Assembly (NCBI RefSeq): GCF_000167355.1
Contig: NZ_AAEW02000023.1
Span: 1 to 37,821, forward strand
Direction of reading: 5' to 3'
Length of the DNA stretch: 37,821 nt
DNA from: Desulfuromonas acetoxidans DSM 684
GTDB lineage: Bacteria > Desulfobacterota > Desulfuromonadia > Desulfuromonadales > Desulfuromonadaceae
In this document: positions 1-37,821 of the stretch, one piece after another
Layout: each line of letters opens with the position of its first letter
How positions within the stretch are numbered: the stretch's first letter is position 1
Position numbers and translations under genes: made by a program
The notes under the pieces: generated by a model
Told to the model about the DNA's origin: nothing
The model's database searches: none
The model's input: the letters and a program-made list of their open reading frames with translations, nothing else

Positions 1-190
1 AGTTGATAAGAATCTGCGACAGTAACGCATCAGGATACAGAGTGATGGGAGCCAGCATTTGTGCGAGTTCTTGAGAATGGTAACGCCCATCAGAGTCTTG
101 AGCTCTGACCGGCAATACCGCGAGGGGCAAAAGAAGAAGACACATAATTGTAATGCGATGTGGGTAACGTAATAAACCAGACTGTTTCAT
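1..190 (-). CDS. DUF3300 family secreted protein, N-terminal part (cut by window edge)
   Basis: Reading the minus strand from an ATG at 190 gives an open frame to the window edge (63 codons). It opens with a basic stretch and a hydrophobic core (residues about 15-28) that looks like a signal peptide ending near VRAQ. It then has LAPITLYPDALLSQIL, which closely matches the N-terminal signature of DUF3300 proteins (LAPIALYPD-LL-Q-L). A strong ribosome binding site, GGAGGG, sits 4 nt upstream of the ATG. DUF3300 proteins are envelope proteins of unknown function. The gene is divergent from phnA across about 240 nt. The C-terminus lies outside the window. Confidence 0.75.
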   Translation of the reverse strand, partial: MKQSGLLRYPHRITIMCLLLLPLAVLPVRAQDSDGRYHSQELAQMLAPITLYPDALLSQILIN

Positions 191-433
191 GGGGCCCTCC
201 GGAATCTCTCGAGAGGTCTGCAACAGACATCAAAGTGGTTAGCCTGAAAACAGTATACCGCTGTTGTCACGATTCTCCTGCGTTGCTTACAAAAATTTAC
301 ATTACGTACGTTCAAGGGACGCATTTCACACGAACAGGGTTGATTGTGTTCAAGAAAATCCTTGCGGCTCCCTGCAGCACAACGTATGATCCGAGCTGCT
401 TTGATTTACCCACAAAATAAACAGGATACCGTT

Positions 434-772
434 ATGAGCTTACCCAACTGCCCGAAATGCAATTCCGAATATACCTATGAAGATGGCCTGATGTTTGTTT
501 GCCCCGAGTGTGCCCACGAGTGGCCGCAACAGGGCGATGAGTCTGCAGAGCCACAGGAAAAACAGATCCGTGACGCCAATGGCAACGTCCTGGAAGATGG
601 TGACAGCATCACCGTGATCAAAGACCTTAAGGTTAAAGGTTCTTCTCTGGTGGTCAAAGTCGGCACCAAGGTTAAAAACATCCGTCTGGTGGATGGCGAT
701 CACGATATTGACTGTAAAATTCCCGGTATCGGCGCCATGAAGCTGAAATCGGAATTTGTCAAAAAGAACTGA
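434..772 (+). CDS. yjdM: PhnA/YjdM family zinc-ribbon protein
   Basis: A 112-residue protein, the usual PhnA/YjdM length (about 111). The N-terminus has a zinc ribbon, CPKC (residues 6-9) and CPEC near residue 27, in the family context. The C-terminal half ([24 protein letters not shown] and [21 protein letters not shown]) is the PhnA domain. The ATG at 434 is preferred over upstream in-frame codons because AGGA lies about 7 nt before it and the conserved MS-LP-CPKC sequence begins there. The family is named for an old link to phosphonate use, but its biochemical role is not settled and no phn gene is nearby. It appears monocistronic and is closed by the terminator at 781. Confidence 0.9.
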
Positions 773-780
773 TTCTTCAT

Positions 781-815
781 GGGGAGTTGTCCGCTGTCAG
801 CTCCCCGTTTTTTAA
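781..815 (+). terminator. Rho-independent terminator of yjdM
   Basis: GGGGAGTTG (781-789) pairs with CAGCTCCCC (798-806) apart from one G-U wobble, with an 8-nt loop, and is followed directly by GTTTTTT. It starts 8 nt after the yjdM stop codon. Confidence 0.85.
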
Positions 816-995
816 TTTTTCCAGTTTTATTACTTCATGAAAATTAAATTAGTCACCACCCACCTCTACTCCTTCACCTGATTAAACCTTTTCAAAATCC
901 TGTTTTTAATCGTTTTTCACACAAAGAGCTTCCACTCATTCCTTTATCACTATGTTTCTATGTCAATCCTGCAACGATTAATCCGACAAAAATAA

Positions 996-1011
996 TCAAC
1001 TATATAGTTGA
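996..1011. promoter_or_regulatory. 16-bp perfect palindrome overlapping a TTGACA -35 element
   Basis: TCAACTATATAGTTGA is a perfect palindrome. Its right end forms the start of TTGACA (1008-1013), a consensus -35 element reading toward the broken sulfur-assimilation genes. A -10 is less clear (AGAATA at about 18 bp spacing). A dimeric repressor bound here would block the -35. The size and the ATAT centre fit an Rrf2/IscR/CymR-type or ArsR-type operator, but the regulator cannot be named from the sequence. Confidence 0.5.
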
Positions 1012-1084
1012 CATTCCTGAGCGTTCTTCTCAGAATAGGCATCAGGATCAAGAAAGAACATTCTCTTTCAATTAATCGCACCAT

Positions 1085-1166
1085 CTGTCGTGATCAACAC
1101 GACAGCCCCGCCATTGTGTAAGTCGGGCTGCGAACTTTTTTAACGTATCATCAGGTCCACATACCT
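1085..1166 (+). other. Cluster of stem-loops in the putative leader of the DUF2061/reductase operon
   Basis: Three structures are visible. CTGTCGTG (1085-1092) pairs perfectly with CACGACAG (1098-1105). CAGCCC (1103-1108) pairs with GGGCTG (1125-1130), followed 5 nt later by TTTTTT. TCAGGT pairs with ACCTGA around 1149-1166. The first two share CAG at 1103-1105, so they exclude each other, the logic of an attenuator. No known riboswitch consensus was recognised. The same bases could instead be the 3' end of a weak minus-strand frame. Confidence 0.3.
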
Positions 1167-1403
1167 GAGCATTTTCATCAGCTATAGAAAGGGCAACATC
1201 ATGGCAGCACATGCACCGTATATCATGACCGTTCGACACCAGGGTTCCAACCAGGTCGGTCAGGTGATGTCGTGTTGTCACAGTTCGATGAAAATGCGCT
1301 GGCTCATTGCTGCACGACTGACACGGCAATGGGCAGAATCAGGGCTATAACGCGGACAACGATGTCCTCCATTTGACAGCAAGAGAAATTTCAGGAGGAA
1401 AAC

Positions 1404-1583
1404 GTGAAAGAAAAAGCAGCCCAGAGTGTTGTCAAATCCATCTCCTGGCGCATTACCGGCACCATCGACACCATGGTGATTTCGTATTTTATCACCGGCG
1501 ATTTCACCATGGCGATGAATTGTACGATGTTCGACCACTACTCAAACAACTCAACCAACACTTTGACAGCAACCGGGCTCTGA
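1404..1583 (+). pseudogene. DUF2061 membrane protein, 5' part only (chimeric remnant)
   Basis: The start is GTG at 1404 with an ideal AGGAGG 5 nt upstream. Residues 1-37 carry the start of a DUF2061 domain: KSISWRITGTIDTMVISYFI, then TGDFTMA. The family normally continues with a second helix containing VEVFTKM and HER-W motifs. Here the sequence switches near 1509-1520 into reductase DNA in another frame and stops at 1581, giving a 59-residue chimera. DUF2061 proteins are small membrane proteins often encoded with sulfate-assimilation genes (family knowledge). The intact ribosome binding site and abrupt loss of homology point to an internal deletion that fused two genes of one operon. Confidence 0.75.
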
Positions 1584-2574
1584 TCAACCTGCCACGGAAA
1601 TTCAAGATTGCCGTCAGCGGATGCCACCTCCACTGCATCCGCCACGAGATTCAGAATGTGAGCTTCGTCGCGGTTCCCCAGGACGACAAGGTTGTTTTCG
1701 ACCTTTACGTCGGCGGCGGACTCAGTTCCGGCAGACAATTTGCTCTACGTCTTGAGCGCACTTGTCAGCCAGATCAGGTGTTAGCGGTCAGTGATGCCGT
1801 TGCCCACCTGTTTCACGATTATGGCAATCGCGAAAACCGATCAGCGGCCCGGTTGCGTCATTTAATTCAAAACTGGGGTTTGGAGAAATTCCGCGACGCC
1901 CTTGAAAACCAGCTTGATTTCGTGTTGGGCACGGGGCAACCACCTCAGCTCACGGCATTGGCCCAACGACACCATTATGGCTCTTTTAACAGTCATAATC
2001 GGAAGACTTGCGGGCTGGGCATCAAAACCTCCAGCGGCAAGCTGGGGGCTGAAACCGTCTCAGCGCTGATCAAACTGATGGAACACCATCACATTGACTT
2101 TGTCCGACTGACACCGACTCAGGATTTGCTGCTATTGGGCCTGAAAAAAAACAGCCTGCCCGAGGTTATTGAAGGACTTCATGCTCTTGATTTGCAAACG
2201 GCTCCCGGCCCGTTGCGCCTGCACAGCACTGCCTGCACCGGCCTGACCTATTGCAAGTTTGCCTTGAGTGAAACCAAGGAGTTCACCGAACAGCTGCTCA
2301 AAAGTCTTGAACAGCGTTTCCCGGAGTGGGAAAAGCCGCTGACCATTGCCGTTTCGGGCTGCCCCACGGCTGCTCCCACCCTTTTGTCGCCGATATCGGT
2401 TTGGTGGGCTGCAAAATCAAAGACCCATCCGGCGAGTCAGTCAACGGGTATGATATATACCTGAGAGGACGGCTCAATCGCACTGACAGCCGCTTTGCCG
2501 AGCGCAACGGGATTCGGCTGCCCAGTTATGCGGTTGCCGGTTATCTGGAAAACCTTCTGGAACAATTGAGTTGA
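1514..2574 (+). pseudogene. Siroheme nitrite/sulfite reductase (NirA-type), N-terminally truncated and frameshifted
   Basis: Homology starts abruptly at DELYDVRPLL (about 1514), in the middle of a two-lobed NIR/SIR protein. About 350 codons remain, so roughly 170-200 N-terminal residues are missing. Recognisable parts are LPRKFKIAVSGCHLHC, the glycine-rich VGGGLSS, the second ferredoxin-like half, and the first half of the 4Fe-4S/siroheme motif, CTGLTYC (Cys-X5-Cys). The second half should read SGCPHGCSHP (Cys-X3-Cys), but one C is missing from the C4 run at 2362-2365, so the frame shifts there. It then continues as HGCSHPFVADIGLVGCK to a stop at 2574. The intact enzyme would reduce sulfite or nitrite by six electrons using ferredoxin. 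With both lesions no active enzyme is expected. A base-call error could explain the frameshift but not the missing N-terminus. Confidence 0.85.
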
Positions 2575-2589
2575 TTCTGCAACTGAAAG

Positions 2590-2636
2590 CAGGGCAGAGG
2601 CTTCCCACCCTCCCGGGAAGTCACCGCCCTGTTTTT
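2590..2636 (+). terminator. Rho-independent terminator after the reductase remnant
   Basis: The outer stem is CAGGGC (2590-2595) with GCCCTG (2626-2631), the inner stem CTTCCC with GGGAAG, and TTTTT follows at 2632. It starts 15 nt after the reductase stop. Confidence 0.8.
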
Positions 2637-2711
2637 CATCCTCTCCCCCTACCGACCGGAAAAGTCAGCGCTACACTTGTCAGAGAAGAAAATATTTTTC
2701 TGGAGCCAGCA

Positions 2712-3308
2712 ATGAGTCAGCTGATTTTAAACCGTTACGAACAAAATGATCAGGGTGCCTTTATCATCGATGTTGCTGCTGAACGGGTGGAAGACCTGTT
2801 CAGCAATTTCGATAAACGAGCCCCTTATATCCGGCGTGATTTAGATCAGGCATTTGTCGACTACCTGATCGACTGTGCACGCGAGATCGGCCACGATCCA
2901 TTCGTCATCCGCATTGAGCTCACCCATCCGGCCGACGACAGCAAGCGGCAACGGATCGTTAAAAGCATCAGCAGCTATTTCCTCTATCTCAGAGAGCTGG
3001 AAAAAGACTTGCTACGCCACATGTTCCGTCGTTCAGCAATTCTGCTCAACATTGGTCTGGCGATTCTGTTCATGTCGGTGTTCTTCAACCAATGGCTCGG
3101 CGAAGAGCGCTCAGTCGTCGCCAATGTGTTTGCTGAAGGTCTGACCGTTGCCGCGTGGGTATCTCTGTGGGAATCGTTGGCCGTGTTTTTGATTGAATGG
3201 CTGCCCCATCGCAAAACTATAGCCCTGTATCTGTACCTGTCCTCCACGCCGGTAAATTTTCCATCGACCCATGATATCAACCCGGCATTTCTGGCACCAA
3301 ACAAATAA
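2712..3308 (+). CDS. Conserved two-TM membrane protein of unknown function
   Basis: A 198-residue protein starting at ATG 2712 with GGAG 6 nt upstream. An in-frame start farther upstream would have to read through the terminator at 2590. Residues 1-105 are soluble and mixed alpha/beta (MSQLILNRYEQ, then FDKRAPYIRRDLDQAFVDYL). Two membrane segments follow, near residues 107-128 (AILLNIGLAILFMSVFFN) and 140-165 (EGLTVAAWVSLWESLAVFLIEW). The C-terminus is short and polar. The family looks familiar from environmental Proteobacteria but has no function known to me. The transcript appears separate from the reductase remnant. Confidence 0.8.
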   Translation: MSQLILNRYEQNDQGAFIIDVAAERVEDLFSNFDKRAPYIRRDLDQAFVDYLIDCAREIGHDPFVIRIELTHPADDSKRQRIVKSISSYFLYLRELEKDLLRHMFRRSAILLNIGLAILFMSVFFNQWLGEERSVVANVFAEGLTVAAWVSLWESLAVFLIEWLPHRKTIALYLYLSSTPVNFPSTHDINPAFLAPNK

Positions 3309-3328
3309 TTCATCATTAATTAGTCATG

Positions 3329-3356
3329 TTGACAAAATCAAATTTCACTCTAATAT
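3329..3356 (+). promoter_or_regulatory. Sigma-70-type promoter for the 3427 lipoprotein
   Basis: A consensus TTGACA (3329-3334) is followed after 16 bp by TAATAT (3351-3356). The predicted start leaves a leader of about 65 nt to the ATG at 3427, which is preceded by a GGGGGGAG ribosome binding site. Confidence 0.65.
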
Positions 3357-3426
3357 CCTTACAATGTATCAATGGTTACAATCTTAAACATTTGCTCAAC
3401 AATCTAAAAACACTGGGGGGGAGACC

Positions 3427-4881
3427 ATGCAAAGGAATTCATTGTTCAAAACACTTATTTTTCTGGCAATTTGTGCCACGTTATTGACAGCTGGGTGCGA
3501 TGGTGACGGTGATCACTACACCGTAGCCACACCGGATGCAACCGAAACATTAGTTCTTGGAGAGGCAACCACAGACTTGGGGAATACAACATTCCGACAA
3601 ACAGTCGACATGCAGGATACGGATACCAACGAGTATTTTCCCGGCCAGGCCAATATCTGGAATATCTCCAGCGACTTCTCGTTGAGTGATGGTGGCGATG
3701 ATCAATTTGACGGAGTAATGCGTCTCAATGTTGACGCCACCTCTTTTACTTCTCAGAACTACACGGATCTGACTTTCTACACGCCTGCGGTTACCATCGA
3801 TGACGGAGTGAAGGTTGCTGAAGTGGTCGAAAGCCTGGGTGAAACCTATGATGGCGGCAGTGAGATTTTAGCTCTTAATGGCACCTATTCTGTTGCCATG
3901 AATATGATCTACGATGCCAGGTTGGCTCAAGTCATTGATCTGTCAACTGCAGTTGCGCCAGTAAATCTGACATGGCAGTGGGATCTCACCATTGATGACG
4001 GATCATTCAGTGGAACAGATGCTAAAATGGACGTCGTATTAAGAAGCACAGCTGACGGCAGCGTTGTGGCAACCCTTTACAGCATCGATTCGGGTGAGGA
4101 AACAGACCACACCGTTTCACTGAATGATTATGTCGGCCAACAAGTAGTTTTGTCATTTGAATACAGCAGCAGCGGTGACTACGGTACCTTGATCGATGAT
4201 ATTTCCATTGTCGACGGCAATACGCAAGAGTTTGTCAGCAACGGTGATTTTGAAACCGGTAACTTGACGGGATGGACAACAAACGAGCCTGAAGAACTGC
4301 AGAATTTTACCAGTGCTGCTGAAACTATTGCCGATTTGACGGTGACCCGTTCATTCTATACCGTACCGGACAAATCATGGGGTCGTTGGGTCGATGTGTT
4401 CACCAATGAAACGGCTGCGGCCATTACCACAACAATTCAATACGAACATAATCTCGGTTCCGATGATTATGGAATTCTTTATCTGACGCCAGGAACAGAC
4501 GGACAAGCCCTCACCGGCTGGGATGCCGAGGCTGACTCTGGCTACGACCCAGGTTCTTCATCCAATGACCGTGACTTTGCCTTTGTCTTTGGTGACGTGA
4601 CGGAAGTGCTGTTTACCAGTGCAACTGGACTTGATACAGGGGATGGCAGTGACAGCATTACCCACAACTACAATGTTACGGTTGAGCCGGGTGAAACCAT
4701 TGCCATTGTCAACTTTGTTGTCATGAACGGTATCGACACCAATATGACAGCAACGGATGAAACCGCTCTGGCAACAGCGATTGATGCGGAAGTCACAAAT
4801 ATCTTGAGTGATTTCTGGACGGATGGCCAATATCGCACCGGTATGACTCAAGCCCAGATTGATGCCATCATCAATCTCTAA
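3427..4881 (+). CDS. Large acidic lipoprotein with jelly-roll (carbohydrate-binding-like) segment
   Basis: 484 residues. The signal peptide ends in a lipobox, LLTAG then Cys24. The next residue is Asp, which in enterobacteria keeps a lipoprotein in the inner membrane; whether that rule holds here is unknown. The mature part is Asp/Thr/Ser-rich with few lysines, as in exported beta-sandwich proteins. Residues about 170-285 (WQWDLTIDDGSF, LSFEYSSSGDYGTLIDDISI, then VSNGDFETGNLTGW) match the general pattern of jelly-roll or CBM-like domains found in surface proteins. The C-terminal 180 residues look like a second beta domain. No catalytic motif was recognised. Monocistronic, with its own promoter and a terminator at 4895. 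Confidence 0.75.
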   Translation: MQRNSLFKTLIFLAICATLLTAGCDGDGDHYTVATPDATETLVLGEATTDLGNTTFRQTVDMQDTDTNEYFPGQANIWNISSDFSLSDGGDDQFDGVMRLNVDATSFTSQNYTDLTFYTPAVTIDDGVKVAEVVESLGETYDGGSEILALNGTYSVAMNMIYDARLAQVIDLSTAVAPVNLTWQWDLTIDDGSFSGTDAKMDVVLRSTADGSVVATLYSIDSGEETDHTVSLNDYVGQQVVLSFEYSSSGDYGTLIDDISIVDGNTQEFVSNGDFETGNLTGWTTNEPEELQNFTSAAETIADLTVTRSFYTVPDKSWGRWVDVFTNETAAAITTTIQYEHNLGSDDYGILYLTPGTDGQALTGWDAEADSGYDPGSSSNDRDFAFVFGDVTEVLFTSATGLDTGDGSDSITHNYNVTVEPGETIAIVNFVVMNGIDTNMTATDETALATAIDAEVTNILSDFWTDGQYRTGMTQAQIDAIINL

Positions 4882-4894
4882 CTGACCCACAACG

Positions 4895-4931
4895 AAAAAA
4901 GGGGGAACGGCCATGCCGCTCCCCCTTTTTT
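4895..4931. terminator. Bidirectional terminator between convergent genes
   Basis: AAAAAA-GGGGG (4901-4905) pairs with CCCCC (4921-4925)-TTTTTT, with an inner CGGC/GCCG stem. The A-tract before and T-tract after let it end both the plus-strand lipoprotein and the minus-strand SseB-domain gene. Confidence 0.85.
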
Positions 4932-4950
4932 ATCACAAAGAGACAAAGAG

Positions 4951-5373
4951 TTACTCTTCGCCTGCTCCTTCCTGCTCATCAAGGTTCTGCTGAACGACAT
5001 CTTTGAGCCAGGAGATCTCTTCCGGAACAAACTGTTTCTGATAATCGGTGCCCATATTCATGGCCCAATAGAGTTTTTCCGGAGTCATCTGCACAATGAC
5101 AAAACCGGGCAGGACCACAAAACTGACCTGCTCTTTGGCCCAGCCAGACAGGCGCTCCTCATTTTCAAACATCATCAGGTAGTGGTTACCTTCCGATTCG
5201 AGAATCACCGGCTCAATGCTGTCATCTTTCTGGATATCCTTTTTACCGACATTCTCTTTATCCTCGTCATAGACCGGAATGTAGAATTTCGTATTAAGTA
5301 CCAAGTCATAAAAGGCCCCCTGTTTCTGTTCATCTTCAATATAATCAGCGAGGGCCTGGTCCAGTTCGGTCAT
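4951..5373 (-). CDS. SseB N-terminal-domain family protein
   Basis: 140 residues. The architecture matches the SseB domain: an N-terminal helix (LDQALADYIEDEQKQGAFYDLVLNT cut in two: LDQALADYIEDEQ and GAFYDLVLNT), the strand FYIPVY, then LMMFENEERLSGW, VSFVVLPGFVIVQM and a C-terminal VPEEISWLKD. Family proteins contain the pattern F.PV and the F-D-.--L--W segment. ATG at 5373 is preferred to the TTG one codon upstream because AGGAT lies 6 nt before it. The domain is named after an enhancer of serine sensitivity in E. coli and is also found in export-related proteins. Its role here is unknown. Acidic and probably cytoplasmic; monocistronic. Confidence 0.7.
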   Translation of the reverse strand: MTELDQALADYIEDEQKQGAFYDLVLNTKFYIPVYDEDKENVGKKDIQKDDSIEPVILESEGNHYLMMFENEERLSGWAKEQVSFVVLPGFVIVQMTPEKLYWAMNMGTDYQKQFVPEEISWLKDVVQQNLDEQEGAGEE

Positions 5374-5442
5374 CAACTTATCCTTTCGTTACTTGTATAG
5401 GTTTTGCCACATCATCGGGGCGCTTATTGGCGTGTAAAAAAA

Positions 5443-6447
5443 TCAGCTCTCTTCAGGGGCAAAACACAGTGCATAGTCACTGCATTCTCCACAATTGGGT
5501 GACTTGCACAGTACGGCACCGTTCTGGTCACACAAGGTCTTAAATAAAAAGCGCTTCCAGCGCATCCCTTTATTATTGGCTGCCGCCATGGTCGGCAGAA
5601 GTCGCCGAATTGAGGCCGTTAACTCAGGGCGCTGGAATAAGCCCATTGAAACCCACAGATGACCGGGATGAGCTGCCCTAGCCGTGATAATTGAGGCCAA
5701 CCAACTCGCCATAGAACGCTGCACAGCACTGCCCTGTTCGGGAACATGCGACTGCACAATAACACGAATTTCATCGTTTGGCTGCGGTAGAGATGGGGCA
5801 TCCGGCAAACAATGGGATAGCAACTCAGGTTTAACCGCTGGAAAACAGGTGGTTAATAATTGCGTGAATTGCTCTTGAGTCAAACCAAGAGCCTGTGCCG
5901 TATCCCAAGGCTCCTCAGCAGCGATTGTCAACAGACAGGCAAACAAATGACGATCTTCGGCTGTGATCTCCTGTCCAGCAGGACTGTTCATCAGGGCCTG
6001 GTAACAGGGGTTATCCGCCGTAATGCGCGGGCCGTGGTCCTCTTCAACCGGGCTGTAACTTTCCAGCACCTGTCCGGCTCCCATGGCACTGCGCACGGCA
6101 CCGTGCAAAGCCTGAACTGCAATATCAGCACAATAATCACGCTCGGCCGGCAAGCCGTCGAGACATTCATCAACACGTTGCGGCGTCAGAAGAAGAACAT
6201 CGGAAACCGATAGCCCTTCAGCCATGTCCGCTGCGGCGGCACAGGCGGCAATGGTGAAACCACACCCGAATACCTGAAAACGGATTTTGATGACGATATT
6301 ATTTTCAACGTTGATGGCAAAACGTGCGGCGGGCCGGGTTCCGGCCTGGCCAGCTTTGAGGCCGATTTCACCAACCCCGTCCGGGTTTGTCAACGTTCCG
6401 GACCGACTCAGGTCCATGGCCCATTGTCGAATCGTATCACTGTACAT
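5443..6447 (-). CDS. Fusion of NifU/IscU-like scaffold domain and NifQ-like domain
   Basis: 334 residues. Residues 1-125 resemble the NifU/IscU N-terminal scaffold: MYSDTIRQW start, FQVFGCGFTIAAC with Cys62, and ERDYCADIAVQALHGAVRSA with Cys106. These two cysteines fall at the NifU numbering, but the third scaffold cysteine (Cys35) and its neighbouring Asp are absent; the segment reads KAGQAGTRPAARF. Residues about 165-334 resemble NifQ: an AEDRHLFACLL...LGLTQEQFTQLL--CFP region and the terminal cysteine motif Cys314-X4-Cys319-X2-Cys322-X5-Cys328. NifQ carries a Mo-Fe-S cluster and supplies molybdenum to nitrogenase cofactor assembly (family knowledge). The ATG at 6447 is chosen because MYSD matches the NifU start and the upstream in-frame start is TTG. 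A sigma-54-type promoter lies 57 nt upstream. No other nif gene is in the window. Confidence 0.8.
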   Translation of the reverse strand: MYSDTIRQWAMDLSRSGTLTNPDGVGEIGLKAGQAGTRPAARFAINVENNIVIKIRFQVFGCGFTIAACAAAADMAEGLSVSDVLLLTPQRVDECLDGLPAERDYCADIAVQALHGAVRSAMGAGQVLESYSPVEEDHGPRITADNPCYQALMNSPAGQEITAEDRHLFACLLTIAAEEPWDTAQALGLTQEQFTQLLTTCFPAVKPELLSHCLPDAPSLPQPNDEIRVIVQSHVPEQGSAVQRSMASWLASIITARAAHPGHLWVSMGLFQRPELTASIRRLLPTMAAANNKGMRWKRFLFKTLCDQNGAVLCKSPNCGECSDYALCFAPEES

Positions 6448-6503
6448 AGGGTGATCTTTCTGCAAACAAGAGAAAAGACTTCGCGTTTATCGTATCAGAG
6501 TGA

Positions 6504-6519
6504 CGCAAAAGATATGCCA
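6504..6519 (-). promoter_or_regulatory. Sigma-54-type promoter of the NifU-NifQ fusion gene
   Basis: Read on the minus strand, TGGCATATCTTTTGCG matches the sigma-54 -24/-12 consensus (TGGCAC-N5-TTGC), with exactly 10 bp between GG and GC. The predicted start is near 6493, leaving a leader of about 45 nt. A TGT-N11-ACA at 6649-6665 is one base off the NifA site pattern TGT-N10-ACA, so no NifA site is claimed. Confidence 0.7.
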
Positions 6520-6676
6520 TCGGCCAAGAACGCATCCTGTTTTTGTAAGAAAAGCCACCAATGCGGCTTTGGCGAAAACATTGATCAGACAGAGTTTGTG
6601 TGCTGTGGTGCTGAAATCGGTAGCGAGAAGACAATAATCGCGGGGAAATGTTCAAAAAATAGACAGTAGCGACGGA

Positions 6677-7393
6677 TTACCCGTTAAAGAAGGTCTCGAT
6701 TTCCAATTCATATTTTTGCACCAATTGTTGGGTTTCGCCAAACTTGATAATGGTTTCATACAGGGTGATCGGCGTGGTAAAACGATGCAGCCGTTGTTCC
6801 ATGATGAGACCCCAATGCTCTTTGAGCGACACAAAGTGATCATGGGAATAGCCATCGAGAAAAAAGCCTTCCGGTAACGGCGGCCCACCACGCAGCTCGT
6901 AATACAGGTGTTCACGCCCACCATCTTGAGACACGGTAAACAACCGGACATCGAAATGTCCGACAGGCCATTCAGCGTCGCTGTGTTCGACCGCGACCTC
7001 ACCCTGAGGCGATACCAGTTTAAATGGCGCAAACAGACTGTTGAGAAACAGAGAACAATTGATCCCCATCGGCACGGCCCACAACAGCAAAAAGGCCAGA
7101 TAATCGCTATGTTTTCCACCATCATAGTAATGCTGGGCCGACCAGATAAACCCCATTGAAACCGTCACCACATAGATGAAGCCAAGCAATGGCGGATAAC
7201 GAAGCAAATGCCAGACAAACGTACTGGCCAAAGCCGTCACACCAACGACCGCAATCAGAAAGGGACCACTGCGAACAATGACCCGATACGGCGGCCCCTC
7301 CAGATACTGGCCGAACAGAAACAGCAACAGGGGAACCAGTGCCCATCCCGCATAACGCAACCATGATGGTCGTGTGTCTTCAGCATCACCCAT
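6677..7393 (-). CDS. Four-TM membrane protein with soluble C-terminal domain, unknown function
   Basis: 238 residues from ATG 7393 (MGDAEDTRPSW). An ATG four codons earlier (7405) is also possible, but AGAGG abuts it with no spacing, whereas it lies 12 nt before 7393. Four hydrophobic segments are clear: WALVPLLLFLFGQYL, GPFLIAVVGVTALASTFVW, LLGFIYVVTVSMGFIWSA and YLAFLLLWAVPMGINCSLFL. The last 100 residues are soluble (FDVRLFTVSQDGGREHLYYEL, LPEGFFLDGYSHDHF). The gene starts 38 nt after the lipoprotein gene 7432-8130 on the same strand, so the two probably form an operon and may act together at the membrane. No family was recognised. Confidence 0.75.
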   Translation of the reverse strand: MGDAEDTRPSWLRYAGWALVPLLLFLFGQYLEGPPYRVIVRSGPFLIAVVGVTALASTFVWHLLRYPPLLGFIYVVTVSMGFIWSAQHYYDGGKHSDYLAFLLLWAVPMGINCSLFLNSLFAPFKLVSPQGEVAVEHSDAEWPVGHFDVRLFTVSQDGGREHLYYELRGGPPLPEGFFLDGYSHDHFVSLKEHWGLIMEQRLHRFTTPITLYETIIKFGETQQLVQKYELEIETFFNG

Positions 7394-7431
7394 AACGAAC
7401 GGCATCCTCTGTGGTCTTTGACTCAGGTCGG

Positions 7432-8130
7432 TTATTGTGTGTCTTTTGCAGGCAACAAAGACGGCTGCAACTGAAAAAACACCTGTACGCCATGCGCTGA
7501 GTCCTGCATCGCAGGCCACCTGTTATCCGGCAGCGCACCAGAGAGAACATTGACGCGCTGCGGCTCGAGGCCCAGATCAATAAATTTTTCCCTGAACTTC
7601 TGTTCATAGCGTCGCGCCAGATTCCAGCGATATTCGGCGCTGTACTTATCTGAGCCCTGCCCGCTTATCAACAAACAGCTTTGCGGCCAGTCTCTTGTCA
7701 AAGCGTTGAAGGTTGCGACAATTTGCAGCACAGATTGTCGAGCCGCCTCCGACTCGCGCCCCTCTTCGTCAAGATCGAGGCTCACCCCTTGCATCATACG
7801 TTCATCACTGAGAACCTGCAAACGCACCGGAACGCAACTTCCTTCAGTAATAACAGAGAGACGTGCGGGATAACGACGCTGCGAAGGAGCGATATTGCGG
7901 TTTGTAAAGGGGAGACAACGCCCCTGCCATGCTTGGCTGAGTTCGCTCCAGGGACGGGCAGCCGAAAAGATGGCGCACGCTCCCTCTTCAGTTGTGTTTT
8001 GAACAACCGCCGTTCCAATCTGACGTTCATAACAACAATGCCCGCCGACAAAGGGCTGGCAGCCGGCAAGACCAAGCAAAACGACTGCGATCAAAAAACC
8101 TTTTCTCCTGATTTTCCACTGTGTTGCCAT
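7432..8130 (-). CDS. Lipoprotein with weak OmpA-like C-terminal domain
   Basis: 232 residues from ATG 8130. A basic n-region (KIRRKG), a hydrophobic stretch and the lipobox LGLAG-Cys24 mark a lipoprotein. Seven further cysteines follow, several suited to disulfides in an exported protein. The last 100 residues (VLQIVATFNALTRDWPQ, CLLISGQGSDKYSAEYRW, LARRYEQKFREKFIDLGLEP) follow the helix-strand-helix spacing of OmpA/MotB-like peptidoglycan-binding domains, but the usual NxxLSxxRA signature is degenerate. An ATG nine codons upstream (8157) is an alternative start. Longer forms are excluded because the likely -10 box is at 8195-8200. It probably forms an operon with the membrane protein downstream. 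Confidence 0.7.
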   Translation of the reverse strand: MATQWKIRRKGFLIAVVLLGLAGCQPFVGGHCCYERQIGTAVVQNTTEEGACAIFSAARPWSELSQAWQGRCLPFTNRNIAPSQRRYPARLSVITEGSCVPVRLQVLSDERMMQGVSLDLDEEGRESEAARQSVLQIVATFNALTRDWPQSCLLISGQGSDKYSAEYRWNLARRYEQKFREKFIDLGLEPQRVNVLSGALPDNRWPAMQDSAHGVQVFFQLQPSLLPAKDTQ

Positions 8131-8194
8131 GCTGTTTTTTTTCAACACACGCTCCATGGTGGTCGCACTGTAAAAATCATATCGCTGGGATTTC

Positions 8195-8223
8195 ATTATA
8201 TGAAGGAGATATCGAAGCAACAA
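8195..8223 (-). promoter_or_regulatory. Sigma-70-type promoter for the lipoprotein/membrane protein pair
   Basis: On the minus strand TTGTTG (8223-8218) is followed after 17 bp by the consensus TATAAT (8200-8195). The predicted start, near 8188, lies upstream of both plausible start codons, 8157 and 8130. Confidence 0.6.
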
Positions 8224-8301
8224 CACATAATTCAAAAGGGTTTGGCAACTTTTAACGTAAATCTGCATGGCATCAGACAATAAACAGGCTAAGATAGGGC
8301 C

Positions 8302-9162
8302 ATGATCTCTTGGTATGGTTACAGTCTGGCCGCCCTGCTTCTGCTCGGATCGCAGCGTTTTCTATATAAAGTTGCCGCCCATCACGGCTTCGCCTCTGGA
8401 CGTGTAACCACTGTATTCATGGCAACGGTCACTCTGCTGAGCTGCGGCCTATACCTCTTCCAACCCCATGCTCAACCCTCCCTTTACCCATTAGTGATGC
8501 TCTCTTTAGCCAACAGTCTGTCGTTCACAGTGTCAACCAGGGCCAATATTGAAGCGTTGCGCCACCTCAGTGCCGGAATCATCTTCCCCCTGACCCGCTT
8601 AAGCCTGGCCTGCGTTGTGGTGGTCTCACTTATCTGGTTCGATGAAACATTGACCACCGGCCAATGGCTGGGGATGATTCTGGCGTTCAGTGTCATCTAT
8701 CTGCTCAGTCAGGAAGCCCGTTTTGATGCGGCATCGCCTCAGGCACTGCGCCGAGGTCTGGGCTTGGTGTTGGTGTGCATCCTATGCGGAACCGTGGCCT
8801 CGGTGTCAAGCAAGCTGGCAGCGGTCTCCACGGACAAAGCCGCCTTTATGGCCCTCTCCTATCTGGTGGGCACCTTGTTCAGCGGTCTAACTAGCCGGGT
8901 AAAAAAAAATACGCCCCCCAGGCAATCCTGGTGGCCGACCGTAGCTCTGGGAGGGGCAATGGGCGTTCTCAACTTTCTCGGATTTTATGCGTTTCTCAAT
9001 GCCCTGGAAAGCGGCCCGCTATCAGCCATTATTCTGATTACCGGCATGCATTTCATCATTGCCATGGTTCTTTCGGTGTTGATTTACCGCGAGGCAGTCA
9101 CTTGGCGCCGTGTGGCCGCCATGGTTCTTACCGTGGGCACCGTCGTACTGCTCAAAGCCTGA
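8302..9162 (+). CDS. EamA/DMT-superfamily inner-membrane transporter
   Basis: 286 residues, almost entirely hydrophobic, with about ten membrane segments arranged as two repeats, as in 10-TM DMT transporters. The end of repeat one (ALRHLSAGIIFPLTRLSL, VSLIWFDETLTTGQWLGMIL) and of repeat two (NALESGPLSAIILITGMHFI, SVLIYREAVTWRRVAAMVL) shows the EamA pattern: a helix, a charged loop with E, then a G- or R-bearing helix. The short N-terminus, length and lack of a signal peptide fit the family. The substrate is unknown. It is divergent from the lipoprotein gene at 7432-8130 across 171 nt, and the ribosome binding site (TAGGG) is weak. Confidence 0.75.
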   Translation: MISWYGYSLAALLLLGSQRFLYKVAAHHGFASGRVTTVFMATVTLLSCGLYLFQPHAQPSLYPLVMLSLANSLSFTVSTRANIEALRHLSAGIIFPLTRLSLACVVVVSLIWFDETLTTGQWLGMILAFSVIYLLSQEARFDAASPQALRRGLGLVLVCILCGTVASVSSKLAAVSTDKAAFMALSYLVGTLFSGLTSRVKKNTPPRQSWWPTVALGGAMGVLNFLGFYAFLNALESGPLSAIILITGMHFIIAMVLSVLIYREAVTWRRVAAMVLTVGTVVLLKA

Positions 9163-9269
9163 TACTTCCATCCTCACCAATCGATAAACTCGCAGACCCT
9201 CCGCGTCACTCTTCATCCCTGCCATTTTGTTTTTTGAAACAACAGCCGAACCGGATGCGAATGTTTCTC

Positions 9270-9284
9270 TAACGATAATCGTTA
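9270..9284. promoter_or_regulatory. TAACGAT-A-ATCGTTA palindrome upstream of the choice-of-anchor I lipoprotein
   Basis: A perfect 7-1-7 inverted repeat, overlapped by CGTTAACG (9280-9287) and followed by another AACG, lies 46 nt before the start codon at 9330. It is the size of an operator and faintly resembles a Fur box (GATAATnATTATC family), but the match is too weak to name the regulator. Confidence 0.4.
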
Positions 9285-9329
9285 ACGTTTAACGGATATT
9301 TCTATCATTCCATCAAGGAGGAAAATGTA

Positions 9330-11039
9330 ATGCACATCCTGTTCAAACGTTGGACAACTCTGGCCCTGCTCGGCACGACCCTGGCTGTGGCCGCCTGCAG
9401 TGATGATTCCGACAAAACATTAATCGAGCCGGCGTCATTGACTCTGGTCGGTCGCTACGCGGAAAACCAGGCTCTGGATGAGGGACGTTCGGAAATTGTC
9501 AGTTATCATGTCGCCAGTCACTCCATCATGGTGATTAATGCGGATGACGAGACAGTGGACATCATTGATGCCAGTACGCTGACCAGCACCGCTTTGGCCA
9601 ACCCGTTGACCGACTCCAATCTGACATTACGCCAACAGCTTGATGTGGCAACGGATGTCACCACCATCACCGCCGGAGGCATCAACAGCGTAGCTGTTCA
9701 TGGCAATCTGATGGCTGTTGCCGTGGAAAATGACGACAAACAGGCCAACGGCGTCATCGCCTTTTACACGCTTGATGCCGCTGGAACAGCAACCTTTCTC
9801 AAGACCGTGGCCGCCGGAGCGTTGCCGGATAACGTGGTGTTCTCGCATGACGGCGCCTATGCCTTGAGTGCCAACGAAGGGGAACCTTCCGGCGACTACA
9901 CCAATGACCCGCAAGGCAGTGTGACGCTGGTTACCATCTCAAACGGCATCCCGGCCGACAGTGGAACGCAAATCACCTTTAGCGAAGACGATTGTGATGC
10001 CAATGTGCGACTGAGTGGCCCGACTGGCACCACCGCAGCCCAGGACCTTGAACCCGAATACATTACCATCTCCGGAGACAGCACCACCGCCTATGTGTCT
10101 CTGCAAGAAAACAACGCCATTGCCGTGATCACTCTGGCGACGGCAACCGTGGAGCAAATTTACGGTTTGAGCGCCAAAGACCACTCCGTTGAGGGCAACG
10201 GTCTTGATGCCAGCAACAAAGACGACAGCATCAACATTCAGACCTACGAGCATCTATCAGGCCTGCCCATGCCGGACACCGTGGCCAACTTCAGACGTGA
10301 TGGGGTCAATTACTTGCTCACCGCCAACGAAGGGGATTCACGCGAATACTTTTTTGACGCGGACGAAGCCACCTGTATTGCCGCAGGCGGACTGGATTGG
10401 GACGACGATGATGGCTGCCTGTCGTGGACGGATGAAGCGCGAGTGGAAGACCTGCTGCTCGATGCCGCTGTGTTCAGTGATTCCACAGTGCAGGATGAAG
10501 ATCAGCTCGGTCGGCTCAAGGTGATCACCACCGAGGGCGACACCGATGGTGATGGTGATTATGATGAACTGTATTCTTTCGGGACCCGCTCCTTCTCGAT
10601 CTGGAACGCGGACACCGGCGAGCTGATTTATGACTCCGGCGATGATTTCGAACAGATTACTGCTGAGCAATTAGGTTACGACGGATTCAATAACAACAAC
10701 ACCGAGAATAAAGGTGACAACCGCTCCGACGATAAAGGTCCTGAACCGGAAGCCCTGGCGGTCGGTGAGGTCAATGGACATTATTACGCGTTTATCGGCC
10801 TGGAACGCACCGGCGGCATCATGATGTACAACATTGATGACCCCACAGCACCCGAGTTCGTCGAATACCTCCTCAATCGTGACCTGGAGGTGGACATCGA
10901 GACAGACCTGGAGTCGGCCGGCGATCTGGCCCCGGAAGGGATGGCCTTTGTTGACGCTGCGGACAGCCCGACCGGCAATGCCCTGCTCATCGTCGGCAAT
11001 GAAGTGTCCGGCACCACAACCGTCTACGAAGTCAAATAA
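9330..11039 (+). CDS. Choice-of-anchor I family lipoprotein (beta-propeller-like)
   Basis: 569 residues. The signal peptide ends in a lipobox, LAVAA then Cys23. The body has the hallmarks of choice-of-anchor I proteins: LVGRYAENQALDEGRSEIVSYH cut short here as LDEGRSEIVSYH, GGINSVAVHGNLMAVAVEN, LPDNVVFSHDGAYALSANEGEP, DLEPEYITISGDSTTAYVSLQ, YLLTANEGDSREY, GTRSFSIWNADTGELIYDSG, PEPEALAVGEVNGHYYAFIG and LAPEGMAFV. The family has a repeated beta-blade fold related to PhoX-like and alkaline-phosphatase-associated propellers. No enzyme activity is established. It is very acidic with many Asp/Asn loops, suggesting calcium binding. The start has a strong AAGGAGG ribosome binding site. It appears monocistronic. 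Confidence 0.85.
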   Translation: MHILFKRWTTLALLGTTLAVAACSDDSDKTLIEPASLTLVGRYAENQALDEGRSEIVSYHVASHSIMVINADDETVDIIDASTLTSTALANPLTDSNLTLRQQLDVATDVTTITAGGINSVAVHGNLMAVAVENDDKQANGVIAFYTLDAAGTATFLKTVAAGALPDNVVFSHDGAYALSANEGEPSGDYTNDPQGSVTLVTISNGIPADSGTQITFSEDDCDANVRLSGPTGTTAAQDLEPEYITISGDSTTAYVSLQENNAIAVITLATATVEQIYGLSAKDHSVEGNGLDASNKDDSINIQTYEHLSGLPMPDTVANFRRDGVNYLLTANEGDSREYFFDADEATCIAAGGLDWDDDDGCLSWTDEARVEDLLLDAAVFSDSTVQDEDQLGRLKVITTEGDTDGDGDYDELYSFGTRSFSIWNADTGELIYDSGDDFEQITAEQLGYDGFNNNNTENKGDNRSDDKGPEPEALAVGEVNGHYYAFIGLERTGGIMMYNIDDPTAPEFVEYLLNRDLEVDIETDLESAGDLAPEGMAFVDAADSPTGNALLIVGNEVSGTTTVYEVK

Positions 11040-11051
11040 CCCTCTAACATG

Positions 11052-11084
11052 CTCTCACCGCTGGACGTGATCCGGCGGTGAGAG
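11052..11084. terminator. Hairpin between convergent genes, probable terminator
   Basis: CTCTCACCG (11052-11060) pairs perfectly with CGGTGAGAG (11076-11084). It starts 13 nt after the choice-of-anchor I stop and lies 22 nt beyond the HD-GYP stop. Neither side has a long T-tract, so termination efficiency is uncertain. Confidence 0.55.
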
Positions 11085-11106
11085 GTTCCCTTCTGTGTCC
11101 AGAAAC

Positions 11107-12129
11107 TCATGCGTCTTTGGGGTGATGAACGATGACATCTTTAAGGCGCTCTTCGATCTCGACCACTTCGTTGATATGGGCAAAGAACAGATCGAGCAGT
11201 CGCGGATCAAATTCGGTTCCACGCCGTTCGCGCATATAATCGAGCACCTCATCATAACTCCAGGCATGCTTGTAGGCTCGTTTTTGTAACAAAGCATCAA
11301 ACACATCGGCAATGATGACAATGCGGCCACGCAGATCAATCTCTTCGCCGCTCAAGCCCTGAGGATAGCCACTGCCGTCCCAGTGTTCATGATGCTGATG
11401 AGCAATCACCGCAGCACAACGCAATAATTGCCGCGTTGAGTGTCGCAGGATGTCATGGCCATAAACCGTATGGGTTTTGATGATTTCGAATTCCTGTGGT
11501 GTCAGGCGAGCCGGTTTGTGCAAAATGGCATCGGGGATGGCAACCTTGCCAACATCATGCATAGCTGCAGCCCAGCGGATCTCCTGGCAGAGCTGACCGC
11601 TGCATCCGGCCAGACGCGCCAACAAGGCACTAATCTCGGCGACCCGGTTGATATGCTGACCGGTTTCGACGCTTTTGAACTCGCACACAGCGCTCATCAT
11701 CAAAATGATTTCCCGCTGGGTTTCTTCGATATCGCGGTCGTGATAGCGTTTCAATTCAAGGTGGGTTTTGACCCGCGCGCACAATTCATGGGCATTGAAC
11801 GGCTTAGTCACATAGTCGACGCCACCCAGCTCAAAACCTTGGATTAGACTGTCGCTGTCAGTGCGTGCCGTAAGAAAAACAACGGGAATATGGTGGGTGG
11901 CTTTGTCGGCTTTAAGTCGGCGACACACCTCGAAACCATCCATCGGCTGCATCAGAATATCGAGCAGAATCAAATCAAAATCATGCTCTTTTACCCGCTC
12001 CAGAGCCTGTTCGCCACTGGTGGCAAAAATCATCTGATAATCGTCCACATCCTTGAGCATACGAATCCCCACCTGAATATTGGTCAGGTCATCATCCACC
12101 ACCAGAATGGCTGGTTTGTCATTGATCAT
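11107..12129 (-). CDS. Response regulator with HD-GYP c-di-GMP phosphodiesterase output
   Basis: 340 residues. A receiver domain (about 5-125) has the acidic pair in VVDDD, phosphoacceptor Asp57 (LLDILMQPMDG) and the TKPF lysine. Residues about 150-330 form an HD-GYP domain with His191-Asp192 in MHDVGKVAIPD, HTVYGHDIL, and HQHHEHWDGSGYPQGLSGEEI containing the GYP motif. The visible metal ligands suggest an active enzyme that hydrolyses c-di-GMP, as in RpfG. ATG 12129 is chosen because GGGGAGG lies 9 nt upstream; earlier in-frame ATGs are inside the kinase gene and lack spacing. The gene overlaps the 3' end of the hybrid kinase by 11 nt, suggesting translational coupling and a cognate pair. 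Confidence 0.92.
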   Translation of the reverse strand: MINDKPAILVVDDDLTNIQVGIRMLKDVDDYQMIFATSGEQALERVKEHDFDLILLDILMQPMDGFEVCRRLKADKATHHIPVVFLTARTDSDSLIQGFELGGVDYVTKPFNAHELCARVKTHLELKRYHDRDIEETQREIILMMSAVCEFKSVETGQHINRVAEISALLARLAGCSGQLCQEIRWAAAMHDVGKVAIPDAILHKPARLTPQEFEIIKTHTVYGHDILRHSTRQLLRCAAVIAHQHHEHWDGSGYPQGLSGEEIDLRGRIVIIADVFDALLQKRAYKHAWSYDEVLDYMRERRGTEFDPRLLDLFFAHINEVVEIEERLKDVIVHHPKDA

Positions 12130-15100
12130 CGTCATCAACCTCCCCATTACGTACGGCCTCCACCAATTGGGGAAAATCACCCAGCAGACCGTAGACTTCT
12201 TTTAAATCAATCCCTTCAATCGCCTGACGCAACCGCGTACAATACTCCGTGAGTAGCTCAAGCTCGTATGTCGCGTTAAGCTGCATCAATTGCTCAACAA
12301 AGGAGTCAAACAATGACAGATCGCCCTGTTCACGAATCTGCATCACTTCGTGGTTAAACCCTTGCATCTGCTGCTCAAGTTGCCGTTTGTGCTCAACGCT
12401 GCTGAAACGACAGCGAGGTTGTTCTCTCTCGTCGGCACTGGTATCAATCGATTGGGCCGGTAAAAAACGGGCGACGGCACGCAACAGATCAACGCGTTCA
12501 ATCGGCTTACGCAGATAACCGTCAAAACCACGCTGTTTAAGTTGTTTCAATTCTGTCTCCAGAACCGACGCAGTTAAGGCAATAATGGGAAGCTGTTGCC
12601 AGACCTCACTATGCCGCATGCGCTCCGCAGTCTCCTCACCGCCGAGCACCGGCATCCGTAAATCCATCAGCACCAGGTCGATCGGGATTTCCGTCAGTCG
12701 CTCTAAGGCCTCAACACCGTTTTCCGCCTCGACGACACGGATCGCCGTATCTCTGAAAACAGCTTGAATTAACTGACGATTGTCAGTCACATCATCAACA
12801 ATCATGACAGTAGCCGGCTCAAAAATAAAGTGGGTCTCAGCCAGCTCCGTATTCACTGGGAGCATCGTGCCCACATCGATGTTGTGCAAAATGACACTGA
12901 ACGTTGACCCCTGCCCCAGCTCGCTGGCGACATGAATCTCTCCATCCATCATGGTCACCAGTTTTTGACAGATGGCCAGTCCCAGACCGCTGCCACCAAA
13001 GCGCCGTTCATCCTGGCCCTTGGATTGTTGAAACATCTGAAAAATGGACTCATGATCATCGGGGGAGATCCCCATACCACTGTCTTCAACATCGATCTGC
13101 AAATCAAGTTTGCTGCACTGTGCATCGCGAAAGATTTTCTGCACCCGCAAAGTGACATACCCCTGCTCGGTAAATTTAATGGCATTACCGATCAGGTTAA
13201 GCAAAATCTGACGCAGACGCACGGCATCGACCAGCAGTGACTGAGGCAGTGCTTCATCGACATCAACAACAAAGTTCAAGTTTTTGTGGCGAATCTGTTC
13301 ATGAAACAACTGCTCCATATCTCGAAACAGCTGATGGGGATTAACATTCTCCCGGTGCAAAACCATCTGCCCAGCTTCAATTTTTGAGAGATCAAGGATA
13401 TCATTGATAATGCCCAATAACGCTTTGCCGCCGATCTTGATAGAGCGCAAATAGCCTTTTTGCACCGGATCCTTAATCAGGGTATCGAGAATATCGGTGA
13501 AGCCGATCACCGAATTGAGTGGAGTACGAATATCGTGACTCATGTGGGCCAGAAAGACACTTTTGGCCTTGGTGGCCTGTTCAGCGGCCTCTTTGGCAAC
13601 CAGCAAGGCCGCTTCAGCCTGCCGCCGTCGCTCAACCTCGGCCTTAAGCCGCCGATTCCACCAGAGGGTTGCCGCAATAATCACCAAAAAAATCGCCGCG
13701 CTTTGCCACAGAAGCCGATAATCGATATCCGCTTCGTATTCAAACGCAATCCAACGTCGATAGATCTCGCGCCGCTCGTTGGCATCAATACTCTGCAATG
13801 CCTTATTAATGATAGAGCGTAATTCGGGCAGATCTTTTTGAATACCAAAATAGAGCGCATAGGAATACGGTGTGGCACCGGAAACCTTCAAATTACTCAA
13901 GCCGGCTCGTTCACTGTCATAATCAAAGGTGGGCAGATCAACGATAAAAGCATCGATCTCCCCGCGCGACAGCGCTTTCAAACCGGTCAGGGCATTGCTG
14001 AACCGCGACAAAAGAGCTTCTGGCACATCCTTAAGGATCTTTTCGCCCACCACGTTGCCATCAACAACACCAACGTTGTATTGTGACAATTCCGTGATGC
14101 GACGAAACTGGCGGGCAGACTGGCGCACGACAATGACATGATCGACACGGATGTGTTCGCTGGAAAAATCCATTTGCTCAAAACGACTTGGCGAATACCC
14201 CACCACATCAATCAGATCAACCTGATGTTCCTGAAACAGATGTAAAGCCGTGACAAGATCGCGTTGGCGTCGGGCTTCAAATTGAAGACCGGTGCGTTGG
14301 CTGATCTGCTCCAGATAATCGGCGATAACCCCGGAATAAACACCTTTAGCATCATAAAAAGTTGTCGGTGCGCGTTGCGGGTCACCACTGAAGGTGACGA
14401 CAGGATGCTGTTTGAGCCAGTCGCGTTCAGCAGCTGTCAACTGGACTTTTTGACGTTGCGGATCATTGGCAGTCAGCCAGCGTTGCTCAATCTGTTGTCG
14501 CTGTACGGTGGAGATATCGTCGAGTGCAGCTTGCAGAATCGCCAGAAGTTGTGGCTGTTGGCGGGAAACCGCCATGGAGAGTTGGGTGTTGACCAGATCA
14601 ACGGCAAAGGCGGCGCGAATACCAACAAAGTGGTTTTTATTGGCAACAAAGTTGACGGCACTGTAGGTATCAATATAGAAATCAGCTCTGTCATCCATCA
14701 GCGCATCCAACGCCTGGCTAATGGTATCCACTTCAAGGATGGTGACGGACGGATAATTGTGCCGTATCTGCGGGGTTGTGCCGCTGCCTTTAACCATCAC
14801 CGCACGATGATGGCGGATATCATCAAGAACATCGATCCCTTGGTGGTCATCGCGGATAAACAGAAACTCGCGGGCCTGAATATACGGGGTAGTAAACAAA
14901 AAAGGAGACTGGGCTGCGTTGTGCTGATAGATGGCCGGCAACAGATCGATCTGTTCATTCGACAAGCTTAGTTGCAAGCTTTCCCAGGTGTCGGTGAAGG
15001 AATAATCAAACGTCAGGCCGGTTTTTTTGTGAATCAGATCAAGATAATCGCGCGCCAGTCCACGGTATTGGCCCTCTTCCCGAAAATCGTACGGTGGCCA

Positions 15101-15958
15101 GGTGCTGCCGGTACCGACACGAACCCGCGGATGTTCCAAAATCCATTGCCGCTGCTGAGGCGTCAGCCCCAGAGTCTCGTCTTCCTGATTGGAAAAATAA
15201 TCGACCCAGCGCTGGCGAATCTGTCGGTGGGTTTTATCATCGATGCGCGACAACGCTTGTTGCAACGCAGTGTACAGTGCGGGACGCTGCTTGCTGACGG
15301 CAAAGCAAAAGCCATTTTCCAGGGCATCCACTTTGAACGCCACCTGAACATTGGTGAGAATATTTTTTCCAAGAAAATAATTGCCCACGGCAAGATTACC
15401 AATATGGGCGTCCACCTTGCCCAGAGCCACCAATTCAAGGGCTTCTTCGTTGGAACGGGTCAGAACCAGATTAACTTGAGGATAGTGACTGACGAAATAA
15501 TCGTGAAGAAAATTACCTCGCGGCAGAGCAACGGTTTTACCCGCCAGATCGGCAAGGCGTTGAATCGTCTCGTCCGTCTTGCGAACGAACACCGCACTGT
15601 CGATATAGATATACGGCTGCGTGAAATGAAGGTAGGCGGTGCGTTGCTCGGTGCGGGCAGCACAAGCCAGCATATCGACCTCACCGTCTTTGGCCATATT
15701 GAGCACATCATGCCAGTCACCAGGCACGTATTCGATCTCAAGCCCCAGATCCTTGGCAACATGATCCAGATAATCGGATGCAATGCCCTGATGCTTCAGG
15801 TCTGAATCATAATAATCAAACGGTGGCCAATTGGCATCGACACCAACTCGAATTGTCCGCGGGTAATCCTCTTTTTGCACCGATGGCGATGAAGCGGCAT
15901 CGACCGTGACGACACTGCAAAAAACAAGCAGAAGAACAAAAAATACATGACGTTGCAT
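12119..15958 (-). CDS. BvgS/EvgS-like hybrid histidine kinase with three periplasmic SBP_bac_3 domains
   Basis: 1279 residues. After a signal segment (residues 1-22) come three tandem SBP_bac_3 (venus-flytrap) domains, at about 34-250 (TIRVGVDANWPPFDYYD), 275-495 (RVRVGTGSTWPPYDFRE) and 517-735 (VVTFSGDPQRAPTTFYD). A membrane helix lies at about 745-765. The HisKA domain has His808 in FLAHMSHDIRTPLNSV. The HATPase has the N box NLIGNAIKFTE, the G1 box VEDSGMGIS and the G2 box GGSGLGLAICQKL. A receiver domain has Asp1099 (LVLMDLRMP), followed by a helical tail of about 100 residues without an evident HPt histidine. It should sense small ligands such as amino acids and signal to the overlapping HD-GYP regulator. 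The ATG at 15958 has GGAG 9 nt upstream; an upstream TTG is less likely. Most BvgS-like kinases have two flytrap domains, so three is notable. Confidence 0.93.
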   Translation of the reverse strand: MQRHVFFVLLLVFCSVVTVDAASSPSVQKEDYPRTIRVGVDANWPPFDYYDSDLKHQGIASDYLDHVAKDLGLEIEYVPGDWHDVLNMAKDGEVDMLACAARTEQRTAYLHFTQPYIYIDSAVFVRKTDETIQRLADLAGKTVALPRGNFLHDYFVSHYPQVNLVLTRSNEEALELVALGKVDAHIGNLAVGNYFLGKNILTNVQVAFKVDALENGFCFAVSKQRPALYTALQQALSRIDDKTHRQIRQRWVDYFSNQEDETLGLTPQQRQWILEHPRVRVGTGSTWPPYDFREEGQYRGLARDYLDLIHKKTGLTFDYSFTDTWESLQLSLSNEQIDLLPAIYQHNAAQSPFLFTTPYIQAREFLFIRDDHQGIDVLDDIRHHRAVMVKGSGTTPQIRHNYPSVTILEVDTISQALDALMDDRADFYIDTYSAVNFVANKNHFVGIRAAFAVDLVNTQLSMAVSRQQPQLLAILQAALDDISTVQRQQIEQRWLTANDPQRQKVQLTAAERDWLKQHPVVTFSGDPQRAPTTFYDAKGVYSGVIADYLEQISQRTGLQFEARRQRDLVTALHLFQEHQVDLIDVVGYSPSRFEQMDFSSEHIRVDHVIVVRQSARQFRRITELSQYNVGVVDGNVVGEKILKDVPEALLSRFSNALTGLKALSRGEIDAFIVDLPTFDYDSERAGLSNLKVSGATPYSYALYFGIQKDLPELRSIINKALQSIDANERREIYRRWIAFEYEADIDYRLLWQSAAIFLVIIAATLWWNRRLKAEVERRRQAEAALLVAKEAAEQATKAKSVFLAHMSHDIRTPLNSVIGFTDILDTLIKDPVQKGYLRSIKIGGKALLGIINDILDLSKIEAGQMVLHRENVNPHQLFRDMEQLFHEQIRHKNLNFVVDVDEALPQSLLVDAVRLRQILLNLIGNAIKFTEQGYVTLRVQKIFRDAQCSKLDLQIDVEDSGMGISPDDHESIFQMFQQSKGQDERRFGGSGLGLAICQKLVTMMDGEIHVASELGQGSTFSVILHNIDVGTMLPVNTELAETHFIFEPATVMIVDDVTDNRQLIQAVFRDTAIRVVEAENGVEALERLTEIPIDLVLMDLRMPVLGGEETAERMRHSEVWQQLPIIALTASVLETELKQLKQRGFDGYLRKPIERVDLLRAVARFLPAQSIDTSADEREQPRCRFSSVEHKRQLEQQMQGFNHEVMQIREQGDLSLFDSFVEQLMQLNATYELELLTEYCTRLRQAIEGIDLKEVYGLLGDFPQLVEAVRNGEVDDDDQ

Positions 15959-16017
15959 CGTGCATGTCTCCAATCACCTGAACTGCTTGATGTTTTTTCC
16001 GCAAGAAAACTTCCTTT

Positions 16018-16045
16018 ATCATAAAAGTTTTTCAATAAATAACAA
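16018..16045 (-). promoter_or_regulatory. Candidate sigma-70-type promoter of the hybrid kinase/HD-GYP operon
   Basis: On the minus strand TTGTTA (16045-16040) is followed after 16 bp by TATGAT (16023-16018). The predicted start near 16011 leaves a leader of about 50 nt before the ATG at 15958. Confidence 0.45.
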
Positions 16046-16211
16046 TGCAAAACACATCTCACTCGACTGGCGCGCCTGTTTCATCACAAAAAAGTCCAGC
16101 AAACCATTGATGCTAACAAAAAACAAACCAAGCCGATCGCAATAAATCTCTACAATGGCAGGATCGCTGTTCAAAATCTCATTTATGTCTCTTTTGTTAG
16201 AACCCTCGCCC

Positions 16212-16240
16212 TTGTAAGCATCACTTTTGAGGAGTATAGT
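16212..16240 (+). promoter_or_regulatory. Candidate sigma-70-type promoter of the GGDEF-hemerythrin sensor
   Basis: TTGTAA (16212-16217) is followed after 17 bp by TATAGT (16235-16240). The leader to the ATG at 16351 would be about 100 nt. Confidence 0.4.
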
Positions 16241-16350
16241 AATAGCAAACAGCATATAGGAAACGTTACTACCAGTAATAAGATATGATGTTTATTCGAT
16301 TGTGGGAACACACACAACAGCGCAGCTCCCCTTGATGAAGGGTTTTCATT

Positions 16351-19300
16351 ATGATGGGCCGCAGACACAGATATTTTCCATTGATTTTGATCATCATGGT
16401 AGTGCTGTGCCCAGCGATGTCACAAGCAGCAAAACCTGAAGCCGTTTCCATTCAATTAAAATGGCACCATTCCTTTCAGTTTGCCGGGTATTATGCGGCG
16501 ATTGAAAAAGGCTTTTATGCTGAAGAGGGATTGCATGTCCGGCTGGTTGAACGCAAGATCAACGGCAAGCATTATATTCAATCAGTTGTCGATGGTGATT
16601 GTCAGTACGGCACGGCTGACACGGGGTTGCTCCTCAGCCATACCCAGGGAGCCCCGGTTGTCTGGCTGACGCAAATTTTTCAACATTCGCCTCTGATTCT
16701 TCTGACCCTGAGCAAGTCACGTATTTTCAGTCCTTACGAACTGACGGGAAAAACCGTGGCTTACGATCTGGAAAATGCCGGCAATGCTTCAATCCAGATG
16801 CTGCTGAATCAGACCATCGGCACCGACAAGCAACAATTCAACACAGTCCAGATCAATTACGATCTCAACCGCCTGGTTAATGGCGAGATCGATGCCACCA
16901 GTGCCTATCTGAGTGATCAGCCTTTTGCCCTGAAGCAGCTGGGCCATGACGTCAATATTATCGACCCGCGCAACTACGGCATTGATTTTTACGGGGACAA
17001 CCTGTTTACCAGCCACGACGAGCTGATCAACCATCCTCAACGTGTTGATAAAATGATTCGGGCAACCTTGAAAGGCTGGAATTATGCTCTGGACCACCCC
17101 CAGGAAATCATTGAACTAATCCTGGCCAAATACAACACCCGACAACTGCCCCGCGAACACCTGCGCTATGAGGCCAAGGTAACGGACCGCATGATCATGC
17201 GCGAGCTAGTTCCGCTGGGCAGCATCGATCCGCGTCGAATAGATTCCATCCTTCACGCCTATGTCCAACTGGGACACCTGGCGGACAGCCACATGCTGCA
17301 AAACCTGTTTTACGGCCTGTCCCCGGCGAAGATCAACCTGACCAGCGATGAACAACAGTGGCTGCTGGAGCATCCGCGCATCAGTTTAGTCATGGGTGAT
17401 AGTATGGAGCCGATTGTCATTAAACAGCCAAACGGCTCTGTTGTCGGCATCATCCCGGATTTTCTCAATTACCTTGGTGATATGATCGGTCAAAAGCTCT
17501 ACCTGACCACCCAGGAGGATCTAAAGAGCACCCATCAAAGGGTGCACAAGGAGAACCAATACGGCATCGCCGTCACTCTGGACAGTCCCGAACGCCGTCG
17601 TGCTTTTCTGTTTACCGAACCCTACTACCAGACACCGCTGATCGTATTTGTTCAAAAAGACCAGATTGAGAACATCTCCAGCAAAGAGGACCTCAAAGGG
17701 AAAAAAGTGGCGATTGTTCGCGGCCATCCGTCTACCGAACACTATCTACAAAACATGGAAGGTGTGTCGATTGTTTACACAGACTCGGCTGAAGAACAAT
17801 TGAGGCAGCTCCAATATGGTGAAGTGGATGCCATTGTCGGTTACACGAACTATCACTATCTGATTGAAAAAAATCTATACACCAATCTGATTCCGGCATT
17901 TTCCACTGAAAAGCAGTTCCCCATCTATATGGGGGTTAAACCCCAATATGCCCCTCTGGTGGGAATCCTGAACAAAGCGATTGCTACTTTGAGCAGTCAA
18001 AAGCGCTCGAAGATCATCTCTCACTGGCTCAAGCATCACAAACATCCTCAACAGGTTCAGAACAATCTGCCGTTAAGTGATGAAGAGCAGCACTACCTCT
18101 CCGGGTTCAAGTCGATCAGGGTTTGCGCTCAAATTGATTCTATGCCCTACGAACTGGTGGATGACTCAGGCAACTATTACGGTATTGTTGCCGACTATAT
18201 GGATCTGTTCACCTCTCAACTTCAGCTCCCCGTTGACGTGGTCGCCACCAGGAATGATCTCGACAGCCTGTCCGCTCTGAGTCAAAACCGCTGTGATCTG
18301 ATTGCCGCTCACTCACTTGAGGGCAATGAGCAGTCACATTATCTGGGCACAAAACCCTATTTTGATTCCCCCCGGGTATTTGCCGTCCACAGCTCGTCAC
18401 CACCGGTAAATGATTTCAATGCGTTGGCCTCAGGGCGTATTGGCGTGGTGGCCCACTCAGCCGAGGCATCTTTGCTGGGGCAAATTTATCCGCAAATCAA
18501 CCTGATCACGGTTGGCTCGATCCGGCAAGGGTTACAGCTCGTTGCCAATCATGAACTGGACGCGTTTGTCGGTGTGCTCGGCAGCATCAGCTATTCGATC
18601 CAGCAGCTGGCTTTATCATCGGTGAAAATCGGTGGTGCCATCCCAAGCAACGACAGGCTGGTGATCCTGGTCAGTGAAGATCAGGCACCGCTATTGCCCA
18701 TTCTTAACAAGGCCATCGACCGGCTGACACCACAGGACCGCAAGCAGATCATCAGCCGCTGGATCAGCGTCACCTATGATAATGGCCTTGACTACCGCAC
18801 CCTGGCCAAAGCGGGCGGAGCTGTTCTGATGATTGTCGGCTTTCTGCTCTATCGCCAGTACCTGATCCGGCGCAGCAATCTGACCCTGATGGCCGCACAT
18901 CGTGAATTGGAAGAAAAAAACCAGGAGTTGAATCGACTCTCCATGACGGACAAATTGACCGGTCTGCTCAACCGTCACGCCATTGAGCCGATCATTGACA
19001 ATGAAATTGGCCGTCACAAACGCGCGAATAACCCGGTCAGCCTGCTGATTGTCGATCTGGACTATTTCAAAAAAATCAACGACAACTTCGGTCATGCCGC
19101 CGGTGACAAAGTGCTTAAAGAGGTCTCAACGGCTTTGATTGCCGTCACCCGCAGTTCCGATAGTCTGGCACGCTGGGGCGGTGAAGAATTCCTCCTCGTT
19201 GCTGGCGATACACGAATCCTTAAAGCAACAGCCCTGGCCGAGAAGATTCGCCAGACCATCGCGGGCTTGCAGATTGACGATATCCCCGTCACTGCCAGTA

Positions 19301-19875
19301 TTGGTGTTGCCGAGTTTAATACGGATGAGACATTTCACCAATGGTATGAACGATGTGATAAAGCGCTGTATCAGGCCAAGGATTCCGGTCGCAATTGCGT
19401 TAAGGTCGCTCAGATGTCACGCAGCGAAATCAGTGCCCCCATGTCGATCAATAATGTTCTGCAATTGTCTTGGAGCGACAAATTCTGCTGTGGCCACGAA
19501 ACCATCGATGAACAACACATGGGCTTGTTTGCCCTCGGCAATGAACTGATCGAAGCCTTTCTCATGCGCCAGGATAAGCGACTGGTTGATGATAAACTTG
19601 AAGAACTCTATAAAAACACCTGCGACCATTTCAGCTTTGAAGAACAGCTTTTAGAAGAGGTGCACTACCCGAATGTGGTTGAACACCGTCAGGAGCATCG
19701 TCACATGGAAGAAAAGCTGGTGAGCCTGATTGAGATCTACCAACAAAACCGAGCCGATTACAGCGAGCTGCTTCACTATATCTCCATTGACCTGATCTCA
19801 GGTCATCTGTTATGTACCGACAATGACTACTTTGCCTATCTGGTCAATGACACTGTTCGTGTAACACGCTCTTGA
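16351..19875 (+). CDS. Periplasmic-sensing diguanylate cyclase with C-terminal hemerythrin
   Basis: 1174 residues. A signal peptide (about 1-26) is followed by an NMT1/THI5-like binding domain (about 29-320; SIQLKWHHSFQFAGYYAAI, KGFYAEEGL), an SBP_bac_3 domain (about 347-567), a second SBP_bac_3 domain (about 590-812), a membrane helix (about 820-840) and a short coiled coil (ELEEKNQELNRLS). The GGDEF domain (about 868-1025) has GGEEF at 943-947 and a canonical inhibitory RxxD site at 934-937 (RSSD, five residues before GGEEF), so it should be an active, feedback-controlled c-di-GMP synthase. Residues about 1038-1165 form a bacteriohemerythrin: GHETIDEQH (His1049, His1056), HFSFEEQLL, VEHRQEHRHM and HLLCTD. 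This di-iron O2-binding fold would let oxygen or redox state tune output. GAAGGG lies 8 nt before the start. Divergent from the kinase operon; a phosphoesterase gene follows after 13 nt. Confidence 0.93.
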   Translation: MMGRRHRYFPLILIIMVVLCPAMSQAAKPEAVSIQLKWHHSFQFAGYYAAIEKGFYAEEGLHVRLVERKINGKHYIQSVVDGDCQYGTADTGLLLSHTQGAPVVWLTQIFQHSPLILLTLSKSRIFSPYELTGKTVAYDLENAGNASIQMLLNQTIGTDKQQFNTVQINYDLNRLVNGEIDATSAYLSDQPFALKQLGHDVNIIDPRNYGIDFYGDNLFTSHDELINHPQRVDKMIRATLKGWNYALDHPQEIIELILAKYNTRQLPREHLRYEAKVTDRMIMRELVPLGSIDPRRIDSILHAYVQLGHLADSHMLQNLFYGLSPAKINLTSDEQQWLLEHPRISLVMGDSMEPIVIKQPNGSVVGIIPDFLNYLGDMIGQKLYLTTQEDLKSTHQRVHKENQYGIAVTLDSPERRRAFLFTEPYYQTPLIVFVQKDQIENISSKEDLKGKKVAIVRGHPSTEHYLQNMEGVSIVYTDSAEEQLRQLQYGEVDAIVGYTNYHYLIEKNLYTNLIPAFSTEKQFPIYMGVKPQYAPLVGILNKAIATLSSQKRSKIISHWLKHHKHPQQVQNNLPLSDEEQHYLSGFKSIRVCAQIDSMPYELVDDSGNYYGIVADYMDLFTSQLQLPVDVVATRNDLDSLSALSQNRCDLIAAHSLEGNEQSHYLGTKPYFDSPRVFAVHSSSPPVNDFNALASGRIGVVAHSAEASLLGQIYPQINLITVGSIRQGLQLVANHELDAFVGVLGSISYSIQQLALSSVKIGGAIPSNDRLVILVSEDQAPLLPILNKAIDRLTPQDRKQIISRWISVTYDNGLDYRTLAKAGGAVLMIVGFLLYRQYLIRRSNLTLMAAHRELEEKNQELNRLSMTDKLTGLLNRHAIEPIIDNEIGRHKRANNPVSLLIVDLDYFKKINDNFGHAAGDKVLKEVSTALIAVTRSSDSLARWGGEEFLLVAGDTRILKATALAEKIRQTIAGLQIDDIPVTASIGVAEFNTDETFHQWYERCDKALYQAKDSGRNCVKVAQMSRSEISAPMSINNVLQLSWSDKFCCGHETIDEQHMGLFALGNELIEAFLMRQDKRLVDDKLEELYKNTCDHFSFEEQLLEEVHYPNVVEHRQEHRHMEEKLVSLIEIYQQNRADYSELLHYISIDLISGHLLCTDNDYFAYLVNDTVRVTRS

Positions 19876-19888
19876 GCCTTGGATTCCC

Positions 19889-21022
19889 ATGATATTCAGC
19901 CTGATTTTCCTAACCGTCTGCACACTGATGCAGCTTTATATTTCCTGGCGTATTCATACAACGCTGCACCTGTGGCAAAACAACCACCAACACTGGCTGT
20001 GGTGGAGCAGTGGTGCACTGTGGGGGCTGTTTGCTCTGTGCTGGTTGCTTCACTCGCAAGTTTTTATTTTGCATCATTGGTCGGAGTGGTTTTGGAGCCA
20101 ATGGCTCGGCATGTTGTTTTTGCTGTTTATGCCACTACTGCTGGTTGATCTGGCAACGCTCTTCGGTCTGGTGTTGCGGCGTGTTCAGCGTCTTATGCTG
20201 ACAGCAGCACTGTTAGTCAGTCTGGTGTTGTGTGTGATTGCCACCATTCAGGGAACCCGTGCGCCTGTCATCACCCGTTACGATGTCACAGTGACGACGT
20301 TACCGGAGCACCTGGATGGATTGACCCTTGTCGCAGCCAGCGATCTGCACCTTGGCCCGATTCTCGACACTCACTGGCTTGAACAGCGACTCCAACAGGT
20401 TCGGGGTTTGTCTCCCGATATAGTAGTTTTGGTCGGTGATATTTTTGAAACGAATGGTGATGAAGCTGGGGAGTTTATTGACCGGTTTAAAACATTGCAG
20501 GTGCCGCTCGGGGTATGGGGAGTCAGCGGCAACCATGAATATTACGGCAGAAATAAACTGCCATTATTTGAAAAAGCCGGCATCCAACGCCTGCAGAATA
20601 ACTGGCAGCAGATTGTTCCGGGACTGATCATTGCCGGAGTCGATGATCTGACCGTGGCACACCGCCGTGGGCAGCTCGACAATTTTGTCGAATCCGCTTT
20701 AAATGGCCGTCCGCACGGTGCAACGATCCTGCTTAGCCACACGCCATGGCAGATTAACCAAGCAGTGGCCAACAACGCGGATATTATCATCAGCGGCCAT
20801 ACCCACAATGGTCAGATCTGGCCGTTCAACTATCTGGTTGAACGACAATACCCCTATATTCAGGGTCACTACCCGCTCGGCAGCAGTCACTTGTTCGTCG
20901 GACGCGGCACCGGAACCTGGGGGCCACGCATGCGCCTGTGGCAACCAGCGGAAATTCTCCACATCGTCCTGCACGCAGCAAAGAACGAAACAGTTGCAGA
21001 CACTGAAAGCACTCCCCGCTGA
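19889..21022 (+). CDS. Membrane-anchored metallophosphoesterase (YaeI/YkuE-like)
   Basis: 377 residues. Residues 1-130 hold four or so membrane helices (MIFSLIFLTVCTLMQLYISW, ALWGLFALCWLLHS, WLGMLFLLFMPLLLVDLATL, LMLTAALLVSLVLCVIATI). The calcineurin-like phosphoesterase domain follows with all five dimetal motifs: SDLHLG (Asp152, His154), VGDIFE, GNHEYY, LSHTP and GHTHNGQIWP. Close families (YaeI, YkuE) act on lipid-linked or other phosphodiesters at the membrane; the substrate here is not deducible. It starts 13 nt after the GGDEF-hemerythrin gene, so it is probably co-transcribed, though a functional link is only inference. The ribosome binding site is weak. Confidence 0.88.
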   Translation: MIFSLIFLTVCTLMQLYISWRIHTTLHLWQNNHQHWLWWSSGALWGLFALCWLLHSQVFILHHWSEWFWSQWLGMLFLLFMPLLLVDLATLFGLVLRRVQRLMLTAALLVSLVLCVIATIQGTRAPVITRYDVTVTTLPEHLDGLTLVAASDLHLGPILDTHWLEQRLQQVRGLSPDIVVLVGDIFETNGDEAGEFIDRFKTLQVPLGVWGVSGNHEYYGRNKLPLFEKAGIQRLQNNWQQIVPGLIIAGVDDLTVAHRRGQLDNFVESALNGRPHGATILLSHTPWQINQAVANNADIIISGHTHNGQIWPFNYLVERQYPYIQGHYPLGSSHLFVGRGTGTWGPRMRLWQPAEILHIVLHAAKNETVADTESTPR

Positions 21023-21028
21023 CAACCA

Positions 21029-21058
21029 TTTACACTGTCCCCACATTTGTCTTATCAT
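21029..21058 (+). promoter_or_regulatory. Possible dinB promoter giving a leaderless transcript
   Basis: TTTACA (21029-21034) is followed after 18 bp by TATCAT (21053-21058). Transcription would start almost exactly at the dinB ATG (21065), which lacks a ribosome binding site. No LexA-type box was recognised. Confidence 0.3.
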
Positions 21059-21064
21059 CATGCC

Positions 21065-22207
21065 ATGGAACCACAGCGCAAAATTATCCATATCGACATG
21101 GATGCATTCTACGCCTCTGTCGAACAACGTGATCATCCGGAATTACGCGGCAAGCCGGTCATTGTTGGCGGACCACCGGATTCGCGTGGCGTTGTGGCCA
21201 CCTGTTCTTATGAAGCGCGCAAATTCGGCATCCACTCGGCCATGGCCTCTTCACGTGCCTACCGGCTCTGTCCTCAAGCATTATTTGTCCGCCCACGCAT
21301 GGAGGTGTATCGGCAGGTTTCCTCCCAAATCCGCGCCATTTTTGAGCACTACACCGATTTGATCGAACCGTTATCGTTAGATGAAGCCTTTCTCGATCTC
21401 ACCATGAGCGACAGGCAGCCCAACTCAGCCACATGGATTGCCCGGGAGATTCTTGAACGGATTCACCGCGAAACCGAGCTGACCGCTTCGGCCGGCGTGT
21501 CCTACAACAAATTTCTCGCAAAAGTGGCTTCAGACTGTCACAAACCAGCCGGGCTGACGGTGATCACGCCTGATCAGGCCAGCGACTTTATCGCGCAACT
21601 GCCCATTCGTCGCTTTTTCGGCGTTGGTAAAGTCACGGAGAAGAAAATGCTCCGTCTCGGTATCACATGCGGCGCCGACCTGCTTAAGTATCCAGAGACC
21701 GAATTGATTCGTCTGTTTGGCAAGCAGGGGCGTTTCTTTTACCGCATTGCCCGCGGCATCGACGAACGACCAGTCGTCGCTCACCGCCAGCGCAAATCAA
21801 TCGGCAATGAAACCACCCTTTCTGAAGATATCCGCAATCGAGACCAAATGCTGACGATCCTCTCAGCTCTGGCTGAAAAGATCGAAGGACGTTTGGCCCA
21901 TTACCAGACCTCCGCATACACCATTACCCTGAAGATCAAGTTCTCAGACTTCCAGCAGGTCACTCTGAGCTTTACCAACGACCAGCCGCTGAAATCAGCG
22001 GACGAAATGATGGCCATTGCAACCACCCTGTTACAGGATTCCGCAGCAGGAGAACGCGCTGTACGCCTGCTCGGTCTGACCCTATCCAATCTGGTCTCTG
22101 GGCATACCAGTGATCCCTGTGGCCAACTGCCCCTGCCTTTTCCTGGTCACTCTTCAACAATCGCTCCATCAAACCACATTGAACAGCCGCACAAGGTCTA
22201 CTCTTGA
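21065..22207 (+). CDS. dinB: DNA polymerase IV (Y-family translesion polymerase)
   Basis: 380 residues. The catalytic acidic residues are in place: Asp11 in IIHIDMDAFYASVE and Asp106-Glu107 in SLDEAFLDLT. Also seen are VIVGGPPDSRGVVATCSYEAR, SAGVSYNKFLAKVASDCHKPAGLT, the helix-hairpin-helix region IRRFFGVGKVTEKKM, and a little-finger domain with IGNETTLSEDI. QLPLPF near the C-terminus fits the sliding-clamp-binding consensus, with about 20 residues beyond it. The enzyme bypasses DNA lesions in the cytoplasm with low fidelity. The start is ATG 21065 (MEPQRKIIHIDMD); the upstream alternative is a TTG. There is no clear ribosome binding site and no visible SOS box. Confidence 0.96.
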   Translation: MEPQRKIIHIDMDAFYASVEQRDHPELRGKPVIVGGPPDSRGVVATCSYEARKFGIHSAMASSRAYRLCPQALFVRPRMEVYRQVSSQIRAIFEHYTDLIEPLSLDEAFLDLTMSDRQPNSATWIAREILERIHRETELTASAGVSYNKFLAKVASDCHKPAGLTVITPDQASDFIAQLPIRRFFGVGKVTEKKMLRLGITCGADLLKYPETELIRLFGKQGRFFYRIARGIDERPVVAHRQRKSIGNETTLSEDIRNRDQMLTILSALAEKIEGRLAHYQTSAYTITLKIKFSDFQQVTLSFTNDQPLKSADEMMAIATTLLQDSAAGERAVRLLGLTLSNLVSGHTSDPCGQLPLPFPGHSSTIAPSNHIEQPHKVYS

Positions 22208-22300
22208 TTGAACACCCTCCCGTCTTTATGGCACCAGCCGGGCCGACGTCTCAAGCCGCTGACATGGGTGCAGATGCACTCAGAGATTTTCGTTTGAAAT

Positions 22301-22332
22301 AAAAAGGGATGCTGAAACAGCACCCCTTTTTT
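22301..22332. terminator. Bidirectional terminator between dinB and the pilin operon
   Basis: AAAAAGGGATGCTG (22301-22314) and CAGCACCCCTTTTTT (22318-22332) form a stem with one mismatch and a 3-nt loop. The flanking A- and T-tracts serve both strands. It ends dinB and the minor-pilin operon (fimT stop at 22355). Confidence 0.85.
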
Positions 22333-22354
22333 ACAAATGAGTATGTTCTTTATG

Positions 22355-22786
22355 CTACATACGCGCCAACCCTGTTGCCGTGGAGTCGAGGCGAATGACC
22401 AGATTATCGTCATTTTCAATACGAATAAACAAGGTATCAGAGCAGGATCCTTTTGGGAAAAAAGTAATTGTAAAGCTACCGGTCCCTTGCCAGGCTGCTG
22501 TTGTCAGGCTACGAGCTTCCACAACGTCTGCGGGTAAGTCAAGCGCCGTACCATTATAATCAGTGTAGGTTTTTGCTGTCAGATTCAACGTCACCTGTTT
22601 AATCTGGCTGTCCGTCACAGCTTCACTGCGGGCATGCCGAAGCCAAGTCAGCATTTGCCGTGCTGCCTCTTTGTTGGCAGCACGTTCACGCCAATCCTGA
22701 GTTGCTGGCAACGCAATGGCAAAAAGGATCGCCATAATAGAAATGGTGACAACCAGCTCTGTCAGTGTAAAACCACGTTGATTCAT
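22355..22786 (-). CDS. fimT: FimT/GspH-type minor pseudopilin
   Basis: 143 residues. The class III signal sequence MNQRG is followed by FTLTELVVTISIMAILFAIALP. Cleavage by prepilin peptidase after Gly would give an N-terminal Phe with Glu at position 5. The C-terminal region (EAARQMLTWLRHARSEAVTDSQ, VTLNLTAKTY, GSFTITFFPKGSCSDTLFIRI) matches the GspH/FimT fold, whose members prime pilus assembly and in some bacteria bind DNA for uptake. ATG 22786 is chosen over 22792 because GAAGGG lies 6 nt upstream of it and directly abuts the other. It is the last gene of the operon; its ribosome binding site overlaps the end of the Ig-like gene. Confidence 0.9.
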   Translation of the reverse strand: MNQRGFTLTELVVTISIMAILFAIALPATQDWRERAANKEAARQMLTWLRHARSEAVTDSQIKQVTLNLTAKTYTDYNGTALDLPADVVEARSLTTAAWQGTGSFTITFFPKGSCSDTLFIRIENDDNLVIRLDSTATGLARM

Positions 22787-22797
22787 GCTCATCCCTT

Positions 22798-23412
22798 CTA
22801 ACGCCGAACAGTTGAAAGCTCAAGTTGAAAGATCTGTTCAGCGCGACCATTATATGGATCAAAGGCTTCTATTTTAACAGGATACAGTCCTTCGTTTTCC
22901 TCTGGCTGCCACTGGAATCGGCCACTGTTGGCGTCTAAATCAAAGTTCTGAGGCCCCTCAATCAGGCGGTATGAGACTTCATCACCATCGACATCTTCAG
23001 CATAGACACGCCCACGGTAAAGATCGTCATCATACTCAGCCTTGGGGTCTTTGGTAAACTGCGGCGGTGCATTATCGGCATAAATTGGCTTGGGGATAAA
23101 CGGAGGATATTCTTCTCCAGTTATTCCATAGGCCTTGACTTCAACGATAATTTCATCACCGCGTTTAAAAAAATCGCCGGACAGAAATGGACTATCCTCA
23201 AAGTCGATTTCTTCGCCGTTAACCAGCCAGCGATAGCTAAAACTAACTTCATCAATCAAATCATCCTGAACAACGGGTTCAACGGTAATCCCACTCAAAA
23301 CATTAACTGGAGCGGGAGTATAACGTAGTTGAACCACTGGGCTACGCTCTTCCATCGCGATAGCAGTAAACGGCAAACTTAGAACAGCTATAATGAGCAA
23401 TCGTCGTAGCAT
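22798..23412 (-). CDS. Secreted two-domain Ig/cadherin-like protein of the pilin operon
   Basis: 204 residues. A signal peptide (LLIIAVLSLPFTAIA) ends near residue 19. Residues about 25-105 look like a PKD/Ig-like sandwich (VSFSYRWLVNGEEID, GDEIIVEVKAYG). Residues about 112-202 resemble a cadherin-like or putative-Ig domain: APPQFTKDP, GRVYAEDVDGDEVSYRLIEG, LDANSGRFQWQPEENEG and YPVKIEAFDPYNG, with DVDGDE and LDANSG as likely calcium loops. The ATG at 23412 is separated from the pilY1 stop by one base, so it is probably translationally coupled. The position between pilY1 and fimT suggests a pilus-tip or adhesin accessory; that role is inference, and no named family was recognised. Confidence 0.8.
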   Translation of the reverse strand: MLRRLLIIAVLSLPFTAIAMEERSPVVQLRYTPAPVNVLSGITVEPVVQDDLIDEVSFSYRWLVNGEEIDFEDSPFLSGDFFKRGDEIIVEVKAYGITGEEYPPFIPKPIYADNAPPQFTKDPKAEYDDDLYRGRVYAEDVDGDEVSYRLIEGPQNFDLDANSGRFQWQPEENEGLYPVKIEAFDPYNGRAEQIFQLELSTVRR

Positions 23413-23413
23413 A

Positions 23414-26400
23414 TCACCATTTCATCCAGTAAATCGGAAATACTGGATCAATAGATCCAACAGATCCCGAGTTGAAGAAACCGCCACCACGGCCAACCAT
23501 AACGGATACCGCGCCAGCTTTACTAACGATAATTAGTGGTTCCGATGCAATTCCACTACCAACAGCCATACTTCGATCACCCCGGTCAAGGACATCTTTA
23601 GCTTCCCCGGTCTCATCATCAATCGTATCGTTGCTAGTATCTAGATTATAAACCGCTTCAGCTGTCATTGCATCAACAGCATACAAACGCGAAGGTCCCA
23701 ACACACCTTGGCATGGATCAAAGTCTTCATCTGTTTCATCAATAATCGCCGGGGTATAAGTCGTAAAGTATAAAACATTACTTACGACTTTAGGCAACGC
23801 AAGAACTTTCTCCCCCTCATTCCCATCCAATTTAATATACCAACCATAATAGGTTTTTTCACCTGCCCCATCGTCGTAGGTGTACGGGCTGACCAGCTTA
23901 CTGCGGATGGCGGCCTGATCTGCGACACTGACGCTGGAGTCCTGAAGTTCGTTTTCTGTTACATCAACGAGATTCGTCTCATTCAGAGGGCTGTCAGACC
24001 CGTAAGACCAGTGGTTATCACCAGATTCACGATCACGCACCATGTAAAAACGATCCAGAACTGCGGTATTGAGAGGATGCTCACGGTCACCTGTCCCAAA
24101 ATAGACAAAGGTGTCATCACCCTTCACTGTTGCTGTTGGTTTGAAGAAAACCTTTCGCCCATCATCAGCCGTACTGATGTTTGATTTAAAGATACGCGTT
24201 CCATCCCATTCACCGGTATCACTATCCGCGACATTAAAACGCCACAACTGTGCTCCAGTATCAACCAGATAGATGCGATCAAGATAACCGTCGCTGTTTC
24301 TGTCGACCAACAAGAGATCACTTGGCACGCTAAAAGTCATTTTCGATTGCATACTTGAGGAGTCATCGAATGTATAGCTCCACAACAAGGAACCGCTATC
24401 CGTTAAATTAGGACTTCCATCGGTACTATCCAGCGTTGCCACTTCAATTGCAAACAGACCTCTTCCTCGTGGTGAAAAAGCAACAGAAGTTCCAGTACTT
24501 GTGGCATCTTCCGCGCCTTCATCGCCATCAGATGTCACCGTTGCTTCTGTGGTCGTATCTGGAAATGATTGTGTGTTACCGAAACGCAGATCTTCGTTGG
24601 TATCGTATCCAGCGCCAAAGAACGCGACAACTTTTTCCTCCGAACCAATTTTCATACGGCTCAGTCTCGGCAAACTCCATGTCTGGCTCAGTTCTTCAAA
24701 ACCATCATCTTCGCTGTTAATTTGCCACAAAAACTGCGGATCTTCGGGATCAGTAATATCCAGCGCAAAATAGGATCCACGTGATGGTGGAGGATCTGTG
24801 GAAGGATCAACAGGTTGTGTCAACGTACTGGTTCCACCACCACGGCGAGTGGAGCACAACAGAATAGCCCGGTCATCACCATCGCCGCCACTGTCTGCCA
24901 TATCTACGGGAAGAATTGTACCGTCTCCATCTTTATCATACACATAGATAACAGGAGAACTATCGACATAATAAACATGTCGGTCCGTCGCCGATGCATA
25001 TTGCAAATTGGGCAGTAAATCCGGTGGGATGAAGGCCCAGGCTTCTTCACCGGTGGCATCTCTGAAGGCATGCAGCATGCCATCGTTACCACCAACGAAA
25101 ATATATGCGTTATTCACATCAGGATCTGCCTCATTAGCATCAGAAACCGTATAAGCGGAATAGTTTAAAACCACCGGTTTTGAGTGCATAACATCACCCA
25201 TAATCCACGCTCTTTTTGCTGTTGTATCGTCCGAATACAGCTCATAGGCGTCATAACCATGAATGAAGTTGATCAGACTATCTTTTTCAGCTTCATCTTC
25301 AACCCCCAAATCAGTGTAAGTTAAATCTCCATTACTGGTTGAGAACGCATTACCACTGGCATTCAGATCGTCGCTGACCAATCTCGTATAAATTTTACGC
25401 GAAGTGACTCGATCGAGAAGTTTTTGCCCAACGCCACCTTGATTAACTTCACCACCATCATAACTACTGCCCCAATAAGATCGAACAGCAGGATTACCAT
25501 CAGCATCAACAAGAAAATAGCCATCTAAACTTGGATCGTCAGTATCATCTGGATAGAGATAAGTGGCATCAATTTCATTGTCGGAGCTGTCAAAACCTTT
25601 AATTCGACTATCGGTACCAAGACCGAATTTTTTTAAGTTTCCATACCAGGGTTCTTCATTCATCGGCTTGAAAAAACCCAAGTAAATTCTTTGTCCACTA
25701 TAGGCCCGATTATCAGGACTTGCCGGAACAACCGGAGCCACAAAGGAAGAGTTCGCTTCGAGAATACCGCCAATAATACGCAACAAAGCGTCGATTAATT
25801 CATCGGGATTCTTGATGATATGGTATTGCCCCTGCCCGACTGCGGCGGCTTTTCTCAGCAGATCCACCTCTTCAGTCATCAGCTGAATCACATGTGTTTG
25901 AACATGAGGCGTATAGCCGTCAATATCTAATGGCAAATGTTCATACATCAATTTTGCCAGGTCACCAACTTCGCCCTCTTCACCATCTTCATCGAGATCG
26001 GCGGAATAGCCGGCATATTTTGGTATTAATGTTTTTGTCTGGGAACTATCCCCATTGCTGCCTGTGGTCAGCAAAACGATATGGTTGGTCTGACACCAGT
26101 ATTCAATCGGGCTCGGGTAGGCAACATTGTCGCTGGAAATGCCTTCGGCCACACTTCCGGCATTGCCGATCCAGTACTCGTAGGCATCCCAGAAGGATTC
26201 GTTGACGGGCTGGGTGTTACCATTAACCAGATCATCAAGCTCTGATAAACCGGCAACCAGTTTTTTATAATCTTCCGATTGCACATCGTCAATTTCAGTA
26301 ATAGGCACAACAACCTGACCGCCATGATTATTATCACCAAACGTCATAATGCCCATGTTGGCTTTTTCGTAGACCTGTTCGAAAATCACTTCTTCAAGCT

Positions 26401-27337
26401 GATATTGAACCATATCCATAACGGAGCCGAGGGAGGTCCAAGTCACACCCTCGTGAATAACCGTCGTTCCGGCTCCGGGGAAATAGCCATCGGAGCCGAC
26501 AGTCCAATCAGGCTCTGTGCTTGGCGAGGCACCGTCCTCAATATCGGTACATTTGAAAAGGAGCTCCAGTTCTTCTTCACTATTATCACCACTGGGATCC
26601 ACCCACTTTCCGGCATCAACGTCATAGTAGTCATCATCAGAAGGATCCAAGATATACGTCCCACTGGGATTAACGACAGCCCCTAGTTGCTCGGTATCGG
26701 GATCAAGACCGAGCCATTGACTCCACGTATAGGTGATAGCACTCGCTTGAAGATAATTAAGATAGTTACCGGTAAAATAATTTTCCCATTGATTGTCATT
26801 ACTCGGGCATTTCCCCTTGGTGTCCAAAGCACCGTACCAAAACCCATTTTGCTCTAACGCATAGCGTGGATGCTGATTGGTGGTTACATCGTCATAACCA
26901 TTCCCTGTGAAGTCCTCATTGTAATTGTCGAATAATTCGGCACCCGTATAGGTATAATAATCCTCATCTAGAGTTCCTGATACATCGGTTATCGCATCAC
27001 AGACAATATCGTCGACATCAAATTTAGTGCTTTGATAGTTTGTCGTGTTTTCATTGGCAACATTGCGCAAATAAACATGGAAACGGGGATAATTCGTTGC
27101 CGTATCATCTAACTGAGTCGAATAATCCGTAGAAGGATCGTATGGCTCCACACTACCCAAAGATTTCATAGCACCACTGTTGTCAATGATGAATAAAATG
27201 TTGGGACGCACACCAGAAGCAGCACTACCGATATAGACTGCGGAATCACCTTCATAATAGTCCGGCACAGCCCATGCACCTTGAACGACACAAACAACAA
27301 GCAGAACCATCAGCCCTAATGTATTTTTAAATTTCAT
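23414..27337 (-). CDS. pilY1: PilY1-type pilus tip adhesin
   Basis: 1307 residues. The signal peptide is cleaved near AWA (residue 23). An N-terminal von Willebrand A-like region carries ILFIIDNSGAM; its MIDAS motif is DxSxA rather than DxSxS (Asp52, Ser54, Ala56). LLTTGSNGDSSQTK and the YHIIKNPDELIDALLRIIGGI segment close this region around residue 570. The C-terminal Neisseria PilC/PilY1 propeller (about 700-1250) includes WIMGDVMHSKPVVLNYS, IFVGGNDGMLHAFRDATGEEAW, GAGYDTNEDLRFG and YFGTGDREHP. DRNSDGYLD at 1012-1020 fits the PilY1 calcium loop DxDxNxDGxxD, and VYDKDGDGTILPVD is another candidate. PilY1 sits at the type IV pilus tip and acts in adhesion, priming and mechanosensing (family knowledge). 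AGGAGG lies 9 nt before the ATG. Confidence 0.94.
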   Translation of the reverse strand: MKFKNTLGLMVLLVVCVVQGAWAVPDYYEGDSAVYIGSAASGVRPNILFIIDNSGAMKSLGSVEPYDPSTDYSTQLDDTATNYPRFHVYLRNVANENTTNYQSTKFDVDDIVCDAITDVSGTLDEDYYTYTGAELFDNYNEDFTGNGYDDVTTNQHPRYALEQNGFWYGALDTKGKCPSNDNQWENYFTGNYLNYLQASAITYTWSQWLGLDPDTEQLGAVVNPSGTYILDPSDDDYYDVDAGKWVDPSGDNSEEELELLFKCTDIEDGASPSTEPDWTVGSDGYFPGAGTTVIHEGVTWTSLGSVMDMVQYQLEEVIFEQVYEKANMGIMTFGDNNHGGQVVVPITEIDDVQSEDYKKLVAGLSELDDLVNGNTQPVNESFWDAYEYWIGNAGSVAEGISSDNVAYPSPIEYWCQTNHIVLLTTGSNGDSSQTKTLIPKYAGYSADLDEDGEEGEVGDLAKLMYEHLPLDIDGYTPHVQTHVIQLMTEEVDLLRKAAAVGQGQYHIIKNPDELIDALLRIIGGILEANSSFVAPVVPASPDNRAYSGQRIYLGFFKPMNEEPWYGNLKKFGLGTDSRIKGFDSSDNEIDATYLYPDDTDDPSLDGYFLVDADGNPAVRSYWGSSYDGGEVNQGGVGQKLLDRVTSRKIYTRLVSDDLNASGNAFSTSNGDLTYTDLGVEDEAEKDSLINFIHGYDAYELYSDDTTAKRAWIMGDVMHSKPVVLNYSAYTVSDANEADPDVNNAYIFVGGNDGMLHAFRDATGEEAWAFIPPDLLPNLQYASATDRHVYYVDSSPVIYVYDKDGDGTILPVDMADSGGDGDDRAILLCSTRRGGGTSTLTQPVDPSTDPPPSRGSYFALDITDPEDPQFLWQINSEDDGFEELSQTWSLPRLSRMKIGSEEKVVAFFGAGYDTNEDLRFGNTQSFPDTTTEATVTSDGDEGAEDATSTGTSVAFSPRGRGLFAIEVATLDSTDGSPNLTDSGSLLWSYTFDDSSSMQSKMTFSVPSDLLLVDRNSDGYLDRIYLVDTGAQLWRFNVADSDTGEWDGTRIFKSNISTADDGRKVFFKPTATVKGDDTFVYFGTGDREHPLNTAVLDRFYMVRDRESGDNHWSYGSDSPLNETNLVDVTENELQDSSVSVADQAAIRSKLVSPYTYDDGAGEKTYYGWYIKLDGNEGEKVLALPKVVSNVLYFTTYTPAIIDETDEDFDPCQGVLGPSRLYAVDAMTAEAVYNLDTSNDTIDDETGEAKDVLDRGDRSMAVGSGIASEPLIIVSKAGAVSVMVGRGGGFFNSGSVGSIDPVFPIYWMKW

Positions 27338-27373
27338 CGTCCCAACCCTCCTAGGGCATGAGTGAACATGCGA

Positions 27374-27898
27374 TTAATAGACATGCCCACCTCGGTGAAC
27401 AAAGAGTTTTTCAATTCTTGCAGAACTGCGGTCATGGGCATTGCTTTCTACCGCAATACGATAATACGCAGCCTCTCCGGAAGCCTCTTCAGTCGCTCCA
27501 GTACGAAAAATATTATTCTGATAGGCATCAGTGCTCGTTGATTCCATCATGGCAGAGGGAATCATTCCGGTATAAGCGACAACTTCATTGCGAGCAGTGC
27601 CAGATAATTCAACCCCAGCGGGCAATACGGCGGCGAGAGCCGTATCATCTTCCAGATTCGTAACCGGCGTAAGCGTATTAACAACCTGTTGTGATGCATA
27701 TTCTGAAGCCATTTCAGCCGCAGTAAACGCATCGCTTGAAATACGATAATTCGACGTAATCGCCAGTTCTGTATCAGTTGAATTCAAAACCATCACCCCA
27801 AGCAGTGTCAAAATCACCAGCATCGACATCGTTAAAATAAGAGCGATACCTCGTTCATTATTCACCTGTGCGGCAATCAACTTTTTTAGAGAAGACAT
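27374..27898 (-). CDS. pilX: PilX-type minor pilin
   Basis: 174 residues from ATG 27898, with AGGAG 9 nt upstream. The N-terminal segment NNERG-IALILTMSMLVILTLLGVM is the PilX_N pattern: a type III cleavage site after Gly, but with no Glu at position 5, as usual for PilX/GspK. The following STDTELAITSNYRISSDAFTAAE matches the conserved ER-AxNxR--AFxAAE region. The C-terminus (AYYRIAVESNAHDRSSARIEKLFVHRGG cut as AYYRIAVESNAHDRSSARIE) resembles the end of PilX proteins. PilX joins PilV, PilW and PilE in the initiation complex that carries PilY1. It lies 4 nt after pilW. Confidence 0.88.
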   Translation of the reverse strand: MSSLKKLIAAQVNNERGIALILTMSMLVILTLLGVMVLNSTDTELAITSNYRISSDAFTAAEMASEYASQQVVNTLTPVTNLEDDTALAAVLPAGVELSGTARNEVVAYTGMIPSAMMESTSTDAYQNNIFRTGATEEASGEAAYYRIAVESNAHDRSSARIEKLFVHRGGHVY

Positions 27899-27902
27899 AA
27901 TA

Positions 27903-28769
27903 TTAGACTCCTGCAATATTGCGAATTTTAACAATGGTTCTAAGCTGCCTGCTTTTATCGCCGGCAATTTTATTGTCCTCAGTTTTGCTTGTAATTGTGA
28001 GTGAAACTGCTGTTATTTCGTCAAGAGCAGCGGAACTATCCTCCCCATCTCCGTTCAAATAAGCCAATTCCACTGAAGTAATACTGGCCGCAACAGTTGC
28101 GGCAGTGTTTCCATTGACACTTCGCTGCAACAACATGAGTCCAGCATCGTCACTATCGGGGTCGTCCACAAGAGTATAAGCAATGCTTACAGGGTAACTA
28201 TCATCATCAGGAGCTCTTCGTAATAAGAGATCTCGATTAGATACGGTTATACTCGCACCAGATTCATTTTTGACGTTGAGATTTTCATCATCATCACCAT
28301 CAACACTTGTTACAATCAACTCTCCACGTTGGTTAAGAGTTACCGGGTCAATAATCAACGTGGTAACAGGGTCAGCTTCGACGAAACTTGCTCCCATCAA
28401 TGAGTCGACTTCCACAACACCTGTCGACCCATTATTCACTGAGACATCTCCAACAGAGCGGGAATAAATCCCAGATGAAACAGGTGCGGAAAGAGTAAAT
28501 GTTGCACCTCCTGCCAAAGAAGTCGGAGCCGAGGTCACAGCATTGAGCGCAGAAGAGGTTAAGAAACCAGACATACGGATGTCCGTAATCATTGTGTCCA
28601 TAGCTATCCGCAAATTCTGTTGGGCATCCACAATCTCTTCAGACTGGTAGGCGTTTTTCTGGGAATTGAGATATAGGCTATAAACTGCGGTCATGACCAA
28701 ACCGAGGATCACCGCAACCATCAGCAATTCGATCAATGAGAAACCTTGATCATTCTGTAGTTTTTTCAT
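27903..28769 (-). CDS. pilW: PilW-type minor pilin
   Basis: 288 residues from ATG 28769, with GGGAGAGG upstream. The class III signal MKKLQNDQG is followed by FSLIELLMVAVILGLVMTAVYSLY, with Glu5. A PilW-like region (SEEIVDAQQNLRIAMDTMITDIRMSGF split: SEEIVDAQQNLRIAMDTM and DIRMSGF) follows. The C-terminal domain is Asp/Ser-rich (SVDGDDDENLNV, VDDPDSDDAGLML) and ends with SRQLRTIVKIRNIAG, the usual conserved tail. PilW is a core minor pilin of the tip complex. It lies 17 nt after pilV in the same operon. Confidence 0.9.
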   Translation of the reverse strand: MKKLQNDQGFSLIELLMVAVILGLVMTAVYSLYLNSQKNAYQSEEIVDAQQNLRIAMDTMITDIRMSGFLTSSALNAVTSAPTSLAGGATFTLSAPVSSGIYSRSVGDVSVNNGSTGVVEVDSLMGASFVEADPVTTLIIDPVTLNQRGELIVTSVDGDDDENLNVKNESGASITVSNRDLLLRRAPDDDSYPVSIAYTLVDDPDSDDAGLMLLQRSVNGNTAATVAASITSVELAYLNGDGEDSSAALDEITAVSLTITSKTEDNKIAGDKSRQLRTIVKIRNIAGV

Positions 28770-28786
28770 CCGCCTCTCCCTGCTGG

Positions 28787-29212
28787 TCAATACGTTCTTT
28801 TAAGAACTGTTTTGGACAAACTCCGGCCTGGAGATTGAACATTTATCTCAATACTGGTGACTCCGGCGATAGGAGAATTTGGAGTAATTTGATATGTTGC
28901 CGTGCAATCACCAGCTCCATCAATCGTCCATTCCTGAGCCGTTCCAGGTGCATCAAAATCAGTTGGCCAATCAACAGTTCCCGTCGCCACCACCAACAAA
29001 TCACTATCACCATTACGCGACCACAGTTCTTCAATCAAGCCGTCCGCTAAAGAGGTTAAAGCGGTTAAACTGTGTGCAGAGGAATTGCCCTGTATAGCCG
29101 TAATTTGCATTCCCGCCAACGCCAGCAAGCCAATGGCAAAAACAGTTAAAGCGACGAGCAGCTCAATCAAACTGAATCCTGCTTCCTTATTTGATGTCGT
29201 TTTACATGGCAT
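28787..29212 (-). CDS. pilV: PilV-type minor pilin
   Basis: 141 residues from ATG 29212, with AGGAG 6 nt upstream. The signal MPCKTTSNKEAG precedes FSLIELLVALTVFAIGLLALAGMQ, with Glu5 and the long helix typical of PilV/GspI; the sequence ends VLKRTY. It is the first gene of the operon pilV-pilW-pilX-pilY1-Ig-fimT. A sigma-54-type promoter lies 45 nt upstream. PilV is one of the minor pilins that prime the fibre and present PilY1. Confidence 0.9.
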   Translation of the reverse strand: MPCKTTSNKEAGFSLIELLVALTVFAIGLLALAGMQITAIQGNSSAHSLTALTSLADGLIEELWSRNGDSDLLVVATGTVDWPTDFDAPGTAQEWTIDGAGDCTATYQITPNSPIAGVTSIEINVQSPGRSLSKTVLKRTY

Positions 29213-29256
29213 ATCGCACTCCTAAGTTCACGAGATGAGGCCTTTTACTCAAATTT

Positions 29257-29272
29257 TGCAAAAAATATTCCA
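29257..29272 (-). promoter_or_regulatory. Sigma-54-type promoter of the minor-pilin operon
   Basis: On the minus strand TGGAATATTTTTTGCA matches TGGCAC-N5-TTGCA with exactly 10 bp between GG and GC. The predicted start near 29246 gives a leader of about 34 nt to pilV. Pilin genes under sigma-54 and PilR are well known in Pseudomonas and Geobacter. Confidence 0.7.
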
Positions 29273-29464
29273 TTAGATGCCACACACGTCGCAACTCGGA
29301 CCAAGCATCAATCACCTTAGATCTTCGCAAAAAAAGATTTAAAATCAGATTGTGCAACTGAGCAGTATTTATGGGGAAAACTTATTCATTAAAACAATCT
29401 CTTGTCGAGCGCGATCAACTCAAGAGACAGAAACGTAGAAAGGAATGATGGATAAGGCATTTTT

Positions 29465-29510
29465 ATAGCGTCTGTCTATTCGACAAAAATGTCGAATAGA
29501 CAGACGCTAT
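29465..29510. repeat. 21-bp perfect inverted repeat with AAAA loop, TGTC-N5-GACA units
   Basis: The arms 29465-29485 and 29490-29510 are exact reverse complements around a 4-nt loop. Each arm contains TGTC-N5-GACA (29473-29485 and 29490-29502), and a further TGTC lies at 29511-29514. No T-tract follows on either strand, so it is not a typical terminator. It sits roughly 200-250 bp upstream of the sigma-54 promoter. PilR sites described in Pseudomonas contain TGTC half-sites, so an enhancer-binding-protein site is a reasonable reading. Confidence 0.8.
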
Positions 29511-29572
29511 TGTCGAAAAAAACTCAAACCGAGGTCACCTACAACACAGAATATGCAAAACAATCACGATGA

Positions 29573-29818
29573 TCACCTTGAAACGATTCGGGTCAGGCAC
29601 CGTGCTCGCACACGCTCCAGAGCGGCAATTGTTGCGGTCTGCACTGTGTCGCCGACCGGTCCGCGGCCTGTCCAATCCTGATCCAGGCGGATATATAAGG
29701 CTTTCAACTCCCCTTCAACCTGTTGCAAGGTTCCTTGAGGGTCTTGTTCCAGACGTTCTTCAAAAAAACCGCTCAAACCTTCCAGTGTTTCCTGATACTT
29801 TTCACGTTGCCATGCCAT
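29573..29818 (-). CDS. Small conserved hypothetical protein
   Basis: 81 residues from ATG 29818, with GGAGG 5 nt upstream; a GTG four codons earlier is the alternative. The protein is mostly helical and charged (MAWQREKYQETLEGLSGF, EERLEQDPQGTLQQVEGEL, LDQDWTGRGPVGDTVQTAT). No membrane segment or motif of known function was found. The last codons overlap a REP-like 13-mer shared with 34233-34245, so the C-terminus may have been altered by a repeat insertion. Confidence 0.65.
   Translation of the reverse strand: MAWQREKYQETLEGLSGFFEERLEQDPQGTLQQVEGELKALYIRLDQDWTGRGPVGDTVQTATIAALERVRARCLTRIVSR
29591..29603. repeat. GGTCAGGCACCGT, half of a REP-like repeat
   Basis: The same 13-mer occurs at 29591-29603 and 34233-34245. 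Here it lacks the matching second arm. It lies inside the 3' end of the small gene at 29573. Confidence 0.5.
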
Positions 29819-29928
29819 TTCGTCCTCCACTCATGGGATTAAAAACAACCACCCGCAAACAATGCAATAATTGCATGCAGTAAAAAATATTTATTGTCGA
29901 GTAAATAACGTAAACTATTACATGTATT

Positions 29929-29955
29929 TTCGTTTTTGTCCTAGACAAAAACGAA
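29929..29955. repeat. 12-bp perfect inverted repeat with TGTC-CTA-GACA core
   Basis: TTCGTTTTTGTC (29929-29940) and GACAAAAACGAA (29944-29955) are exact inverted copies around CTA. The core TGTC-N3-GACA recalls the TGTC-N5-GACA units at 29465. It lies 71 nt before the SRPBCC gene and may be its operator. Confidence 0.6.
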
Positions 29956-30026
29956 GCAAGACTTACACTAGAAAAAGCTACTAGCAGCGACAGTGAAACG
30001 GACAGAAATCAAATAGTGGTGAAAAA

Positions 30027-30491
30027 ATGAAAACCTACATCCTGAAAAGACAACAAAATCTACCGCTGACAATTGAGGCCTGTTGGCATTTCTTTTCAAA
30101 CCCTCAAAACCTGCCCTCGATTACACCCGACTGGCTTAACCTGACAATGTGTTCGCATCCGGCCGAATCAACCTATGCAGGGCAGCTGATTGAATACCGT
30201 GTCACGCCTCTAAAAAACTTCAGTTGCCACTGGCTGACTGAAATTACACATGTTGAGCCCCCATTCTTTTTTGTCGATGAGCAACGTAGCGGACCCTATC
30301 GATTCTGGCATCATCAGCACCATTTTGAACAAGCGGCCACCGGGATATTAATGACGGACATCGTGCATTATCAGTTACCATTCGGTATATTTGGACAATG
30401 GGCTCAGAGTCTGGTCGCAAAAAAGCTCCAGCAGATTTTTGACTATCGGGCACAGACATTGAGTCGTCTGTTTCCCGGCAATGATATTTGA
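30027..30491 (+). CDS. SRPBCC-family protein (START/cyclase-like fold)
   Basis: 154 residues. The N-terminus LKRQQNLPLTIEACWHFFSNPQNLPSITPDWLNL is the typical start of COG4276-type SRPBCC proteins (here quoted in part: LPLTIEACWHFFSNPQNLPS). The pattern VTPLKNFSCHWLTEI, FVDEQRSGPYRFWHHQHHF and IVHYQLPFGIFG matches the helix-grip fold that binds hydrophobic ligands. The ligand is unknown. GGTGA lies 8 nt before the ATG. The YbjT-like gene follows after 117 nt on the same strand; genes of these two families are often neighbours, so they may act on one small molecule. Confidence 0.85.
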   Translation: MKTYILKRQQNLPLTIEACWHFFSNPQNLPSITPDWLNLTMCSHPAESTYAGQLIEYRVTPLKNFSCHWLTEITHVEPPFFFVDEQRSGPYRFWHHQHHFEQAATGILMTDIVHYQLPFGIFGQWAQSLVAKKLQQIFDYRAQTLSRLFPGNDI

Positions 30492-30608
30492 GGGGCTGTC
30501 GAACAAGTTGTGCAACTCGGGAATGAGCGACTAAACTCAAGGACAGTTGTTTCAAGTGTTTGCCCCCGGATGGAACGTTTTCAACATCCTGCAAAAAGGA
30601 GAGGCTCC

Positions 30609-32072
30609 ATGTCACAGCAACCGCGGACTGTACTCATTACCGGAGCCACTGGTTACATTGGGCGTCGTCTTAAAGACCGCCTATTGAAGCAACGCGAACT
30701 CAGTCTGCGATTGCTGGTGCGCAATCCTGATAAACTTCGCCCTGACGTACGTAAAAAACTGGCTGTTCTTCAAGGAGATACATTTAATACAGCGTCTCTT
30801 GACCAGGCGCTGGCCGATGTTGATGTGGCATTTTACCTGATCCATTCCATGGCCGGCGGTCATGATTACGCCGAGCGGGATCGGTTAAGTGCGGACAATT
30901 TTCGCCAAGCCTGTATTCGTGCCGGGGTTAAGCGGATTATTTACCTGGGTGGTTTGGGAGATAAAGAGACGGCCAGCGAACACCTGCTCAGCCGAATTGA
31001 AACAGGAGAAGTCCTCAGTTCTGAGCCTGAAAAAATCCAGACTCTGTGGTTTCGTGCCGGAGTAATCATTGGTGCCGGCAGCGCCAGTTTTGAGATCATC
31101 CATCACCTGACCCAAAAATTACCCATCATGTTAACTCCGCGCTGGGTCACCACCAAGACCCAGCCGATTGCCGTTGATGACGTACTCTCTTATCTTGAAC
31201 AGGCCATCTCGGTAGAGATTCAGGGCAATGTGCAAATTGATATCGGCACCCAGGCCACTGACTTTCGTGGCCTAATGGAACAAGCCGCAGACAGTATGGG
31301 CTTGCAGCGTCATCTGATCTGTGTTCCTCTGCTCAGTCCCCGCTTGTCGTCCTACTGGCTGACCTTGCTTACGCCGGTACCACACAGTGTGGCTTCTGCG
31401 TTGATTGAAGGCTTGAAATCGGAAACACTGGCACGCAACGATAACGCTCAGCGCTATTTTCCCACCCTTCATCCTGTTGCGCTGGATGATGCCTTTCAAC
31501 GAGCGCTTCAGGAAATGGAGGACAATCAAGTGCTCAGTCGCTGGTGTGACAGCAGCGCAGAGGGAACCTGTGATATCTCGGGAAAAGAATCCATCAATAA
31601 GGCTGTCCTGCGCGACAGACGGGTCTTTTATTTTGAACCGGCTCTGCAACACGAGGTGTTTGAAAGCTTTTGTTCCATTGGCGGTAGCAACGGATGGGGC
31701 GCCTACGATCCACTCTGGCATATACGTGGCCTGATCGATAAAATTTTCGGTGGAGTCGGGCTGAGCCGAGGCCGTCGACAACCAGAAGCTCTCCGGGTTG
31801 GCGATGCCTTGGATTTCTGGAAAGTGGTCGACATTGAAGCGGACAAACGACTGCTGCTGGTCGCGCAGATGAAACTTCCAGGAAAAGGTTGGCTGGAATT
31901 TGTGATGGATGATGACAAACTGATTCAAACGGCCTATTTTTATCCGGAAGGACTCTGGGGACGACTGTATTGGTACAGTGTCATGCCGTTTCATTTCTTT
32001 GTCTTCCGCAGTCTGGGGCGTCTTATCATCGAACAGGCTCGACAGAAGAAATCGTCATCAGACGTCGTGTAA
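30609..32072 (+). CDS. ybjT: YbjT-like NAD(P)-binding protein with C-terminal DUF2867
   Basis: 487 residues, close to E. coli YbjT (476). The Rossmann signature is LITGATGYIGRRL (Gly12, Gly15, Gly18). Further matches to YbjT-type SDR proteins are VAFYLIHSMAGG, KRIIYLGGLG, LWFRAGVIIGAGSASFEII and PRWVTTKTQPIAVDDVL. The DUF2867 region (about 330-480) contains WGAYDPLWHIRGLIDKIFGG, ALRVGDALDFWKV, MKLPGKGWLEF and the tail WYSVMPFHFFVF. The ATG at 30609 follows AAGGAGAGG; upstream in-frame starts would run through the intergenic region. Family members are predicted oxidoreductases or epimerases of unknown substrate. Confidence 0.9.
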   Translation: MSQQPRTVLITGATGYIGRRLKDRLLKQRELSLRLLVRNPDKLRPDVRKKLAVLQGDTFNTASLDQALADVDVAFYLIHSMAGGHDYAERDRLSADNFRQACIRAGVKRIIYLGGLGDKETASEHLLSRIETGEVLSSEPEKIQTLWFRAGVIIGAGSASFEIIHHLTQKLPIMLTPRWVTTKTQPIAVDDVLSYLEQAISVEIQGNVQIDIGTQATDFRGLMEQAADSMGLQRHLICVPLLSPRLSSYWLTLLTPVPHSVASALIEGLKSETLARNDNAQRYFPTLHPVALDDAFQRALQEMEDNQVLSRWCDSSAEGTCDISGKESINKAVLRDRRVFYFEPALQHEVFESFCSIGGSNGWGAYDPLWHIRGLIDKIFGGVGLSRGRRQPEALRVGDALDFWKVVDIEADKRLLLVAQMKLPGKGWLEFVMDDDKLIQTAYFYPEGLWGRLYWYSVMPFHFFVFRSLGRLIIEQARQKKSSSDVV

Positions 32073-32182
32073 CAACGTACGATAAATTATCGCGTTCAAA
32101 ACAGCGCACAAACACTTATATACGCGCTCCCACAAAAAACCCTGCTTGTTATTATTTTCCATATCTGATAAAAGCTGCCACT

Positions 32183-33367
32183 ATGAAACCTTCGATTGAA
32201 CAGCATAAAGCGCTCTACATTACCTATCTTGCCTTGCTGGCAGCGACACCACCCCTGTCAACAGACATGTACCTGGCCGCCCTGCCTGAGATCGCTTCGT
32301 CCTGGGGAGTTGGCAAGGATCTGATCAACCTGACGCTCGTGTTATGGTTTGCGTCCTTCAGTGTGTCCATTCTCATTTCCGGCTCATTGTCGGATAAATA
32401 TGGCCGTAAGCCGCTCTTGCTCTGGGGGCTTTCCCTGTTTGTTGTGACATCTTTTCTATGTGCCGGCGCGGGTTCCGCGCAAATGCTTATTCTGTTTCGG
32501 ATTTTCCAGGGCTTGGGTGCCGGGGCTCCGGCAGCGATTGTTCTTGCCATCATTCGCGACCGATTTACTGGAAAAGAGCGTCATCAGGCCATCGCCTATG
32601 TTATGACAATTGTCGCCGTAGCGCCCATGGTGGCTCCAATTATCGGCGCCATGCTGCTGGAATTTTTCAACTGGCGCTTTATCTTTGTGATGCAGGGTGT
32701 CATGGTCAGCATCACCCTGCTCGTGACCTTTGCCTTTAAGGAGTCTCTTGCTGACCCACTGAATATCAGTCTCAAACGGTTGATGACCCGTTACACGGTT
32801 CATTTCCGGAATAAAGAGTTTATGTTTGCCAGTATCAGTATGGGTATTCTGGTGTTGCCTTTTTATGGCTTTATCGCCTTTTCTCCCATCTACTACATTA
32901 CCATTCACGGCCTGTCTGAAAAAATGTTCAGCCTGCTGTTTGGTCTTAACGCTCTTTCGTCAATGTGCGGTGCTTTCTCTTCATCGTTTATTGTCAAATG
33001 GGTTAGTGACAAAACCGTGATCACAGTGTCGATTTACGGCTGTGTGATCGCCGGAATTGGCCTCATGGTACTGGGGTCTCAACATTTCCTCTATTTCTTT
33101 GTCTTCATGGCGTTTTTCTCCTTTTGCACCGGTATCAGCCGTCCAATCAGCGGCAACATGATTCTCGGTTTGGTAAAAACCGATGTTGGATCTGCGTCCT
33201 CATTTCTGGTGTTTTACCAATTTATTTCCGGCGCCTTGTGCATGGCCTTTGTCACGCTGCAGTGGAGCTACCCAGTGCTGGTCTATGGTAGCCTGACCAC
33301 GATTGTGTCGATTCTGGTCCTGATTCTGTGGGCTCGTATTGCCCCACACCTCAATCCAATTCATTGA
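32183..33367 (+). CDS. Bcr/CflA-type drug resistance MFS exporter
   Basis: 394 residues, 12 predicted membrane helices. DHA1 Bcr/CflA features: LLAATPPLSTDMYLAALPEI at the N-terminus, the motif A loop GSLSDKYGRKPLLLWG, FRIFQGLGAGAPAAIVLAIIRD split as RIFQGLGAGAPAAIVLAI, and MTIVAVAPMVAPIIGAMLLEFFNWR. The fourth helix carries the antiporter motif C-like glycines and prolines. These carriers use proton motive force to export small molecules. Upstream ATG codons inside the YbjT gene are rejected because MKPSIEQHK at 32183 starts just before the first helix. The ribosome binding site is weak; a gap of 110 nt separates it from ybjT. Confidence 0.88.
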   Translation: MKPSIEQHKALYITYLALLAATPPLSTDMYLAALPEIASSWGVGKDLINLTLVLWFASFSVSILISGSLSDKYGRKPLLLWGLSLFVVTSFLCAGAGSAQMLILFRIFQGLGAGAPAAIVLAIIRDRFTGKERHQAIAYVMTIVAVAPMVAPIIGAMLLEFFNWRFIFVMQGVMVSITLLVTFAFKESLADPLNISLKRLMTRYTVHFRNKEFMFASISMGILVLPFYGFIAFSPIYYITIHGLSEKMFSLLFGLNALSSMCGAFSSSFIVKWVSDKTVITVSIYGCVIAGIGLMVLGSQHFLYFFVFMAFFSFCTGISRPISGNMILGLVKTDVGSASSFLVFYQFISGALCMAFVTLQWSYPVLVYGSLTTIVSILVLILWARIAPHLNPIH

Positions 33368-33465
33368 TGCCACTCAGTTCAATCATGAAAAAATTCTTTC
33401 GCGTGCTATGGTTAAAAAAAGATTCATACCATAAGCGGTTGCTAACCAATCGAAAGGAAGAGATC

Positions 33466-34230
33466 ATGCGTTTCTTTAAAATTTTTACGCTGTGCTTAAT
33501 CGTTACATCCTTCATCACCACCTCTCTGTGGGCAGTTGAAACCCAGGTCACAATCCGGGCGAAGGCGCACGACGCAAAATTTATCGGCACCTCTATGGGG
33601 GGCGTTGCCGTCACCATTCGCGACACCCTCACCAACCAGCTTCTTGATCAGGGTCTGATTACAGGTGGAACCGGCAACACGGATATTCTGCTTACCACAC
33701 CTGTTTCCAGAAACCAGCAGATCAGCGAAGGAGGTGCAGCGGCGTTTACCACCTCATTGGATATCGATGAACCGACTCAGATTGAAATTACCGTTGCAGG
33801 ACCGCTGGTCGCCGGCACAGTCGCCAGCACGCAAAGCAAAACGGTCTGGCTGATTCCAGGTCACCACTTAGACCAGGATGGCATTGTCTTTGAGTTCTAC
33901 GGTTTGGTGGTTCAAGCTCAGGCTCCTTTGCCGAATCAGAAAGTCGAGGTCGGCGAAACCATCCAACTTAAAGCATTCGTTACTATGATGTGCGGTTGCC
34001 CGATTGAAAAAGACAGCCTGTGGCCAAGTGACACGTTTTCCGTCGCTGCTTACATCATCAATGATGCCGGAAAATCATGGCAGATAGATCTGCCCTTTAA
34101 TGGAAAAACCGGTGAATTCAGCACCTCTTGGACCGTTAAAGATGCTGACATCTATCGCGTCATCTTCAGCGCCTCTGAAGACCATCAGAATAATCATGGT
34201 GTTACTTACAGCGGCTTTTCTGCCAAATAA
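33466..34230 (+). CDS. Secreted protein of unknown function with MMCGCP motif
   Basis: 254 residues from ATG 33466, with AAAGGAAG about 7 nt upstream; earlier in-frame starts overlap the MFS gene. The signal peptide (FFKIFTLCLIVTSFITTSLWA) is cut before VETQ. The mature part is rich in beta strands: VTIRAKAHDAKFIGTSMGG, VAVTIRDTLTNQLLDQGLI, TGGTGNTDILL, then a second domain with KVEVGETIQLKAFVTMMCGC and WSTSWTVKDADIYRVIFSAS read as STSWTVKDADIYRVIFSAS. The layout suggests two transthyretin- or Ig-like domains. The single pair Cys-Gly-Cys in MMCGCPI could form a vicinal-type disulfide or bind metal. I do not recognise the family. Ends 4 nt before a REP-like hairpin. Confidence 0.75.
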   Translation: MRFFKIFTLCLIVTSFITTSLWAVETQVTIRAKAHDAKFIGTSMGGVAVTIRDTLTNQLLDQGLITGGTGNTDILLTTPVSRNQQISEGGAAAFTTSLDIDEPTQIEITVAGPLVAGTVASTQSKTVWLIPGHHLDQDGIVFEFYGLVVQAQAPLPNQKVEVGETIQLKAFVTMMCGCPIEKDSLWPSDTFSVAAYIINDAGKSWQIDLPFNGKTGEFSTSWTVKDADIYRVIFSASEDHQNNHGVTYSGFSAK

Positions 34231-34234
34231 CCGG

Positions 34235-34270
34235 TCAGGCACCGTTCATGGTTCGATGAACGGTGCCTGA
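34235..34270. repeat. REP-like 15-bp perfect inverted repeat
   Basis: TCAGGCACCGTTCAT (34235-34249) and ATGAACGGTGCCTGA (34256-34270) pair perfectly around GGTTCG. There is no T-tract. The left arm extends to GGTCAGGCACCGT, which also occurs at 29591. It may act as a transcript end for the gene at 33466, but its recurrence suggests a dispersed REP-type element. Confidence 0.7.
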
Positions 34271-34312
34271 TGCACCACGGCCGATTCAGCGCTGGCTGAA
34301 TGAGTTTTTACC

Positions 34313-34340
34313 TTGACATTGCGCGTTAAAACAGTAAGCT
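34313..34340 (+). promoter_or_regulatory. Sigma-70-type promoter of the Fur-family regulator
   Basis: A consensus TTGACA (34313-34318) is followed after 16 bp by TAAGCT (34335-34340), with TATCCG next to it. The leader is about 25-30 nt. A PerR-type box was looked for in the AT-rich downstream stretch, but no good match was found. Confidence 0.5.
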
Positions 34341-34372
34341 TATCCGTAATTATTCCTACTTGCGGAGTTGCA

Positions 34373-34810
34373 ATGTTACATCACTCTGAAAAAAACAAGT
34401 CGTTTGAAATGGCCTGTCGCCAAAAAAATCTGCGCGTCACACCACAACGCATTGAAATTTACAAAGAACTGTCCAAGGCAAAAGACCATCCGACAGCAGA
34501 AACCTTACACAAACGTCTGTTAAAGCGAATGCCAACCCTGTCCCTTGATACGGTCTACCGCACTTTGGGCACCCTGGCCGAACATGGATTGATCCATAAA
34601 GTCGATACCACAGAAAGTCAGGCCCATTTTGAAGCAGACCTGAGCAAGCACCACCATGTTATCTGTGCGCGTTGTGGCCGGATTGTCGATTTTGACTGGC
34701 CGGTGGTAGATGAATCCGAATTACCGGAAGAACTGAGCAATTGGGGACATGTTGAAAGACGCAGTCTTATTCTTCACGGTATCTGCCGTGACTGTCAGTC
34801 GACCCATTAG
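34373..34810 (+). CDS. Fur-family regulator, probably PerR-like
   Basis: 145 residues from ATG 34373, with GGAG 5-6 nt upstream. The winged helix is clear: NLRVTPQRIEIYKEL, HPTAETLHKRL and the recognition helix TLSLDTVYRTLGTLAEHGLI. The dimerisation domain has HHHVICARCGRIVDFD and ICRDCQ, giving two CXXC pairs for structural zinc. FEADLSKHHH provides regulatory-metal histidines. Short length, the HHH-V-C--CG pattern and rubrerythrin as the next gene favour PerR (peroxide sensing) over Fur. That assignment is inference. Confidence 0.88.
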   Translation: MLHHSEKNKSFEMACRQKNLRVTPQRIEIYKELSKAKDHPTAETLHKRLLKRMPTLSLDTVYRTLGTLAEHGLIHKVDTTESQAHFEADLSKHHHVICARCGRIVDFDWPVVDESELPEELSNWGHVERRSLILHGICRDCQSTH

Positions 34811-35064
34811 CATTTATTCGCGATAAAAGCACACATCAGCGCACGACTTGGCGAACATTATTAACTGGACCTAATAGCATTTCTTTGCACTTTTAAGCCA
34901 TGCTAAGTTCGTTTATATGTGGACTTCTTATCTAAATCCAACGTGACCATAGAATAGTCAGGTCGTTTCTACATCCTCTGTGTTTCAGTACACCCAAAAA
35001 GAGGAGACCATCAACAAGCAGCCATTATGGCGATAATACCCACTTAAACCACAAGGAGAACATC

Positions 35065-35643
35065 ATGTCGAAAAGCGTCAAAGGAACGGATACTGAAAAA
35101 AACCTTCTGAAATCCTTCGCTGGTGAGAGCCAAGCTCGCACTCGCTACACCTATTTCTCCAGCATTGCCAAAAAAGAGGGCTTTGTTCAGATTTCCGATG
35201 TCTTTGCCGAAACAGCAGATCAGGAAAAGGAACACGCCAAGCGTTTCTTTAAATTCCTCGAAGGTGGCGATCTTGAAATCACCGCCATGTATCCTGCCGG
35301 ACGTATGGGCACCACAGCAGAAAATCTGCTGGCCGCTGCAACGGGTGAAAACGAGGAACATACTGAACTCTATCCCGCCTTTGCCGATGTTGCCCAACAA
35401 GAAGGGTTTCCGGAAATTGCTGCCGCTTATCGCGCCATCTGCGTTGCCGAGAAGCAACATGAAAAACGTTATCGCGACCTGCTGGCCAATCTGGAAAGCG
35501 GCCAAGTGTTCAAACGCGGTGAAAGCGTGGTCTGGCGCTGCCGTAACTGTGGCTATCTCCACGAAGGTACCGAAGCTCCCCATTTGTGCCCGGCCTGTAT
35601 CCATCCTCAGGCGCACTTTGAACTGCTGGGGGAAAACTGGTAA
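35065..35643 (+). CDS. rbr: Rubrerythrin
   Basis: 192 residues, normal rubrerythrin length. The di-iron domain has [18 protein letters not shown], the EXXH in [21 protein letters not shown] and [12 protein letters not shown]. The C-terminal rubredoxin-like domain has Cys159-X2-Cys162 (CRNCG) and Cys175-X2-Cys178 (CPAC). The protein reduces hydrogen peroxide to water with electrons from NAD(P)H via rubredoxin-type partners in the cytoplasm of anaerobes. AAGGAG lies 6 nt before the ATG. It follows the PerR-like gene after 254 nt and has its own terminator. Confidence 0.96.
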
Positions 35644-35671
35644 ACGGTCGATACTCCCATTGATTAAGCAC

Positions 35672-35701
35672 AAAAAAACCGGCCATGGGGCCGGTTTTTT
35701 T
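35672..35701. terminator. Bidirectional terminator between rbr and htpG
   Basis: AAAAAAACCGGCC (35672-35684), a 4-nt loop and GGCCGGTTTTTTT (35689-35701). The A- and T-tracts on the two sides serve both convergent genes. Confidence 0.9.
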
Positions 35702-35748
35702 GTGTCTCTATCATTTGTCTATTGAGCCTTTTTAAAAAGCCTCAATCA

Positions 35749-37648
35749 TTACATCGAAACACCTTGAGCCATCAACTTGGACAAGGCTCGGGAAAAGGCC
35801 ACCGGATCACGGGGCTTATCTCCTTCGAGCAACAGGGCTTGGTCATAGAGCAGACCAACATACTCTTTAAGTTGTTCGCTGCCACTGTTTTCAGCAAACG
35901 CTTCCTTCATGCGCCCAATCAGATCATGGCCGGGGTTCACTTCGAGAACCCGTTGACCTTGCGGCACATCCTGGCCCATGGCTTCAAACATTTTAGCCAT
36001 TTTCGGATCAAGGTCATGCTCACCGGCAACCAGACATACTGCTGAATCCTTCAGGCGTCCTGAAATACGAACATCGGAAACAACATCCTTCAGTTCCTCT
36101 TTCATCAGTTCAAGCAGATCGCCAAACGTCTTTTTCTGCTCTTCTTTGTCGGTTTCTCCAAGATCGAGATCGCCCTTGATAGCCGACTGGAACGGTTTTT
36201 CCTGGTAGGAACCGAGACCGGAGATGATGATGTCGTCAAAATCGTCGGTCATGATCAGAACTTCAAGGCCCTTCTCCTTGAACACTTCAAGGTAGGGAGA
36301 CGCTTCGGCACTGGCCCGGTCACTGCCGGTAATGTAATAGATTTCCTTCTGATCCTCGCCCATCCGCTCAATGTAATCGGCCAGAGTGGTGGTTTTACCC
36401 GGCTCCGTTGTGGTGGATTCAAACAGCAACAGGTCGGCAATGGTCTCCTTACGCTCAAAGTCGTGATGAATGCCCTCTTTGAGGATTCGGCCGAACTCGG
36501 CGTAGAATTTCTCGTAAGCTTCCAGGTCGTTCTTCTTCATTTGACCCAAGGTATCAAGAACCTTTTTGATCAGGTTTTTCTTGATGACATTGACCACCTT
36601 GTTCTCCTGAAGCATCTCACGGCTGACATTCAGCGGCAGATCTGACGACTCGACCACACCTTTGACAAAGCGCAGATAGGTGGGCAACATCGCTTCACAG
36701 TGATCCATAATCTGCACCCGGCGTACATACAAGGCCGGACCGATTTTGTAATCTTGATAGAAAATATCGTAGGGACGTTTTTCCGGCAGGTATAACAACG
36801 CGGAAAACTCGGTAGTTCCTTCTGCCCGGTAGTGAATCACCTTGGCCGGATCGGTAAAATCATGAGAAAGGTGCTTGTAAAACTCATTGTACTCTTCGTC
36901 GCTGATCTCATCCTTACTTTTCAGCCAGATGGCTTTTTGCGAGTTCAGGGTCTCTTCTTTGGTTTCGGTGACGGATTTTTCTTCGTCTTCCGGATCCGGT
37001 GTGGTCCGGGTCACTTCCATGACAATGGGATACTCAATGAAGTCGGAGTACTGCTTGACGATTTTACGCAGTTCCCACTCTTCGAGATACGAGGTCTCGT
37101 CTTCCTTGAGCTTGAGGATCACGTCGGTGCCTTTGCCGTCCTTTTCCCCGTCTTCCAGAGTGTAAGTGCCATCGGCATCCGACTTCCACACCACGGCATG
37201 GTTGGCATCAGCCCCAGCTTTGCGGGTGATCACCGTGACCTGGTCGGCAACCATAAAGGAGGAATAGAACCCAACACCAAACTGACCGATCAGTTCCGGA
37301 TTATTCTCAACCTCACGGCTTTCGAGCAATTTGATAAACTCTTTGGTGCCGGAATGAGCAATGGTGCCCAGAGCCTCAACCGCCTCATCACGAGTCATGC
37401 CGATGCCGTTGTCGCGAATGGTCAGTGTACCGGCCTCTTTATCGGCAATCAGCTCAACTTTCCATTCGTCACCACCTTCGGCAATAGATGCATCGGTCAG
37501 CGACTCATAACGCGCCTTGTCAATGGCATCAGAGGCCGTTGGAAATGAGCTCACGCAGGAAAATCTCTTTGTTGGAGTACAGCGAATGGATCATCAGGTC
37601 GAGGACTTTATTCACCTCGGCCTTAAAGGTGTGTTTGTTATCCGACAT
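35749..37648 (-). CDS. htpG: Chaperone HtpG (Hsp90), with a one-base insertion near the 5' end
   Basis: The natural start is ATG 37648 ([19 protein letters not shown]), with AGGAGG 10 nt upstream. The frame runs through [14 protein letters not shown] and then shifts. The expected [14 protein letters not shown] needs AACGCCTCTGAT, but the sequence has one extra base (plus-strand CC at 37536-37537), giving an early stop. The rest is intact to 35749: [41 protein letters not shown], the middle domain and the C-terminal dimerisation domain ending [11 protein letters not shown]. Total length would be about 632 residues, normal for HtpG, an ATP-dependent cytoplasmic chaperone. Either this is a real inactivating insertion or a base-call error; restart at an internal codon would lose the ATP-binding N-terminal strand. 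Confidence 0.9.
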
Positions 37649-37693
37649 GGAACGTAAACCTCCTGGTTGGAAATAAAAGAATTAACGGCACTG

Positions 37694-37722
37694 AAGATAA
37701 GTACCCACCAGAACAAAGTCAA
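37694..37722 (-). promoter_or_regulatory. Sigma-70-type promoter of htpG
   Basis: On the minus strand TTGACT (37722-37717) is followed after 17 bp by TATCTT (37699-37694). The leader to the ATG at 37648 is about 40 nt. No CIRCE element was seen. Confidence 0.6.
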
Positions 37723-37764
37723 CCGTTGCCCGACAGGTTTTTTAAGAGAAATGTCAAAAGGCAT

Positions 37765-37821
37765 TCAATCCATTGCAACGTAGGCAACCTCGACAACTTC
37801 ATATTCTTTGTCCCCGGCCGG
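37765..37821 (-). CDS. C-terminal end of a probable GreA/GreB-family elongation factor (cut by window edge)
   Basis: The minus strand from the window edge is open for 18 codons to a TGA at 37765-37767: PAGDKEYEVVEVAYVAMD. GreA/GreB proteins end with a strand of the form TPGGE-EYEV--I-Y, which this resembles. The match is short, so the assignment is tentative. The gene lies upstream of htpG on the same strand. Confidence 0.45.
   Translation of the reverse strand, partial: PAGDKEYEVVEVAYVAMD

Follow-up and report, generated by a model that had tools for sequence, protein, structure and literature searches.

The window, the whole stretch of 37,821 nucleotides of Desulfuromonas acetoxidans DSM 684 that was analysed, contains on its reverse strand a single open frame coding for a protein of 334 amino acids, with an ATG initiation codon at 6445–6447 and a stop codon at 5443–5445. 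An upstream TTG at 6465 would add six residues, but the alignment of relatives begins at residue 1 or 2. Pfam analysis placed a NifU_N domain (PF01592) at residues 15–119 (49.3 bits against a cut-off of 22) and a NifQ domain (PF04891) at residues 169–330 (145.2 bits against 27), thereby confirming the original prediction that one fused gene occupies 5443–6447, and supplying the strong NifQ profile match which that prediction had put forward as its own test. No other family exceeded its cut-off when the protein was scanned against Pfam, and at those cut-offs the central ferredoxin-like and C-terminal Nfu domains of three-domain NifU were absent. The resultant architecture is as follows.

5443–6447, reverse strand: NifU-like/NifQ fusion gene (334 amino acids plus stop, ATG start at 6447).
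6082–6447, reverse strand: remodelled NifU_N/IscU domain, residues 1–122 (PF01592, 49.3 bits; IscU fold in the model).
5956–6081, reverse strand: linker, residues 123–164 (low confidence in part of the model).
5458–5955, reverse strand: NifQ domain, residues 165–330 (PF04891, 145.2 bits).

The NCBIfam NifU and IscU models matched only residues 1 to 119–124, and far below their cut-offs (TIGR03419, 67.2 bits against 187.9; TIGR02000, 53.6 against 273.3; TIGR01999, 31.1 against 192.4), a weak test inasmuch as the full NifU of the same genome also fell below TIGR02000 (205.2 against 273.3). An AlphaFold2 model based on 10 sequences had a mean pLDDT of 77 and a pTM of 0.57, with residues 32–37, 125–139 and 314–334 below a pLDDT of 50, and was therefore too modest for any inter-domain geometry to be used; a Foldseek comparison with the PDB returned IscU structures as the top matches, with target-normalised TM values of 0.77–0.88 for the first ten. 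The closest named relatives were Desulfuromonas and other Desulfuromonadales metagenome-assembled genomes, Malonomonas rubra and Desulfuromusa kysingii.

Elsewhere in the window, adjoining signalling genes at 11107–19875 encode a response regulator with an HD domain, a hybrid histidine kinase that has three solute-binding matches, and a 1174-residue protein combining NMT1, solute-binding, GGDEF and hemerythrin domains. At 22355–28790, prepilin-like genes (N_methyl, GspH) flank a 1307-residue protein with a PilY1 match just below cut-off, the whole probably representing a cluster of type IV pilus minor-pilin genes. The 363-residue protein encoded at 1373–2464 combines a nitrite/sulphite reductase 4Fe-4S domain with a ferredoxin-like one.

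A profile search of 277 genomes of the class detected NifQ in 59, every one in the same order of anaerobic bacteria as the window, and six-frame reading of the relevant loci resolved these into 54 full fusions, four cut at contig ends (G045, G064, G110 and G117) and one, G077, whose frame is broken close to the C-terminus. No stand-alone NifQ occurred among the 59 NifQ genomes of the class: within the order NifQ was seen in no form other than the fusion, which is not a one-off. That an error of assembly or reading frame had merged two genes was ruled out by the full fused frame in 54 genomes, and two separate genes, which the original prediction had suggested seeking in relatives, were found in none of those examined. 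In the broken copy (G077, L077, 2437–3533) the frame is interrupted ahead of the last NifQ cysteines, through either assembly error or decay.

An even draw of 395 genomes from the phylum gave seven NifQ matches over cut-off, all in the same order, plus one further weak match with a stop inside it. A profile of the N-domain gave 56 matches of 154–214 bits, each to a frame of at least 290 residues in a NifQ genome, and a further match, of 119 bits, that runs up to the end of a contig (G017); the next among the matches listed, at 99 bits, was to an IscU-sized frame. Beyond the phylum, coverage comprised plasmid records and one genome collection searched by a close-relatives method. NifQ in the plasmid records was separate, in that none of the 134 matching records covered 80% of the fusion, and four such proteins that were inspected were of 186–230 residues.

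The metal site of the N-domain was compared with that of 40 unique non-fused IscU/NifU domains, all drawn from the same order (of 50 rows found, four fusion rows were set aside, and 40 unique domains were kept of the remaining 46). The relevant positions are these.

6328–6345, reverse strand: residues 35–40 (A-G-T-R-P-A), in the place of the lost Cys35 and Asp37 by alignment.
6262–6264, reverse strand: Cys62, the kept cluster cysteine (54/54 fusions, 40/40 controls).
6241–6243, reverse strand: Cys69, invariant (54/54 fusions; 0/40 controls, which have Ser in 32 and Thr in 8).
6130–6135, reverse strand: Tyr105-Cys106, His-Cys in IscU/NifU (54/54 fusions; His in 38/40 controls).

Of the three cluster cysteines of IscU and NifU_N (35, 62 and 106), the fusions have the second and third, and in none of 54 is the first present. 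The protein in the window has K-A-G-Q-A-G-T-R-P, with neither Cys nor Asp, in place of the Cys-Gly-Asp (CGD) loop of IscU, although the pairing of residues 35–40 with that loop is uncertain by one or two residues. Throughout the fusions the equivalent loop is of nine residues without Cys, the aligned Asp position being occupied by Leu, Ile, Pro or Val. In a slightly different set of 54, seven had a Cys at another place ahead of the FGCG motif. The Asp that follows the first Cys and the His that precedes the third are both missing, so that Cys35, Asp37 and His105 were replaced in every full fusion, the last by Tyr, while Cys62, Cys69, Pro100, Arg103, Tyr105 and Cys106 were invariant. The controls by comparison kept CGD in 39 of 40, the second Cys in all 40 and His-Cys in 38 (one Ser-Cys and one Asp-Cys making up the remainder). 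The alignment thereby bore out the earlier claim that Cys62 and Cys106 are kept while Cys35 and its adjacent Asp are lost.

In a tree of N-domains the fusions formed a single clade against the controls with support of 100/100, the tree being based on 126 columns and its bootstrap not having settled. Ten pairs within the same genus as the window gave N-domain dN/dS values of 0.05–0.11, the ratios for two pairs with dS above 2.5 being rough; judged by these ratios, the N-domain is under purifying selection. A decaying scaffold or pseudogene was ruled out by these data in combination with the invariant residues, and the description of the scaffold as degenerate in the original prediction proved misleading, given Cys69, Arg103 and Tyr105 in 54 of 54 and the low dN/dS.

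Replacement of the Asp in IscU, SufU or NifU is reported in passages of PMC13423590 and PMC2644719 to stabilise the cluster or hinder its donation, and the H106A variant of IscU to stabilise it likewise; the IscU-type site of the fusion is without the Asp, the His and the first Cys. A non-fused IscU-type protein (L152; G062:C1:53212–53574) with ADGD for CGD and Asp-Cys for His-Cys is encoded about 1.5 kb from a 329-residue NifU, and constitutes another scaffold without the first cysteine.

The NifQ half ends in the cysteine arrangement foreseen by the original prediction (Cys314-x4-Cys319-x2-Cys322-x5-Cys328), which we take to be the NifQ motif and which was present in all 54 fusions and in the four stand-alone plasmid NifQ proteins. 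Beyond that prediction, the analysis revealed a fifth invariant NifQ cysteine (Cys306), in addition to the new invariant Cys69 and the Tyr in place of His105.

5464–5532, reverse strand: NifQ cysteines 306, 314, 319, 322 and 328, invariant in 54 fusions and four stand-alone NifQ.

The stretches H-L-W and M-x-W-K are likewise common to the fusion and the four plasmid proteins, and a search of PDB sequences with the NifQ half gave no match at E ≤ 1. In FeMo-co assembly NifQ is presumed to donate the molybdenum. This half of the fusion has retained the cysteines of ordinary NifQ; it should carry the Fe-S or Mo-Fe-S cluster that gives molybdenum to NifEN.

With respect to genome context, nifN lies upstream of the fusion on the same strand in 40 of the 59 NifQ genomes, at a distance of 6–666 bases (200 or fewer in 33 of the 40), and in seven others contig ends were too near for linkage to be judged. 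The 12 genomes in which nifN is not upstream comprise the five of the same genus as the window, five in which other nif genes adjoin the fusion (G004, G010, G018, G070 and G072), and G109 and G111, where the examined stretch contained none of seven nif genes; the upstream DNA considered was limited to about 1 kb in G111 and also in G034. When two fusion loci were named with NCBIfam models, both contained nifN, nifE, nifD, nifK and nifX, one of them additionally nifH and the other a NifB-like protein just below cut-off. In the genome from which the window derives, a CowN-family gene (L089, 12028–12390) follows nifEN, a position occupied in most relatives by the fusion.

In the same genus as the window the fusion gene has been relocated, and a sigma-54-like site precedes it in all five genomes.

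6505–6519, reverse strand: sigma-54-like −24/−12 site TGGCATATCTTTTGC, about 58–73 bases before the ATG.

The sequence TGGCATATCTTTTGC was the sole exact sigma-54 match in the window, which on its own is weak evidence, given an expectation of 0.21 matches and the presence of one in 20 of 100 shuffled sequences. All five genomes of the genus, close relatives of one another, have an equivalent site at −71 to −76, and a looser one is present at −153 in G109. A site of this type ahead of every fusion gene was rejected, 48 of 54 upstream regions being without one.

The original prediction had suggested looking for nif genes elsewhere in the genome, and four exceeded their NCBIfam cut-offs: contig C7 has nifK and nifD, and C15 has nifE and nifN. 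The genome also encodes an IscU-sized protein and the aforementioned full-length NifU (205.2 bits; TIGR02000 cut-off 273.3). A nifD model matched 57 of the 59 NifQ genomes (52 of the 57 at E ≤ 1e-160), and the two without a match are 59% and 70% complete. Within the order, NifQ was found in 57 of 87 nifD-matching genomes and in 2 of the 49 that the model did not match, while 29 of the 87 had neither NifQ nor the N-domain; in other orders of the class none of 130 nifD-matching genomes had NifQ. The fusion is therefore dispensable for Mo nitrogenase in general. Those 130 (of 141 genomes, G136–G276, matched at E ≤ 0.001) are likely diazotrophs, which would therefore supply molybdenum without NifQ.

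With a NifU model, seven NifQ genomes of the 59 gave a match at E < 1e-100, another 20 lay between about 1e-59 and 1e-73, and 29 between about 1e-42 and 1e-46, the last presumably an IscU-like level; three had no match at 1e-40. Since seven carriers thus have a full canonical NifU besides the fusion, the N-domain is no plain substitute for NifU, and a general replacement of NifU by the fusion was not supported. Among 14 well-assembled carriers, six (G001, G040, G041, G089, G105 and G135) had no separate NifU of at least 300 residues and only one or two IscU-sized proteins, whereas the other eight had a separate NifU of 307–337 residues. A full NifU therefore accompanies the fusion in some carriers but not in others, and the six that have none would need to rely on an IscU-type scaffold.

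From the domains and their conservation, the residues lost and gained, the linkage to nifEN, the co-occurrence with nif genes and the purifying selection, we infer that the protein is a NifQ with an attached N-domain that delivers to it, a reading to which we give an even chance of being correct. The N-domain would have kept the IscU fold and yet not assemble clusters in the manner of IscU or NifU; it would instead dock a real scaffold, namely IscU or, where present, NifU, and relay the cluster that arrives, or else iron or sulfur from it, via Cys62 and Cys106 to the NifQ cysteines. The hand-over would occur beside NifEN, to which the NifQ half would then supply molybdenum. This reading is consistent with the transfer of a [4Fe-4S] cluster from NifU to NifQ reported for the separate Azotobacter proteins (Barahona et al. 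2024; passages of PMC11605450), with both domains exceeding their Pfam cut-offs, with nifN or other nif genes adjacent in 40 and a further five of the 59 genomes and nifE, nifN, nifD, nifK and nifX as neighbours in two loci, with nifD in 57 of the 59, with the retention of Cys62 and Cys106 in 54 of 54 while Cys35, Asp37 and His105 were replaced, with the low N-domain dN/dS in ten pairs, and with the six of 14 carriers that have no large NifU. Against it, both kept cysteines could be structural; loss of the Asp would stabilise the cluster or hinder its release, as described in the same parts of PMC13423590 and PMC2644719, unless other changes offset this; 29 of 87 nifD genomes of the order have neither NifQ nor the N-domain and none of the 130 in other orders has NifQ; the structural model is modest; and seven carriers also have a full canonical NifU. 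The fusion supports a direct partnership between NifU and NifQ, but its N-domain is no standard scaffold. The findings agree with the notion, contained in the original prediction, of a carrier feeding NifQ or of a domain for docking.

Rather unlikely, although the foremost of the alternatives, is a domain restricted to docking or dimerisation, which would bind IscU, NifU, a desulfurase or NifEN, and hold NifQ in place with its own cysteines devoid of any cluster. The disappearance of Cys35, Asp37 and His105 from all 54 fusions while the IscU fold was kept would suit such a role; the invariance of Cys62, Cys106 and the new Cys69 exceeds what docking alone would need.

We would also raise, tentatively and as an unlikely proposition, that the cluster site has been rebuilt and not lost, Cys62, Cys69 and Cys106 together with Tyr105 forming a new putative metal site. 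Cys69 is seven residues past Cys62 on the same predicted helix, which would place it on about the same face. Such a site might hold a subunit-bridging or non-releasing cluster, or might serve iron–molybdenum exchange with the NifQ cysteines; were this so, what was once an assembly scaffold would now be a fixed partner in metal exchange.

A working scaffold in cis, assembling [4Fe-4S] clusters for NifQ, is improbable. The Discussion of PMC11605450 suggests that the [4Fe-4S] clusters of NifQ in such fusions are made mainly on the N-terminal NifU domain, and the Azotobacter transfer, the kept fold and two cysteines, and the six carriers with no other NifU of at least 300 residues are in keeping with this; but all 54 fusions have other residues at three of the five active-site positions, while the controls keep CGD in 39 of 40 and His-Cys in 38 of 40. 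The retention of two cysteines, the loss of three ligands and the gain of one invariant Cys fit dedicated delivery or docking better than assembly in cis, and the remodelled site speaks against the role put forward for the domain in that Discussion. More improbable still is a part for the N-domain in the exchange of iron for molybdenum, with molybdenum or the leaving iron at a putative Cys62/Cys69/Cys106 site, for although Cys69 and Tyr105 are new and invariant, the chain also contains the Mo-binding NifQ, and the same Discussion expects a further, unknown protein for Mo exchange, Cys69 sits at the Ser/Thr position of IscU and could be a simple structural replacement.

The supply of an Fe-S cluster to NifQ and the uptake of molybdenum, together an unsettled step of nitrogenase cofactor assembly with relevance to the engineering of nitrogenase in plants, have a ready test object in this natural protein, which unites a NifU-like part and NifQ in one chain and which selection has maintained beside nifEN. 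On the preferred reading its altered active site would separate the making of a cluster from its delivery, and it conflicts with the suggestion published in that Discussion.

The fusion itself is already in print, and the earlier belief that none had been described does not stand: the Discussion of PMC11605450 mentions an IscU/NifU-like–NifQ fusion in the delta-proteobacteria Malonomonas rubra and Geoalkalibacter ferrihydricus. In such open-access text as was accessible, that paper gave the one account of the fusion, and no account of the altered cysteines was found. The architecture is the same, and the M. rubra gene (L043), 47% identical, was among the relatives used. Within its Discussion there is nothing on the lost Cys, Asp and His, the gained Cys, the linkage to nifEN or the distribution; what the present analysis adds is the distribution, the remodelled site, the purifying selection and single clade, the nifN linkage, and the relocated gene with its sigma-54-like site in the genus of the window.

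Compared with stand-alone NifQ (the four plasmid proteins of 186–230 residues), the fusion has the same five cysteines and the same H-L-W and M-x-W-K stretches but, unlike them, a NifU_N part. With the N-domains of IscU and NifU it has in common the fold, Cys62, Cys106 and a GLP stretch, as well as a DG-x-GEVG stretch shared with most IscU proteins of the order; it differs from them in the replacement of the first Cys, the Asp and the His, in the invariance of Cys69, Arg103 and Tyr105, and in the attached NifQ. The NifB–NifX fusion and three-domain NifU, both named as parallels in the Discussion of PMC11605450, likewise combine partners in cofactor assembly within one chain, although the partners are different ones.
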